Shown: in pieces, positions 1 through 64,000 of the stretch | Numbering within the stretch: the first letter of the stretch is position 1 | Layout: every line of letters starts with the position of its first letter | NCBI GenBank assembly: GCA_949524905.1 | Contig: CATINC010000013.1 | Coordinates: 1 to 64,000 of the forward strand | DNA length: 64,000 nt | Direction of reading: 5' to 3' | DNA from: Opitutia bacterium UBA7350 | Lineage (GTDB): Bacteria > Verrucomicrobiota > Verrucomicrobiia > Opitutales > Coraliomargaritaceae | Notes under the pieces: model-generated | The model's database searches: none | Seen by the model: only the letters and a program-made list of their open reading frames with translations | What the model was told of the DNA's origin: nothing | Program-made: the position numbers and the translations under genes

Positions 1-260
1 AAGTGGGCACAATGCAAGATGGTATTAACAACTTCAGTGAAGTTATCGGCACAAACATCTCTGGCACCGCTTGGATCGCAAGCGGCGGTTATGCCAATCT
101 CCGTCTCATCATGACCACTGGTAATGTTGGCGCTGGGTCTCAGTTAGACAACTTCTCTGTAACAACTGAGTCTGTTGTAGTTCCCGAACCGAGTACCTAT
201 GCTACTATTGCCGGCTTGATGGTTTTGGCTTTTGCCATTCGCCGTCGCTGCATCCGCTAA
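1..260 (+). CDS. PEP-CTERM sorting-domain protein, 3' end only
   Basis: The reading frame is open from the window edge, so only about the last 86 residues are visible. The end carries a PEP-CTERM sorting signal: a Val-Pro-Glu-Pro-Ser-Thr box, a hydrophobic helix of about 15 residues (YATIAGLMVLAFA) and a terminal arginine cluster (IRRRCIR). Proteins with this tag are exported and, in the known family, processed by an exosortase and anchored or released at the cell surface. The visible upstream part is Gly/Ser/Thr/Asn-rich and looks like the end of a beta-sandwich passenger domain, but it cannot be assigned. A clear hairpin terminator follows 22 bases after the stop. Confidence 0.85.
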   Translation, partial: VGTMQDGINNFSEVIGTNISGTAWIASGGYANLRLIMTTGNVGAGSQLDNFSVTTESVVVPEPSTYATIAGLMVLAFAIRRRCIR

Positions 261-282
261 AGAGTTAAATCTTTACCCTTTC

Positions 283-313
283 AAAAAGCCTCCCCCAGCA
301 GGAGGCTTTTTTT
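283..313 (+). terminator. Rho-independent terminator after the PEP-CTERM gene
   Basis: An 11-bp stem (283-293 pairs with 301-311) with a 7-base loop is followed by a run of T. It lies just downstream of the PEP-CTERM stop codon. The A-run on the left side could also let it stop transcription of the convergent LacI-type gene. Confidence 0.85.
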
Positions 314-329
314 ATGCCATCATTAGGTT

Positions 330-1376
330 TTAAAGCTTCGTATCAGTCTCACCCGCAATCACAGTTCCATTTAGATAGACGTGTTGCGTCGTGCTATATC
401 GATTACTTAATAAATCATCGAGCCGCCTAGCGGCCTGGTAACCAATCTGTCGATATGGTATTTGTACTGTGGTTAACTTCTGGGAAGTACCCATTTGCGG
501 TATGCCATCAAATCCAGTAATGGCATAGTCCTTACCCGACTCTAATCCATGCTTTTGAAAGACCTCTATAAAATCATAAGCAATATGATCTGCGGGGCAA
601 ATCCATGCTGTGACGCCATCTCGCGTTTGCTGTAGAGCCTTCTGATACCCCTCCTCCAAGCCGTAGGTGTCCGTTGCATAAACGTTGAGTATATCCTCCT
701 GACGATACGGCAAATCAGCACGCGCTAATTTCTCAATATAGGCACTGTAGCGTCGATAAACCCAAAGCGCCTCCACTGAATAGCGCCATGAGAAAAACCC
801 GATCCTTCGGTGTCCTTGATCAATCAATTTTTGCATCAAGTGAGAGACCCCGCGATGGTGATCCACATCGATACAATCTAAATCTGATGCCCCATATTGC
901 TCCACCAAAGAAACACATGGAAATTTCCGCATCAGACCTCCTATGATCGTACTGGGGAAAGGATAAATGAGCAAAACACCATCCCATTGGGTTTTCCTCT
1001 CCTTAAGCAGTTGCTCATAGTGACTTGCTTTAAAATTAGTTTCCCGAGGATTTACTATTTTTATATCGAGCTTGATATGATTCAAAAGTGCATATTCTGA
1101 AATACCAGGCAAAAGCTGCATGCCGGGGCTTTGATTGTCTTTGGTTATATCCTGATCTAGATCACTACAAATCAAGACTGCCATCGTCCTAAAAGAACTA
1201 CTTTTAGATTTATTTGTACCCCTAGGCTCCAGATAAGTATAGCCAAGTTTAGTAGCCATGGCAAATACCGCCGCGCGCGTATCCGGATTGATTCCTGGGT
1301 GATTGGTAAAGCAGCGTGAAACCGTTGTGCGGGATATTTCCAAAGCATTGGCTATCTTTTGCTGATTAACTCTCAT
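330..1376 (-). CDS. LacI-family transcriptional regulator
   Basis: A 348-residue protein with the classical LacI layout. The N-terminal helix-turn-helix (residues 1-50; QQKIANALEISRTTVSRCF then a hinge ending GYTY) is followed by a periplasmic-binding-protein-like sensor domain (about 65-345; DGVLLIYPF, IDVDHHRGVSHL, GFDGIPQMG). Such proteins are normally sugar-responsive repressors. The frame extends 18 codons further upstream, but the ATG at 1374-1376 puts the HTH at the extreme N-terminus as in the family, so I chose it. The gene is divergent from the sulfatase gene with about 120 bases between starts, making that gene and itself the obvious candidate targets. The effector is unknown. Confidence 0.9.
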   Translation of the reverse strand: MRVNQQKIANALEISRTTVSRCFTNHPGINPDTRAAVFAMATKLGYTYLEPRGTNKSKSSSFRTMAVLICSDLDQDITKDNQSPGMQLLPGISEYALLNHIKLDIKIVNPRETNFKASHYEQLLKERKTQWDGVLLIYPFPSTIIGGLMRKFPCVSLVEQYGASDLDCIDVDHHRGVSHLMQKLIDQGHRRIGFFSWRYSVEALWVYRRYSAYIEKLARADLPYRQEDILNVYATDTYGLEEGYQKALQQTRDGVTAWICPADHIAYDFIEVFQKHGLESGKDYAITGFDGIPQMGTSQKLTTVQIPYRQIGYQAARRLDDLLSNRYSTTQHVYLNGTVIAGETDTKL

Positions 1377-1391
1377 AATTGATAAACATTT

Positions 1392-1416
1392 ATACAGTAT
1401 ATTTTCTAGCAAGAAA
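1392..1416. promoter_or_regulatory. Possible operator region between lacI-type gene and sulfatase
   Basis: The divergent intergenic region contains the 9-base palindromic core ATACAGTAT (1392-1400) and a short inverted repeat TTTCT-AGCA-AGAAA (1403-1416). LacI-family proteins bind short palindromes at such positions. The same 9-mer recurs in front of rhaDE. Assignment is by position and symmetry only. Confidence 0.3.
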
Positions 1417-1495
1417 TAATAATTGCACAATCATGCACTTATTTTACTTTAATTTGTCTGTAAGATACCAACATTTAACCGCAAGCATTCTTTTC

Positions 1496-4489
1496 ATGCC
1501 ACCCCTTAAGCTTAGAATTCTATCTTCATTTATCCTAACAGCTTGTTTGGTATCTCCAGTGGTAGCTCAAATGCATGTCATTGGTTGGCAGACATTTGAA
1601 AATGCCACTTTGGGTGATAACAATTCCACGATTCAAGACACAAGCCCGGACACTAACTCAACCTACGACAGCACCCCAATCGGTTCGAATTCGGGTTCCC
1701 TATATTTAACGGGGGCAATAGGCACCAACGCATCTAACTTAGGATACTCTGGGTTCGGCCAAGCAACCAATAATGATTTCCTCAATGGGCCCAGTTTTGG
1801 CAGTAATCTCACCATAACAGATTACACCCTTGCAGATGGCTCGCCCGGTCAGCGTATTGGACCCTATAACAACCCATCTCCGAATGGTGCAGAAAACAAC
1901 GGCACCAGTTCTTGGAAATTCAGCCAGCAAAATGGGGTCTTTCAATTAAGCGGTGATTTTTCTATCACCAATCACAGCAATTATTTTTTTCAATTAGAAA
2001 ATATACACTTTGACGCACGCGGATATTCAAATGAAAGCACCTCCCCAAAGAAACTTGAGCTAAGATATCTGGCAACCAACGGACTGCTCGTTAACCTCAA
2101 CACCCAAAGCGAAGTACCAGACCAGCAAATCCTGTACACCAGCACTTGGACCTCCAGAAGTGTCAAAGAAGTCTCTCAAAGCCTTGCTAGCGTCATTGGA
2201 TCCGAAGTTCGAATTCCGCCTGGGCAAACGGCACGTTTCCGATTCACTTGGTCTGAAGCTACCGGCAATGGCCATGCACAAATAGATAACCTCGCGCTTT
2301 CAGGCACCTTCCTTGACTCAAATAATAACTTCAGCGTCGTTGACCCAACCACATCAAGTGAGCTAAGCATCGACTCAACCCCAAACATTATTGTTATCTT
2401 GCCTGATGATCAGCGTTGGGATGCCACCAGTTATATGCAAAATCGCATGAGCAGCCTTGGACGAATCCCACGCTTCCCCTGGTTGGGGTCGCCCACCTCC
2501 ACCACCCCAAACATGGATAGGCTTTCAACTGAAGGCATCCACTTTGATAACGCCTTCTCTGTCTATTCGCTTTGTTCACCTGCTAGAGCCACTATGCTTA
2601 CCGGGCAGCACGCCCACATTCATGGGGTAACCGATAATGATACGCATTTTCCGCTTGATGCCGTAACCTACGCTACTGCCCTACAAGATGCTGGCTACAC
2701 AACAGCTTACTTTGGAAAATGGCACATGGGAACCCAAGACAAACGACCGGGCTTTACCCAAGCGGCAACCTACCACGGACAAGGAACCTATTTCCAATCC
2801 ACTTTTTACGATCAAAATGGAAATTGGCTCTTTAATACCTCCGCCAGCGATTGGGTAGATGATATTTCTACGCAACAAGCTCTCAATTTTATCAACGCAC
2901 AATACCTTGCCGATAACCCCTTTATGCTCGTGCTAGGATTTAAAACACCGCACTCACCCAGAGAGCCCCCTGCCCGCAGCTCCAGTTTGTTCTCCAGCGA
3001 TAGCCCCGCAGACGTCCCCAACCTAACAAGCCCGCCTCCTTTTGCCCCCAACACTTATAGCGGATACGATCTCACGGACTTGCGTAACTACATGCGTACC
3101 ATCGTTGGTATCGATCAAAATGTTGGAGAAGTGCTAGACCTACTCGACTCCCTGAGCATCGCCAGTAATACCGCTGTTATCTTCATCAGCGATCAGGGCT
3201 ATTTCCGTGGAGAACACCGACTCGGCGACAAACGAGCTCCCTACGAAGAGAGTATCCGTATTCCACTCATGATTCGCTACCCCGATGCACAGAGCGCTGC
3301 ATCCGTAGTCGGAAATATCGCCCTAAACCTCGACCTAGCCCCCACCATTCTCGACATTGCCGGCGTAGATATCCCCGAGAGCATGCAAGGCAAAAGCCTC
3401 CTTCCATTGATCAGCGGGCAGACCCCTGCAAATTGGCGCGATTCCTTTCTATTTTCCTATAATCACGATCCCGAATTTCCAACTGCAGCCGTTCGACCCT
3501 ACCTGGCAATCCGCCACAAGGACGGCACTAAACTTGTAACCTATCCCGAAAATAGCGCCTGGAACGAACTCTACAAAACCGATACTTCAAATGACCCTTA
3601 CGAGACCTTAAACCTTTACGCCTCCACATCCGAAAACACTACCCGAAACAACATGGAAGCATTGCTACTTCAGCAGGTCAACGAGCAGGGTTTCCTAAAA
3701 ATAAAACAAAGCACCGCAACACCCGATGGAGGCGCACTCACCCTACAAGCAGGCAACAGTTCTCATTTTATCCTAGAAGCTTCGGCCGATCTTTCTACTT
3801 GGAATGAAATGGGTCGTATTGAGGGCAATGGTACGGAATCCACCTTGAGTTTAATTCACCCAAACTCAACCAGTAGCCTTACCATTACTGGTCATACCGC
3901 CGATTATACCCTCACCGAAGGTCCCCCTGTTTCCACCAACCAAGGCTATTCAAACCTTGTCTCCGGCTCCCAAAGCCCCTATGGTGGACGTGAGGCCGTC
4001 CTTATTTTCGAGCTCCCCCAAATGCCTGCAAGCCAAGAGCTTGCTAAGGCTCAAATTGAAATCTCAGCCAAGCGGCAATACGCAAAATGGGATTCAGACC
4101 TCTGGACCCTCGGTATTTATAACAACACTTCTGCCATAATAGAATACTCAGAAAACCCCAGCGGTGATCCTGCCGTTATCAAACTACAAGATGCATTTTT
4201 GACCGATCTTTTAGGAACCACGTTTGAACGGATTAGCTCTAGCCCTATTTCTAGGCTTACCCATTATCTGCAGTCCTTCTATAATGAAAACCCCACTTAT
4301 ACAGACGGAAAGTATCTCTTTTTAAGAATTAACCCGAATTGGGATATTGGTGTTAACAACCAGCAATATAGTATTTCATCCGCCCAACACGCCGATTCCA
4401 GCCAACATCCACAACTTCATCTTTATTTCCGAGAAGCCAGCATCGACCCAGCCCACTATTTCCATCGTGTGCGTTATGGGAACGATTAA
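1496..4489 (+). CDS. Secreted multidomain sulfatase
   Basis: With the ATG at 1496 the protein has 997 residues and starts with a good Sec signal peptide (basic start, hydrophobic LSSFILTACLVSPVVA, then AQ). Earlier in-frame ATGs at 1379 and 1433 would bury this signal. Residues about 30-290 are a Ser/Thr/Asn/Gly-rich region resembling a beta-sandwich. The alkaline-phosphatase-superfamily sulfatase domain starts near 294 (NIIVILPDDQRWD, metal-binding Asp pair). The sulfatase signature CSPAR begins at Cys360, the residue converted to formylglycine in Cys-type sulfatases. DQGYFRGEHRLGDK lies near 565. The C-terminal 250 residues include an LEASADLSTW motif common in secreted verrucomicrobial proteins and a further beta-rich part. 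The substrate is probably a sulfated polysaccharide, but this cannot be read from sequence. Confidence 0.9.
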   Translation: MPPLKLRILSSFILTACLVSPVVAQMHVIGWQTFENATLGDNNSTIQDTSPDTNSTYDSTPIGSNSGSLYLTGAIGTNASNLGYSGFGQATNNDFLNGPSFGSNLTITDYTLADGSPGQRIGPYNNPSPNGAENNGTSSWKFSQQNGVFQLSGDFSITNHSNYFFQLENIHFDARGYSNESTSPKKLELRYLATNGLLVNLNTQSEVPDQQILYTSTWTSRSVKEVSQSLASVIGSEVRIPPGQTARFRFTWSEATGNGHAQIDNLALSGTFLDSNNNFSVVDPTTSSELSIDSTPNIIVILPDDQRWDATSYMQNRMSSLGRIPRFPWLGSPTSTTPNMDRLSTEGIHFDNAFSVYSLCSPARATMLTGQHAHIHGVTDNDTHFPLDAVTYATALQDAGYTTAYFGKWHMGTQDKRPGFTQAATYHGQGTYFQSTFYDQNGNWLFNTSASDWVDDISTQQALNFINAQYLADNPFMLVLGFKTPHSPREPPARSSSLFSSDSPADVPNLTSPPPFAPNTYSGYDLTDLRNYMRTIVGIDQNVGEVLDLLDSLSIASNTAVIFISDQGYFRGEHRLGDKRAPYEESIRIPLMIRYPDAQSAASVVGNIALNLDLAPTILDIAGVDIPESMQGKSLLPLISGQTPANWRDSFLFSYNHDPEFPTAAVRPYLAIRHKDGTKLVTYPENSAWNELYKTDTSNDPYETLNLYASTSENTTRNNMEALLLQQVNEQGFLKIKQSTATPDGGALTLQAGNSSHFILEASADLSTWNEMGRIEGNGTESTLSLIHPNSTSSLTITGHTADYTLTEGPPVSTNQGYSNLVSGSQSPYGGREAVLIFELPQMPASQELAKAQIEISAKRQYAKWDSDLWTLGIYNNTSAIIEYSENPSGDPAVIKLQDAFLTDLLGTTFERISSSPISRLTHYLQSFYNENPTYTDGKYLFLRINPNWDIGVNNQQYSISSAQHADSSQHPQLHLYFREASIDPAHYFHRVRYGND

Positions 4490-4640
4490 AGCCCTCCTTA
4501 AAAAGCTGCTGCCAAGATAATATCCCCCATCGAAAAACACAGCCTGCATTTAATACCTTGCCAGGCTGCTCCCTCCTGCGTGTAAACAATAAACAAATCA
4601 TGGGGCGGATGAGCTAATCGCCATACGCTGAATTCAATTC

Positions 4641-5579
4641 ATGAATCGTTTTTTCTACTTAGCCCTCCTCGGTGCCACTGTGGCTCTACTGGCCCAACCG
4701 CGTCCCGACGGTCCACCGAGAATGCTTGCACACACCATTACCGAGTCTCGCAAATGGCAACCCATCCCCGCCACCGAACCACCACCCTACGCATCACAGC
4801 AGAGCTTTAAAAAAAATTCGCGCACCCTCGTGGTAAACGCCAACGCCATCCCAGAGCACAAAGTCGGGCAATTCCCCAACCGCCGCAATCCCCACACCAT
4901 CCGCGAGCAAAAACTAGCCTTTAACCTCCCCCTCAATCCAGTCCCCCTTAAAGAACCCGTCCCTCTCCATAACGATAGCGGACGCGGCGCACCCAACACC
5001 CCCTTTGGTATCGCCGCCAACGGCGTCCTCTTCGACCCCGGCACCGCCGAATTCTACCTAGGCGACCGCAACGCCGACTGGAACTACGAAGCCCTCAGTG
5101 GCTCCGTTATCCTTGGACTCGATGTCCACCACGCCCATGTACAGCCCAATGGTTCCTACCATTACCACGGACTCCCCACCGGACTCCTCAAACGTCTCAA
5201 GCTTCAACCCGATACCCACTCCCCTCTCATCGGTTTTGCGATGGACGGCTTTCCCATTTACGCCCTCTACGGCTACCGCGATGCCCGCGACTCTAAATCC
5301 CCCATTGTGAAATTGCGCAGTAGTTGGCAACTCAAGCGCGGAGAACGTCCCAGCAACGGCAGTAACCCCGGAGGTCGCTACGACGGCACCTTCAGCAAAG
5401 ACTACGAATACATCCAAGGCTCCGGCGACCTCGACGAATGCAATGGTCGCTTCACCCGCACCAAAGAATTTCCTAAAGGTACCTACGCCTATTTCCTGAC
5501 CGAAGACTGGCCCGTCATCCCACGTTATTTTCGTGCTCAACCACTCAAACTGCGTGGCGAGCGACCGCCCCGCCGCTAA
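4641..5579 (+). CDS. YHYH-domain secreted protein
   Basis: A 312-residue protein with an N-terminal signal peptide (MNRFFYLALLGATVALLAQ). It carries the motif that names the YHYH family at residues 173-176 (GSYHYHGLP), preceded by GLDVHHAHVQPNG and followed by IGFAMDGFPIYALYGY. The many His and Asp residues in this block suggest metal binding, but the biochemical role of the family is not established. The N-terminal 90 residues are proline-rich and not recognised. It follows the sulfatase by 150 bases with no clear terminator between them, so co-transcription is possible. It is Arg/Pro-rich at both ends. Confidence 0.8.
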   Translation: MNRFFYLALLGATVALLAQPRPDGPPRMLAHTITESRKWQPIPATEPPPYASQQSFKKNSRTLVVNANAIPEHKVGQFPNRRNPHTIREQKLAFNLPLNPVPLKEPVPLHNDSGRGAPNTPFGIAANGVLFDPGTAEFYLGDRNADWNYEALSGSVILGLDVHHAHVQPNGSYHYHGLPTGLLKRLKLQPDTHSPLIGFAMDGFPIYALYGYRDARDSKSPIVKLRSSWQLKRGERPSNGSNPGGRYDGTFSKDYEYIQGSGDLDECNGRFTRTKEFPKGTYAYFLTEDWPVIPRYFRAQPLKLRGERPPRR

Positions 5580-5681
5580 AGCCCACACTTCTAGCCAAAC
5601 CACGCAGCCCAGAGTGAAATTAACTTTATTTATTCATTATGATTAACTTTTATAGGTCGGATTCCAACTCCCCATAAAAGT

Positions 5682-6257
5682 ATGTACCTCATCTTCGACA
5701 CCGAGACCACCGGACTCCCGAAAAAATACCAAGCCCCCATCGCCGACCTCGACAACTGGCCCCGCGTCATCCAACTCGCCTGGGCTTTCTACGATCAGGA
5801 CCGCAACTGCATCGCCCAACAAGTCGACCTCATCCAACCCGACGGCTGGGAAGTCCCCACCGAACCCTTTTGGATCCAACACGGTTTTTCTCAAGCCCAA
5901 TCCCAAGCCAAAGGCATCCCCATCCGCGACGCCCTCACCCGTTTCCTCCAGCAAATCGAAAACACCTCTCAACTCATCGCACACAACCTCAGCTACGACT
6001 ACCCCGTCCTCGGTGCCGAGTGCCTCCGCGCTGGTTTAAAATCCCAAAACAAACCCGCCCACTGCTGCACCAAAGAAATCGCCACCGACTACTGCGCCAT
6101 CCCCGGCAACTACGGATTCAAATGGCCTAAACTTTCCGAGCTCCATCAAAAATTATTTGAGACCGACTTCCAAGGCGCCCACGACGCCATGGTCGACGTA
6201 AAAGCCTGCGCCCGCTGCTACTTCGAACTCCTCGACCGCGGCATCCTGAAGGGGTAA
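5682..6257 (+). CDS. DEDDh 3'-5' exonuclease (DnaQ-like)
   Basis: A 191-residue single-domain protein of the RNase T/DnaQ exonuclease superfamily. The five acidic/His catalytic positions are visible: Asp6 and Glu8 in FDTETTGL, Asp106 in AHNLSYDYPVL, and His167 plus Asp172 in GAHDAMVDVKA. It lacks the extra domains of a polymerase III epsilon subunit, so it is more likely a stand-alone exonuclease in repair or RNA turnover. The gene lies between the YHYH gene and a small unknown gene on the opposite strand, and its 5' leader of about 100 bases shows no Shine-Dalgarno. The exact substrate is unknown. Confidence 0.85.
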   Translation: MYLIFDTETTGLPKKYQAPIADLDNWPRVIQLAWAFYDQDRNCIAQQVDLIQPDGWEVPTEPFWIQHGFSQAQSQAKGIPIRDALTRFLQQIENTSQLIAHNLSYDYPVLGAECLRAGLKSQNKPAHCCTKEIATDYCAIPGNYGFKWPKLSELHQKLFETDFQGAHDAMVDVKACARCYFELLDRGILKG

Positions 6258-6338
6258 AGACCTGCTACTCACAAGCTCGGCTGAAGACGAGACCTTCCTT
6301 GTGTCTACGAGTCCCAAGGTAGAGTAAATTTACCCCCC

Positions 6339-6653
6339 TCAATCCCCCGCGAGTTCGATGGAGCGGTAGGCGTGCTGGAGTTGTTCTTGGCGTTGGTGCG
6401 GATGTGGGAGTGCAAGCGCTTGGCGAAAGTTATGAATGGCGGTGTCCGCTCCGCGTCCGGCAGGCAGACTAGCGCGAAGGAATTCAAGCGCGGCGAGGAC
6501 TGGTCGGGTACGCATATCTTCGTGTTGGCAACGGCTGACAGCGTCGTGCAGGCATGCGAGGGCCGCGCCTTGTTCATCCAGCAGGTTAATAGCATCACCG
6601 TCGCTGCGGAAGGGTAGATCGTGCTCGCGAGCCTGTTGACTGAAATATTCCAT
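6339..6653 (-). CDS. Small hypothetical protein, 104 residues
   Basis: I do not recognise this protein. It is rich in Ala, Leu, Gln and His, has no signal peptide or membrane segment, and looks wholly alpha-helical (AALACLHDAVSRC, RPVLAALEFLRASL, HNFRQALALPH, LQHAYRSIEL). This could be a short helical-repeat or TPR-like fold. The amino-acid composition is protein-like, unlike the overlapping alternative frame on the same strand. It starts at an ATG at 6651-6653. It sits downstream of mdh and its terminator, so it should have its own promoter in 6660-6740. Confidence 0.55.
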   Translation of the reverse strand: MEYFSQQAREHDLPFRSDGDAINLLDEQGAALACLHDAVSRCQHEDMRTRPVLAALEFLRASLPAGRGADTAIHNFRQALALPHPHQRQEQLQHAYRSIELAGD

Positions 6654-6736
6654 AAATAGGTGAACATAAATTCACTATATACTAAGCGAGTCAACCTAAA
6701 GTGTATTTTTTGTGTATTTTTTACTTCAAGGAGCCG

Positions 6737-6774
6737 TAAAAAACGGGCTTGCAGGAACCACCCCACAAGCCCGT
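6737..6774 (-). terminator. Rho-independent terminator of mdh
   Basis: A 9-bp GC-rich stem (6743-6751 with 6766-6774) is followed, when read on the minus strand, by a run of T. It lies about 145 bases downstream of the mdh stop codon with no gene in between, so the mdh transcript would carry a long 3' untranslated part. Confidence 0.7.
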
Positions 6775-6919
6775 AAGCAAAACTGCAACTCTACTATGGT
6801 AAGTGAAGTTACGGGAAATTTTATAGCCTAAAGTGTGCCAATATTCTGGGCAGACGAGAAAAAGGATTCACGAATAGGAAACGACCTTCCCACTTTCATA
6901 CCTTCCTACTTTCCCACTC

Positions 6920-7915
6920 CTAAACTTCGATTCCGAGCTGATCGAAGGCGACTGACCGTTCTTCGAGGAGTTCGTCGTTGGTAGCTTTGATCTGGGCTTT
7001 AGCGTAGTCGTTGAGCTGGAGTCCATCGACAACGTGCCAGTCTCCGGCTTCATCGATTTTGATGGGCAGAGAGGTGATGATGCCAGTGGGGGTATCGTAT
7101 TCGCCACTGGAAATGACGCATACGGAATGGAATCCGCCCTGAGTAGGGGTGACGAGATCGCGGACGGTGTCGACGACGGCATTGGCGGCGGAAGCAGCGG
7201 AAGATGCACCGCGGGCTTCGATGATGGCCTTGCCGCGTTGTCCAACGGTGGGGACAAAGCTTTCCTTGAGCCAAGCTTCGTCTGCGATGACTTCGTGGGC
7301 GGCTTGTTGGTTGATCTTAGCATTATAGAAATCGGGAAACATGGAAGGGCTGTGATTACCCCAAACGCAGAGCTCGGTGACTTCAGAAACAGGGACTCCT
7401 GCTTTTTGAGCGAGCTGGGTCTTGGCGCGGTTCTCATCGAGACGGGTCATCGCAAAAAATTGCTTGTTGGGGATGTCGGGCGCACTGGCCATGGCGATGA
7501 GGCAATTGGTATTGCAGGGATTGCCCACAACGACGACGCGGACGGAGGGTTTGGCGTGATCATTGATGGCTTTGCCCTGCCCAACGAAGACTTTTCCATT
7601 GATGCCGAGGAGATCGGCACGTTCCATGCCTTGCTTGCGAGGAACGGATCCTACAAGGAGGGCCCAGTCCACGTCTTTAAAGCCTTCGCTGAGGTCTGCG
7701 GTTTGGACGATTTCGCTAAGCAGGGGGAAAGCGCAATCGTCAAGTTCCATGGCGACGCCTTTAAGGGGCGCGAGCCCTGGTTCGATCTCAATAAGATTGA
7801 GCGCAACGGGCTGGTCGAGACCAAACATCGCGCCGGAAGCGATGCGAAATAGAAGAGCGTAACCGATATTACCGGCGGCACCTGTGACTGCGACTCGAAT
7901 GGGATCTTTTTTCAT
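6920..7915 (-). CDS. mdh: Malate dehydrogenase (NAD-dependent)
   Basis: A 331-residue protein of the lactate/malate dehydrogenase family. It interconverts malate and oxaloacetate in the cytoplasm (TCA cycle). The Rossmann motif [18 protein letters not shown] (11-28) matches the group of MDHs found in plants, animals and many bacteria. Substrate-binding arginines lie in [14 protein letters not shown] (Arg93, Arg99), NPCNTN is at 132-137, and the proton-relay pair is Asp160 (RLDENRA) and His188 (WGNHSP). The length is normal for the family. A weak sigma70-like promoter is visible upstream and a terminator downstream, so it is probably monocistronic. A quinone-linked malate oxidase is encoded about 6 kb away. 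Confidence 0.96.
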
Positions 7916-7956
7916 GTTGGTTTTGAATTTGGAAAGAAAAACTTTCTCATTTTTCC

Positions 7957-7985
7957 ATAATGGTGTCAGTAATTTTCTACATCAA
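7957..7985 (-). promoter_or_regulatory. Candidate promoter of mdh
   Basis: Read on the minus strand, TTGATG (7980-7985) and CATTAT (7957-7962) are separated by 17 bases, about 40 bases before the mdh start. Each box matches the sigma70 consensus at four of six positions, so the assignment is tentative. Confidence 0.3.
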
Positions 7986-8083
7986 AGGGTGAATTTACGG
8001 AGTCGTTCGGGTACAACGATGGGCTGGGATGCGCGTGCTTCCCTTTGAAATATAAACCGCCTTCTTTTCTTTATGACCAGGGA

Positions 8084-8848
8084 CTAGGGCTTCTGCTCCA
8101 ACAGTCGTTTGCGGCGGTAGGCCTCATCGAGGCGATTTTCGATACGATCTGATTCGTTTGCAGCAAGGTAGTTACAGCCGCCAAAAAGTTGGTTGGCAAG
8201 GATGACCTTAGACCATTTATCGAGCATCTGCATGGTATTGATAACATCGACATCCGATTGCCCGAGGATAAAGGGCCCATGGTTTTCGAGAAAAATAATT
8301 TTTGGAGCCTTGCCATATTTTTCTTTAAAATCCACGAGGGCCTCGCGTACTCCGTGCGCTAGTTTAAAGCCGGGATCGATATAAGGCACCACCGCAAAAT
8401 TGCGGCCGCATACAACGATGGCATCCGGAAAAATATGTTCTAGATAAGGTTCAGCGCCCGATTGACTGCACAGGATGGAGAGAACTGATTCGGGATGACC
8501 GTGTCCGACCCATTTACAATCTCCAAGGCTCAAACAAACGGCATGGACAAAGGTTTCAACCGAGGGGCGCTTTGCTTCGGGGTCTACTTTGATTGCTTCG
8601 AGGGCATCCTGTACTTCCGCATCAGTCAGGGAAGGTTTGTCGACGCATTGTAGGGCTTGGTTCAAGTCGACTTCAGTAAAATCGCTAGGACCTGCAAGTC
8701 CCAAGCAACTACCCGATGCTTTCACATAAAAGCTTCCGGATTCGCCCATGACACTGGTATTTCCCTCCCCTAAAATGGCCCAACCCCGATCCTCGCGTCC
8801 AAATTCACGTGAGAGTTTCACCAAGCTTTCTAGTAAATGATTCGACAT
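8084..8848 (-). CDS. Class II aldolase/adducin family protein
   Basis: A 254-residue protein with the class II sugar-phosphate aldolase fold. It shows the phosphate-binding loop GEGNTS (28-33), a likely catalytic Glu98 (SVETF), and zinc-ligand histidines His116 and His118 (VGHGHPES) and His190 (ENHG). The frame continues upstream into rhaDE, but the ATG at 8846-8848 starts the conserved part and leaves a 19-base gap to the rhaDE stop, so the two are probably one transcript. Family members cleave or epimerise sugar phosphates such as fuculose-1-phosphate, rhamnulose-1-phosphate or ribulose-5-phosphate. Here a rhamnose- or fucose-related role is likely from context, but the substrate is not decided by sequence. 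Confidence 0.85.
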   Translation of the reverse strand: MSNHLLESLVKLSREFGREDRGWAILGEGNTSVMGESGSFYVKASGSCLGLAGPSDFTEVDLNQALQCVDKPSLTDAEVQDALEAIKVDPEAKRPSVETFVHAVCLSLGDCKWVGHGHPESVLSILCSQSGAEPYLEHIFPDAIVVCGRNFAVVPYIDPGFKLAHGVREALVDFKEKYGKAPKIIFLENHGPFILGQSDVDVINTMQMLDKWSKVILANQLFGGCNYLAANESDRIENRLDEAYRRKRLLEQKP

Positions 8849-8867
8849 AAAAAATAGACTCAATGGG

Positions 8868-11057
8868 CTAGCGCAAAAAAGCCTCGTGCAGACCTCCATC
8901 GACGTTGAAAACGATTCCCGTGGTTTTAGATGATTTATCACTCGACATAAAATAGATCGCCTCGGCCTGATCTTCAGGCGTGATAGGTTCATTTGTCAGC
9001 GTGCGGCTTGCATAGAACCGCGCCAACTTAAGCCGAAGATCTTCGGTTGATTCTTCCTCAGAGTAATCAATAGCGTACTTAGCGAGAGAGGCCATCACGC
9101 GGTCGCGAGGAAACATCTGCGAACCCTTTACGACCGTTGCAGGTGCGACCGCATTTACGCGAGCGTAGGGTGCGAGTTCGACTGCCAGTTCGCGGACCAC
9201 ATGGTTGGCAGCCGCCTTGGAGGAATCATAAGCAACCGAGCCTTTCTTTGACACGACGGCATTCACCGAAGTGGTTATCACTACAGAGCTTTTTAAGTGG
9301 GCACCCTGTTGCTGAAAAATAGCTTTGGCGGCATCTGAGACTAAGTAGGGCCCGATTGCATTCACCTTGTAAACGAGCTCCCATTGTTGGGTAGAGAATT
9401 CTCCATCCACATTGGGTGCTAAGAAAATACCAGCAGTCAGAGCAACAACATCAATGCCACCAAAGGCGTAAATGGCCTCATTGTAACAAGCCTCGATACT
9501 GGCGGTATCGGTGATGTCGATAGCGGAGGCGATCACATTACCGCATCCCGAGATGCCTGAACCTGCAACCCCAATCCCCACACCGACCTCTGCTTCAATT
9601 TCATTTGCGGTGACTTGCGCAGCCTCAGCATCCAGATCCGCACACACTATATGCGCACCCTCACGGGCAAATCGAAAGGCAGTCTCTTTACCGATTCCAG
9701 AACCAGCTCCAATGATCACGACTACCTTACGCGCAAATTCCTTTTCCTTGGGCATGCGTTGCAGTTTTGCTTCCTCAAGTAACCAATACTCAATATCGAA
9801 CGCTTCCTGTCGTGGCAGACCAATATAGGTATCAATTGCCTCCGCCCCTCGCATCACTCCGATAGCACAATTATAGAATTCCGCAGTTACGCGAGATTCA
9901 GATTTATTTTTACCGAAGGCAATGAGGCCTAAACCGGGAATTAAAATAACCGTGGGGTTGCAGTCACGCATTGCAGGTGAATCCGAGTGCTTACATGACT
10001 CGTAGTATTCAGCGTAGTCCGCACGGTACTGATCTAGGCCCGCTAGAATGAGTGACCTCAACGCATCGAGATCATTTGTTGCCGGATCCCAATCTACAAA
10101 CATAGGTTTTATTTTAGTCCGCAGGAAATGGTCTGGGCAGGAAGTACCAATTTCAGCCAATCGTTTGGCATCCGCGGAATTCACAAATTCAAGTACCGTC
10201 GCATCGCGGTGAACTGTTCCGATAAAACGCGTCTTTTGCGAAACTGCCCCACGCAGAAATGGCAGAAGCTTAATGGTCATTTCCGCTGCATCCGCATCGC
10301 TGGGTGAAGTATATTTCTGGCCCCCAAAGGTCTTCTCCTTGCGATCCCTTGAAGCAATGTAAGCCCCTGCTTTTTCAATCAAATCAAGCGTTAACTCATA
10401 GCAAGCCTTGTCGTCGTCCGCCCAATTAATGAGACCGTGCTGCCCCATATTGATCCCAACACATGCCTTATTTTCTTGATAGACGGCCTGCATTTTTAAT
10501 CCCAAATCAAATCCAGGGCGTTGCCAGCGAAGATACGCTAAGGTGTCTCCATAAATTTCTTTAGTTAATGCCTCCGAGTTTTTACAGGCTGCTATCGCGA
10601 TGAAGGAAATGGGATGCATGTGGTCGACATGCTTTGCACCGATAAAACTATGCAAGGGAGTGTCGATAGAAGACGGTCGTGGATTCAAATTAAAAGTCGT
10701 GTGCGGATACATCTGCACCATTTGATCCTCGATGGCCGTCTTTACTCCGTTTGGTTCAGCGTCGGCATAAATCGACTGTAAAGCTAGTAGTTTCTTCTGA
10801 TACAGAGAGGAAAAATTTGCCAGTCTAGAAGTACGCAAGTCCCCGCCTGACCCCTTTACCCACAAAACCTCTGCTTGCTCTCCAGTGAGTGGATCGGTTT
10901 CCATCAACTTAGAGGAGGTATTGCCGCCACCCGTGTTGGTTATGCGTTGATCATCACCCAATATATTCGAGCGATAAACCAAGCGCTCTTGCGCAGACAG
11001 CGAGTCCGCCTGTTGGTCATTCCAGTTGTCATTTACAAACTTGTATTTAGATTTCAT
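8868..11057 (-). CDS. rhaDE: Bifunctional rhamnulose-1-phosphate aldolase / lactaldehyde dehydrogenase (RhaD-RhaE fusion)
   Basis: A 729-residue fusion. The N-terminal half is a class II aldolase (TGGGNTSSK at 42-50; histidines in AKHVDHMHP at 141-149 and GQHG near 207). It splits rhamnulose-1-phosphate into dihydroxyacetone phosphate and L-lactaldehyde. The C-terminal 280 residues are a short-chain dehydrogenase with the NAD-binding glycine motif GAGSGIGKE near 451 and the catalytic YDSSK near 609. Known fusions of this architecture oxidise L-lactaldehyde to lactate. The gene heads a minus-strand unit with the class II aldolase downstream and diverges from the DeoR regulator and rhamnulokinase. 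No rhamnose isomerase gene is present in the window. Confidence 0.95.
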   Translation of the reverse strand: MKSKYKFVNDNWNDQQADSLSAQERLVYRSNILGDDQRITNTGGGNTSSKLMETDPLTGEQAEVLWVKGSGGDLRTSRLANFSSLYQKKLLALQSIYADAEPNGVKTAIEDQMVQMYPHTTFNLNPRPSSIDTPLHSFIGAKHVDHMHPISFIAIAACKNSEALTKEIYGDTLAYLRWQRPGFDLGLKMQAVYQENKACVGINMGQHGLINWADDDKACYELTLDLIEKAGAYIASRDRKEKTFGGQKYTSPSDADAAEMTIKLLPFLRGAVSQKTRFIGTVHRDATVLEFVNSADAKRLAEIGTSCPDHFLRTKIKPMFVDWDPATNDLDALRSLILAGLDQYRADYAEYYESCKHSDSPAMRDCNPTVILIPGLGLIAFGKNKSESRVTAEFYNCAIGVMRGAEAIDTYIGLPRQEAFDIEYWLLEEAKLQRMPKEKEFARKVVVIIGAGSGIGKETAFRFAREGAHIVCADLDAEAAQVTANEIEAEVGVGIGVAGSGISGCGNVIASAIDITDTASIEACYNEAIYAFGGIDVVALTAGIFLAPNVDGEFSTQQWELVYKVNAIGPYLVSDAAKAIFQQQGAHLKSSVVITTSVNAVVSKKGSVAYDSSKAAANHVVRELAVELAPYARVNAVAPATVVKGSQMFPRDRVMASLAKYAIDYSEEESTEDLRLKLARFYASRTLTNEPITPEDQAEAIYFMSSDKSSKTTGIVFNVDGGLHEAFLR

Positions 11058-11082
11058 TTCGAAATTTGGATATTTTTGGATA

Positions 11083-11095
11083 AAATACAGTATTT
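11083..11095. promoter_or_regulatory. Palindrome in the rhaDE/deoR intergenic region, candidate operator
   Basis: AAATAC-A-GTATTT is a perfect 13-base palindrome 26 bases upstream of the rhaDE start and 88 bases before the DeoR-type gene. It is a plausible binding site for that regulator. A TATTAT box is present at about 11151-11156 ahead of the plus-strand genes, but no convincing -35 accompanies it. Confidence 0.35.
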
Positions 11096-11182
11096 AGCAT
11101 CTTATTCCCCCTATAAACCAATTAAATCAACAAATTACAACATATTTCTTGCTATTATGGATAAATTTTAAAACCTTAAAAC

Positions 11183-11944
11183 ATGCTCGCTCCAGAAAGA
11201 CAGCAACAAATCCTCAGTCACTTGGAAGCGCAAGGTGTTGTTCGTACCATCTCATTGGCCAAAGCGATGGAGGTGACCGATGAAACCATTCGCCGCGACC
11301 TTCAAGTGCTTGAGGCGGAGGGGAAACTAGTGCGGGTACACGGAGGCGCCAGCAACCAGAAAAACCCCTTTGAACTTCGCTCCTTTAACGAGCGTCGAAA
11401 TCTCAACATTGAAGCTAAAAAAGCTATCGCTCAAGCAGCTCTCACGCTCATTCAACCACACCACACCTACGCCTTCGATAGTAGCACGACTGCTTTAGCT
11501 TTAGTGGACCTCCTACCCAATCAACCGTATCGTGTCATCACCAACGCTCATGCGGTCTTAGAAAATTTAAAACACAAGGAAGCAATTGAGCTCGTCGCAA
11601 CCGGAGGGCGCTATCATTTAAAGACGAATACCTACACGGGCGGCGATAGCCTGCAAGCATTGAGCCGCCACAAGGTGGATGTCGCCTTTATCTCCTGCAT
11701 TGGGTTTGATGCAGAACGTGGTGCAAGTGAGGGCTTTGAAGCACAGGCGACCTACAAGGAAAACCTGGTACAATTAGCAGAGAAAGTCGTACTCTTAATG
11801 GATTCCAGTAAGATGCAGCTACAATCCGAGTATTTCTTCGCACCCGTAGAGCAAATCGACCACATCATCACGGATCGTGAATTAGATCCCTCCGCAGAAG
11901 CTGCCATCCGGGCGCGTGGCCGAGAATTGACGATTGCGGACTAA
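11183..11944 (+). CDS. DeoR-family transcriptional regulator (likely rhamnose regulator)
   Basis: A 253-residue DeoR-type protein. The N-terminal winged helix-turn-helix (1-56; PERQQQILSHL, TISLAKAMEVTDETIRRDLQVLEAEGKLVRVHGGA) is the family signature. The C-terminal sugar-phosphate sensor domain (about 75-235) contains DSSTTALALVDLL, ITNAHAVLENL and DSSKM. Such regulators usually repress sugar operons and respond to a phosphorylated intermediate. The gene lies between divergent rhaDE and co-oriented rhamnulokinase (36-base gap), so control of rhamnose catabolism is the natural inference. Confidence 0.93.
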   Translation: MLAPERQQQILSHLEAQGVVRTISLAKAMEVTDETIRRDLQVLEAEGKLVRVHGGASNQKNPFELRSFNERRNLNIEAKKAIAQAALTLIQPHHTYAFDSSTTALALVDLLPNQPYRVITNAHAVLENLKHKEAIELVATGGRYHLKTNTYTGGDSLQALSRHKVDVAFISCIGFDAERGASEGFEAQATYKENLVQLAEKVVLLMDSSKMQLQSEYFFAPVEQIDHIITDRELDPSAEAAIRARGRELTIAD

Positions 11945-11979
11945 GCCAATTTTCTAAACTGAGATTATAACTAACAAGT

Positions 11980-13461
11980 ATGAGCCAAAAAAAAGTTTAC
12001 CTAGCAGTTGATTTAGGAGCCGGCAGTGGTCGAGTGCTCGCAGGTGAGTTTGATGGTCGGCGTATTGAACTCCATGAAATTAATCGTTTTGAAAATGTGC
12101 CAGTACAGCTTCCGAGTGGGTGGCATTGGAACATCACCGAGCTTTACCAAAATATCTTAGAGGGTCTCAAGCTTGCTGCCGAAAACTATGGCGATGCTGT
12201 CATCAGCCTGGGCATCGACACTTGGGGGGTGGATTATGGCCTCTTTGACAAAGACGGTCGCATGCTGGGTTTACCCTACCAATACCGTGATAGCCGAACC
12301 GACGGAATTATGGAAACGGTATTTAAAGGCATCTCTAAAATGGAGATTTACCAAGCCACCGGCATCCAGTTCATGTTTTTTAACTCTCTCTACCAGCTTT
12401 ACTCAGAAGTCGTGCGTGAAAATCCCGCACTTGAACAGGCAGAGGACCTACTTTTTATGCCGGACATTATTGGATACTGGTTGACGGGCAACAAGACCCA
12501 GGAGCGAAGCATCGCCAGTACAAGCCAGCTTTATAATCCTAGCAAAGGAGACTGGGACTATCCCTTGATTGAAACACTGGGTCTGCCACGTAAGTTATTT
12601 AAAACGATCAGTGACCCCGGTACCGTGCTCGGTACGCTGAGCGAGCATGTCGCAGGGGATACCGGGCTGGAAAAGGTAAAAGTCATCACCGTGGCGGGAC
12701 ACGATACCGGAAGTGCAGTGGCGGCGGTTCCCAGCAAAGCAAAGACGCCTGCCTATCTAAGCAGCGGGACTTGGTCTTTAATGGGACTGGAGCTCGAAAA
12801 ACCCGTGATCAACGAAGATTCCTTTGCCGATGAATTTACCAATGAACTCGGTGTTAATGGAAAGATTCGTTACCTTAAAAACATCTGCGGTTTATGGCTC
12901 ATTCAGGAATGCAAACGCCATTGGCAGGCACAGGGCGAAGATCTCCCATACAGTCGTATGGCCTCTCTTGCCGCCGATGCCCCACCCTTCCACTCTCTAA
13001 TTGATCCCGACGACTCAAGTTTTGCCAAAGCTGGAGATATGCCAGAGAAAATTCAAAACTACTGTCGTGAAAAAGGGCAACCTGTCCCTGAAAGCAAAGG
13101 AGCTATCATTCGCACAATTTATGAGAGCCTCGCCCTTCGCTACGCCAGTGTTTGGGAACGATTGATGAAGTATACTGAGACCCCACCCGATAGTCTGCAT
13201 ATTGTCGGCGGCGGTTGTCAGGATAAGCTCCTCAATCAATTTGCCGCCAACGCCATTGGCATCACCGTTAAAGCAAGCCCCGTGGAGGCAACTGGCTTAG
13301 GTAATATCCTCGTACAGCTGCTCGCTGACGGAACCATAGAAAATCTCCAAGAAGGTCGAGAAGTGGTGGTAAACTCTTCCATCGTAGAAGTTTTTAAACC
13401 GATCGATCAAGCCCCCTGGACCAAAGCCAAAGCAAAATTTGCTAGTCTCACCGAAGTATAA
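11980..13461 (+). CDS. rhaB: Rhamnulokinase (FGGY carbohydrate kinase)
   Basis: A 493-residue FGGY-family sugar kinase that phosphorylates L-rhamnulose with ATP to rhamnulose-1-phosphate, the substrate of the RhaD domain encoded next door. Visible motifs are the ATP-binding AVDLGAGSGRVLAGEFDG at the N-terminus, the hexokinase-type DTWGVDYGLFD, AGHDTGSAVAAVP, SSGTWSLMGLE, and the C-terminal IVGGGCQDKLLNQ. The length matches RhaB. It lies 35 bases downstream of the DeoR gene and 42 upstream of mqo, so a three-gene plus-strand transcript is possible. Fuculokinase activity cannot be excluded by eye, but the RhaDE partner favours rhamnulose. Confidence 0.93.
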   Translation: MSQKKVYLAVDLGAGSGRVLAGEFDGRRIELHEINRFENVPVQLPSGWHWNITELYQNILEGLKLAAENYGDAVISLGIDTWGVDYGLFDKDGRMLGLPYQYRDSRTDGIMETVFKGISKMEIYQATGIQFMFFNSLYQLYSEVVRENPALEQAEDLLFMPDIIGYWLTGNKTQERSIASTSQLYNPSKGDWDYPLIETLGLPRKLFKTISDPGTVLGTLSEHVAGDTGLEKVKVITVAGHDTGSAVAAVPSKAKTPAYLSSGTWSLMGLELEKPVINEDSFADEFTNELGVNGKIRYLKNICGLWLIQECKRHWQAQGEDLPYSRMASLAADAPPFHSLIDPDDSSFAKAGDMPEKIQNYCREKGQPVPESKGAIIRTIYESLALRYASVWERLMKYTETPPDSLHIVGGGCQDKLLNQFAANAIGITVKASPVEATGLGNILVQLLADGTIENLQEGREVVVNSSIVEVFKPIDQAPWTKAKAKFASLTEV

Positions 13462-13503
13462 TAAAACCCTAAGAAATTTTTACTGCCCTCGCCCACGATA
13501 CTC

Positions 13504-15009
13504 ATGAAAAGCCACGCACATATTGAAGACCCAGATGTCATCCTCATTGGCAGCGGTATCATGTCCGCGACCCTCGGAGCCATGCTCAAGGAATTAGACC
13601 CCAGCCTGCGGATTCAACTCTACGAATTGACCGAGGAGCTTGCGCTTGAAGCCTCAAACGGATGGCACAATGCTGGCACCGGACACGCCGGTTTGTGTGA
13701 ACTGAGCTATACTCCCGACTACGGACCTGACGGAGAAGTTGAGATCAGCAAAGCCATTGAGATCTGTCATCAATTTCAGCACTCGCTGCAATTCTGGGGT
13801 CATACGATACGAAGCGGAATGCTGACACAACCGGAGGAATTTATTCAGGCAGTACCGCACTTAAGTTTTGTTTACGGACAGGAACAGGTAGACTTTCTTC
13901 GCTCACGGCATCGTCAAATGAGCCGGCACCATTTTTTTAAGGAGATGGAATACACCGAGGATCGTGCGACCATATGCAAATGGGCACCTTTGATCCTAGC
14001 AGGCCGCGCTCCTGAGGAGCCAGTAGCAATGACTCGTGTAATGAACGGGACTGATGTGAACTTTGGGGCATTGGCCAGCAAATTGACCCATTGGTTGGGC
14101 GAGCAAGAGGGATGTGGCTTTGCGACCTCTCATCGAGTGAAGGATCTCAAAAAAAGCAATGGGCGTTGGCAGCTGCAAATTGAAGCCATTGCAAACAAGC
14201 GCCAATTCACCAACAGCGCGAAATTTGTTTTTATCGGAGCGGGTGGCGGAAGTTTGCCGCTCTTACAAAAATCGGGCATTGCAGAAGCAAAAGGCATCGG
14301 CGGATTTCCCATCGGGGGCCAATGGTTGATTTCGGAAAAACCTGAATTAATCGAGCAACACCACGCCAAGGTCTACGGTATGTCGCCTGGAGCGGCTCCG
14401 ACCATGGCAGTACCGCATCTCGACACCCGCATCATTGACGGTAAGCAATCCCTCCTCTTCGGCCCCTACGCTGCTTGGACTTCAAAATTTTTGCATGAGC
14501 GTGGTAGCTTTTTAGATTTACCCGGATCCATTCGTACGGATAACCTTGCTTCACTTATTAAAGTTGGCATCGCCAACATCCCACTCATGCGCTACCTTAT
14601 TCAGCAAGGTACTCAAAGTATGAAGACACGCATGGGAGAACTGCGGAATTTTTATCCCGATGCCAAAACCGAGGACTGGAAATTGATTGATGCCGGCATT
14701 CGAGTGCAGGCGATCAAGAAAGAAGATGGAGACGCAGGCATCGTTCATTTTGGAACTGAGGTCATCACCGATCAGACAGGCAGTCTTTCTGCCTTACTGG
14801 GTGCTTCTCCAGGCGCTTCGGTCTCGACTAACATTATCCTTGAAGTCATAAAAAAATGCTTTGCCGAAACTCTCGCAACGGAGTCCGGACAAGAACGTAT
14901 GCAACAAATGATTCCATCCAACAACGAAGACCTGCAACCTGCAGAAATGGAAACGCGGCAAGCTACATTAAACCAAGCCGCGCTCGAGGCACTGCAACTA
15001 ACCCATTAA
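13504..15009 (+). CDS. mqo: Malate:quinone oxidoreductase
   Basis: A 501-residue FAD-dependent membrane-associated enzyme that oxidises malate to oxaloacetate and passes electrons to quinone. The N-terminus has the dinucleotide-binding VILIGSGIMSATLGAML (13-29). The family-typical blocks EASNGWHNAGTGHAGLCE (48-65), MNGTDVNFGALA, FIGAGGGSLPLLQ, FGPYAAWTSKFL and GASPGASVS are all present, and the length is normal. It co-exists with NAD-linked Mdh about 6 kb away. Together they could run malate oxidation in either redox direction. It may be co-transcribed with rhaB, although it belongs to central metabolism. Confidence 0.95.
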   Translation: MKSHAHIEDPDVILIGSGIMSATLGAMLKELDPSLRIQLYELTEELALEASNGWHNAGTGHAGLCELSYTPDYGPDGEVEISKAIEICHQFQHSLQFWGHTIRSGMLTQPEEFIQAVPHLSFVYGQEQVDFLRSRHRQMSRHHFFKEMEYTEDRATICKWAPLILAGRAPEEPVAMTRVMNGTDVNFGALASKLTHWLGEQEGCGFATSHRVKDLKKSNGRWQLQIEAIANKRQFTNSAKFVFIGAGGGSLPLLQKSGIAEAKGIGGFPIGGQWLISEKPELIEQHHAKVYGMSPGAAPTMAVPHLDTRIIDGKQSLLFGPYAAWTSKFLHERGSFLDLPGSIRTDNLASLIKVGIANIPLMRYLIQQGTQSMKTRMGELRNFYPDAKTEDWKLIDAGIRVQAIKKEDGDAGIVHFGTEVITDQTGSLSALLGASPGASVSTNIILEVIKKCFAETLATESGQERMQQMIPSNNEDLQPAEMETRQATLNQAALEALQLTH

Positions 15010-15012
15010 AAC

Positions 15013-15034
15013 CTGCAGCTACTTATGTAGCTGC
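15013..15034 (-). terminator. Terminator between mqo and the ribosomal cluster
   Basis: An 8-bp perfect stem (15015-15022 with 15027-15034) with a 4-base loop lies 21 bases beyond the rplQ stop and 5 bases beyond the mqo stop. On the minus strand it is followed by AGGTTTTAAT, a short T run. It probably ends the long ribosomal transcript and may serve mqo as well. Confidence 0.6.
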
Positions 15035-15055
15035 CTGCACGCTGCCAGGATAAAA

Positions 15056-15688
15056 CTAAGACTCCTTTTTAGACTCCGAATCTTCAGCCGCCTCGCTTGA
15101 TTCTGTTTCGGTTTCGGGAGCTTCAGCTTCTGGTCCGTCTTCGGGAGCCGCTTCCTCTGCTTCGGCTTTAGGCTCAGCTTCGGGGGCTTCTGCTTCCGGC
15201 GTTTCTGCCTCAGCATCAGACTCTAATTTTCCCTCTTTAGCTTTTGCTTTAGAAGTGGCTTTGGCTTTAGGAGCAGCTTTGCGTTTAGGCTTTTCGTAGC
15301 CCTCGTCAGAAGCATCAATCAGTTCGATGAGCGCCATTTCGGCAGCATCACCGATTCGTTGTCCTATTTTGTAGATCCGAGTGTAACCGCCTGGGCGTTG
15401 AGCAAATTCTGAGGCACGCTCATCAAAGAGCATTGCCACTGCTTTCTTATCGCGCACTCGTGCGACTGCAAGGCGACGGTAGTGGAGCTTGCGAGCCGCA
15501 TCATTTGCTTGATCTGCCTTTTTAGCGAGGGTGATAACCTTCTCAATAAAGGGGCGCAAAGCTTTGGCTTTGCTGAGGGTAGTTTCAATTCGTCCGTGGG
15601 TGATCAAAGCAACCGAGAGGTTACCCATCATTGCGGCGCGATGCGGGCCGGTGACCCCAAGGACGTGTCGTCTTTTACTGTGGCGCAT
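15056..15688 (-). CDS. rplQ: Ribosomal protein L17 with long acidic C-terminal tail
   Basis: Residues 1-127 are a standard L17 (MRHSKRRHVLGVTGPHRAAMMGNL; TRIYKIGQRIGDAAEMALIEL), a large-subunit protein at the exit-tunnel side. The usual bacterial protein ends near residue 125. Here it runs to 210: residues 131-154 are Lys/Ala-rich, like a histone-type tail, and 155-210 are almost wholly Glu, Ala, Pro, Ser and Thr. The tail is strongly acidic and low in complexity. It is the last gene of the ribosomal block, after rpoA, the usual order. Similar tails occur on other proteins of the block. Confidence 0.96.
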   Translation of the reverse strand: MRHSKRRHVLGVTGPHRAAMMGNLSVALITHGRIETTLSKAKALRPFIEKVITLAKKADQANDAARKLHYRRLAVARVRDKKAVAMLFDERASEFAQRPGGYTRIYKIGQRIGDAAEMALIELIDASDEGYEKPKRKAAPKAKATSKAKAKEGKLESDAEAETPEAEAPEAEPKAEAEEAAPEDGPEAEAPETETESSEAAEDSESKKES

Positions 15689-15721
15689 TGGTGTAAAACG
15701 TTTCGGTTATTGCTGGTGTTC

Positions 15722-16726
15722 CTAGAATTGGTCGGGGCCATTATCGAGCAGGCGCTCGTCAATTTGCTTACCGAGGGACAAGCCGAGTTGCTCGAGCTTA
15801 TCTTTGATTTCATTGAGAGATTTTTTACCGAAGTTGCGGTATTTGAGCATTTCTTGCTCAGACTTCATTGCCAGTTCACCGACCGTGGTGATATTAGCGT
15901 TGTTGAGACAATTAGCGGCACGCACTGAAAGCTCAATTTCATTGACGCTCATATTGAGAAGCTTGCGGAGACGATTTTGTTCTTCGCTAACCTCATTGCT
16001 GTCGGTATCAAAGTTTATTTCCTCTTCAGAAACTTCGTCGAAGACATCCAAGTGGTGTTTTAGGATTGCTGCGCTTTCCTTAAGAGCATCGTCTGGGGTG
16101 ATGCGTCCGTCGGTAGTTACCTCCAGAATGAGTCGGTCGTAGTCCATTGATTGACCCACCCGGGTGTTTTCAACAGAATATTTTACCAATTTGACGGGTC
16201 CAAAAAGAGAATCAATGGCAATAACGCCAATCGCTTGATCTTCCTTTTTGTTGTCGTCACCAGCGCAATAACCACGTCCTACGCGGACTTCCAATTCTGC
16301 ATGGAAGCGCTTCTTGCGGTCAAGGTTGCAAATAATTTGATCTGGGTTGATAACCTCGATCCCCGAAACTTCCTGGATATCGGCTGCAGTCACGGGACCG
16401 TCACGGGTGATGTCAATTGTCATGCTGACCGCATCACGGCTTTCAGAGACAAGGAGCACCTTTTTGAGGTTGAGAACGATATCAGTGACATCTTCAACAA
16501 CTCCGTCGATGCTTTGGAATTCATGTTGTACTCCGTCGATTTTGACGGATGAGATAGCAGCACCTTCGATAGAGCTGAGGAGCACACGGCGGAGGGAATT
16601 GCCAATTGTGTGTCCATACCCAGCCTCGAAAGGCTCAGCTTGGAAGGTTGCGTAGGTGTCTGTTGCGGTATCTTCGACCTTAACAAGACGGTTGGGTAAT
16701 TCGAATTTTCCTAGGCGCTTTGGCAT
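15722..16726 (-). CDS. rpoA: RNA polymerase alpha subunit
   Basis: A 334-residue alpha subunit. The N-terminal dimerisation and assembly domain (about 15-235) contains GYGHTIGNSLRRVLLSSIEGAA. The C-terminal domain (about 255-320), which contacts UP elements and activators, shows LNMSVNEIELSVRAANCLNNANITTVGELA and KSLNEIKDKLEQLGLSLG. Length and order (rpsD, rpoA, rplQ) are typical of bacteria. It starts at an ATG without a Shine-Dalgarno, like most genes of this block. Confidence 0.98.
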   Translation of the reverse strand: MPKRLGKFELPNRLVKVEDTATDTYATFQAEPFEAGYGHTIGNSLRRVLLSSIEGAAISSVKIDGVQHEFQSIDGVVEDVTDIVLNLKKVLLVSESRDAVSMTIDITRDGPVTAADIQEVSGIEVINPDQIICNLDRKKRFHAELEVRVGRGYCAGDDNKKEDQAIGVIAIDSLFGPVKLVKYSVENTRVGQSMDYDRLILEVTTDGRITPDDALKESAAILKHHLDVFDEVSEEEINFDTDSNEVSEEQNRLRKLLNMSVNEIELSVRAANCLNNANITTVGELAMKSEQEMLKYRNFGKKSLNEIKDKLEQLGLSLGKQIDERLLDNGPDQF

Positions 16727-16798
16727 GATATTCTTGGTTGATAAATTGAAGGAGAAGCGAGTCGAGAAGAGCGGGTTTAGAGCTTTTTCGAAGTCTTA

Positions 16799-17418
<620 letters not shown>

Positions 17419-17466
17419 TGTTTATTCTGCGAACGATTAAATGAGTGTCGGGGTGGCAGAATCACC

Positions 17467-18069
17467 TTAGACACGACGACGTTTTGGAGCACGGCACCCA
17501 TTGTGAGGAACGGGGGTCACGTCGATGATCTCAGTGACAATCATGCCCATAGATTGAAGCGCGCGAACGGCGGAGTCGCGACCCATCCCGGGGCCGTTAA
17601 GTTTAACAACCACCTCTTTCATGCCGTGAGACATGGCAGTACGTCCGGCATCCTGCGTAACGACCTGTGCGGCGTATGCAGTGGATTTTCGGGAACCGCG
17701 GAAGTTACATTTACCAGCGCTGGACCAAGAGATGACATTACCGCGAGGGTCGGCAAAAGTCACCTTGGTGTTATTGAAAGTTGCGAGCACATTAACAACG
17801 CCAACGGTTATGTTTTTACTGCCTTTAGCGCGGCGAATCTTGACACCTTCAAGGTCGCTTTTAAGGAGATCTTCGGCGGTTTCTTCTTTTTTAGCAGGTG
17901 CTTCTTTAGCTTCAGCATCGGTAGCGTCTGCGTCTTTTGCGGGGACTTCCTCGGCTGCAGGTGCTGCTTCAGTTACCTTAGCCTGAGGTTTTTCTTCTGC
18001 GATGACCTCAGGAGCAGGTACTGCAGTTTCGTTCGTCTCTTCTTCGTTGGTTTCGTTCTCTTCGCTCAT
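17467..18069 (-). CDS. rpsK: Ribosomal protein S11 with acidic N-terminal extension
   Basis: S11 proper starts near residue 78 ([19 protein letters not shown]) and ends normally with [13 protein letters not shown], a platform protein of the 30S subunit. Ahead of it are about 75 residues of Glu, Ala, Thr, Pro and Lys with no hydrophobic core (for example [30 protein letters not shown]). This makes the protein 200 residues instead of about 130. No later start is convincing, because the extension stays in frame without stop and no other ATG or GTG lies near residue 75. It is the only tail in the block placed at the N-terminus. Confidence 0.95.
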
Positions 18070-18098
18070 ATTAAAAATGGTTTGCGTCGTTTCCTAGC

Positions 18099-18461
18099 TT
18101 ATTTGCGGATGGGTTTGACCGCGCCCTTGCGGGTGCGGGCATTCGTTTTGGTGCGTTGTCCGCGTACGGGAAGACCGCGCATGTGGCGCATACCGCGCCA
18201 GCTGCGAATTGCAGAAAGGCGCTTGAGATTTGCGGTAACCTCACGACGAAGGTCACCCTCGACGACGTAATTCTTCTCAGCAACTAAGTTGGCAAGCTTG
18301 TTGAGCTCTTCCTCATTAAGGTCGCCGGCACGACGGTCTGGATCAAAACCAGCTTCATCAACAATGATTTTAGCGCGAGTGGGCCCGAGGCCATAGATAT
18401 AACGAAGCGCGTAAACGAGCTTCTTGTTGGCTGGAATGTCGACTCCAAGTATACGAGGCAT
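18099..18461 (-). CDS. rpsM: Ribosomal protein S13
   Basis: A 120-residue S13 of the small-subunit head, of normal length. It starts MPRILGVDIPANKKLVYALRYIYGLG and ends with the basic RGMRHMRGLPVRGQRTKTNARTRKG region that contacts 16S RNA and tRNA. In many bacteria rpmJ and infA lie just upstream; here the preceding gene is map and the 75-base gap holds neither. Confidence 0.98.
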   Translation of the reverse strand: MPRILGVDIPANKKLVYALRYIYGLGPTRAKIIVDEAGFDPDRRAGDLNEEELNKLANLVAEKNYVVEGDLRREVTANLKRLSAIRSWRGMRHMRGLPVRGQRTKTNARTRKGAVKPIRK

Positions 18462-18536
18462 GGTTTTGTTGAGTTAAGTGAGCGCTATTGAGCGAGAAAA
18501 GTGCGTAAAAATAGCAGTTATTTTGGTTTTGGAAAG

Positions 18537-19304
18537 TTAATTTTTCAATAAGGTTAAAATTTCAGGATCCGATTCGGTGACTAGGACGGTATGCTCAAAA
18601 TGCGCGGAAGGAAGTCCGTCGCGGGTAATCGCAGTCCAACCATCGTCTAACATCTCTATTTCCGGGCTGCCAAGATTGATCATAGGCTCTATGGCTAGAG
18701 CCATGCCGGGCTTGAGAAGTGCCCCCTGCCCGCGAGGGCCAAAATTGGGAATTTGCGGTGGTTCGTGCATTCCAGCGCCGACTCCATGGCCGACAAACTC
18801 ACGGACAATGCCGAATTTATGGGGCTTTATGAAGCGCTGAACCGCATTGGAGAGGTCACCTACTCGATTGCCAGCACGTGCAAAGCCGATAGCGTGCTCA
18901 AGCGATTGGCGCGCGATATTTAATAGGGCTTGGTTTGCTTTACTAACGGGTGCAACGCCTACAGTAGTGGCGTTATCACCGATCATACCTCGGTAGCGTA
19001 CGACCACATCGAGTGAGACTAAATCACCGGGTGCAATGGTTCGCTGTAGACGACCAATTCCATGAACAATCTCCTCGTTAACCGAAATACAGGTATAGGC
19101 GGGGAAAACGTTGTTTTGGTGACGGTAGTTAAAGCAGGCACTTTCAGCGCCGGCATCCTCAATGAGCTTACGGCCAAGTTGATCTAGGTCGTAGGTATTA
19201 ACGCCGACCTGAACAGCATCCACCATTTGAGCAAGGACGGAAGCTGCTACTTGGCAGGCTTCACGGATGGCTTGAATAGCTTCGTCTGTGCGCACGGGTT
19301 TCAC
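18537..19304 (-). CDS. map: Methionine aminopeptidase, type I
   Basis: A 255-residue metalloenzyme that removes the initiator methionine from nascent proteins. The five metal ligands are in place: Asp99 (SLDVVV), Asp110 (GDNATT), His173 (FVGHGVG), Glu206 (IEPMIN) and Glu237 (FEHTVLVTE). The substrate His81 is in EEIVHGIG. There is no N-terminal zinc-finger extension. Its place between secY and rpsM is usual, although adk, which often precedes it, is absent. Confidence 0.97.
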   Translation of the reverse strand: MKPVRTDEAIQAIREACQVAASVLAQMVDAVQVGVNTYDLDQLGRKLIEDAGAESACFNYRHQNNVFPAYTCISVNEEIVHGIGRLQRTIAPGDLVSLDVVVRYRGMIGDNATTVGVAPVSKANQALLNIARQSLEHAIGFARAGNRVGDLSNAVQRFIKPHKFGIVREFVGHGVGAGMHEPPQIPNFGPRGQGALLKPGMALAIEPMINLGSPEIEMLDDGWTAITRDGLPSAHFEHTVLVTESDPEILTLLKN

Positions 19305-19371
19305 CGTTTTAAAGCGATTGAATCGAAATCAAAGAACAAGAGAAATTTGTTTGGGCATAGACCCAATAGCA

Positions 19372-20880
19372 TTAACCAAGGTTGATAAACCAAGAGAGAA
19401 TACCAAGAATGAAAAGGGTAAAGGCCAAGATCAGGAGCGGGCGCCATGCGGTCCAAAAATCCTGTATCCCGGTGGGATTAACCATTTGACGACTGTGGGT
19501 CGTGGAACGTCCACGGATTTTTCCTTTTTTAAGGAACCCGTCATAATGGCGCTGCAATAAATAGGTCTCGATCTGGCGCATGGTATCGAGGAGCACTCCA
19601 ACGGTAATTAGCATCCCGGTACCTCCGAAGAAAATAGCAATGCTGTTTGGGATTTTATACAGCACGAGCAGGATATCTGGGAATAATGCGATGAGAGTCA
19701 AAGCAAGGGCACCGGCGAGGGTGAGTCGCGTCATGATAAAATCAAGAAATTGCGCAGTGGGTTCACCTGGGCGCACACCGGGTATGTAACCACCGTTTTT
19801 CTTAAGGTCGTCAGCGATCTGAACGGGTTTGAACATCAAAGAAACCCAAAAATAACTGAAGATAAAAATCAGCAGAGCAAAGACAAAGTAGTAGGCAAAA
19901 TTTCCACGTCCAAAGGCATCGGCAAATTCGTTAAAGAAATTCATGCCGGTGTTTTTGCCGATGAAGTATAGAATCTGTGTCGGAAACATCAGAATAGCGC
20001 TGGCAAAAATGACGGGCATAACACCGGCGTAATTCACCTTTAGGGGCAAGAAGGAGCTTTGCCCGCCGTAGACTTTTCGACCCACGACGCGTTTGGCGTA
20101 TTGCACTGGAATTTTGCGCTGCGCCTGCGTGATGGCGACCAGCCCAGCGGTAACGATGAAAAGCAGTGCCAACATGAGCACACCTTGAGGAAGCCCAAGT
20201 TGTGCTTCGGCGCCAACTGGCGCGGTAAAAAGTTTGTAGGTCGCGATCACGGCTGCAGGTAAGCCTGAAATAATACTGACGGTAATGAGCAGTGAAATAC
20301 CATTACCGATGCCTTTTTGGGTAATCTGCTCACCGAGCCACACCATAATCATGGAACCAGCTGTGAGTAAAATAGTACCCATGATGAGGAATTGAGTTTT
20401 CCCCATTAGGACGATCTCACCATACTGCGCTGGATTAAATCCGGGAATAATACTGCCAGGATTTGTACTGAAAGCCACGAGCAACATCAGTCCCTGGACC
20501 AAGCATATTGCGATCGTCAGGTATCGAGTGTATTGATTGATCTTTTGTCGACCAACATCCCCTTCCTGCTGTAGGCGGGCAATCCCAGGAAAAACGGCAC
20601 CCATCAACTGCATGATAATGGAGGCGCTGATGTAGGGCATGATTCCGAGTGCAAAGAGTGCGCCGTTGAGCAACGCTCCCCCAGTAAACATATTGTACAA
20701 TCCGAGCAATCCGCCACCGGCGCCCGCTTCATTACTCAAGTATTCCTGAATCGGTGCGGGATTCATACCCGGAAGCGGTATATTCGCACCAACCCGAGCA
20801 ATGAAGAGTAAAGCCAGTGTGAAGAAAATCTTCTGGCGAAGCTCAGGAATCTTTAGGCAGTTTGTAAATGCGGAGAGCAT
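19372..20880 (-). CDS. secY: Protein translocase subunit SecY
   Basis: A 502-residue inner-membrane protein with about ten transmembrane helices, the channel of the Sec translocon. Recognisable blocks are RVGANIPLPGMN after helix 1, NMFTGGALLNGALFALGIMPYISASIIMQLM, the cytoplasmic loop QGGDV-type sequence LQQEGDVGRQKINQYTRYLT, and GNGISLLI. It is somewhat longer than the 430-450 residues common in the family; the extra length is mainly in loops. It is preceded by rplO and followed by map. Confidence 0.98.
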   Translation of the reverse strand: MLSAFTNCLKIPELRQKIFFTLALLFIARVGANIPLPGMNPAPIQEYLSNEAGAGGGLLGLYNMFTGGALLNGALFALGIMPYISASIIMQLMGAVFPGIARLQQEGDVGRQKINQYTRYLTIAICLVQGLMLLVAFSTNPGSIIPGFNPAQYGEIVLMGKTQFLIMGTILLTAGSMIMVWLGEQITQKGIGNGISLLITVSIISGLPAAVIATYKLFTAPVGAEAQLGLPQGVLMLALLFIVTAGLVAITQAQRKIPVQYAKRVVGRKVYGGQSSFLPLKVNYAGVMPVIFASAILMFPTQILYFIGKNTGMNFFNEFADAFGRGNFAYYFVFALLIFIFSYFWVSLMFKPVQIADDLKKNGGYIPGVRPGEPTAQFLDFIMTRLTLAGALALTLIALFPDILLVLYKIPNSIAIFFGGTGMLITVGVLLDTMRQIETYLLQRHYDGFLKKGKIRGRSTTHSRQMVNPTGIQDFWTAWRPLLILAFTLFILGILSWFINLG

Positions 20881-20923
20881 GAAATATTGAAATTCTTATG
20901 CCGCGCGTGGCGGACATTTTCAG

Positions 20924-21484
20924 TTAAGCGTTTTCTGAAGCGTCTTCGGCATCCGCTGCTGGCGCTGAGTCTGTGTCTGCTTCTGCTTCGGCTCCGACTT
21001 CGGTCTTGGAAGCCCTTTCAGCTTCAGTTGCAGTTTCGGTCGCTACTGCGAGGATTACTTTTCCACCGACTGCCTCTATTTTCTTAATGGCAGATGCGGA
21101 GGCACGATCAACATGGACCGAGAGCTTTTTGGAAATTTCTCCATCACCAAGCAATTTTATGGCTTCGTCGTTATCGCGAATAAGTCCAGCTTTTAACAAG
21201 CAATCACGGTTAACAACATCGCCCTGAATTTTTTCCAGCTCGCCGACATTGACGGTCTGGAAATGCTTGCGGAAGTTAAAGTTGTTAAAACCACGGCGTG
21301 GGAGCTTGCGGTAGAGCGGCATTTGTCCGCCCTCAAAACCGACCGGGATACCACCGCCGGAGCGAGCCTTTTGACCCTTATGTCCTTTGCCAGAAGTTTT
21401 ACCGTGACCGCTACCCTCACCGCGCCCAAGGCGTTTGGTAGAGTGGGTTGCACCCTTAATGGTTGGAATTTTATCAAGTTTCAT
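20924..21484 (-). CDS. rplO: Ribosomal protein L15 with acidic C-terminal tail
   Basis: Residues 1-146 are a typical L15 (RLGRGEGSGHGKTSGKGHKGQKARSGG; MPLYRKLPRRGFNN), a large-subunit assembly protein. A further 40 residues (147-186) are made of Ala, Glu, Thr, Asp and Ser (for example VGAEAEADTDSAPAADAEDA). The tail resembles those on L17, L5 and S17. rpmD (L30), normally between rpsE and rplO, is absent: the gap to rpsE is only 14 bases. Confidence 0.96.
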   Translation of the reverse strand: MKLDKIPTIKGATHSTKRLGRGEGSGHGKTSGKGHKGQKARSGGGIPVGFEGGQMPLYRKLPRRGFNNFNFRKHFQTVNVGELEKIQGDVVNRDCLLKAGLIRDNDEAIKLLGDGEISKKLSVHVDRASASAIKKIEAVGGKVILAVATETATEAERASKTEVGAEAEADTDSAPAADAEDASENA

Positions 21485-21498
21485 GGTTCGTCTGTAGC

Positions 21499-22026
21499 TT
21501 AGGCTTCGGTTGCAGCTGGCTTAGAGAAGCGTAGTGAGTTAATATCGTCTTTAGAACGGAGTTGAAGGAGGGCATCCATAGTGGCGTTAACCATCGCCAG
21601 GTGGTTGTTGGAACCAAGCGATTTGGAAAGGACGTTGTTGATGCCGACGGCCTCAAGGACTGCACGCACACCGCCACCGGCAATAACACCAGTACCATCG
21701 GTTGCAGGACGCAGGAGAACTTCGCCACCGTCAGAGATTCCACGCACCGCATGCGGTATAGTCTCTCCTCGGAGGTTTATTTTAACGAGATTTTTCTTGG
21801 CTTGCTCGGTCCCTTTGCGGATGCACTCGGGTACTTCTTTTGCTTTACCGTAGCCGACTCCGACTTCGCCCTTTTGGTTTCCTACGACAACGAGGGCGGC
21901 AAAGCTGAAACGGCGACCGCCCTTTACGACTTTGGCGCAACGATTAATGTGGACTACCTTTTCGGTGAACTCGGGGGCTTCCTCAGTTTGATTATGGGAA
22001 GAAAATGATCGATTCGATTGACTCAT
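21499..22026 (-). CDS. rpsE: Ribosomal protein S5
   Basis: A 175-residue S5. The double-stranded-RNA-binding-like domain (about 25-90; [39 protein letters not shown]) and the C-terminal fold ([25 protein letters not shown]) are both present. The frame stays open for 44 codons further upstream into rplR, but the ATG at 22024-22026 lies just after the rplR stop and gives a normal length. S5 lies at the mRNA entry of the 30S subunit. Confidence 0.97.
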
Positions 22027-22036
22027 AAGAAGGGTG

Positions 22037-22390
22037 TTAGAATTGGAGGCCGCCTTGACGGGCTGCTTCGGCAAAAGATTTGACGCAACCGTGGTAGCGG
22101 CGTCCGGAACGGTCGAAGACCACCGACTCGATCCCGGCGGCTTTGGCTTTTTCTGCAATTTGCAGACCGAGAGCGTTAGCGCCTTCGGTATTAGCTTTGA
22201 TGCTGCTCTCCTTGGCTACTGAGGACACATAAGCCATCGTAAGGCCTTTTTCGTCGTCAATGCATTGCGCATAGATGTGCTTGTTGGAGAAATGTACAGC
22301 GAGACGTGGACGCTCGGCAGTTCCGACAATTTTCTTGCGGATGCGCCAGCGGCGACGCTGCAAAAGGGTTTTTTTCTTTTCGAGTTTCAT
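22037..22390 (-). CDS. rplR: Ribosomal protein L18
   Basis: A 117-residue 5S rRNA-binding protein of normal length, starting [21 protein letters not shown] and ending with the family-typical [29 protein letters not shown]. It is one of the few genes in the block with a recognisable AGGAG upstream, about 14 bases before the start. Confidence 0.97.
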
Positions 22391-22416
22391 TGATAGGAGT
22401 CTCCTAAATTAAATGA

Positions 22417-22953
22417 TTAAGCGGATTTCTTACCTTCCTTACGGCGGACGAATTGACCGACAATATGGACGCCTTTGCCTTTGTAGGGCTCAGCGGGATA
22501 GAAGGCGTAAATAGAGGCTGTGATTTCACCAACCATCTGTTTGTCAGCCCCTTCAATGGTAAGCTTGGTGTTTTCCTTTATAGTAACGGTGATACCTTCA
22601 GGGATTTCGATCTCGCAGGGGTGGGATTTGCCGAGGGCAATATCGAGGACTTTACCCTTCATAGCCGCACGAAAACCGACACCTTTAATTTCGATCTGCT
22701 TTTGGAAGCCTTCCACTACGCCGATGACCATGTTATTGATGATGGAACGTGCGGTTCCATACATGGCGTTGGCGTGACGGCTCTGGTCAACTGGGCTGAG
22801 GCGCACCTCGTTATCAGCGATTTCAATTTTAACGGCGCGGTCGAACGTTTGCTCAAGTTTACCCTTGGGGCCATCGACGCGTACGGTTTGCCCATCGACA
22901 TTGACATTCGCCTTTTCAAGGATGGGGACGGGAAGTTTACCAATTCTGCTCAT
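22417..22953 (-). CDS. rplF: Ribosomal protein L6
   Basis: A 178-residue L6 with two tandem repeats of the family fold. It starts MSRIGKLPVPI and has VDGPKGKLEQTF and the C-terminal block AFYPAEPYKGKGVHIVGQFVRRKEGKKSA. It binds 23S rRNA near the sarcin-ricin loop. Normal length and position between rpsH and rplR. Confidence 0.97.
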   Translation of the reverse strand: MSRIGKLPVPILEKANVNVDGQTVRVDGPKGKLEQTFDRAVKIEIADNEVRLSPVDQSRHANAMYGTARSIINNMVIGVVEGFQKQIEIKGVGFRAAMKGKVLDIALGKSHPCEIEIPEGITVTIKENTKLTIEGADKQMVGEITASIYAFYPAEPYKGKGVHIVGQFVRRKEGKKSA

Positions 22954-22971
22954 TTTTTGCGGTCGGTTGAA

Positions 22972-23393
<422 letters not shown>

Positions 23394-23421
23394 AATTGAG
23401 TTATTGTTTTAAAGAATGAGC

Positions 23422-23727
23422 CTACCAGGAAGACTTGGTGACTCCTGGGATTTTACCCTGAGACGCCAGTTCGCGGAAGGTGATACGAGATAAGCCGAAC
23501 TTGCGGATGAACGCACGGGGACGACCCGTGACGGAACAACGATTGCGTGCACGGATGGGTGAGCTATTCTTGGGAAGCTTACAGAGTTTAGCCTGTGCTT
23601 TGTAGAACTCCTCGTCCGTCGTTTCGGGGTTGGCGAGGATGGCCTTGAGCTCTTTGCGCTTGGCAGCGTATTTAGCAATGAGGCGCTCGCGCTTTTTATT
23701 GCGGTGAATTGCGGATATTTTAGCCAT
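23422..23727 (-). CDS. rpsN: Ribosomal protein S14 (long, zinc-free form)
   Basis: A 101-residue S14 of the long type. Only one cysteine lies in the [14 protein letters not shown]-like block and the CxxC pairs of the short zinc form are missing. The C-terminus [25 protein letters not shown] is the family hallmark. It lies between rplE and rpsH as usual. Confidence 0.97.
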
Positions 23728-23745
23728 AATGTTTTATAAAGTGGT

Positions 23746-24387
23746 TTATGCTTCGGTGGTTTCAGCAGGTGCTTCTTCAACCGCTTCTGGTTCGACTTCG
23801 GCTTCGGAAGCTTCCGCTTGATCTTCATCGGGGGTGGTATCTGAACTGGATTTACGGAAGGGCATCCCGAGGCAACTGAGCAGTTCGCGACCGTACTCAT
23901 CATTGCTTGCTGAGGTATTGATGCAGATATCCATGCCGATGATGGCGTTGGTACCATCGGCGCTGACTTCCGGGAAAATGGTATGGTCAGAAATACCGAG
24001 GGTGTAATTACCTTGCCCGTCAAGTTTTGCGGGAACGCCACGAAAATCTCGAATACAAGGGAGCGCAATCAGAATGAGACGCGCGAGGAAGTCATACATC
24101 GCACGACCACGGAGAGTAACCTTACAACCAATGGGCTGACCTTCGCGTAGTTTAAAGTTTGAAATACTGAGTTTTGCCTTGGTGGTGACTGGACGTTGAC
24201 CCGCGATCTTAGTGATCTCGTCATTCACATAAATGACATGGTTTTTGTCAGAAGTGGCACTGAATCCAGAATTAATGACGACCTTGCTAATTGCAGGTAC
24301 GACATGAGGATTCTTGAACCCGAATTTTTCCATCAATTCGGGAACGACTTTTTCAGTGTATTGTTTATGTAGGAGTGCTTGTTCCAT
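23746..24387 (-). CDS. rplE: Ribosomal protein L5 with acidic C-terminal tail
   Basis: Residues 1-178 form a normal L5 (GFKNPHVVPAISKVVINSG; VTLRGRAMYDFLARLI; the central-protuberance protein contacting 5S rRNA and P-site tRNA). The protein then runs 35 residues past the usual end with DEDQAEASEAEVEPEAVEEA-type sequence. The tail has no positive charge beyond its first residues and resembles the tails of L15, S17 and L17. Confidence 0.96.
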   Translation of the reverse strand: MEQALLHKQYTEKVVPELMEKFGFKNPHVVPAISKVVINSGFSATSDKNHVIYVNDEITKIAGQRPVTTKAKLSISNFKLREGQPIGCKVTLRGRAMYDFLARLILIALPCIRDFRGVPAKLDGQGNYTLGISDHTIFPEVSADGTNAIIGMDICINTSASNDEYGRELLSCLGMPFRKSSSDTTPDEDQAEASEAEVEPEAVEEAPAETTEA

Positions 24388-24441
24388 TGTTCTGCTGCCG
24401 AATTTCCGACTCGGCGGTTAAAGGATGAATGGTCTCGTTAA

Positions 24442-24684
24442 TTATTTAGATTTGGCATCATACCGTTCAGCCAGTATGACGTTAGAGTAATGGATGGGAG
24501 CCTCGCGCTGCACCGAGCCCCCTTCGGGGTTTTCTTGAGTTTTACGCTCGTATTTGGTGATGAGATTGATGCCCTCGACAAGAATCTTCTCGGGAGCTTT
24601 CACTTCGAGAACTTTGCCGCGCTTGCCTTTGTGGGCGCCTGAAATGACGACCACTTCCTGTTCGCGTTTAATATTTTTTGCCAT
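24442..24684 (-). CDS. rplX: Ribosomal protein L24
   Basis: An 80-residue L24 with a KOW motif (EVVVISGAHKGKRGKVLEV) and the IHYSNVIL block. It is shorter than the 100-110 residues of many homologues because the C-terminal part is abbreviated. A GGAGG lies 12 bases before its start, an exception in this block. It is an early assembly protein of the 50S subunit. Confidence 0.96.
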   Translation of the reverse strand: MAKNIKREQEVVVISGAHKGKRGKVLEVKAPEKILVEGINLITKYERKTQENPEGGSVQREAPIHYSNVILAERYDAKSK

Positions 24685-24686
24685 AA

Positions 24687-25049
24687 CTAAAGTACCTCCG
24701 GTGCAAGAGAAATAATTTTCATATATTTGGCACGTAGTTCACGAGCTACGGGGCCAAAGATGCGGGTGCCTTTGGGATTACCATCGGTGTTGATGATAAC
24801 CACGGCGTTGTTATCAAAACGAAGATAGCTGCCGTCATTGCGACGAATAGGTGCCACCGTGCGGACCACAACTGCCCGTACGACTTCACCCTTTTTGACA
24901 GAGGCATCGGTGGCGGCTTCCTTGACATTGCAGACAATGACATCCCCCACCGAAGCGGTGGTCTTGTTTTGTCCAAGGCGGCGGATCATTTCGGCGGATT
25001 TAGCGCCGGTATTGTCCGCAATAAAAACGCGGCTGTTCATCTGGATCAT
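24687..25049 (-). CDS. rplN: Ribosomal protein L14
   Basis: A 120-residue L14 at the subunit interface. [16 protein letters not shown], the [13 protein letters not shown] block and [14 protein letters not shown] are recognisable. The N-terminal segment is more divergent from the usual VADNSGAK pattern than its neighbours are. The stop lies two bases from the rplX start. Confidence 0.96.
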
Positions 25050-25099
25050 GACTTAGGATGTTGGTTAGTTAAAAAAGAATGATTATATAAAAGAAAGAC

Positions 25100-25507
25100 T
25101 TAGGCCTCAGAGATTTCGTCTTCGGCTTTGGCTTCGCTGTCACTGCTGGCTTCAATTGCTGAATCAGTTTCTGCAACCGTTTCATGGTTTGCCTCGCTTT
25201 CGATGATGGCATCGCTGTCGAGGTCAAGGTCGCCATCGAGCTTGGGTGCGCGTTCGAGCACGCGAGTCACACGCCAGCGCTTGAGTTTGCTGATGGGGCG
25301 AGTTTCCATAATTTCAACACGGTCACCAAGACCGCAGTCGTTGGCTTCGTCGTGCGCGTGAACTACGGTCTTACGTTTGATCTCCTTGCGATAAAGCGGG
25401 TGTGGGATCTTGTAGAAATAAGTAACCTTAATGGTTTTATCACCAGAGCGACTGGTGACAGTTCCAATGAGGGACTTGCGGGAGTTACGGGTGGCAGTTG
25501 CTTCCAT
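25100..25507 (-). CDS. rpsQ: Ribosomal protein S17 with acidic C-terminal tail
   Basis: S17 proper is residues 8-88 (KSLIGTVTSRSGDKTIKVTY; HDEANDCGLGDRVEIMETRPISKLKRWRV). Residues 90-135 form an extra tail with regularly spaced Asp and Glu (LDGDLDLDSDAIIESEAN, then SSDSEAKAEDEISEA) and no aromatic residue. Usual S17 length is about 80-90. The oligonucleotide-binding fold itself is complete, so the protein should function in 30S assembly. Confidence 0.95.
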   Translation of the reverse strand: MEATATRNSRKSLIGTVTSRSGDKTIKVTYFYKIPHPLYRKEIKRKTVVHAHDEANDCGLGDRVEIMETRPISKLKRWRVTRVLERAPKLDGDLDLDSDAIIESEANHETVAETDSAIEASSDSEAKAEDEISEA

Positions 25508-25527
25508 ATTATTGCAGTGCTAAAGGA

Positions 25528-25731
25528 TTAAGCCTCGTTGGTGGCGATTTTTTTCTCGCGGAGGATTGTTTCAAGGCGTGCGATTTCGCGACGCAGGTTA
25601 GTAAATTCGTGCGGATGCTCCACTTGACCGGTCTGCTTGCGAAGACGGAGGTTAACTTGAGCGTCGCGGGTATCACGGAGCTTTTTTTCGATTTCAGCTT
25701 CAGACATTTCGCGTATATCTTTGGTGTTCAT
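25528..25731 (-). CDS. rpmC: Ribosomal protein L29
   Basis: A 67-residue two-helix protein (MNTKDIREMSEAEIEKKLRDTR; LRREIARLETILREKK), normal length and position between rplP and rpsQ. L29 lies near the polypeptide exit and contributes to trigger-factor and SRP docking in other bacteria. Confidence 0.96.
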   Translation of the reverse strand: MNTKDIREMSEAEIEKKLRDTRDAQVNLRLRKQTGQVEHPHEFTNLRREIARLETILREKKIATNEA

Positions 25732-25767
25732 TTGAAGGACTGGTTCTTTTCGTAGATTTAGGTGCGT

Positions 25768-26184
<417 letters not shown>

Positions 26185-26228
26185 GGTTCGCGATGTAAAT
26201 GTTTAAATTATAGAGGAAAATGAAAAAG

Positions 26229-26861
26229 TTATTCGGAATCGTCATCGGGTAAGCAGATCCAGCACTTGATGCCAATGATGCCGTAAACCGTGCTCGCTTC
26301 GCTGAAACCATATTCGATTTTAGCGCGCAGGGTTTGAAGAGGCACTTTGCCTTCACGTTGTTGTTCCGTACGGGCGATATCAGCGCCGCCAAGGCGACCG
26401 CTGCATTGAATGCGAATGCCCTCAGCGCCCATTGCCATGGTAGTTTGCACGGCGCGTTTCATGGCGCGACGGAAAGCAATTCTACGCTCGAGTTGGAGAG
26501 CAACGTTTTCAGCCACTAATTGTGCGGAAAGGTCCGGCCGTTTTACTTCCTGGATGTCGAGCATGATGTCCTTGTCGACTTTCTTATTGAGTTCAGCTTT
26601 GAGCTTGTCGAGTTCCTGACCCTTGCGACCAATGACGACACCAGGGCGGGCAGTAAAAATTTTAACGCGAATACGACCGGAGGCACGCTCAATGAAGATG
26701 CGAGGTACGGAGGCATAACGCAGTTTTTTCTCGAGGAAGGTGCGAATAGTATGATCCTCCTTGAGGTAAGTAGGAAATTCGTGCTTGCTGGCGTACCAGC
26801 GAGAATCCCAGTCGCGGGTGACTGCAAGGCGGAAGCCGATTGGATGCGTTTTTTGTCCCAT
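26229..26861 (-). CDS. rpsC: Ribosomal protein S3
   Basis: A 210-residue S3. It starts MGQKTHPIGFRLAVTRDWDSRWY and holds a KH-type RNA-binding domain (VVIGRKGQELDKLKAEL). The C-terminal domain has GAEGIRIQCSGRLGGADIARTE. It lies at the mRNA entry pore with S4 and S5. The end CWICLPDDDSE is unusual but short. Confidence 0.97.
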   Translation of the reverse strand: MGQKTHPIGFRLAVTRDWDSRWYASKHEFPTYLKEDHTIRTFLEKKLRYASVPRIFIERASGRIRVKIFTARPGVVIGRKGQELDKLKAELNKKVDKDIMLDIQEVKRPDLSAQLVAENVALQLERRIAFRRAMKRAVQTTMAMGAEGIRIQCSGRLGGADIARTEQQREGKVPLQTLRAKIEYGFSEASTVYGIIGIKCWICLPDDDSE

Positions 26862-26884
26862 AAGTTTTAGTTTAGAAAATTAGT

Positions 26885-27220
26885 TTATGCGTCGTCCGTT
26901 AGAATAATGCGAATGTGGCTGGTAGCCTTTTTATAAGGGTGTGCGGATCCGCGGGCTGCGGGTCGAAAGCGTTTAAAGGCAGGACCTTGTTCGACCGTTG
27001 CGGACTGAATAGTGAGTGCATCGGAAGAGAGGTTGTTGTTGTTTTCCGCATTTGCGATGGCAGACTTAAGGGTCTTGCTCACCAGGCGCGCGGATTTGCG
27101 CGGGATGAAGCGAAGTATTTCGACTGCCTCGGCGGCGTTGCGTCCTTGGATGGCGCGGGTAATGTCACGTACTTTGATGGGCGACATCCGGGCATATTTG
27201 GTATAAGCTTGAACCTGCAT
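26885..27220 (-). CDS. rplV: Ribosomal protein L22
   Basis: A 111-residue L22 whose beta-hairpin loop reaches the exit tunnel (KRFRPAARGSAHPYKKATSHIRI). The N-terminus ARMSPIKVRDITRAIQGRNAAEAVEILRF is standard. It is separated from rpsS by an inserted gene for a secreted protein, which breaks the otherwise nearly universal rpsS-rplV adjacency. Confidence 0.97.
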   Translation of the reverse strand: MQVQAYTKYARMSPIKVRDITRAIQGRNAAEAVEILRFIPRKSARLVSKTLKSAIANAENNNNLSSDALTIQSATVEQGPAFKRFRPAARGSAHPYKKATSHIRIILTDDA

Positions 27221-27231
27221 TTTGATGAGGG

Positions 27232-27603
27232 TTATGAGTTTTGAAAGGTTTTGATACGTGCGATGTCGCCGGGTTGGATGGTGGTCTCGCGAGCGATTTG
27301 AAGAATGAGAGCCGCAGCGCGATTTGGATGCGATGCAATGATAAGGACTTCAGCAACCAAACGGTTGTTACGTTCGATACAGCAAATCATACCTCGGCGC
27401 AAACCTTGAGATAAACCACCTTCAATAACAACGAGATCAGATTTTTCACCTGCTAAGACTTCGGCAACCGGTGCGGCATTGGCAACATAGAGGCCTTCTT
27501 TTACAAAGGATGGCTGTCCGTCTACCCCTAGGCATGGCAAAGCGGTCGCTGCAGCCATTAGGCCGGCTATTAGAGCTTTGCAAAACTGGGAACGGGATGA
27601 CAT
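27232..27603 (-). CDS. Small secreted protein of unknown function inside the S10 operon
   Basis: A 123-residue protein I cannot name. It starts with a clear Sec signal peptide (basic n-region SSRSQFCK, hydrophobic ALIAGLMAAATALPCLG, predicted cleavage near residue 26). The mature part has a predicted small beta-barrel pattern: VEGGLSQGLRRGMICCIER-like turn, VAEVLIIAS, AALILQIAR, then QPGDIARIKTF. This G-x-x-x-G ... PGD layout resembles outer-surface or flagellar-assembly C-terminal barrels, but that is only a resemblance. It lies on the same strand with gaps of 11 bases to rplV and 21 to rpsS, so it must be co-transcribed with them. Such an insertion is not part of the standard operon. Confidence 0.85.
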   Translation of the reverse strand: MSSRSQFCKALIAGLMAAATALPCLGVDGQPSFVKEGLYVANAAPVAEVLAGEKSDLVVIEGGLSQGLRRGMICCIERNNRLVAEVLIIASHPNRAAALILQIARETTIQPGDIARIKTFQNS

Positions 27604-27624
27604 TGGACGATAAGCCTCGAGAAT

Positions 27625-27885
27625 TTAGCTGCTCTGGTGAGATTTAAAGGTACGAGTAGGTGCGAACTCCCCGAGTTTGTGGCCTACCATATTTTCAGTG
27701 ACATACACGGGCAGGAAACTGCGGCCGTTATGAACATTGAAGTTAAGACCCACGAAATCAGGGGTGATGGTTGAGCGTCGTGACCAAGTCTGGATGGGCT
27801 TTCGGTCATTGCTGGCCTGAGCGGCATCCACTTTCTTGGCAAGATGGGGATCGACGAAGAATCCTTTTTTAACGGAACGTGACAT
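27625..27885 (-). CDS. rpsS: Ribosomal protein S19
   Basis: An 86-residue S19 of the 30S head. [41 protein letters not shown] and [18 protein letters not shown] are diagnostic. Length is slightly below the common 90-93 residues. It precedes the inserted secreted-protein gene. Confidence 0.97.
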
Positions 27886-27903
27886 AAGAAAAACCTCGTT
27901 GTA

Positions 27904-28749
27904 TTATTTGCGCTTCATGGGACGTCCATTGCGGCGTACCAGAATCTGTGAATTGGTTGGATTAGATTTTTTGCGAGTGGGGAAACCCTTAGATAGCTGA
28001 CCCCAAGGTGACTGGGGATGACCGCCACCAGAGGTGCGCCCTTCACCACCACCCATAGGGTGATCGACGGGATTCATGGCTACACCGCGAACACGGGGAC
28101 GACGACCTAACCAGCGGTTACGGCCGGCTTTGCCGAGGCTTTGGTTTTGGTGTTCGTGGTTACCGACTTCACCGATGGTCGCGCGGCATTTAGAGTTTAA
28201 ATAGCGAATCTCACCGGAAGGTAATTTAACGGTAGCGCGATCGCCATCCACCGAAATGAGCTGAGCGTTTTGTCCGGCTGAGCGTGCGATTTGGGCACCG
28301 CGTCCTGGGTGAAGCTCAATGGCGTGAATTTTGGTGGCGGGAGGAATGAGGCTCAGGGGCATGGAGTAACCTGGCTGAAATTCGACGCGTTTGTTAACGT
28401 TAAGGAGGACATCGCCCGCTTTCACTCCACGGGGTGCGAGGATGTAACGCTTTTCACCATCTGCGTATGCCAGCAGAGCGAGATTTGCGCTGCGGTTAGG
28501 ATCGTACTCAATAGCCTGCACTTTTGCGGGGATATCGATTTTGTCGCGACGAAAATCAATGATGCGATAGGCACGTTTGTGGCCGCCCCCACGACGACGA
28601 GAGGTGATGCGTCCGTAGCAGTTGCGTCCTTTTTTGATGTGCTTGTACTTGGTTAAGCGACGCTCCGGTTCTTTTTTGGAGACATCTTGCTTATTGCGAG
28701 TCAAGAAGCGCTGTCCGGGAGTGATGGGTCTGGAACTATTCAGTGGCAT
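27904..28749 (-). CDS. rplB: Ribosomal protein L2
   Basis: A 281-residue L2, essential for the peptidyl-transferase centre and subunit association. [23 protein letters not shown], the [16 protein letters not shown] block and the C-terminal [26 protein letters not shown] (with the conserved histidine near the active centre) are present. Normal position after rplW. Confidence 0.98.
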
Positions 28750-28770
28750 GGCTTGCGTTCTCTGGAATAT

Positions 28771-29061
28771 TTAAACGAGTTCGATGGCATCGCCCTCTTT
28801 GAGAGTGACGATAGCTTTTTTATGTCCGCCTTTGGAACCGGGACGACCACGACGAGCGCGGTCGGTCTTGGCTTTGGGCTTACGAATGAGTGTATTCACC
28901 TGGGTAACGGTAACATTAAAAACCTGCTCGACTGCACGAGCTATTTCCTTGCGGTTAGCATCTGGAGCAACCTCGAAGGTGTACTGGTTAAGATTGGCGG
29001 CGAGATTGGCGGCCTTTTCAGTTACGCGATATTCGCGCAGAATTTTGTCAGCGATCATCAT
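28771..29061 (-). CDS. rplW: Ribosomal protein L23
   Basis: A 96-residue L23 at the tunnel exit, the docking site for trigger factor and SRP. RVTEKAANLAANLNQYTFEV, NVTVTQVNTL and the basic RRGRPGSKGGHKKAIVTL segment are recognisable. It starts two bases from the rplD stop; two adjacent ATGs (29061 and 29058) are possible starts. Confidence 0.96.
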   Translation of the reverse strand: MMIADKILREYRVTEKAANLAANLNQYTFEVAPDANRKEIARAVEQVFNVTVTQVNTLIRKPKAKTDRARRGRPGSKGGHKKAIVTLKEGDAIELV

Positions 29062-29063
29062 GG

Positions 29064-29699
29064 TTATTCAGCTCCGTTTGCGCGTGCGAGGATGGTTGCA
29101 ATGCCCTTAGCACTGATGAGGATGTGCGGATAGCGCACCACATCGAGTGTGCTGAGGTCACCGGCTTCGGTGAGGGCGACTCCTTCGATGTTGCGCGCAG
29201 CAAGGGCGGCGTTTGTTTCGAAGGCGTCGTCGATAACGAGTACTTTACCACGTTCGGGAAGAACAGCAGTCAGGACTTGATTGAAATGTTTGGTCTTGGG
29301 GGCTTCGCTTTGGATGGCCTCGATAACTGAGATACCCCCTTCGTTAGCGCGTTCAAAAAGAGCACGCTGGAAGGCAAGCTGCTTCATCTTGCGATTAATC
29401 TTTTGTGAGAAGTCGCGGGGTTTGGGACCGTGAGCAACACCACCATGGCGCTGGTGGGGAACGCGCCGGGAACCCTGACGAGCAGTACCACTCCCTTTTT
29501 GGCGGAAGAGTTTCTTACCGGAGCCTCTTACTTCAGCACGTGTCTTAGTACTGGCGGTACCTTGACGTTTGTTCGCTTGGTGTGCGATGACAACCTGACG
29601 GAGAGCAGCCACGCCTTTGTCGTCTTCGAATTTCGGGAAAGCCGCGAATTCTTTTTCTTCGCTGCTGGTTCCGTCTGCGGTGTAAACTTTAAGTTTCAT
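29064..29699 (-). CDS. rplD: Ribosomal protein L4
   Basis: A 211-residue L4. The extended loop that lines the exit tunnel is visible (KRQGTASTKTRAEVRGSGKK; RQKGSGTARQGSRR), followed by the globular fold ending with the helix carrying LISAKGIATILARANGAE. In enterobacteria L4 represses the S10 operon; whether that regulation exists here is unknown. Confidence 0.97.
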   Translation of the reverse strand: MKLKVYTADGTSSEEKEFAAFPKFEDDKGVAALRQVVIAHQANKRQGTASTKTRAEVRGSGKKLFRQKGSGTARQGSRRVPHQRHGGVAHGPKPRDFSQKINRKMKQLAFQRALFERANEGGISVIEAIQSEAPKTKHFNQVLTAVLPERGKVLVIDDAFETNAALAARNIEGVALTEAGDLSTLDVVRYPHILISAKGIATILARANGAE

Positions 29700-29722
29700 G
29701 TTCGTATGGGCTGGCGGTTGGC

Positions 29723-30367
29723 TTATCCTTTACGGACTTTATTTTTGATAGCCGAGCGTACAGTCAGGAGACTGCCGCGTGAGCCTGGGACGCTTCCCTT
29801 GATGAGAATAAGGTTTTTCTCGGGCACGACTTTTACAATGGTGAGGTTTTGGACAGTCCGCTGAACATCGCCCATGTGGCCAGGCATCTTTTTGCCCTTA
29901 ATAACGTGACCGGGCCACTGGCACATTCCGTAGGAACCACCGCGGCGGTGAAACATGGAACCGTGAGAGGCTGGACCACCGGCGAAACCATAGCGTTTAA
30001 CCACGCCCTGAAAACCGCGGCCTTTAGAAGTTCCCACGACGTCAATTTTTTGACCTGCTTCGAAACGCTCGACCGTCAGGACGTCGCCGACATTTAACTC
30101 ATGGTCACCATTGGTGCGGAACTCGCTAAGCTCTGACTGAGTCTCAACTCCAGCTTTTTCAAAGTGACCGCGTGCAGCTTTGGAGAGGCGCTGGGCTTTT
30201 TGGGCACGGAAGCCGATTTGTACGGCATTGTAACCATCGGTTTCGTCCGACTTAACTTGAGTTACGGGGCAGGGACCCGCTTCGATGACGGTTACCGGTA
30301 CGAGACGATTCGCATCGTCAAATACCTGTGTCATACCTATCTTTTTACCTAGTAGGGCTACGTTCAT
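29723..30367 (-). CDS. rplC: Ribosomal protein L3
   Basis: A 214-residue L3 reaching toward the peptidyl-transferase centre. MNVALLGKKIGMTQVFDD, the GTSKGRGFQGVVKRYGFAGGPASHGS loop (site of glutamine methylation in other bacteria) and GSVPGSRGSLLTVR are diagnostic. A gap of about 150 bases separates it from rpsJ, larger than elsewhere in the block. Confidence 0.97.
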   Translation of the reverse strand: MNVALLGKKIGMTQVFDDANRLVPVTVIEAGPCPVTQVKSDETDGYNAVQIGFRAQKAQRLSKAARGHFEKAGVETQSELSEFRTNGDHELNVGDVLTVERFEAGQKIDVVGTSKGRGFQGVVKRYGFAGGPASHGSMFHRRGGSYGMCQWPGHVIKGKKMPGHMGDVQRTVQNLTIVKVVPEKNLILIKGSVPGSRGSLLTVRSAIKNKVRKG

Positions 30368-30518
30368 AAACTAATTGGCAGGTGGAACAGATGCTCCGTT
30401 GGGTTTAGACCTGCGTTAGAGATTAAAAATATGGAAATTCGCTGTTTGGATAGCGAGCGCGAGAGAAAAGGTTGTTTTTTTGCCTGCGTCAACACTCGAT
30501 TTTGGAAATTTCCGAGAA

Positions 30519-30827
30519 CTATACATTGATGGAGATATCGACACCTGCAGGCAGGTTGAGCTTTTTGAGCTCATCAACGGTAGCGGCGGTGGGTTCAATG
30601 ATATCAATGAGTCGTTTATGGGTACGGACTTCAAACTGCTCCATGGCCTTTTTATTGACGTGGACGGATCGATTGACGGTGAACTTCTCAATGCGCGTGG
30701 GCATTGGAACGGGTCCAGCGACGCGAGCGCCGGAGCGCTTGGCGGTCTCAACGATGTCCAAGGCGGACTGGTCAACGACACGATAATCAAAGCCTTTAAG
30801 GCGGATACGTATTTTGGGTGTACTCAT
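30519..30827 (-). CDS. rpsJ: Ribosomal protein S10 (NusE)
   Basis: A 102-residue S10, also the NusE transcription factor that couples to NusG, which is encoded in the same super-cluster. [31 protein letters not shown] and [23 protein letters not shown] are diagnostic. It follows fusA directly; tuf, which often lies between them, is absent here and present at 46114-47304. Confidence 0.97.
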
Positions 30828-30863
30828 AATAGTTATTTGTTGGTTGTATGAATTTTGTTGGGA

Positions 30864-33014
30864 TTAATGAAAGGTACCATGAAGAGTGCTTTCTTGGATG
30901 GACTTTAAAACGTTTGGGGGCACTTCTTCGAAGGCCTTAGGTTGCATACTGAAGGACGCCCTACCCTTACTTAATGAGCGAACGATGGTTGAATAACCAA
31001 ACATCTCCGCCAAGGGAACGGTTGCAGAGAAAGTGGCAAAATGTCCTTTGTTGGCTATGTTTTGGATTTGGCCACGACGACGATTGAGATCGCCCAAGAT
31101 ATCTCCTTGGTATTCTTCAGGTGTTTCGATTTCAACCGCCATGACGGGTTCAAGTAATATAGGATTTGATTGCTCCATGGCCTGTCGGAAAGCAAAGATC
31201 CCTGCCATTTTGAAAGCCATTTCTGAGGAATCGACTTCGTGGAAGGAGCCGTCGTAGAGGGTTGCTTTAAAATCAACTACGGGATACCCCGCAATGACGC
31301 CGTTACACGCAGCTTCACGGATGCCGTCCAAGGTAGGCTTGATGAATTCCTTGGGTATGGCACCTCCTACGGTTTTATCCTCCGCTTGAATACCCTCTCC
31401 ACGTTCCAGAGGTTCAATTTTAATGCGGGCGTGGCCGTATTGACCTTTACCACCACTTTGGCGGATGAATTTACCCTCTCCTTCGCTGGCCGCCCCAAAG
31501 GCTTCACGATAGGCGATTTGGGGACGCCCAGCTGCGGCGCCCACCTTGAATTCGCGGATAAGGCGGTCTTTAATAATCTCGAGATGCAACTCACCCATAC
31601 CGGCAATAAGGGTCTGTCCAGTCTCTTCGTCGGTGCTAACAACAAAAGTAGGGTCTTCTTCTGCTAGGCGTTGAAGTCCAAGTGCCATCTTTTCCTGATC
31701 GGCAGAGGTCTTGGGCTCAATAGACATAGAAATGACGGGCTCGGGAAAGGTCGGTGGTTCAAGGCGCAGGTCATAACCCTTGGTACTGAGGGTATCGCCT
31801 GTTATAATATCGCGTGCTCCTACGAGGGCGCAGATGTCACCGGAATAGGCTGCATCAATATCGTCGCGGGCATCCGCTTTTAAAACGAGGAGACGCGAAA
31901 TACGCTCCGTTTTGCCGGTGCGGGCATTATAGAGGGTGCTGCCCTTTTTTAATGAACCGGAGTAAACTCTAAAAAAGACCAGTTTGCCGACATAAGGATC
32001 GTTCATGAGCTTAAAGGCGAGCCCAGCTACCTTTGCTTTATCATCCGGCACGACCTCAGTCACGCTACCCTTGCTGTCCTCGCCTCTCATGGGCGGTAAG
32101 TCAAGTGGTGCAGGTAAATAATTAACTACTGATTCAAGTAATGATTGTACCCCTTTATTTTTGAAGGCACTTCCTGGAATGACGGCACAGAACTCTTGTT
32201 GTATCGTCGCACGGCGAATAGCATCCCGTAGAGCGTCTGCGGTGACTTCTCCTCCTCCAAGGTATAGGTCCGCAAGCGCATCATCGCAGTCGGCAAGTGT
32301 TTCAACGAGTTCCTCCCTGGAGGCAGTTGCTTGATCCTGGTACTGGTCAGGAATTTCGATCGTCTCGTATTTCATTCCACTAGCATCGCTAGCGTCGTAG
32401 ATAATGGCCTGCATGGAGACGAGGTCAATCAGGCCTATAAAATCTTCCTCGGCACCCATCGGAATAAAGATAGGCTGCGCCTTAGCACCCAAGCGCTCAC
32501 GCAAAGAGGTTATCGCAGCGAAGAAATCCGCACCCGTGCGATCCATTTTGTTGATGAAGGCAATGCGTGGTACGGCATATTTATTCATCTGCCGCCAGAC
32601 CGTCTCAGACTGAGGTTGTACCCCAGCAACGGCACAAAAGACCGCCACTGCTCCGTCTAAGACTCGCAAGGAGCGCTCGACCTCAGCGGTAAAATCAACG
32701 TGACCGGGTGTGTCGATAATGTTGATCTGCTGGGTTATGTCGGCGTAAGGACCCTTGGAATTGGTCCAGTTACAAGAAATAGCGGCAGAGGTTATAGTAA
32801 TACCACGCTCGCGCTCTTGCTCCATCCAGTCGGTCACAGCACTCCCTTCGTGTACTTCGCCCATCTTATGAACAACGCCTGCATAAAATAGGATTCTTTC
32901 CGTCGTGGTCGTTTTGCCTGCATCAATGTGCGCTACGATACCCATATTGCGCGTATGCTCTAAAGAGAACTTACGGTTGGGCGAATTGTGAGATGCTGTA
33001 GCTGATGCTGACAT
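30864..33014 (-). CDS. fusA: Elongation factor G
   Basis: A 716-residue translational GTPase that drives translocation and ribosome recycling. The ATG at 33012-33014 was chosen: the open frame continues 98 codons upstream across the rpsG end, but without family similarity. GTPase motifs are IVAHIDAGKTTTTERIL (P-loop), the switch region with RGITITSAA, DTPGHVDF and NKMDRTGAD. Domain IV-V blocks such as SGGKGQYGHARIKIEP and EVDSSEMAFKMAGIFAFRQA are present. Length is typical for the long bacterial form. Confidence 0.98.
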   Translation of the reverse strand: MSASATASHNSPNRKFSLEHTRNMGIVAHIDAGKTTTTERILFYAGVVHKMGEVHEGSAVTDWMEQERERGITITSAAISCNWTNSKGPYADITQQINIIDTPGHVDFTAEVERSLRVLDGAVAVFCAVAGVQPQSETVWRQMNKYAVPRIAFINKMDRTGADFFAAITSLRERLGAKAQPIFIPMGAEEDFIGLIDLVSMQAIIYDASDASGMKYETIEIPDQYQDQATASREELVETLADCDDALADLYLGGGEVTADALRDAIRRATIQQEFCAVIPGSAFKNKGVQSLLESVVNYLPAPLDLPPMRGEDSKGSVTEVVPDDKAKVAGLAFKLMNDPYVGKLVFFRVYSGSLKKGSTLYNARTGKTERISRLLVLKADARDDIDAAYSGDICALVGARDIITGDTLSTKGYDLRLEPPTFPEPVISMSIEPKTSADQEKMALGLQRLAEEDPTFVVSTDEETGQTLIAGMGELHLEIIKDRLIREFKVGAAAGRPQIAYREAFGAASEGEGKFIRQSGGKGQYGHARIKIEPLERGEGIQAEDKTVGGAIPKEFIKPTLDGIREAACNGVIAGYPVVDFKATLYDGSFHEVDSSEMAFKMAGIFAFRQAMEQSNPILLEPVMAVEIETPEEYQGDILGDLNRRRGQIQNIANKGHFATFSATVPLAEMFGYSTIVRSLSKGRASFSMQPKAFEEVPPNVLKSIQESTLHGTFH

Positions 33015-33072
33015 AAAAAACGATACGACTGGAAAAGAACAGGGGGGTAAGAGAGCGGCTTGACCGCGTAGC

Positions 33073-33546
33073 TTACCAGCGCAAATGCGCGAAGGCACGA
33101 TTGGCTTGTGCCATTCGGTGCATTTCTTCTTTTTTCTTAACGACGGCGCCGGTGCTGTTGTAAGCATCGACAATTTCGTCGGCAAGAGCCTCGGCCATAG
33201 GTACGCCTTTGCGATTACGGGCTGCGGCCACCATCCAACGGAAGGCAAGGCTCTGCTGGCGTTCAAAGGAAACTTCAACGGGAACCTGGTAGGTTGCTCC
33301 TCCAACACGGCGGCTTTTGACTTCTAGCTTTGGGCGAGTGTTTTCAAGGGCGCCCATGACAAGATCGACGGGATCACCCTTTTCAAGTTTTTCACTGACT
33401 TTTTGAAAGGCGGTGTAAACGATGCGCTGCGCAAGGGTACGCTTGCCGCGTTCCATGATCATATTGACCAGAGTGGTCACAAGAGTGCTGTTGTAGCGAG
33501 GATCCGGAGTGACGGGACGTTTAACGGCTTGGCGACGACGTGACAT
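33073..33546 (-). CDS. rpsG: Ribosomal protein S7
   Basis: A 157-residue S7, primary binder of the 16S 3' domain. It starts MSRRRQAVKRPVTPDPRYNS. MGALENTRPKLEVKSRRVGGATYQVPVEV and the C-terminal KKKEEMHRMAQANRAFAHLRW are diagnostic. Usual str-operon position between rpsL and fusA. Confidence 0.98.
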   Translation of the reverse strand: MSRRRQAVKRPVTPDPRYNSTLVTTLVNMIMERGKRTLAQRIVYTAFQKVSEKLEKGDPVDLVMGALENTRPKLEVKSRRVGGATYQVPVEVSFERQQSLAFRWMVAAARNRKGVPMAEALADEIVDAYNSTGAVVKKKEEMHRMAQANRAFAHLRW

Positions 33547-33592
33547 AGTTCAGAGATTCAAAAGTGATAAATGGAAGTGTAGGCTTTATTGC

Positions 33593-33967
33593 TTAATCTT
33601 TAGGTTTTTTAACGCCATACTTTGAGCGACTGCGGCGGCGTTTTTCAACACCTTGGCAATCAAGGGTACCGCGAACGATATGGTAACGCACACCAGGAAG
33701 GTCCTTCACGCGACCACCACGAACAAGGACGATGCTGTGCTCTTGGAGATTGTGGCCCTCATCTGGGATGTAAGCGATCACTTCAATTCCGGTCGTCAGA
33801 CGAACTTTGGCAACTTTACGAACCGCCGAATTTGGCTTTTTGGGCGTACGGGTCATGACCTGCACACAGACGCCTCGGCGGAAAGGATTGTTCTTAAGCG
33901 CACGCGACTTCGACTTTGCTTTTTGCACCGTACGTGGGTTGCGGACAAGTTGATTAATAGTAGGCAT
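33593..33967 (-). CDS. rpsL: Ribosomal protein S12
   Basis: A 124-residue S12 at the decoding centre. [12 protein letters not shown], the [20 protein letters not shown] loop (the lysine that determines streptomycin sensitivity is unchanged) and [17 protein letters not shown] are standard. It is the first gene of the str-type run. The roughly 200 bases upstream hold two hairpins and an AT-rich stretch where a promoter is likely. Confidence 0.98.
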
Positions 33968-34085
33968 GAAAATTCAAACGCTGAAATTGGAGAAAGATGG
34001 AGAAAGTAGCCCCTTCCCTGCCTCGTGCAAGGATTTTATTCCAATTTTTTTTATTTTGGGATGGTTAGCATTTTTGGCAAAAAGT

Positions 34086-34115
34086 GGCCGCTCCTCCAGA
34101 AGTGGAAGAGCGGCC
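34086..34115 (-). terminator. Terminator of the small TonB-C-like gene
   Basis: A 13-bp stem with one mismatch (34086-34098 with 34103-34115) and a GAAG loop is followed on the minus strand by ACTTTTTGCC. It lies between the TonB-C-like gene and rpsL and would separate them into different transcripts. Confidence 0.7.
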
Positions 34116-34141
34116 GGTTCATTTTCTAATTTATTTCAAGT

Positions 34142-34167
34142 GAATCTTGCAGCAGGCTGCAAGATTC
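34142..34167. repeat. Perfect inverted repeat downstream of the TonB-C-like gene
   Basis: An 11-12 bp perfect inverted repeat (GAATCTTGCAG at 34142-34152 against 34157-34167) lies 10 bases beyond the stop codon. It is followed on the plus strand by CGGTTTTCGG but by no T run on the minus strand. It may be a second part of the terminator or an mRNA 3'-end stabiliser. Confidence 0.5.
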
Positions 34168-34177
34168 GGTTTTCGGT

Positions 34178-34525
34178 TTAACGCATCGAGAGTTCGGTGT
34201 CGGCTGGGATGACCTTAAAGGGCACCAAGACAAGGGACCGTACTGCTTGGCCATCGCGTATGGCTGGAGTAAAGCGCCATTGCTTTACTACTTCTGCCAC
34301 AGCTTCGGCGAAGCGAGGGGTGTTGTTGTATCCAATCTTCACGTCTTCGATGCCACCCTGCTCACTGACTCTGAGGAGAGCAGTGACAACTGTGCCTACT
34401 GTTGCATCCCTGGCTTGGGGCGCGACGGTATCCACTAATATAGGCCTTTCGGCTACTGGATTGCCGTTTGCGGCAATACACACGAGTGTTGTCAACAGAG
34501 CTACGGTGATAGCTTGTATTTTCAT
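34178..34525 (-). CDS. Small secreted protein with TonB C-terminal-like domain
   Basis: A 115-residue protein starting MKIQAITVALLTTLVCIAANG, a Sec signal peptide. An ATG five codons earlier is possible but weaker. The rest is essentially one TonB/TolA C-terminal-type fold (about 38-110): GTVVTALLRVSEQGGIEDVKI, then FAEAVAEVVKQWRFTPAIRDGQAV. This matches, block for block, the end of the TonB protein at 58952-59611 ([17 protein letters not shown] ... [17 protein letters not shown]). It has no proline linker and no retained membrane anchor, so it cannot act as a normal TonB and may be a free periplasmic adaptor. It sits alone between rpoC and rpsL with its own terminator. Confidence 0.75.
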   Translation of the reverse strand: MKIQAITVALLTTLVCIAANGNPVAERPILVDTVAPQARDATVGTVVTALLRVSEQGGIEDVKIGYNNTPRFAEAVAEVVKQWRFTPAIRDGQAVRSLVLVPFKVIPADTELSMR

Positions 34526-34650
34526 TTTCAATATTATCATTTACATGAACGACCAGAATGGCCGCTCAAATTCGTCTGAGGTAACTGAAAATTTTCAAAG
34601 ATCTGGAATACTACTCAGCGATATTTTTATTTTAATCAAGCTTATAAACA

Positions 34651-34680
34651 AAAAAGCCCTCCGGCTTCGGAGGGCTTTGT
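34651..34680 (-). terminator. Rho-independent terminator of rpoC
   Basis: An 11-bp stem (34653-34663 with 34668-34678) with a four-base loop is followed on the minus strand by a run of six T. It lies about 20 bases after the rpoC stop and ends the secE-nusG-rplKAJL-rpoBC transcript. Confidence 0.9.
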
Positions 34681-34700
34681 AATTGAAGGATTGAGATCAG

Positions 34701-37700
34701 CTACCCCGCTTCCTCTTCGGTTGCGGGTGTTTCAGCTGCCTCAACACTTGCAGGTGCGTTGGGATCTTCGGGAACCATTTCCTCACTTGAGGCAGCACTG
34801 GCTTCGTTTGAGAAGTCTGGTGTGGGCGAAGTGACCCCTTCGATTCGCTCCGCTGCTTCCTCGAGAGAAAGCTTCTCCACTTCTGCGCCAAGAGTATCGA
34901 TACGAAGTTTGCGATATGCGGGTAAACCGGTACCGGCCGGAATGAGGTGACCCATGATGACATTTTCCTTGAAGCCCTTGAGCTCATCGACTTTTCCAAG
35001 GGTGGAGGCATCCGTGAGTACTCGGGTTGTTTCCTGGAAGGATGCTGCTGAGATGAAGGACTCTGTCTCAATGGAAGCCTTTGTAATTCCAAGCAAGACG
35101 GGTTCTCCTTCTGCTGCTTTACCGCCAGCCTCATCAATTTCATCATTGGACTTCATGAACTCAAAGCGATCCACTTGTTCGCCCCAGAAGAATTCGGAAT
35201 CACCGGGATCGGTTATGCGGACTTTCTTGAGCATTTGAGCTATAATAACCTCAATGTGTTTGTCATTAATTGTCACGCCCTGCAAACGATAAACTTTTTG
35301 AATTTCTTCAATCAGGTAATCGCAAACGCGTTCGCGACCAAGAATCTCAAGCAGTTCATGTGGGTCTGCACCGCCATCCGTCAGGTGCTGTCCTTTGTGG
35401 ACAAGATCGCCAATCTGAACGGTCAAGTGCTTACCATGTGGGATAAGGTGTGCTTCTTCATCACCGGACTCGGGGTCAGTAACGACCAGCTTCTTCTTTC
35501 CTCGAACGGTTCCGTCCATGGAAACAACCCCTTCAATCTTGGCCATTTCTGTGGCTTCCTTAGGGCGGCGAGCTTCGAAGAGTTCAGCTACTCGAGGCAG
35601 ACCACCGGTGATGTCCTGCGTTTTGGAGGCTTGGCGTGGCGTCTTCGCAAGCATGGTACCCGGAGCGATTTCGTCATCTTCATTAACGGCGACCTGAGCT
35701 CCAGTTGGGATAGCGTAAGTAGCGATGACTTTATTTTTGTCATCGATGATTTCAACCTGAGGGTTAAGGTCTTCCTTGTGCTCAATCACAATGGTAGCAA
35801 TACGCCCTGTTGATTCATCGAGCTCGCGCTTGATGGTCACACCGGGGATCATGTCGCTGAATCCAATACGACCAGCTTTTTCAGAAATAATGGGGATGTT
35901 GTGCGGATCCCACATAGCGAGAACTTCGCCTTTCTTGATACTTCCGCCGTCGCCTTTGGTGAGGACCGAACCGACTACGATCTTGTAGTTTTCAAGTTCA
36001 CGACCTTCGGAATCCTCAATAATAATGGAACCCGTTTTGTTGAGAACAATATCATTCCCCTGAACTTCAACGGTGCGCAGTCCTTGGTATTTAATCTTAC
36101 CTCCAGTACGAATCTTGATTTCGGGATTTTTAAGAACACCGCTAGCGATACCACCAATGTGGAAGGTACGCATTGTAAGCTGAGTTCCCGGCTCACCAAT
36201 AGATTGAGCTGCAATGATACCAACAGAGGAGCCGCGTTCGACCATTGAACTGGTGGCTGGGTTGATGCCGTATTCCAGTGCGGTTATCCCTACCTTTTTA
36301 CGAGAGGTCAGCGCGGAGAGTACTTTAACACGCTCTACACCAACCTTTTCGATTTTAGCTGCAATTTCCTCGGTGATCAATTCGCCGTTTTTAACAAGGA
36401 ATTCATCCGGATTGAGCGGGTTGCGTATATCGTTGGAAGAGCAGCGACCCACGATGCGGTCATACAGAGAGACAATCTCGTCATCGCCTTCGTAGATGGC
36501 GTATTTCCAGACACCTTCACGGTTACCGTCATCAGACTCTTCAATGATACAATCCATAGCAACATCACAGAGTTTGCGGGTTAGATAACCCGCATCCGCA
36601 GTCTTAAGCGCAGTATCTGCAAGACCTTTACGAGCACCGTGTGTCGAAATAAAGTATTCCAGAACAGAGAGCCCTTCACGGAAGGAAGACAGGATGGGAC
36701 GTTCGATGATTTCACCTGAAGGTTTTGCCATCAATCCACGAGTACCGCAAAGCTGGCGTACCTGTTGCTTATTACCCCGCGCACCGGAATCCATCATGAG
36801 GTAAACCGGATTGACGCTATCTTTTCCACCGTTGTCTTTTAACTCGTCAAATACCGACTTAGCGATTTCGTCAGTTGTACCAGTCCAGATATCGATAATC
36901 TTATTATATCGCTCCCCTTCGGTGATGATACCTTTGGTGTACTGAGCCTCGACTTCGTCAATTTTTTTACGGGCATTGGCAACAATACTTGTTTTTGCCT
37001 CGGGGATGATCATGTCATCAATGCCAATAGAAACCCCTGCCTTGGTGGCGACGCTGAAGCCGACATCCTTGAGAGTGTCGAGGGTCTCGACCGTGCGAGC
37101 TTTCCCAACCGATTTATAAGTTTGTAGAATTATATCACCCAGCTTGCCTTTAGCGACATTGGAATTTATAAAGCCTATTTCCGGTGGCCAGATAGTGTTA
37201 AAGATCACGCGACCCACCGTGGTGCGTATGATCTTCTTTTCTGCGTTACCATATACCGTTTCTTTTTCAAAGTCTGGGTTAATATAGTTTATCCAGTCGC
37301 GAACATTCAGTGCGCCATCACCCACGGCCGCTTCGACTTCATCCGCATCAACCAGCAAGGGCAAACGCTGTTTTTCGGATGGAGCTTTACGAGGTTCTAC
37401 GGTCAAGAAATATGAACCGAGAACAATGTCCTGAGAAGGGGTTAGGATCGGCTTACCGCTTGAAGGCGAGAAGATGTTGTGTGTTGCCATCATGAGGGTT
37501 TTAGCCTCCATAACTGCCTCAAGCGAGAGCGGCACGTGCACAGCCATTTGGTCACCGTCGAAGTCAGCATTGTAAGCAGTACAAACAAGCGGGTGAACCC
37601 GGATGGCGTCTCCTTCGATCAAGACCGGCTCGAACGCCTGAATTGACAAACGGTGCAAGGTGGGCGCACGGTTCAAAAGAACGGGGTGTCCTTTAGTGAC

Positions 37701-38948
37701 TTCCTCAAGGATGTCCCAAACTTCTGGCGATTGTTTTTCAATCATCTTGCGTGCACCGCGTACGGTGTGGACAAAGCCAAGTTCCTTAAGGCGACGAATG
37801 ATAAATGGCTCAAAAAGCACGAGTGCCATTTTCTTGGGTAGACCGCATTGGTTAAGTTTCAATTCAGGACCCGTGACAATGACAGAACGTCCAGAGTAGT
37901 CGACACGTTTACCCAGAAGGTTTTGGCGGAAACGACCCTGTTTACCCTTGAGCATATCCGAAAGCGACTTGAGTGGACGATTGCCCGCACCAGTAACAGC
38001 ACGGCCGTGGCGTCCATTATCAAACAAAGCATCGACTGCTTCCTGCAACATCCGCTTCTCATTGTGAATGATCACATCGGGAGTCTTCAGTTGCAGTAGG
38101 TTCTTAAGTCGATTGTTGCGATTGATCACGCGACGATACAAGTCGTTGAGGTCAGAGGTCGCAAAACGACCGCCCTCAAGCGGTACGAGCGGACGAAGAT
38201 CCGGGGGAATAACCGGAAGCACTTCAAGCACCATCCATTCTGGGCGAGTGCCAGAAGTCATGAAGCCTTGAATGGTTTTTAAGCGCTTAGAAATCTTCTT
38301 TTTGATCTGCTTGGAGCGCGTGGCATGCATTTGTTCATGCAGTTCCGCTACGGTGCTTTCAAGGTCAACTCGAGTAAGGGCATCGCGAACAGCTTCTGCG
38401 CCCATGCCAGCCACAAAGGAATCTTCGCCATATTCATCTTGAGCCTGCAGGTATTCCTGCTCGGTAAGGAGTTGGCGCTCTTCAAGCGGCGTCTTACCTG
38501 GGTCAATCACCAAATAATTTTCGTAATAAATGACACGCTCAAGGTTGCGTGCAGTGATATCGAGCAAAAGACCCAAACGGCTGGGCATGCTCTTGAGAAA
38601 CCAAATGTGAGAAACAGGCACCGCTAGTTCGATATGACCCATGCGGTCACGGCGAACACGGGAAACGGTAACCTCGACGCCACAACGATCGCAGATTACG
38701 TTTTTATATTTGATACGCTTGTATTTTCCGCAAGCGCACTCGTAATCACGAACGGGACCAAAAATGCGTTGGCAAAAGAGGCCGCCGGGTTCGGGTTTAA
38801 AGGTACGATAATTGATCGTTTCGGGGTTCTTAACCTCACCGAGTGACCAATTGCGAATAGAATCGGGTGATGCAACTGCAATACCGACTCGGTCGAATGA
38901 TTTAGTGGCTTCGTAACCAAGGATGTCGCGTGCTACTTCTGTGCTCAT
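34701..38948 (-). CDS. rpoC: RNA polymerase beta' subunit
   Basis: A 1415-residue catalytic subunit. The N-terminal zinc ribbon ([23 protein letters not shown]), the active-site [16 protein letters not shown] with its three Mg-binding aspartates, and the later [26 protein letters not shown] block are present. The C-terminus continues about 30 residues beyond the last conserved segment with [22 protein letters not shown] and ends EEEAG, an acidic tail like those on several ribosomal proteins here. It starts 38 bases after the rpoB stop. Confidence 0.98.
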
Positions 38949-38986
38949 GTGTGAAACTTTCTTTTAAAATGATCCGTTATTAAGGC

Positions 38987-41900
38987 TTACACGTCGATGG
39001 CCGCAGAGGCCCCGCCGAGGTTGAATTTACCTTCAGAACCAAGACTGACATCGAGGCAGAGGCTTTGAATTTCCTTCATCAAAACGTTAAAGGACTGCGG
39101 GGTGCCGGCCTGCAAGCTGTTGTCACCTTTAACAAGGGACTCATAGATGCGGGTACGGCCGGCAACGTCGTCCGACTTAACCGTGAGCAACTCCTGCAGG
39201 GTATAAGCAGCGCCATAGGCTTCGAGCGCCCAGACTTCCATTTCTCCGAAGCGTTGACCACCATACTGAGCCTTACCACCCAGCGGTTGCTGCGTAATGA
39301 GACTGTAGGGACCCACCGCGCGGGCGTGAATCTTAGAGGCGACTAGGTGATTGAGCTTCAACATATACATGTAGCCAACCACAACTTCTTCGTGTAGCTG
39401 TTCCCCGGTCAGGCCGTCGTAAAGCATACTTTTACCAGTAGACGGCAATCCAGCTTCCTCGAGATAACTGCGGACGTGGCTTTCACTAATGCCATCAAAG
39501 ACGGGCGTTGCTACCGTGATACCAAGCTTCTTACAAGCCCAACCAAGGTGCGTCTCCAAGACCTGCCCCACGTTCATTCGCGAAGGAACACCGAGTGGGT
39601 TCAGGCAAATCTCAACGGGAGTACCATCCGGCAGGTATGGCATATCCTCTTCAGCAACAATCTTGGCGACCACGCCTTTGTTACCGTGACGTCCGGCCAT
39701 CTTATCACCAACCTGCATCTTGCGTTTTTTGGCAATGTAGACCTTGACACTTTTAACCACGCCTTGATCCGCATCTTCACCAGATTCAACTGCTTCAATC
39801 TTACGCTCACGCTCGTACTCAAGCTCGTCGAATTTACCTTGGTAGCTTTCCACGATTTCCATGATCTTGATACGAACCGGAGATGGATCGATTTCGATGT
39901 GCTTGGAAACTGCAGCAAGACGGCGCAACAAGGTTTTAGTGATCTTGCGATTTGCGGGAATGATGACCTCATCGGTCTCACCATTCTTAACATCTAGAGG
40001 GATTTTCTCACCCAAAAGTATATTAGAGAGCGCTTCCGTGAGATCGTCTCGCATGCGATCATTTTGCGAGCGGTACTCCTCGTTGATTTTCTTAATCTGG
40101 CGACGACGATCAGATGCAGACATTTGCTCCGGCTCACCGTCAATGCGAGCGGAAACCTTAACGTCCATCACGATACCGTGAACACCCGAAGGGACTACCA
40201 GTGAAGTGTCCTTAACATCTGCAGCTTTCTCACCAAAAATTGCGCGTAGTAATTTTTCTTCAGGCGCAAGTTCGGTTTCAGATTTTGGAGTAATCTTGCC
40301 GACGAGAATGTCACCAGGTTTGATTTCTGCACCAACGCGAATAACGCCGTCGTGATTGAGATCTTTAAGAGCCTCTTCGCCGACATTTGGAATGTCGCGA
40401 GTAATCTCTTCGGGACCGAGCTTTGTGTCTCGAGCAGTCACCTCAAATTCATCTACGTGAATGGAGGTGAAGATGTCTTCCTTAACAATCTTCTCAGAGA
40501 TTAAAATCGCGTCTTCGAAATTATAACCATTCCAGGGCATGAAAGCCACCAAGATGTTGCGACCAATAGCGAGTTCTCCGTCATCCGTTGATGCACCATC
40601 TGCAAGTACTTGCCCGGCCTTGACGGGTTGCCCCTTGGTAACAACTGGTTTCTGGTTAAAACAAGTGCCTGCGTTGGAACGCATGAACTTACGAAGTTCG
40701 TACACGTAAATATCACGCTTGGAATCCGTTTTGATATCACGGGTGCGGGCAGGTAATTCGCCGTCCTTAGTCAGGACAATGCAGCGAGCATCCACTTGAG
40801 CGATGATGCCGTCAATATCAGCAATTTCGACTGTCTTGGAATCGACCGCGACACGGTTTTCGATTCCAGTTCCGACAAATGGTGCTTCCGATTGAAGTAA
40901 GGGCACACCTTGGCGTTGCATATTTGAACCCATGAGTGCGCGATTTGCATCGTCATGCTCAAGGAATGGAATGAGACCTGCCGCAACTGAAATCAATTGC
41001 TTGGGAGAAACATCCATATAGTTCACTTCCTTACCACTGACTTCGAGTACTTCGTCTTCACGGCGGCATGTGACACGCCCTTGGAGGAAGCCTTTTTTAT
41101 CGATTACGGAATTCGCCTGAGCAATGAGGTGGGTTTCCTCTTGGTCAGCGTTCAGGTATTCAACATCGTCCAATACCTTACCCTTCACAACTTTGCGGTA
41201 AGGCGTCTCGATGAATCCAAATTCATTGATGCGTGAATAAAGGCTGAGGGAATTTATGAGACCAATATTTGGACCTTCGGGGGTTTCGATCGGGCAAATA
41301 CGCCCATAGTGCGAGGGGTGCACGTCGCGTACCTCAAAACCTGCACGTTCACGGTTAAGGCCACCGGGTCCGAGTGCAGAAAGACGCCGTTTGTGCGTCA
41401 ACTCCGCAAGCGGATTGATTTGGTCCATAAATTGAGAAAGCTGACTGCGCGCAAAGAAGTCGCGAATCACGGTACTCAGCGCTTTGGGGTTAATGAGCTT
41501 TTGCGGCGTAATGGAATCCACACTTTGATCATAAAGGGTCATCCGTTCCTTAACTAAACGCTCGGTACGGGCAAGACCCACGCGGCATTGGTTGGCAAGC
41601 AATTCCCCTACCGTACGCACACGACGACTACCCAAGTGATCAATGTCATCTAGAGTGCCGTCACCGCGTTTTAAACGGGTTAAATATTTGGTTGCACCAA
41701 CAACATCTGCCGCATTGATAATACGGAACTCCAGATCGGTGTCCATTTTAAGCTTCTGATTGAGCTTGTAGCGCCCAACCCGGCCGAGGTCGTAACGACG
41801 AGGGTCTTGGAAGAGACGTTTCAGTAAGGCTTTTGCATTAGCCGTTGTAGGCGGTTCGCCGGGGCGAAGGCGTTTGTAGATATCCTTGAGCGCCTCCTCC

Positions 41901-42781
41901 TCGTTTTGAGTAGGATCTTTCTTGAGGCAACGAATGATCGCCCCGTCGTCAACAGTGGTGTCGATTGCGGTAACGGTTTTCAGACCCGCTTTGTCAAATG
42001 AACGAATGATGGTCTTGGTGAGTGGCTCAAAAGCGCGCGCCAAAACAACGCCTTTATCGGCGTCTACAATGTCTTCGGTCAATACAAGGCTGGATACACT
42101 GTCGCGCTTGAGGGCGTCAGATACCTTAATTTCTTCCAACTCATAAAAGAGGTCGAGAATTTCAGCATCTGAACTGTAGCCCATGGCACGCAGAAGCGTT
42201 GTAAGGAGAAATTTCCGACGGCGACGACGGCGGTCTAGATAGACATAGAGCAAATCATTTTGGTCAAACTGAACTTCAAGCCAGGTGCCACGGTCGGGAA
42301 TAATTCTGAAAGCGTGCAGGATCTTGCCACTGGTGTGGGTGCTCTCCTCAAAGGCAATGCCGGGTGAGCGGTGGAGTTGGCTAACAATGACGCGCTCAGC
42401 TCCGTTGATGATAAAGGAGCCACGGCTCGTAATCATGGGCAATTCGCCCATATAAATTTCTTCATCCTTAATATGCTCTTCTTCGCGCAGACGCAACTTC
42501 ACATAGAGTGAAACCGAGTAGGTAACTCCGTCGCGGATGGCCTCAATTTCAGACTCACGCGGTGGTGTAATATTATAACTGACGTACTCGAGGTGGCAAC
42601 GACTGTCGTAGCTTTCGATCGGAAAGACTTCTGAGAAGACCGCCTCAAGACCAATGGGATCACGTTGACTGGGCGCCTGCTCCATCTGGAGAAATTCCTT
42701 AAAGGAATCGATCTGATTTTCAATCAGATTGGGTGGTTGAATGACTTCCTTGATTTGACCGAAGTTGATACGCTCTGACAT
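38987..42781 (-). CDS. rpoB: RNA polymerase beta subunit
   Basis: A 1264-residue beta subunit. I chose the ATG at 42779-42781 (MSERINFGQIKEVIQPPNLIENQ); the open frame could start 18 codons earlier only at a TTG with unrelated sequence. The rifampicin-pocket region (FFARSQLSQFMDQINPLAELTHKRRLSALGPGGL), KRKMQVGDKMAGRHGNKGVV and the C-terminal LGGKAQYGGQRFGEMEVWALEAYGA are diagnostic. The rifampicin cluster shows no obvious resistance substitution. Confidence 0.98.
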   Translation of the reverse strand: MSERINFGQIKEVIQPPNLIENQIDSFKEFLQMEQAPSQRDPIGLEAVFSEVFPIESYDSRCHLEYVSYNITPPRESEIEAIRDGVTYSVSLYVKLRLREEEHIKDEEIYMGELPMITSRGSFIINGAERVIVSQLHRSPGIAFEESTHTSGKILHAFRIIPDRGTWLEVQFDQNDLLYVYLDRRRRRRKFLLTTLLRAMGYSSDAEILDLFYELEEIKVSDALKRDSVSSLVLTEDIVDADKGVVLARAFEPLTKTIIRSFDKAGLKTVTAIDTTVDDGAIIRCLKKDPTQNEEEALKDIYKRLRPGEPPTTANAKALLKRLFQDPRRYDLGRVGRYKLNQKLKMDTDLEFRIINAADVVGATKYLTRLKRGDGTLDDIDHLGSRRVRTVGELLANQCRVGLARTERLVKERMTLYDQSVDSITPQKLINPKALSTVIRDFFARSQLSQFMDQINPLAELTHKRRLSALGPGGLNRERAGFEVRDVHPSHYGRICPIETPEGPNIGLINSLSLYSRINEFGFIETPYRKVVKGKVLDDVEYLNADQEETHLIAQANSVIDKKGFLQGRVTCRREDEVLEVSGKEVNYMDVSPKQLISVAAGLIPFLEHDDANRALMGSNMQRQGVPLLQSEAPFVGTGIENRVAVDSKTVEIADIDGIIAQVDARCIVLTKDGELPARTRDIKTDSKRDIYVYELRKFMRSNAGTCFNQKPVVTKGQPVKAGQVLADGASTDDGELAIGRNILVAFMPWNGYNFEDAILISEKIVKEDIFTSIHVDEFEVTARDTKLGPEEITRDIPNVGEEALKDLNHDGVIRVGAEIKPGDILVGKITPKSETELAPEEKLLRAIFGEKAADVKDTSLVVPSGVHGIVMDVKVSARIDGEPEQMSASDRRRQIKKINEEYRSQNDRMRDDLTEALSNILLGEKIPLDVKNGETDEVIIPANRKITKTLLRRLAAVSKHIEIDPSPVRIKIMEIVESYQGKFDELEYERERKIEAVESGEDADQGVVKSVKVYIAKKRKMQVGDKMAGRHGNKGVVAKIVAEEDMPYLPDGTPVEICLNPLGVPSRMNVGQVLETHLGWACKKLGITVATPVFDGISESHVRSYLEEAGLPSTGKSMLYDGLTGEQLHEEVVVGYMYMLKLNHLVASKIHARAVGPYSLITQQPLGGKAQYGGQRFGEMEVWALEAYGAAYTLQELLTVKSDDVAGRTRIYESLVKGDNSLQAGTPQSFNVLMKEIQSLCLDVSLGSEGKFNLGGASAAIDV

Positions 42782-42854
42782 AACTGTGGTGCGGGATGGC
42801 GGTGAATGAGGGTGATTAGGCTGTGTTGCCACCAAAAGTGGCGGAAAGTGAAAA

Positions 42855-42895
42855 ACAGCTAGGCAAGGCTCGTCCCAAAAGGGGCGAGCTCGCCT
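42855..42895 (-). terminator. Attenuator-like hairpin between rplL and rpoB
   Basis: A strong two-part hairpin: an inner 9-bp stem (42868-42876 with 42881-42889, AAAA loop) and an outer 4-bp stem (42861-42864 with 42892-42895). On the minus strand it is followed by AGCTGTTTTTC. Since rpoB follows immediately, it should be a partial terminator that sets the ratio of L7/L12 to polymerase subunits, as known for the rplL-rpoB junction in enterobacteria. Confidence 0.7.
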
Positions 42896-42938
42896 AACTG
42901 TGAAAATGTACCTGTATTGAAATTAATCGTAAAATGAG

Positions 42939-43325
42939 TTATTTGAGTTCAGCTTGAGCGCCGGCAGCTTCGAGCTTCTTCTTGATTTCTTCAGCTTCGT
43001 CTTTTGGCGCGCCTTCCTTTACGGGCTTTGGAGCACTTTCGACCAAATCCTTGGCTTCTTTGAGTCCCAGACCAGTAAGGGCACGAACTTCTTTAATGAC
43101 GGCGATCTTGTTGCCGCCAGCCTCTTTGAGGATGACATCGAACTCATCTTTTTCTTCAACAGCAGCGGCGGCGCCATCTACAGGAGCACCTGCAGCTGCG
43201 ACAGCAACGGGAGCAGCAGCACTGACGCCCCATTTTTCTTCGAGTTCTTTTACGAGCTCGGCTACTTCAAGAACGGACTGATTACTGAGCCATTCGACGA
43301 CCTGATCTTTGTTGATATCTGACAT
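42939..43325 (-). CDS. rplL: Ribosomal protein L7/L12
   Basis: A 128-residue stalk protein. It has an N-terminal dimerisation part (1-35), an Ala/Val/Gly-rich hinge ([21 protein letters not shown]) and a factor-binding C-terminal domain ([44 protein letters not shown]). Present in several copies per ribosome, it recruits translational GTPases. Normal length and order. Confidence 0.98.
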
Positions 43326-43418
43326 GTTATTTTACCTTTCAATTAGCTAGCGCTCCGACTGGAACATTTAAGAGGGCAGGCCTCCTAGCAGGATTATATA
43401 TTTTGGTTTATTATTTGT

Positions 43419-43934
43419 TTAGCCATTATCCTTGCGGACTTTAGCTTGAAGTACATTGACAACGTTTTGTGGAACGGCATTGAGAACACGAACCAAGCCA
43501 GTGCCAGGTTGCGATAACAAGCCGAGGAGCTGAGCGCGGAGCGACTCGAGACCTGGCAGTTTGGCGAGGGCCTCGATTTGAGCTGCCTCCAAGGTCTTAT
43601 TGTCGAGAATCCCGACCTTGAGTTCGACCTTTTCCTTTGCCTTGAAGAACTTACCCAAGGCCTTTGCTACGCCGGAGGGATTTTGGCCACCGATGATGAT
43701 CGCAGTCGGGCCACTGAGGTGTTCGCTAACATCCGGTAGTTCCTTAGCCTGAGCGGCGACATTAAAGATGGTATTTTTAACCACGTGAAACTCGGCTTCG
43801 TGCTCAGCAAGAGAAGCGCGTAATTCAGCGATCTCTTCGACCGTAATGCGTTCGTAATTGGCAAGATAGACGTAGTTTGATTTTTCGAGGTGTGTGCTAA
43901 CCTCTTCGACAAGATATTGTTTTTCTGGTCTCAT
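43419..43934 (-). CDS. rplJ: Ribosomal protein L10
   Basis: A 171-residue stalk base protein that anchors L7/L12 dimers through its C-terminal helix. It starts MRPEKQYLVEEVSTHLEKSNYVYLANYERITVEEIAELR and has the VVKNTIFNVAAQ block. In enterobacteria L10 with L7/L12 represses its own mRNA; the 94-base gap to rplL is the widest in this run. Confidence 0.96.
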   Translation of the reverse strand: MRPEKQYLVEEVSTHLEKSNYVYLANYERITVEEIAELRASLAEHEAEFHVVKNTIFNVAAQAKELPDVSEHLSGPTAIIIGGQNPSGVAKALGKFFKAKEKVELKVGILDNKTLEAAQIEALAKLPGLESLRAQLLGLLSQPGTGLVRVLNAVPQNVVNVLQAKVRKDNG

Positions 43935-43951
43935 TTTTAGCAGTTCCTCGG

Positions 43952-44656
43952 TTAAATTTTGTTATAGGATGAAGTGTCGACAGCAATTCCGGGACTCATG
44001 GTCGCACTGATCGCCAACGTTTTTATAAATCTACCGGCGGCAGACTTGGGCTTGGCCTCAACTAGGGAATGGATCGCAGCTTCGGCGTTTTCCGCCAATT
44101 TTTCCGATTCGAAGGAACGCTTGCCAATAACAATAGCTACATTGGCAGTTTTATCCATTTTGTATTCCACGCGCCCGGCCTTTACCTCTTGAATTGCTGC
44201 CGGAATATCATCGGTGACAGTGCCCGATTTGGGATTAGGCATCAGACCCCGAGGTCCCAATACGCGGGCAACTTTACGAACACTCTTCATCGCACTGGTG
44301 GTTGCAACGGCGACGTCAAAATCGGTCCAGCCACCGGTGACCTTATCAATTAGATCATCAAGGCCGGCTTCTTCTGCACCTGCAGCGGTGGCTACTTCAG
44401 GATTTTCCGTAAAGACAATAACGCGAACGGATTTTCCGCTGCCGTGAGGCAACTTAAGCGTTCCGCGAACCATCTGATCGCTCTTGCGAGGATCGACAGT
44501 GAGATGGGCATATAGCTCAACGGTTTCGTCAAACTTTGCCTTAGGTAGTGTGTTTAGTAGCGCAGACGCTTCGACGACCGAGTAGGTCTTTTGCAGGTCC
44601 ACCATTTCGGCGGCCTGACGAAAGCGTTTGCTTCCCTTGATTTGCTGGGTTGGCAT
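43952..44656 (-). CDS. rplA: Ribosomal protein L1
   Basis: A 234-residue L1 of the mobile stalk. It shows FDETVELYAHLTVDPRKSDQMVRGTLKLPHGSGK, VLGPRGLMPNPKSGTVTDD and the C-terminal FIKTLAISATMSPGIAVDTS. Length and position after rplK are normal. Confidence 0.98.
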   Translation of the reverse strand: MPTQQIKGSKRFRQAAEMVDLQKTYSVVEASALLNTLPKAKFDETVELYAHLTVDPRKSDQMVRGTLKLPHGSGKSVRVIVFTENPEVATAAGAEEAGLDDLIDKVTGGWTDFDVAVATTSAMKSVRKVARVLGPRGLMPNPKSGTVTDDIPAAIQEVKAGRVEYKMDKTANVAIVIGKRSFESEKLAENAEAAIHSLVEAKPKSAAGRFIKTLAISATMSPGIAVDTSSYNKI

Positions 44657-44687
44657 GATAAGTATGTATTTTGGTTTATAAAATGGC

Positions 44688-45113
44688 TTAATCGACTACT
44701 TCGAGGCCCATTGAACGGGCGGTTCCGGCAATAATATGATAGGCCGCTTCCTCATCTTTAGCATTGAGGTCGTTTTTCTTGGTCTCGCAAATTTCCAGCA
44801 CCTGCTTGCGAGTCACTGTGCCGACCTTATCGCGATTGGGAACACCCGATCCTTTAGCAATGCCAGCGGCTTTCTTCAACAGAACAGCTGCCGGTGGTGA
44901 TTTGAGAATAAAAGTAAATGAACGGTCTGCGTAGACCGTGATCACGGTTGGCAAAATCATGCCAGCTTGATCCTTAGTCTTCGCGTTGAATTCTTTACAG
45001 AAACCCATGATGTTAACGCCTTGCGCACCGAGCGCAGGGCCAACTGGAGGAGCCGGATTAGCGGCGCCTGCGGGCAATTGTAAGCGGATTTCTCCTGTAA
45101 CTTTTTTGGACAT
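44688..45113 (-). CDS. rplK: Ribosomal protein L11
   Basis: A 141-residue L11, part of the GTPase-associated centre with L10 and L7/L12. It has [36 protein letters not shown] at the N-terminus and the RNA-binding C-terminal domain with [24 protein letters not shown]. It starts six bases after the nusG stop. Confidence 0.98.
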
Positions 45114-45119
45114 GGGTTA

Positions 45120-45698
<579 letters not shown>

Positions 45699-45737
45699 TC
45701 TTTTGGGAGGAAGTGGTTTGAAGTTTCAGGGAGGTGG

Positions 45738-45941
45738 CTAGCGTGCCAGTTCAGTTAGTAATCGCACCCCGTTCATGAGAGAGAAATCCGTCAGCGCGAT
45801 AAAGGAACCCAGCAAGGCAGTCGCCAAAAGCACCACAATTGTAGAATCGCGGAGTTCGGTCTTCGTCGGCCAAGATGCCTTCTTAAGCTCGTTTAGGGTC
45901 TCTTTATAAAAAAGACGAATGCTGCTGAATGGGTTTTTCAT
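45738..45941 (-). CDS. secE: Protein translocase subunit SecE
   Basis: A 67-residue single-span SecE. The amphipathic segment FYKETLNELKKASWPTKTELRDSTIVVLLA leads into the transmembrane helix ending near MNGV. The ATG at 45939-45941 gives a normal length; the open frame upstream runs through the tRNA-Trp gene and is rejected. Only eight bases separate the start from the encoded CCA of that tRNA. Confidence 0.93.
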   Translation of the reverse strand: MKNPFSSIRLFYKETLNELKKASWPTKTELRDSTIVVLLATALLGSFIALTDFSLMNGVRLLTELAR

Positions 45942-45947
45942 GACTGG

Positions 45948-46025
<78 letters not shown>

Positions 46026-46059
46026 ATATAAAACCTGAAGTGCAGTTTAAGACAGCGAA

Positions 46060-46087
46060 GCCGAGAGCACAAGATTGCACTCTCGGC
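46060..46087 (-). terminator. Hairpin after tuf, possible terminator or processing site
   Basis: An 8-bp GC-rich stem (46060-46067 with 46080-46087) lies 27 bases beyond the tuf stop and 34 before the tRNA-Trp. There is no clean T run on the minus strand, so it may be a weak terminator or a processing and stability element between tuf and the tRNA. Confidence 0.45.
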
Positions 46088-46113
46088 AGTCGCCGTAAAG
46101 GTTAAAGAACGAT

Positions 46114-47304
46114 TTATTTGGCAACCTCCGTGATACGACCTGCACCAATGGTGCGACCACCTTCACGGATAGCAAAACGCTGTCCAGCTTCCATTGCGAC
46201 GTTCTTGCCAAGCTCCAAAGTAACCGTGAGATTGTCGCCGGGCATGACCATCTCAACACCTTCTGGAGTTTTGATGATACCAGTAACGTCGGCTGTGCCA
46301 AAGAAGAATTGCGGACGGTAGCCGTCAAAGAAGGGAGTATGTCGACCGCCTTCATCCTTACTGAGGACATAAAGCTCGGCTTGAGCATTCGTGTGTGGCG
46401 TGATCGATCCTGGTTTGGAAAGCACTTGGCCACGCTCGATAGCTTCGCGTTCCACGCCGCGTAGGAGTAGACCCACATTGTCGCCAGCCATACCTTGGTC
46501 GAGTTGTTTACGGAACATTTCAACACCAGTAACAGTTGTCTTTACGGTGTCTTTCATGCCGACGATCTCAATTTCTTCACCGACTTTAACGATGCCGCGC
46601 TCGATGCGACCCGTTGCCACGGTACCACGACCCGTAATAGAGAAAACGTCTTCAACCGACATCAAGAACGGTTTGTCGGTCTCGCGAGCAGGCTCAGCGA
46701 TATCCGTGTCGATTGCGTTCATGAGATTTGTGATCGCTTCAACCCCTTCAGGTTTGCCGTCAAGTGCTGCCGTGGCAGAACCACGCACAATGGTGATGTC
46801 ATCACCGGGATACTCGTACTTGGAAAGTAGGTCGCGGACTTCCATTTCGACCAATTCAAGGAGTTCCTCGTCGTCAAGGAGGTCAACTTTGTTTAACCAC
46901 ACCACGATCGTTGGAACGCCCACCTGACGAGCAAGCAGGATGTGCTCGCGAGTCTGAGGCATCGGGCCGTCAGCAGCGGAAACAACGAGAATTGCGCCAT
47001 CCATTTGAGCTGCACCCGTAATCATATTTTTGACGAAGTCAGCGTGACCAGGGCAGTCAACGTGGGCGTAGTGGCGATTTTCAGTTTCGTACTCTACGTG
47101 AGCGACTGCAATAGTAACGGTTTTAGTTTCGTCACGCACGGTTCCGCCCTTTGCGATGTCGGCATATGACTTAAACTCAGCGAGTCCTTTGTCAGCCTGC
47201 ACCTTGAGGATAGCAGTAGTGGTGGTGGTCTTACCGTGGTCAATGTGACCGATGGTTCCGACGTTAACGTGCGGTTTTGTTCTTTCGAATGTTTCCTTAG
47301 CCAT
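46114..47304 (-). CDS. tuf: Elongation factor Tu
   Basis: A 396-residue translational GTPase that delivers aminoacyl-tRNA. P-loop [44 protein letters not shown] and [12 protein letters not shown] are present. The C-terminal domains hold [15 protein letters not shown] and the end [16 protein letters not shown]. It lies between tRNA-Thr and tRNA-Trp rather than in the str run after fusA. It is the only tuf in the window. Confidence 0.98.
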
Positions 47305-47357
47305 GGTTGGAGTTGATTAGTGTTGAGAAAAAAATGCCTTGCGGCGTTAGAGATTGG

Positions 47358-47432
<75 letters not shown>

Positions 47433-47550
47433 ACATCATAAGAAGAATATTTTTAAAGAGCCGACTATCTATCTTGCCTCTAGGATTTAAAAAGAAAGTC
47501 CGCCAAAGTGCGCTTCCAGCTATACGCAGTCAATACTAATTTTAAAAAAA

Positions 47551-48396
47551 TCACCCCTTAGATCGAAATCGCTTCCGCAGCAAGCTCGTCATGTAGAAAA
47601 ACACCGCAAGAAGGATCACGATCGGACCGGTCGGAACATTCCAGACAAAGCTTAATAGCAGTCCCGCAACCAAAAAAGAGGCCGTGAGTATAATGGACCC
47701 TAAAACCATCTGCCAAAGGCTTCGCGCCCGCATAGAAGTGATTGCCGGCGGCAGCGTTAATAAGGCTATTACCAACACAATCCCAACCAAAGAAACCAGT
47801 AAAACCACGCTCAAAGCAGTCATTTGAAGCAGCAAAAAGTAGACCCACCCGGAGCGCACCCCCCGAATTGCGGCAAACTCGGCATCAAAGCAAACTGCCA
47901 TGATGGGCCGATAGGCTATTAGTAGAGTCGCTGTGATCACCAAGCCCACTACCCCAGCAAGCTGTAAGTCAGTTGCCTGAATCAGGAGTATATCGCCAAA
48001 TAAATAGCCCATTGGGTCGACATAACTATTTGTCTTATAAAGACATAACAAACCAATCGCCATACCTGAAACCCAAATAGCCCCGATGGCTGCCTCTTCT
48101 CGCTCGCGAGCGCGCAGCGATACCCAGCCCACTAGGGCCGCTGAGAGCATGGCCGATAAGAGCGCGCCGAGCATTGGAGTCAGCCAATACCAAGCCATTA
48201 CTTCCCTTAAGTATATCGCCACGCCGATTCCACCCAAGGCAGAATGTGCAATGGCGGCCGCCAAATAACTGATACGACGCACAACCACCAAGGTTCCTAC
48301 TGCACCCAAGGGCACACTCGCAACCAAACAAAGCATCAAAGCATAACGTAGGAAAACCATATCAGGATCCCCTAAGGCTTGAAAGAATTCAACCAT
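47551..48396 (-). CDS. znuB: Metal ABC transporter permease (ABC-3 family)
   Basis: A 281-residue inner-membrane protein with about eight transmembrane helices of the ABC-3 family that imports Zn, Mn or Fe. RRISYLAAAIAHSALGGIGVAIYL, EEAAIGAIWVSGMAIGLL and LVSLVGIVLVIALLTLPPAITS are family blocks. The ATG at 48394-48396 overlaps the ATPase stop by eight bases; start codons further upstream would extend into that gene. The zinc preference is inferred from the partners. Confidence 0.88.
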   Translation of the reverse strand: MVEFFQALGDPDMVFLRYALMLCLVASVPLGAVGTLVVVRRISYLAAAIAHSALGGIGVAIYLREVMAWYWLTPMLGALLSAMLSAALVGWVSLRAREREEAAIGAIWVSGMAIGLLCLYKTNSYVDPMGYLFGDILLIQATDLQLAGVVGLVITATLLIAYRPIMAVCFDAEFAAIRGVRSGWVYFLLLQMTALSVVLLVSLVGIVLVIALLTLPPAITSMRARSLWQMVLGSIILTASFLVAGLLLSFVWNVPTGPIVILLAVFFYMTSLLRKRFRSKG

Positions 48397-49165
48397 GACA
48401 ATGCCCTCCATGACTATCCAGGTGCTCATGGTCGTGTTGCACCATCCTTAATTCATGCCCATAGAGTTTGTTTAAAACATCGCTGCTGAGTGCTCTAGTG
48501 GGATGCACATGGACGCAGCGATTCACGCAAACTACTTTAGGTACGGTGCGCGCCACAAAAGATAGATCATGAGAAACCATCAAAACCGTCATATCCTCAC
48601 CCAAAGCATGTATCCTGTCCATCAAACGTGCGGCCGACGCAACATCAACGTGCGCCGTTGGCTCGTCTAACAACAGAAGATCTGGTTGCGCTAATAATGC
48701 TCGCGCTACCAAAACTGCCTGCCGTTGACCCCCAGACAAACTGGAGAAAGGTGCTTCAGCCAAATTTCCTAATTCCATGGATTCCAGCATCGCAGAGGCC
48801 TTCGTACGTTCAGTCTTGCCAGCCCAACCAAGGCTACTGCCCCGCATGGACCCCATCAAACAGACTTCAAGTGCTGAAATTGGAAATAGCGGATCAAAAG
48901 CAACCTGTTGCGGCACATAACCGACTCGATTACGCGAACGCAAAGGAGAATCACCAAAAAGCAGAACCTCTCCTTGATCGGGTTTTATTAATCCTAGCAT
49001 CAGCTTTATGAGGGTTGATTTACCACCTCCATTGGGGCCGACCATGCATACTGACTCTCCAGCATGAATGTCAAAATCAGCATCTTCAAGCACGGTCTGC
49101 GAGTCATAAGCAAAATGAACGCCTTTAAGGCATACCACTGGTTGAGCTGGATCAGTCATTCGCAA
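48389..49165 (-). CDS. znuC: Metal ABC transporter ATP-binding protein
   Basis: A 258-residue ABC ATPase. The Walker A GPNGGGKST, Q-loop YVPQQVAFD, signature LSGGQRQ, Walker B LLLLDEP and switch His in MVSHD are all in place. The C-terminal 20 residues are His-rich (VQHDHEHLDSHGGHCHG), a likely metal-binding tail. It overlaps the binding-protein gene by 14 bases and the permease gene by 8, so the three are one operon. A second ATG two codons later is an alternative start. Confidence 0.9.
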   Translation of the reverse strand: MRMTDPAQPVVCLKGVHFAYDSQTVLEDADFDIHAGESVCMVGPNGGGKSTLIKLMLGLIKPDQGEVLLFGDSPLRSRNRVGYVPQQVAFDPLFPISALEVCLMGSMRGSSLGWAGKTERTKASAMLESMELGNLAEAPFSSLSGGQRQAVLVARALLAQPDLLLLDEPTAHVDVASAARLMDRIHALGEDMTVLMVSHDLSFVARTVPKVVCVNRCVHVHPTRALSSDVLNKLYGHELRMVQHDHEHLDSHGGHCHG

Positions 49166-50039
49166 AACTCCTCTCTAAGGCGCTAGCTAAACCCAGCATG
49201 TTACTAAAGTAGTCTCGGCCTAAAATGTTCACCTCCATAAGCGGCACCTCTAGGGCGTCTGCCATGACCGCCGCACTACTACGTCCAAATTCAGGCTGCG
49301 TTAAAACACCTCCAATACCTGCCTCCCTTGCCGCTTTGATCAGGTCGACCATTTGCCTTGCTGAGGGGGCACTCCCGGCATGTTCGATTGACCGCTGCTT
49401 AAGACCATATCGCTTAGCAAAATGCACTAAGGATGGATGGTTGATATAAAAACTACGACCCACATACTTGGCAAATTGGACTTTGAGCGAATTATGCAAT
49501 TGCCTTAGTTCCAATTTAAGCTGTTCAGCATTTGCCTTAAATTGATCTGCATACTCAGGCAATAGCTCACTTAAGCCTGTCTCAATGGTATCCGCGTATT
49601 CAATCATTTGAATTGGATCTAACCAGACGTGCGGATCCGAATCCTCTGTACCGCAAAATTCACAATGCCCAGATTCATGCACATGTGTGGATACTTCAAA
49701 AACAGGTCCAAAAAAGCGGAGTTGCTTTTCGCGTACTTCCAACCGCGAGGTGATTGTTGCTTCTACCGGCACGCCTATCCTAAAATAAGCCGCCGCTTGT
49801 GACAATGCGATCATATCGCGCGGACTGGGGGCGTACAACTCCACACATTGACCTGGACGCACCAATGTACGTACTTCAACTACATCGCCACCGACTGCTT
49901 TCACAAAATTAGCCTGTGGTTCAATCGTAACCCATACAGAAACCGCTCCCTCAGTCCACCCGGCAGACGGGAAAGCCGCTAATAAACCCGCCAACAGCGG
50001 GGCAAATTTTAAGTTTGAGAAGTGGTTTAAAAAAGCCAT
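49152..50039 (-). CDS. znuA: Metal ABC transporter substrate-binding protein
   Basis: A 295-residue cluster A-I-type metal-binding protein with an N-terminal signal (FAPLLAGLLAAFPSAGW). The second and third ligands are visible as His137 (DPHVWLDP) and His201 or His206 (INHPSLVHFAKRYGL), and the acidic ligand probably as Glu250 (LTQPEFGRSS). The first His of the usual H-x-Y-E-P motif is missing: the place reads PGQCVELYAPSPRDM, with Cys65 or Glu67 the only candidates. A His/Cys-rich insertion (THVHESGHCEFCG) sits just before His137. Zn is the likeliest substrate, but the altered site makes it uncertain. Confidence 0.82.
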   Translation of the reverse strand: MAFLNHFSNLKFAPLLAGLLAAFPSAGWTEGAVSVWVTIEPQANFVKAVGGDVVEVRTLVRPGQCVELYAPSPRDMIALSQAAAYFRIGVPVEATITSRLEVREKQLRFFGPVFEVSTHVHESGHCEFCGTEDSDPHVWLDPIQMIEYADTIETGLSELLPEYADQFKANAEQLKLELRQLHNSLKVQFAKYVGRSFYINHPSLVHFAKRYGLKQRSIEHAGSAPSARQMVDLIKAAREAGIGGVLTQPEFGRSSAAVMADALEVPLMEVNILGRDYFSNMLGLASALERSFAND

Positions 50040-50091
50040 CAGAAAAAAACGGATATACTTAAGACTCTTATAATAACAAATCGCGCAAGCC

Positions 50092-50808
50092 TCAATCGGA
50101 GGCCTGTTTAAGGACTTTTCTTAAAAAGAGCTCTCGGTGTGCTTCACATGGCCCTATGGCCCTTAAGGCCGAACGATGCTCGGCTGTGCCGTAACCCTTG
50201 TTTTTTGCAAAAGCATAACCTGGAAAAGATTGCTCTAATGCCTGCATTTTACGATCCCGACTTACCTTTGCAGCAATACTTGCCATCGCAATAACAAGCG
50301 ATCGACCATCCCCTCTAACCAACGCCGTGTGTTCATAAGGAAAGGGCTTTAAGGGTCGCCCATCCACCAAAATACTGACACCCGCCGTATCTCCATTCTC
50401 AAAAATTGGCCCACCCGCCGCTGCCAGCGGCAAAGACCACGCCTGCGCACGCTCCGCCAATTCTTCCAAGGCCAACTGCATCGCTAAGCGTGTCGCCCCA
50501 AGAATATTGCGCTCGGCAATCAACTCAACCGACCCCTCCGCTACCGCAAAATCCAAATAGCCATCCGCCCGCAAACCCTCCATCACCTCAAACAAGCCTT
50601 CTCTTTCAAGCACTCCCATCTGCTTTGAATCATTAATACCCGCCGTGCACGTCAAACGCTCTGCGGAATCAAAAAACCCCCGCTTCACGACACAGGCACC
50701 TGCCACCACCGGTCCCGCTAGACAACCGCGTCCCGCCTCGTCCACGCCGATCAGATGATCCAATGACCCTAGTTCATAAGCGTCATACTTTTGCAGATCA
50801 TTCATCAA
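50092..50808 (-). CDS. rnhB: Ribonuclease HII
   Basis: A 238-residue type 2 RNase H that cuts RNA in RNA-DNA hybrids and at misinserted ribonucleotides. The catalytic block IGVDEAGRGCLAGPVVAGA gives Asp23 and Glu24. AGINDSKQM and VRGDGRSLVIAMASIAAKVSRDRKM follow. Its start overlaps the stop of the RNase HIII gene by four bases (ATGA), so they are translationally coupled. An ATG one codon later is equally possible. Confidence 0.95.
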   Translation of the reverse strand: MMNDLQKYDAYELGSLDHLIGVDEAGRGCLAGPVVAGACVVKRGFFDSAERLTCTAGINDSKQMGVLEREGLFEVMEGLRADGYLDFAVAEGSVELIAERNILGATRLAMQLALEELAERAQAWSLPLAAAGGPIFENGDTAGVSILVDGRPLKPFPYEHTALVRGDGRSLVIAMASIAAKVSRDRKMQALEQSFPGYAFAKNKGYGTAEHRSALRAIGPCEAHRELFLRKVLKQASD

Positions 50809-51794
50809 TACTTAGACCAAGACGGCTTTGCAGGCGGCTCCAACCCCTGCGCCTCATAAGCTGTCTTAAAATGCATTTTCGCAAACTCGCTCAAAACAGA
50901 AGCACCATTTTCGGAAAAAATAGTCTTTGCTTGCTCAAGTACTTTGCCGCTCGCTCCCTTAGCTAAAGTTACACCCGCTTCATCCGAGAGGCGCTTCATC
51001 TCACGCACATAAACAGCCCGCGCAACAATTGATGCCGCTGCCACGACTGGATCCGACTCCGCCTTGGTACGACTTTCCAAGCGAAAATCCTTACGATCCT
51101 TAACATAGGCATCCACCAACTTCTGTTTTGTAAACTGATCTAGCAAGCCCCATGGCGCCGCCCGTTCATCCAAAGCTGCATTGAGAGACTTTCCGTGAAA
51201 CCAAGCCAATAGCTTATTTAAATTGCGACCAAATTTACCGTAGAGTTCATTATATTTTAACATCCGCGCAAATGCGATTTGCACCACCACGCCTTTAGTT
51301 TTTCGTATCTCCTTATCCAATTTCAAAATACTGCTGTCGCTCAACTTCTTGCTATCTGCCACCCCAAGCTCCATCCAAGCACGTACCATCTCGCCATCCG
51401 CTATCACACAAGCAGTAACCAAAGGCCCAAATAAATCACCCTTTCCGCTTTCGTCGCAACCCGCATGTAATTCAAACCATTCCGGATGATGCACCGCCTC
51501 GTAACCCAAACGTGCCTCCCCCGTGATTTCAGCTTCTAAAACATCACGCACAAAATCTTCGGTTTTTTTACCCGAAACCACCACTTTCCCGCTCTGGTAA
51601 CCCACCACATTAACCTTTTCTCCCTTAAAAGCGAACAGCGAGTACGCCACATCATAATGAAACCACGGTCCTTTATGACCTGCTTCCAAGTAATCCCCCA
51701 GCCGGTCCAGTTGATCCTGTTCCAGCTTGAGGGTATACATGGTTTTGGCCTTGGTACCCTCGTCCTCGACCGGCACTTTCCGTTTCTTTGGCAT
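50805..51794 (-). CDS. rnhC: Ribonuclease HIII
   Basis: A 329-residue type 2 RNase H of the HIII group. It has an N-terminal TBP-like substrate-binding domain (about 20-105; DRLGDYLEAGHKGPWFHYDVAYS, GKVVVSGKKTEDFVRDVL). The catalytic domain is marked by CDESGKGDLFGPLVTACV, GVADSKKLSD and SDPVVAAASIVARAVYVREM. RNase HIII usually replaces HI; finding HII directly behind it in one operon is uncommon. Confidence 0.93.
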   Translation of the reverse strand: MPKKRKVPVEDEGTKAKTMYTLKLEQDQLDRLGDYLEAGHKGPWFHYDVAYSLFAFKGEKVNVVGYQSGKVVVSGKKTEDFVRDVLEAEITGEARLGYEAVHHPEWFELHAGCDESGKGDLFGPLVTACVIADGEMVRAWMELGVADSKKLSDSSILKLDKEIRKTKGVVVQIAFARMLKYNELYGKFGRNLNKLLAWFHGKSLNAALDERAAPWGLLDQFTKQKLVDAYVKDRKDFRLESRTKAESDPVVAAASIVARAVYVREMKRLSDEAGVTLAKGASGKVLEQAKTIFSENGASVLSEFAKMHFKTAYEAQGLEPPAKPSWSKY

Positions 51795-51881
51795 TCACCT
51801 AGCAAATAAGCAATCGTACGCACCGCAAGCATGTTCAACATTGCCTCACCCCCCTCAAACTGATTCATCAAAAAAAAGCCG

Positions 51882-52904
51882 ATGCAATTACCCGATCCAG
51901 TCGACTGCTTTCGCCACAAGCTCCTACAATGGTACCAACTTGCTCAACGCCCACTTCCTTGGCGCGATAAACCCAGTCTTTATTCCACGGTCGTCTCCGA
52001 ATTTATGCTTCAGCAGACTCAGGTCAAAACCATGCTTCCCTACTTTAAAAATTGGATGCGCCGCTTTCCAGATTTTCAAACCCTTGCAAAAGCTGCCCCA
52101 GAAACAGTCCTCAAAAACTGGGAAGGCCTCGGTTACTACAGTCGCGCCCGCAATCTCCACAAACTTGCTAAAGCATTTATTCAACTTTCCCAAGCACCAC
52201 AAAGCCCGGAGGAGTGGCAAAACCTTCCCGGCATCGGCCCCTATACCGCCGCGGCCATTAGCTCTATCGCGCAAAACTTTCCCGCCGCAGTTATAGACGG
52301 TAATGTTGTGCGCGTCTTGGCACGTGTTTGTAACCAGGCTCAGCCCTTCTCGAGCAACAGCCAAGCAGTTCAATCATTCATCGATGCCGCTGACACTCTT
52401 CTCGATCCCAATCACCCAGGAGATTATAATCAAGCTCTCATGGAACTTGGCGCCACGGTTTGCCTCAAAAACAAACCCAACTGCCAACATTGCCCCCTGC
52501 GATCTCATTGCCTTGCCTTAAAAGTAAACCCTCAGCACCTCACCTCCCTTCCAAGTATCCAACGCCCCACCATTCAAAAAATCGAAATCGACCGCGCCCT
52601 CATTCTCTCTAGTAAAAAAATTCTCCTACACCGTATCCCCGACAACGCTCATCGCCTCGCTGGACAATACGAAATTCCCGTCTTACAAAACCTTCCACTA
52701 ACCCGACCCACACAAAAACCACATACTGTAAAGACTCGCGGCATCGCAAACCAACGCATTAAAGAAAGCCTCTTTCTCTTCAGGCAAGCCACCGAGATCA
52801 CCTGTCCGTCCACCTATGATTGGATTCACTTCGACCAACTCGATCAAATCACGCTTTCCGGACCACACCGCAAATGGCTCAACCAACTACTGCCTGCGCT
52901 TTAA
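51882..52904 (+). CDS. mutY: A/G-specific adenine glycosylase MutY
   Basis: A 340-residue base-excision enzyme that removes adenine opposite 8-oxoguanine. The HhH-GPD core has Glu40 in VVSEFMLQQTQV and Asp139 in AAVIDGNVVRVLAR, with LPGIGPYTAAAI between. The four-cysteine iron-sulfur loop is Cys194, 201, 204 and 210 (CLKNKPNCQHCPLRSHC). The C-terminal NUDIX-like domain (about 230-340) is present but diverged. It is divergent from the RNase H pair. Confidence 0.95.
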   Translation: MQLPDPVDCFRHKLLQWYQLAQRPLPWRDKPSLYSTVVSEFMLQQTQVKTMLPYFKNWMRRFPDFQTLAKAAPETVLKNWEGLGYYSRARNLHKLAKAFIQLSQAPQSPEEWQNLPGIGPYTAAAISSIAQNFPAAVIDGNVVRVLARVCNQAQPFSSNSQAVQSFIDAADTLLDPNHPGDYNQALMELGATVCLKNKPNCQHCPLRSHCLALKVNPQHLTSLPSIQRPTIQKIEIDRALILSSKKILLHRIPDNAHRLAGQYEIPVLQNLPLTRPTQKPHTVKTRGIANQRIKESLFLFRQATEITCPSTYDWIHFDQLDQITLSGPHRKWLNQLLPAL

Positions 52905-52957
52905 CGATTGCTCAAATCAAAACAAAAGCCTAATCATAACGATATAACCATCACCTC

Positions 52958-54658
52958 ATGGATATAAGCAATCTATACACCGATCTCAGCGAAACCGACC
53001 GTCAGGAAATTGAAGCCTTGCCGCGCGCCGAGCGCCTCGAGCAAATTGCGACCCTGCGCAATCAACCCACTAAGCAATTACTAGAGGAAGTCGCCCGTAC
53101 CTGCAAAATTCCCCTAGTTAAAGATTTTGAGCTGCTCAAAAATCCCACCGAAACAATTCCTTTGAGACTCATCCATACATACCAATGCCTCCCCATTGCA
53201 CAAAGCCAAGATTCAGAAGGCAAAAAAAATGAAGCCAGCGAACCGCTCCCACTTGTAACGCTCTGGCCTCCTGATCCCATCATGGATCGTTGGATTTTTG
53301 CCACTTGCGGACGACAACCCCAATGGTTCCTTGGCAACCCCGAAATGGTCAACAACACCATCACACAACATTTTGGGGTTGGCGCTGACTCATTAGACGA
53401 ATCCGATATCCTTACGGAAGAGGCCGAACTAGAAAGCGAAGAAGACGAAGACGCTGCCGTTATTCGATTTGTCAATGAAGTCGTCCAAAAGGCGGTCAAT
53501 GACCGAGCGACCGATATTCACTTTGAGCCACTCCGCGATGAACTACAAATCCGCTATCGTATCGACGGCGAACTTGTTCCAGTTCGCGTACCAGATAACC
53601 TCATCAAATTCCAAGGAGCCATTATCTCCCGACTCAAGATCATGGCTAAGCTCAACATTTCCGAAAAACGACGCCCCCAAGATGGGCGAATCGCCTTTGG
53701 CTCAGGCGAAAACGAACTCGACATTCGAATCTCTACCTTCCCAACCATGTATGGAGAGAGCGTTAGCCTTCGTCTACTGAGCCAAAAATCTAAACCCCTC
53801 TCCATGATTGAACTCGGCCTTGCACCGGACGAAGAGCAAAAGCTCACGCGCGCCCTCGCCTCCCCCCACGGGATTATCCTCGTCACGGGTCCAACCGGAT
53901 CAGGTAAATCCACTTCGCTAACTGCCTACATCCGTCTTATTAATAAACCTGAACGCCGCATCATCACGGTTGAAGATCCCGTCGAATACGAAGTGCCAGG
54001 CGTCAATCAAACTCAAGTGCACCCTGAAATTGGACTCACCTTTGCAAAAGCGCTACGCTCCGTCCTCAGGCAAGATCCTGACGTAATTATGGTTGGGGAA
54101 ATTCGCGACCGCGAAACCGCCGATATCGCTATTCGAGCATCCCTGACCGGACACCTCGTCCTCAGCACTCTTCATACCAATGATGCCCCTGGCGCACTCA
54201 CTCGGCTGATCGATATGGACATCGAGCCCTTCCTGATCGCCTCCTCCGTTGAAATGATCGTCGCGCAACGACTTGTCCGCCGTCTCTGTCCCAATTGCGC
54301 TCGACCGGCCAACCACGATCCGCTCCACATTGAAAGCTGCCTTTCTACTATGCAAATCGATCGCAATGAAGTGCCTCACGGACAGCTTCTCAAAAGCGCT
54401 CAAGGTTGCGAACGCTGCCGAAATCTTGGCTTCCGTGGACGCATCGGAATCTTTGAAATTCTTCGAGTGACCGACGAAATCCATGAACATATCGTCCAGC
54501 GCGCCTCAGCCCGAAAGATTCGCCAAACCGCCATCGAGCAAGGTATGAATACCCTTATGCGCAGCGGCTGGGCACATATTAAAAACGGTCAAACGACCCT
54601 TGAGGAAGTCATGCGTTACGCGGAAATTGAAAGCGAGGAATCAGAAATCCTCCATTAA
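52958..54658 (+). CDS. Type II/IV secretion-pilus assembly ATPase (PilB/GspE family)
   Basis: A 566-residue hexameric assembly ATPase. The N-terminal part (1-150) is an N-terminal pilus-ATPase-type domain. Residues 165 on hold [21 protein letters not shown], the Walker [10 protein letters not shown] near 310, and the Asp-box/Walker [13 protein letters not shown] near 372. [19 protein letters not shown] and a four-cysteine zinc site (CPNC near 443, CERC near 483) follow. It powers type IV pilus or type II secretion assembly; which one cannot be told, as no pilin or secretin gene is adjacent. Its 3' end overlaps the convergent gene by 18 bases. Confidence 0.93.
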
Positions 54659-55453
54659 ATAACGACGACCTACCCCATAGCATGCGGGATAGGCGCGGCA
54701 GAGGTTCCGTAGACGAGCTCTGAAGTTTTCCGCCTTTAATGGACGCTCACTGAATGCAACCACTCGGTTTTCATAGCCCTCCAACCAAAAGACTTTACGG
54801 TATGGGAAACGCGCTCCTAGCTCCGCGTTCCGCATCGGTGGCAAATGCGGAACTTTATCTGGTTCGATTAAATTCAAAACCAGCATGCCACCCGGACGCA
54901 GTAATTCAACCATCTCGCCAAACCATACATCATCTAGCGGCGCGTAACGCACAGGCTCTCCGTCTAGCTCACCATACAAGTCATCGATTATGAGATCATA
55001 GGATCCTTCCTTCGAATGCGTCCGAACCCACTCCACTGCGTCGCCAGTAACCAATTCCACCCCAGCGGAGCACCCGAAAAAGCCATCTGCAACAGAAAGA
55101 TGCAAAGGATCCAACTCCACCCCCACAATTTGCTTAATACCCGCAGCAACCCCCAAGACCCCTGCAGCTGCCCCTGCTCCAAAACCTAAAATACAAGCAG
55201 TCTCGATGCCCTCAGTGGTGCGGTGTAAGGCAGGTAGCGCCAGCAAATCCCATACACTCCCGGCTAGCGGACGCTTTGGGTTCCACTGTGAATGGTGTAC
55301 TCCATTTCGATAAAGCCGTACGCTCGATCCCGCTGACCTCACCTCGTAATAATCCTCACCCGTGCTGTACTGCCATAAAATTGCCATTGATAGCCAATGA
55401 GAACAATCCTCGTACCATCGCAAGACAGGAGTTTTCGTCGCCCCAAAAATCAT
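54641..55453 (-). CDS. Spermidine-synthase-like (SAM-dependent methyltransferase fold) protein
   Basis: A 270-residue protein of the spermine/spermidine synthase superfamily. The Rossmann block [33 protein letters not shown], the VTGDAVEWV acidic position and [12 protein letters not shown] are visible. The N-terminal strand-rich part reads [24 protein letters not shown], a variant of the usual hairpin. It lacks a clear putrescine-binding set, so polyamine synthesis is only one possibility; a methyltransferase on another small molecule is equally likely. It is convergent with the PilB-type gene and overlaps it. Confidence 0.75.
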
Positions 55454-55522
55454 GGTAGGTTTGCAAAATAATTCGATGCCGCAAATGGCTATTTAGCCTT
55501 ATTTCTTGAAATATTCATCCAT

Positions 55523-55589
55523 AATTGTTGCAATGAAAATCTTGTCGTCCTAAATCCAAGTAAATTTAAGGACTAACAATTGTTACAAT
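55523..55589. repeat. Twin 12-base sites upstream of the TonB operon
   Basis: AATTGTTGCAAT (55523-55534) and AATTGTTACAAT (55578-55589) differ at one base and are 55 bases apart, about five helical turns. The second contains the perfect palindrome ATTGT-T-ACAAT. They lie 75-140 bases ahead of the DUF3450 start in the 209-base intergenic region and could be binding sites for a regulator of the operon. Confidence 0.4.
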
Positions 55590-55662
55590 CTTATAAAACT
55601 TAACGGAAACTTAATTATAGTATCGCAAATTTGCCCCAGGATTCGATATCAGAAACCTTGTC

Positions 55663-56424
55663 ATGAATATAAAACAATCATTCTTCACAACATTAATTTT
55701 AACTGCGTTCATACTTCCCGCACACGCCGAAGATCCCATTAACACAACGCGCGACGTTCTTTACCAATGGGTAGAAACAAAACAGATCTTCTCCGAGGAA
55801 ACCAGTGACTGGCAGTTGGAAAAATCCATTCTGCAAGATACAGAAGTTTTGCTCTCCAAAGAGTTGGCAAGAATGAATGCCGCCATCGACGATCTCGAAG
55901 CATCCGCTACTGCTGCAGATGCCGATCGAACCACGCTTACGGAAGAAAAAGAAAAACAAATTGCGGCCTCGGCTGTGGTCAAAGCCAATATCGGAGCCCT
56001 CGAAGAAAAAGTTAAAGCCATTGTAAAAACTTTACCTGGACCCCTCGTTGACAAAATCAAGCCCCTTATTCGCCGCTTACCAAATGATTCTACCAACACT
56101 AAACTTTCACTTGGTGAACGTGTGCAAAACGTTGTCGGCATCCTCAGTCAGGCAGACAAATTCAACTCTACGATCACCCTCAGCAATGAGTCTCGGGAAA
56201 TCTCCGACGACAAAGTAGTACAAGTTACAACCCTTTACTGGGGACTCGCAGAAGCCTACTTTGTTGATAACTCCGGCTCCTACGCCGGTGTCGGTAAACC
56301 AGGCACCGACGCTTGGGAATGGACCCAAATGAATGAAGTAGGTCCTGCAATAAAACAGCTCCTAGATATATACGAAGGAACCGGAGAAATCCAATTCGTC
56401 AAAATTCCAGCCAGCATCCAATAA
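55663..56424 (+). CDS. DUF3450-family periplasmic protein of the TonB operon
   Basis: A 253-residue exported protein with signal peptide MNIKQSFFTTLILTAFILPAHA. A coiled-coil runs over about residues 40-125, and a C-terminal globular half contains TTLYWGLAEAYFVDNSG and GKPGTDAWEW. This layout matches the DUF3450 family, which is found as the first gene of TonB clusters in several Gram-negative groups. Its function is unknown. The coiled coil suggests it works with the next gene's long periplasmic helix region. It begins the six-gene operon. Confidence 0.85.
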   Translation: MNIKQSFFTTLILTAFILPAHAEDPINTTRDVLYQWVETKQIFSEETSDWQLEKSILQDTEVLLSKELARMNAAIDDLEASATAADADRTTLTEEKEKQIAASAVVKANIGALEEKVKAIVKTLPGPLVDKIKPLIRRLPNDSTNTKLSLGERVQNVVGILSQADKFNSTITLSNESREISDDKVVQVTTLYWGLAEAYFVDNSGSYAGVGKPGTDAWEWTQMNEVGPAIKQLLDIYEGTGEIQFVKIPASIQ

Positions 56425-56450
56425 ATTAACGCCCAATTTCCAGCAGCATT

Positions 56451-57851
56451 ATGCAAGCCATCAAAAAAACCCTCCTCGCGATCATCGCCCTTGCGCTCTC
56501 GCTCTCGCTCCAAGCGCAAGAATTTGATTCCGCCAGCAAACAAGCAAAAGCCGACCTCGAACTTGCCCTAGAGGAACTCAGCAACCTAAGAAAGGCGATC
56601 GCGTCCGAAAAGATTCCCCTTCTTCGAGAGGTATCAACACTTGAGAACGAAGTGCGACAAAAGGATGCCGAACTGAAACGACTGCGCCGCCTGCGCGACA
56701 ACAGTGACCTTGGCCTCAATCGATTACGTGAACAAGTTGAAGCCAACAAAGCGCAAAACGAATACGCCGCTGGGCTCCTAGATGAGTTCGTCCGCTCTTT
56801 TGAAACACGCATACACTACAGCGAACGCCAACTATACGAGGCGGCTACCGAGGAAGCTAAACTTGCCCTCGAAGACTCAGACATGAGTCAAGCAGCCCGC
56901 TTCAATAAGCAAATTGAAGTGATTGATGCTGCCCTTGATCGACTTGAAAACCTCGTCGGCGGTTACGCCTTTGAAGGCAAAGCCCTTGCACCCAGTGGTG
57001 ATATCGAAAGGGGTACTTTTGCCGCTTTTGGTCCATCTGTTTATTTTGCCTCAGGAAGCTCTGAGCTTGCTGGAATCGCCATTACTAAACTCAACGCCGC
57101 CGAAGCGGCTATTGCAAACCCAGGCGATGCCTTCACCAATAACATCCGCGAATTTGTCACTCAAGACGAAGGATCAATTCCTGCAGATGCCACCCTCGGG
57201 AAAGCCCTTAAAATTGCCGAAAGCAATGATTCGATCGCGGAACACATCGGCAAGGGCGGCAGCGTTGGATATGTCATCATCGTCCTTGGACTAACCTGTC
57301 TCTTGGTTGGCGCACTTAAGGTTAGAGAAATTTCTAACTTTCACGCGCCCAGCTCAAAAGAAACGCTTACCATCATTCAATCCATTGAAAGCAATGATAT
57401 CAAAGCCGCTCAAGAAACTGCATCTAATATACCAGGCGCTGGCGGAAAACTCCTGAAAGTAGGCTTGGAGCATCTCGATGAAAAACGTGGGACCCTCGAA
57501 GAAATCCTCTACGAGAAGATACTTGCTGTCCGCCCAAAATTGGAGCGTTACCTACCCTTTATGGCATTAACGGCTGCCGCGGCACCCCTCCTTGGCTTGC
57601 TTGGTACCGTTACGGGTATGATCAAAACCTTCAACTTGATTACCATTTTTGGAACGGGTGACGCCAAAAGTCTTTCCTCGGGAATTTCCGAAGCCCTAGT
57701 CACGACTGAACTCGGTCTCATTGTTGCAATCCCAGCCTTAATTTTTCACGGTCTGCTTGCCCGTATGGCACGCCAAAAAATTGGAGATATGGAGCAAGCT
57801 GCTGTTAGCTTAGTCAACGCTGCAGCGAGTAATCGTTCCAGCATTAAATAG
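56451..57851 (+). CDS. Long ExbB/TolQ-family protein with periplasmic coiled coil (TtpC-like)
   Basis: A 466-residue protein. It has a signal peptide ([22 protein letters not shown]), a coiled coil at about 25-165 ([19 protein letters not shown]-type heptads), a periplasmic part, and a transmembrane helix near 280-300 ([20 protein letters not shown]). The C-terminal MotA/TolQ/ExbB domain (365-455) shows [20 protein letters not shown] and [20 protein letters not shown]. It resembles TtpC, the extra ExbB-like partner of the Vibrio TonB2 system. It likely forms a proton channel with ExbB and ExbD and a periplasmic extension toward the outer membrane. Confidence 0.85.
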
Positions 57852-57881
57852 TAACTTTCCGCACTTAAGCCTCCAGCTTTT

Positions 57882-58484
57882 ATGGAATCCATCTTAGATA
57901 TTTTTCTCAAATGTACCAACATTTGGAAGAGCGGCGGATGGGTCATGATACCCTTGTTTCTGCTCGCTATTCTCATCTACACGAATGGAATTAACCTGCT
58001 CCTTTTTCTCCGCAAGGGGACTTTGCAACTAGGTAAAGAGGATGATTGGACCCGATGGGTTGAGAAACCAGAAGATGCCACTGGTCGCGTAGGTGAAATA
58101 ATTCGCTACACCCAAAACAATGTTACCTCCTCAAAGCACCTACGCATTCGCTTTGAGGAAATCAGAAAATCATTACTGCAAAATATCGAACGACACCTTA
58201 CTTTCCTGAGCACACTCGTTGCAGCCGCACCTCTCATGGGTCTTTTGGGCACCGTTATTGGTATGCTGGGCACCTTTGCCGCAATCTCTAGCGGCGGCGG
58301 TTCTGAAACTGCCGGCAAAGTTGCCGAAGGGATCTCCGAAGCCCTGATCACAACCCAAACAGGTCTATTCATAGCCCTTCCCGGCATTTTTCTTATTCTG
58401 CTTATTCGCCGACGTAAGCACACCATTGAAGCTGCTCTCGCACGCATCGAATCTGTCAGCCTAACGAAATTAAAGCTCGATTAA
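57882..58484 (+). CDS. exbB: ExbB proton-channel subunit
   Basis: A 200-residue inner-membrane protein with three transmembrane segments (about 20-43, 105-130, 150-185). Family motifs [23 protein letters not shown] and [22 protein letters not shown] are present. With ExbD it uses the proton gradient to energise TonB. It is 30 bases downstream of the TtpC-like gene. Confidence 0.93.
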
Positions 58485-58529
58485 AAACAACCAACGTCTT
58501 TCAAACGCCAACCTTCAAACTTCACCGCC

Positions 58530-58928
58530 ATGCGCCGCAACCTAGCCTCCGACGACCAAGATAATGTCGAGATCAACCTCTCGCCCATGATCGACATGGT
58601 CTTCATCCTCCTCATCTTTTTTATCGTTACCACCGTCTTCGTTGAAGAAACGGGCATTGAAGTCAACAAACCCGAAGCTGCTGCCGCTATTAATCTTGAA
58701 AAAAACAGCATCCTTATTGCCGTTACCAAAGATAATAAAGTAATTTACGGAGGTCGTGATATCGGCGTCAGTGGTGTTTCTCCGATCGTAAAACGACTAA
58801 CACTAAACGAAGACCTGCCCGTCATCATTCAAGCGGATGAAGGTGCTAACCACGGCATTTTTGCCAGAGTTTACGGCGAAGCAAAACTTGCCGGAGCAAA
58901 ATCCATCAATTTTTCTACCAAACGCTAG
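58530..58928 (+). CDS. exbD: ExbD subunit
   Basis: A 132-residue protein. A short cytoplasmic N-terminus leads to one transmembrane helix with the proton-carrying Asp ([20 protein letters not shown]), and a small periplasmic domain follows ([33 protein letters not shown]). It partners ExbB in powering TonB-dependent uptake across the outer membrane. Confidence 0.95.
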
Positions 58929-58951
58929 ACGCTGCTACGGACAAACAACCC

Positions 58952-59611
58952 ATGTCTAAAATCAACCCACAACCCAATGATAAGGAAACGCTCAAAAAGA
59001 GCGCCCAATTTGGCATTGGCGTCAGTGCGGTAATTTTTCTAGCCATTCCTTTAACACAGCTCTTCTTATCTTATGATGAAGCTCCTCAAGCCATTGATAC
59101 ACTTGAAGTAGCACCACCGCCTCCACCGCCTCCACTAGAAGAGGAAAACCCGCCTCCACCCCCAGAAGAGGAAGAACCCCCACCTGAGCTCGATACCCCG
59201 CCACCACCGATAACCTTAGAACAACTCGACCTAGCCTTAGAACCAGGTGTTGGCAACTCCCTTGCTGGTGACTTTGCGCTGCCCACCTTTAATGTAAAGA
59301 GCAGTGATTTGGGTGGTCTCGATATTTTCGATATCGGCGATCTTGAAAATAAACCCATGCCCCGCAGCCAGAGCGCACCCCGCTATCCTTCCTCCGCCAA
59401 ACGACAGGGTCTCCAAGGAAGGGTTACCGCAGAATTTATCATCGATGAGCGTGGCGACGTCATGCAAGTTACCATCACTCGATCCAGCGACCCTGTTTTT
59501 GAGAAGCCTACGATTGATGCGATTCGACGTTGGAAATTTTCCCCCGGCGAAAAAGATGGACGTAAAGTCAAAACCCGCACCCGAGTGACCATTCCCTACA
59601 CCTTGAGTTAA
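58952..59611 (+). CDS. tonB: TonB energy-transducing protein
   Basis: A 219-residue TonB. It has a single N-terminal membrane anchor (about 20-40; [20 protein letters not shown]). A Pro/Glu linker follows (52-87) with several runs of five to seven prolines alternating with Glu, and then the C-terminal domain (about 137-219; [39 protein letters not shown]). It transmits energy to outer-membrane TonB-dependent transporters. The short linker is typical of TonB2-type proteins that need an accessory partner. Confidence 0.93.
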
Positions 59612-59638
59612 AAATAAAATTTATAATCCTACATTAAC

Positions 59639-61012
59639 ATGAAAATGATCCACCACATTCTCCTTATCCTATTGAGCCTCAGCTTTATCGGCGGCAACCT
59701 CAACGCCCAGCGCCGTGGTGCCGATCTTGGAGCCGAACTCTGGAAGGATGAAAGCTTTGTTAAATCCTTTGTCGGCAGTTATGCTTTTTTGCTTGGCTAC
59801 GAGCCAAAGATTTCCGACGCAGAAAAAGAAGTCCTCCGCTCACTAGTCGAACTCATCAAAGCTAAACCAAAAGCTGCCATCAACGTGCTGCGACCACAGG
59901 TAAAACCAAAGAGCAGTGCCGCTTTTGATTTCATTCTAGCCAATCTTTACTTTCAGGAAGGCCAACTAAAAGAAGCCAAAAATTTCTACAAATCCGCGAC
60001 TAAAAAATACCCCAATTTTCGCCGCGCTTACAAAAACCTGGGTCTTATTCAGGTGCAGGACGGAAATTTTAAAGGTGCTATCCCCGCGATCTCAAAAGCT
60101 CTCGAACTTGGAGAAGTCGACGGACGTGCCTACGGTCTTCTAGCATATTGTTACCTCACAGAGGGACTCTATTATCCCGCAGAAGCTGCTTATCGACAGG
60201 CTATTCTGATCCAACCCAATCAAAAAGACTGGAAAATCGGACTCGCTCGCTGCCTTATCGAAACCGAGCGATACAAGGAAGCCGTCAGCCTTTTTGACAT
60301 GCTCCTTCAAGGTGAACCCAATAATAGCGACTTCTGGATCCTTCAAAGTAACGCCTACATCGGCAATGAAGAACCGCAGCGCGCTGCCCAAAACCTTGAA
60401 ATCGTTCGTCGCATGAACAAAGCAGATCTTTCTACCCTCACCCTCTTGGGCGATATCTACATGAACAATAGTTACCCCGATCTCGCGCTCAATGCTTACC
60501 TCAGTGCCGTCGAGATGGCTGGACCGGGAGACCTTGATGCCATCTTACGTGCCGCTAATATTCTCAATCGAACCGCAAACTATAAACAGGCTGCCACCTT
60601 AATTAAAGATATACGTAAAACCAATGGCACTGCCCTCAGTCCCGAGCAGGATCTAGCACTCCTCAATCAAGAAGCTAAAATCGCCCGCGCTGAAGGCGAC
60701 CAAGATGCCGCCGTTGAAATTCTAAATAAAATTGTTGAACGAGATGCCCTTAACGGTGAAGCACTTATCGAACTAGCAAATCACTATGCTGAAAAAGATA
60801 TGCTCCCCGAAGCGATCAACCGCTATGAGCAAGCTACTAAAATTGACGCCTATGAGCGCAGGGCACTCATTGCCTACGGACAAACTCTCGTGCGAAAAGC
60901 CAAATATCGCGAAGCTTTGCCTCTCCTCAAGCGGGCATTACTCCTAGAAGCCGAACCTAATCTCGAAGATTACACCGCCCGTGTAGAGCGTGCCGCCAAA
61001 AGTCAGGGCTAG
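59639..61012 (+). CDS. Tetratricopeptide-repeat protein of the TonB operon
   Basis: A 457-residue exported protein with signal peptide ([22 protein letters not shown]) and about ten TPR units from residue 80 on. Examples are [39 protein letters not shown] and [28 protein letters not shown] proteins are known at the end of TonB2-type clusters, where they are thought to scaffold the complex. It starts 27 bases after tonB, so it is part of the operon. Its partner is unknown. Confidence 0.88.
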
Positions 61013-61028
61013 TTACTTGAGATGAATC

Positions 61029-61838
61029 TTATCCACTCAGTGAACTCTCCGCGCAAAGCGACCCGATCTTTTCCTTAAGTTTAGCAATGCTTGCAGTTCT
61101 ATCACTTAGATTTGTCGCGAGACAATTCACGAGCGCGCTACCTACCACCACTCCATCGGCAGACTGTGCGACCGTACGCACATGCTCGGCAGTCGAAATC
61201 CCAAAACCTACTACCACGGGGAGATCGGTATGCTGCTTGATTGCCGACACTCGCGAAGCAATGCCCAGAGACATTGAACTTTGTTCGCCTGTCACACCTT
61301 CGCGTGAGACATAATAAACAAAACCCGTGGTAGCTTTACAAATGAGCGGCAAGCGTTCATCCGGGGTAGTGGGTGCTACAATAAAAACAGTCTGTAGGTC
61401 CGCATCTGCGCATGCCGCAAGATGAGCTTCCGCTTCTTCAGGCGGCAAATCCAACGTCAAAAGTGCGTCCACCCCTGCGGCTTTGGCGGATTCAGCATAG
61501 CCCACGCTTCCTTGAGCAAAGACCAGATTGTAGTAAGTATAGAAAACGATGGGCACTTCACTGAAAGCTCGAACGGCGCGTACAAGATCCAACACCCTTT
61601 CTGCCGTCATGCCACTCTCTAAGGCTCTTTGTGCTGCCAGTTGGTTCGTCAATCCATCTGCCAGAGGATCTGAAAACGGCACCCCCAATTCCAAAATATC
61701 AATTCCCGATTCAATCACCGCCTTACAAGCCGCTACCGAAGTGTCAAAGTCTGGGTCTCCAGCGCACAAGTACGCCACAAAACAGGCCCGCTTTTCCTCG
61801 CGGGCTTTAGCAAAGACTTCGCTGATTCGATTTGACAT
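61029..61838 (-). CDS. trpA: Tryptophan synthase alpha chain
   Basis: A 269-residue TIM-barrel that cleaves indole-3-glycerol phosphate and passes indole to TrpB. The catalytic Glu50 (ILELGVPFSDPLADG) and Asp61 are in place. The block after it reads DGLTNQLAAQRAL instead of the common DGPTIQ. VSREGVTG and VVGFGISTAEHV complete the phosphate site. I chose the ATG at 61836-61838 (MSNRISEVF). No trpB or other trp gene is in the window, so the pathway is not clustered here. Confidence 0.95.
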   Translation of the reverse strand: MSNRISEVFAKAREEKRACFVAYLCAGDPDFDTSVAACKAVIESGIDILELGVPFSDPLADGLTNQLAAQRALESGMTAERVLDLVRAVRAFSEVPIVFYTYYNLVFAQGSVGYAESAKAAGVDALLTLDLPPEEAEAHLAACADADLQTVFIVAPTTPDERLPLICKATTGFVYYVSREGVTGEQSSMSLGIASRVSAIKQHTDLPVVVGFGISTAEHVRTVAQSADGVVVGSALVNCLATNLSDRTASIAKLKEKIGSLCAESSLSG

Positions 61839-61899
61839 GTGCCCAAGTAAGATCACTCAAGCGCAAAACTTGCAAGGATGAAGCACTTTTCTTGCGCGA

Positions 61900-63258
61900 T
61901 CAACTGTTTCGTACCAAGGCCTTCTCAATCAACGGTAGCATTTCACCCCTTCGAAAAAGAGTGACCTGCCCAGTGCTGCCTGAAACCACCACACAGAGGC
62001 AGTCCTCTGCTTGCGAAATGGCAGAGGCCGCGGCGTGGCGGCTCCCTAACCCACCCGGCAAACTGTGCGCATAGTTTGGCACATGAACCAAGCTACCGGC
62101 AGAAGCCAAGACCCCCTTACCATTGATAACAAAAGCTCCATCAATTGAAGATAATTCCTTCACAGTTTCATCCATGAAGGGGCTTAAGATATTGCGCTCC
62201 TCATCTTTGTAGCCGTGGAATGGATTCAAAATAAGCGGCTTAGTGTGTTCTAGAATACGCTTTGCATCCCCTAACACAAAGAGACAGCCTACCGGGTGCC
62301 CCTCTCGACCTTCCACCGCCAACTCCGTCGCAATGGCCAGTACGCGCTCAATAACTTCTGGCTTAACTGAAGGCGGAAGCATCTCAGAATTGTGGAATAA
62401 CATGGTGTGAAATTCACGCTCCACATCGACTACCGTGATACTGTCAAATTGATTGCTTTGAGGCATGCCCCCAACACAACAGAGGCGATCAGTACTAGCA
62501 AAAATTCCACGCGTTAAGCCAATCAATACAGCACTCCGCAGTTGGGAAAATCGATGATTACTATAAGCCCGCAGTGGCAAGACCGCATCGATTTCCTCGT
62601 GGTCACTGACGACCTCAGAAGTACCCTGCGCAATCAGTACAGTCTTGAAGCCCTTAAAAGTCTCGCCGATTTCTACTCGCCCCCCAAAAGTATCCCCAAA
62701 AACTAAAACCGCACCACATTTGGCCCCGCGCGCAATTTTTGCAGCCTCTCTTAAAATTAGTTTGTTAAAACGATTGTGTTGTCGAGGTAAGCGTTTGCCT
62801 TCGCCGCTAAAGACCGTCTTTAAAGTTGTTTGAAATGACCCCAGGCTATGAGCTACGTCCAATCGCTCCATCAGATCCTTATCCTGAAAAACCCGTGCCA
62901 AAGAAGCTAAGCTATACAAATAATTTCGTGCCTTCTCGGAAGCCAACAAAAGAAACACATACCGAATTTCTCCGTACTCTTTTTGACCCTCGTAGTTCAG
63001 CCCCTCTGGGCAACGCCCCACTGCGAGCATATAACTTCGATTCATCTTTACCCTCGCGTGCGGAAGGGATATGCCGCCGCCTAAATAAGTCGTCATTTGC
63101 CGTTCCCCCTCTTGCAGCTTTTGAAGCAACCCTGCCTTACTGATTTTGCTTTCTTTGGAAAAGTCACAAACCTCGAGTAATTCCGCCAATGCACCTTTGA
63201 AATCCGTACTCTTCAAATCAATGACGCGACTACGGGAAATGTAACGGTCAATGCGCAT
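61900..63258 (-). CDS. PTS EIIA-like domain fused to a diadenylate cyclase (DAC/DisA_N) domain
   Basis: A 452-residue fusion. Residues about 5-150 look like a PTS EIIA type-2 (Fru/Ntr) domain with the phospho-acceptor histidine at His67 (GGGISLPHARV). Residues about 163-290 are a Rossmann-like region resembling the C-terminal domain of pyruvate kinase. Residues about 305-445 are a DAC domain: AVEGREGHPVGCLFVLG, SIDGAFVINGKG (Asp373-Gly-Ala) and GLGSRHAAASAIS (Arg407-His408). DAC enzymes make cyclic di-AMP from two ATP. The second Arg of the usual RHR is Ala. It may tie c-di-AMP output to PTS phosphorylation. Lone minus-strand gene preceded by a strong palindrome. Confidence 0.8.
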   Translation of the reverse strand: MRIDRYISRSRVIDLKSTDFKGALAELLEVCDFSKESKISKAGLLQKLQEGERQMTTYLGGGISLPHARVKMNRSYMLAVGRCPEGLNYEGQKEYGEIRYVFLLLASEKARNYLYSLASLARVFQDKDLMERLDVAHSLGSFQTTLKTVFSGEGKRLPRQHNRFNKLILREAAKIARGAKCGAVLVFGDTFGGRVEIGETFKGFKTVLIAQGTSEVVSDHEEIDAVLPLRAYSNHRFSQLRSAVLIGLTRGIFASTDRLCCVGGMPQSNQFDSITVVDVEREFHTMLFHNSEMLPPSVKPEVIERVLAIATELAVEGREGHPVGCLFVLGDAKRILEHTKPLILNPFHGYKDEERNILSPFMDETVKELSSIDGAFVINGKGVLASAGSLVHVPNYAHSLPGGLGSRHAAASAISQAEDCLCVVVSGSTGQVTLFRRGEMLPLIEKALVRNS

Positions 63259-63291
63259 AAGGATGAAGATTTTTTAACAAGCTGTAAGGAA

Positions 63292-63310
63292 TACGTATAT
63301 TACATACGTA
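63292..63310. promoter_or_regulatory. Perfect inverted repeat upstream of the diadenylate cyclase fusion
   Basis: TACGTAT-ATTAC-ATACGTA, a perfect 7-base inverted repeat with a 5-base spacer, lies 34-52 bases upstream of the start codon in a 123-base gap. It is AT-rich and lacks a T run, so an operator is more likely than a terminator. Confidence 0.4.
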
Positions 63311-63381
63311 AGAAAGGGGCAAGAAAGGTTCCGAGCTTCCAAAGGCAAAGCGCGGGTTAAATTTAAAACTCCAACTGCAGT

Positions 63382-63756
63382 CTATTTTTCCCACTCGATT
63401 GCACCTTTTCGCAATTCATAAACCAATCCTATCACCAAAACAAATAGGAAAAAGAATACCGGCAATAGAATTGGTAACTGTGCTAACATAAATTCACGGA
63501 AGACCATCACCCATGGAATCAAGAAAACAACTTCTATATCAAATAGGATAAATAGCATCGCGGTCACATAAAACTTAACTGCGAATCGTGCACTCCCAGA
63601 ACCTTGCGCCAACATCCCACATTCATAAGGAGAATTCTTGATAGCGGAACCCTGCGCACGTTGACCAAAAATATGCGAGGCGACCAAGATCGTAACCGCG
63701 ATTCCTAAAACAAGAACCACCTGAACTAAAATTGGGTAAAAGTCCGCTAATTGCAT
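63382..63756 (-). CDS. nuoA: NADH-quinone oxidoreductase subunit A
   Basis: A 124-residue membrane protein with three transmembrane helices. The cytoplasmic loop NSPYECGMLAQGSGSARFAVKFYVTAMLFILFDIEVVFLIPW holds the conserved Cys and the Glu residues of complex I subunit A. Normally nuoB follows directly; here the next gene downstream is the diadenylate cyclase fusion, so nuoA is separated from the rest of the operon, which is not in the window. Confidence 0.96.
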   Translation of the reverse strand: MQLADFYPILVQVVLVLGIAVTILVASHIFGQRAQGSAIKNSPYECGMLAQGSGSARFAVKFYVTAMLFILFDIEVVFLIPWVMVFREFMLAQLPILLPVFFFLFVLVIGLVYELRKGAIEWEK

Positions 63757-63819
63757 AACATAGTAAAGTATCGCTTTTAGTTTTTATTCAAGGCGTTTCT
63801 CTAAAAGGGGTGCATTTAT

Positions 63820-63999
63820 TCACTTTAACCTTACTACTCGTTGCTCGATTGCACTTCGCTCATAAGCTCCTAATCCTAGACTTGTGGCAAAGGGTAATTG
63901 TTGAGGAATCGATGAAATTTCAGGAAAACCTGCCAAGCGTCGCCTCTCGTTTATCGCATCATATAACAAGCGATCTAAAGCCACCGGATCAGCACTCAT
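63820..63999 (-). CDS. Short ORF at the window edge, possibly the end of a larger gene
   Basis: An ATG at 63997-63999 opens a 59-residue frame (starts MSADPVALDRLLYDAINERRR, ends YERSAIEQRVVRLK). It contains helix-like charged segments and a central LPFATSLGLG. The frame has no stop up to the window edge, so it could be the C-terminus of a longer protein. I do not recognise it. It ends 64 bases before nuoA on the same strand. Confidence 0.4.
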   Translation of the reverse strand: MSADPVALDRLLYDAINERRRLAGFPEISSIPQQLPFATSLGLGAYERSAIEQRVVRLK

Positions 64000-64000
64000 T

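What the first reader, a model, noticed from the sequence alone, without database searches (positions are those of the whole stretch)
27232..27603. Gene for a secreted protein embedded between rpsS and rplV
The rpsS-rplV junction is among the most conserved gene adjacencies in bacteria. Here a 123-residue protein with a clear signal peptide and a small beta-barrel-like mature domain is inserted, same strand, gaps of 11 and 21 bases. It would be made in step with ribosome synthesis but exported. Its VEGG...GLRRGM...PGDIARI pattern hints at a periplasmic barrel, not a ribosomal function. No such component of the S10 operon is known to me.
Basis: partly seen in the sequence, partly recalled or inferred. 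Interest (0 to 1): 0.68.

Follow-up and report, generated by a model that had tools for sequence, protein, structure and literature searches.

The report
Exported protein gene fixed before rplV
Bacteria across the phylum Verrucomicrobiota carry, inside their main ribosomal-protein gene string and directly before the gene for ribosomal protein L22, a gene for a protein that appears to be exported from the cytoplasm, which suggests an undescribed link between making ribosomes and building the cell envelope.

Summary
On the minus strand, 27232-27603 encodes 123 aa: an N-terminal export signal and a small beta-barrel (AlphaFold2 pLDDT 96-98 over most of residues 41-120 with a 77-row alignment). 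It lies 21 nt after rpsS and 11 nt before rplV. It is not a local oddity: 127 distinct homologous proteins were read at the same rpsS-rplV junction, in the window's family, order and class and in further groups of the phylum. Where the operon is broken after rpsS, the homologue heads the rplV-rpsC part (19 of the 20 loci read that hold rplV). The gene evolves under purifying selection (dN/dS about 0.15-0.25) and in step with the ribosomal proteins (matrix correlation 0.90). Most other groups have a longer form: signal/anchor, coiled coil, barrel; Opitutales have little more than signal plus barrel. The barrel is nearest to FlgT_C/TsaP-type domains by weak sequence matches. It is not MreC, not a ribosomal protein, and carries no arrest motif. 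Some lineages lack it, with an ordinary junction of 3-37 nt. Best reading: an envelope protein whose expression is wired to ribosomal-protein transcription; its biochemical role is inferred, not shown. The papers searched hold no description.

The parts
27232..27603 (-). CDS of the exported barrel protein ('X'), 123 aa
   Evidence: ORF; 127 distinct homologous proteins at the same junction; dN/dS 0.15-0.25
27523..27603 (-). N-terminal export signal, about residues 1-27 (n-region MSSRSQFCK, h-region ALIAGLMAAATAL)
   Evidence: hydropathy scan of the family; exact cleavage site not determined
27244..27477 (-). beta-barrel domain, about residues 43-120, six predicted strands
   Evidence: AlphaFold2 with alignment A4, pLDDT 96-98 in most of this part; conserved G63, G71, R78, G112, D113
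27604..27624 (-). rpsS-X intergenic, 21 nt
27221..27231 (-). X-rplV intergenic, 11 nt; no Shine-Dalgarno-like site seen before rplV
27625..27885 (-). rpsS (uS19)
   Evidence: Pfam PF00203
26885..27220 (-). rplV (uL22), the constant neighbour
   Evidence: Pfam PF00237; adjacency kept where rpsS is elsewhere

Best explanation
The gene encodes a periplasmic or membrane-attached protein of the cell envelope, probably ancestrally an N-terminal signal or anchor, a coiled coil and a C-terminal FlgT_C-type beta-barrel; the form in the window's order keeps little more than signal and barrel. It came to lie directly upstream of rplV before the groups of Verrucomicrobiota sampled here diverged, and has been inherited vertically there, so that it is transcribed with the ribosomal genes and its supply follows growth. 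I propose that it acts as a structural adaptor or scaffold in the growing envelope (the kind of work that MreC- and FlgT-type coiled-coil or barrel proteins do), so that envelope building keeps pace with ribosome synthesis. Shown here: gene, position, conservation, selection, predicted fold. Inferred: export, co-transcription, direction of size change. Proposed only: the scaffold role.
For: Homologues lie between rpsS and rplV in 29 of the first 30 loci (in the thirtieth the contig ends) and in many further groups. X is directly upstream of rplV-rpsC without rpsS in L163, L181, L182 and 16 of 20 further loci. Short and long forms are homologous (hhalign E 6.5e-18). 118 of 128 sequences have an 11-residue window with mean hydropathy over 1.8 in the first 45 residues. 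Purifying selection, stronger on the mature part. Co-inheritance: Mantel r 0.90, 0 of 999 permutations. Confident barrel model; FlgT_C is the most frequent weak Pfam match (14 of 77 members, best 1.6e-4), TsaP E 0.005 in the PDB sequence search, FlgT 3w1e among the Foldseek matches.
Against: No direct evidence of function, localisation or expression. Fold matches are generic: the best are F1-ATPase N-terminal barrels (Z about 10, rmsd about 2, 70 residues) and FlgT does not stand above them. Codon usage is at background level. Several lineages lack the gene, so it is dispensable there. No relation to MreC presence was seen.
Confidence: 0.5

Rival explanations
1. Cis-acting regulator: X is translated and exported co-translationally, and the state of its translation or export controls translation of rplV and the genes downstream, including secY, by coupling or stalling, in the manner of SecM.
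For: X lies 0-97 nt (median 11) before rplV in intact operons and stays with rplV where the operon is broken. In the window's family no rplV start has a Shine-Dalgarno match of 4 or more bases, so coupling is possible. secY lies downstream in the same gene string.
Against: The conserved part is the folded barrel; the C-terminal tail is not conserved and RAPP/RAGP-type motifs are absent. rpsC and most X starts in that family also lack Shine-Dalgarno matches, so rplV is not special. Lineages without X have an ordinary junction.
Confidence: 0.14
2. Membrane-side ribosome factor: the hydrophobic N-terminus is an anchor and X works on ribosome assembly, or on ribosomes at the membrane, together with uL22.
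For: Strict linkage to rplV and co-inheritance with ribosomal proteins; some members look anchored rather than cleaved (L157-L161, L174, L175).
Against: AxA-like sites after the hydrophobic segment in many members and lipobox-like motifs in a few; the mature window protein is nearly neutral (10 K/R, 9 D/E), unlike typical ribosome binders.
Confidence: 0.12
3. Passenger: an envelope gene inserted into the operon and merely retained, its position carrying no meaning.
For: Some lineages lack the gene. Paralogues of the same plan exist elsewhere in other genomes.
Against: The adjacency persists across the phylum and is kept where the operon is broken.
Confidence: 0.12

Closest known systems
FlgT C-terminal domain (Pfam PF16538) and TsaP C-terminal domain
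   Same: Small beta-barrel in exported proteins; weak but repeated profile matches (14 of 77 members, best 1.6e-4; TsaP E 0.005)
   Different: No FlgT N/M domains and no LysM domain; encoded in the S10 operon, not in a flagellar or pilus locus
MreC (Pfam PF04085)
   Same: Long forms share the plan anchor, coiled coil, beta-barrel; a few weak MreC hits
   Different: The window protein does not match MreC; a separate MreC gene is present in the own genome and in genomes with and without X
secY within the spc operon
   Same: A gene for an envelope component inside a ribosomal-protein gene string (here at 19372-20880)
   Different: secY is near-universal and encodes the translocon; X was found here only in this phylum (others not searched) and is itself a likely export substrate
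PVC signature protein (CT421.2 family, PMC3444138)
   Same: Uncharacterised protein with a distribution at phylum level or above
   Different: About 53 to over 80 aa and shared by the PVC phyla, per that paper; no link to the rpsS-rplV junction is given there
SecM/MifM/VemP and RAPP arrest peptides
   Same: Exported protein encoded immediately upstream of a gene it might regulate
   Different: No arrest motif, tail not conserved, neighbour is rplV rather than a Sec/YidC gene (PMC10987492)

Membership tests
FlgT_C (PF16538) | Match to the Pfam model at its curated cut-off | tested here: inconclusive
   Window protein: no match at E 10; 14 of 77 relatives match weakly, best 1.6e-4; cut-off not shown for those rows
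FlgT_C (PF16538) | Fold of the FlgT C-terminal domain | tested here: inconclusive
   FlgT 3w1e at Foldseek rank 10, E 4.6e-3, TMq 0.49, but F1-ATPase barrels rank above it
FlgT | Three-domain flagellar H-ring protein (domain layout) | tested here: not met
   X is 123 aa, signal plus one barrel; long forms have a coiled coil before the barrel
MreC (PF04085) | Match to the MreC model; being the genome's mreC gene | tested here: not met
   No match of the window protein; the genome's MreC is another gene, G000:C7:61594-62052
SecM-like arrest peptide | Conserved C-terminal arrest sequence | tested here: not met
   Residues 119-123 carry the lowest information of the protein; no RAGP, PP in the last 25 residues in 1 of 128
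SecM-like arrest peptide | Translational pause relieved by export | not testable with these tools
   Needs ribosome profiling or in vitro translation
Ribosomal protein | Match to a ribosomal-protein family | tested here: not met
   No Pfam family at E 10 and only one chance-level NCBIfam match for the window protein
Exported (Sec) protein | Signal peptide or anchor at the N-terminus | tested here: inconclusive
   Hydropathy scan: 118 of 128 over 1.8, K/R before the segment in most; no trained predictor and no experiment

The most novel reading that the evidence does not exclude
Translation or export of X gates production of uL22, the downstream ribosomal proteins and SecY, so that Verrucomicrobiota throttle ribosome synthesis by envelope or secretion capacity: a phylum-wide growth-coupling switch built into the S10 operon.
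Probability: 0.12. Interest if true: 0.92.

Novelty: new variant of a known kind. Interest (0 to 1): 0.73.

Why it matters
The S10 operon is among the most conserved gene strings in bacteria. A gene for an exported protein held beside rplV across a phylum, even where the operon is broken, points to selection for joint expression of ribosomes and an envelope component. How bacteria match envelope growth to ribosome synthesis is an open question, and here one gene can be deleted, moved or tagged in a genetically tractable, harmless species to test it.

Tried and rejected
Single-sequence AlphaFold2 gave pLDDT 43 and was not used. The first genome-contig scan with the single protein found nothing, and A1 was too diverse for a scan; the closer alignment A2 found 25 named loci. 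MreC replacement rejected. Arrest peptide not supported. A special lack of a Shine-Dalgarno site at rplV rejected: rpsC shows the same. Neighbours of paralogues gave no clear hint; no family search was run on them. The PDB fold search points to no function: F1-ATPase barrels and FlgT. Papers: searches for the junction, for signature proteins and for V. spinosum essentiality found no description. Planctomycetota and Chlamydiota could not be searched with the handles available.

Full report
What is there. The gene (called X here) runs on the minus strand from 27603 to 27232 and encodes 123 aa. rpsS ends 21 nt before it and rplV starts 11 nt after it; both are identified by Pfam. X itself matches no Pfam family and has only one chance-level NCBIfam match. 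It is single-copy in its 1.67 Mb genome. The rest of the S10-spc-alpha string looks ordinary by its products, with secY and map in their usual places (my reading of the ORFs).

The arrangement is not local. Within the order, 137 of 273 genomes match the single sequence at E 0.1. In 29 of the first 30 loci X lies between rpsS and rplV; in L003 the contig ends upstream of X. Named relatives are Coraliomargarita and Puniceicoccaceae or Opitutia genomes (lineage). The same order is seen on contigs of several megabases, which excludes a chimeric assembly as the cause.

It is phylum-wide. A profile search found longer homologues in the rest of the class. All seven first fetched, L082-L088, lie between rpsS and rplV, with gaps of 726-915 nt and proteins of 236-293 aa. 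Further groups of the phylum gave the same: L157-L162, L164-L171, L174-L176, L183-L185, L191 and L196. In total 160 loci gave 128 distinct ORFs in the junction; one of them, L218, is probably not a homologue, which leaves 127. Many of the 160 loci are one genome fetched by several searches, and all were found through a match to X or to rpsS, so these are not population frequencies. Some matches lie elsewhere: L172, L173, L177-L180, L186, L187, L189, L190 and L192-L194 hold neither rpsS nor rplV; those read in full are paralogues with anchor, coiled coil and a similar barrel.

X belongs to rplV. In many genomes outside the class rplV is not within 1.5 kb of rpsS (L198-L201, L203, L206-L211 and others). 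In L199, read in full, no rplV follows. In such groups X heads the rplV-rpsC segment: L163, L181 and L182, and 16 of 20 further loci chosen from the profile matches, 18-168 nt before rplV. Of the other four, L235, L243 and L247 hold no rplV in the stretch read, and in L244 no ORF ends close upstream of rplV. Counting all 23 loci, 19 show the adjacency; of the 20 that hold rplV, 19 do.

Absence. Several families of the order have an ordinary junction of 3-37 nt (L033, L035, L037, L039-L041, L043, L045-L047, L049-L051; in L032 the genes overlap by one base), and so do L212, L220 and L223 outside the order (9-13 nt). L034, L038, L044 and L048 have 97-179 nt without an ORF. In the window's own family three of the four genomes without a match also lack a detectable rpsS, so the region is probably missing from those assemblies; the fourth, G271, has a divergent rpsS at 61% identity.

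Selection and descent. dN/dS averages 0.19, 0.22, 0.25, 0.15 and 0.15 in five genus-level sets and is lower in the mature part in all five. X distances follow ribosomal-protein distances (Mantel r 0.899, 0 of 999 permutations, 125 loci), as expected of vertical descent.

Anatomy. An N-terminal hydrophobic segment is nearly universal: 118 of 128 over a mean hydropathy of 1.8. This is a simple scan, not a trained predictor. With a 77-row alignment AlphaFold2 gives an all-beta domain with pLDDT 96-98 over most of residues 41-120. Conserved residues are G63, G71, R78, G112 and D113. Short and long forms align over the barrel (hhalign E 6.5e-18). Weak sequence leads are FlgT_C, TsaP and MreC. Fold matches are F1-ATPase N-terminal barrels (Z about 10 over 70 residues) and FlgT; a shared small barrel shows no function.

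How it may work. Gaps of 21 and 11 nt leave little room for a terminator or a promoter at the junctions, so co-transcription with rplV is very likely (inference). Codon adaptation of X (0.663) is near the background median (0.649) and below all 22 ribosomal-protein genes, so X is probably made in smaller amounts; the background was built from long ORFs without gene calling. The conserved part is a folded domain and the tail is free to vary, which speaks for a working protein rather than a regulatory nascent chain. I therefore favour an envelope adaptor whose supply follows ribosome synthesis. The scaffold role rests only on domain resemblance.

Literature. Full-text searches found no account of the arrangement. 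The PVC signature protein of PMC3444138 is a different, shorter protein. PMC12283558 reports 100 essential proteins of unknown function in V. spinosum; whether X is among them could not be read. The library holds open-licence papers only, so absence there is weak evidence of novelty.

Noticed in passing
15056-15688, 17467-18069, 20924-21484, 23746-24387, 25100-25507 (minus strand): Several ribosomal proteins (L17, S11, L15, L5 and S17 by position and sequence) carry Glu/Ala-rich acidic extensions at one end.
   Followed up: no
L177 1637-2410, L178 1498-2325, L179, L180, L186, L192, L193: Paralogues outside the S10 operon with N-terminal anchor, coiled coil and a similar barrel; in L177 and L178 a second anchored ORF follows directly.
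   Followed up: partly
L198-L201, L203, L206-L211, L214-L217, L221, L222, L224, L226: Outside the class, rplV is often not within the 1.5 kb read downstream of rpsS: the S10 string appears broken exactly where X sits elsewhere.
   Followed up: partly
G319 and G702: Two genomes that carry X have no MreC match at E 1e-5.
   Followed up: no
L034, L038, L044, L048: rpsS-rplV gaps of 97-179 nt without an ORF, possibly remnants of a lost X gene.
   Followed up: no
L204 and L218: Junction gaps of 313 and 552 nt with ORFs that do not look like X.
   Followed up: no
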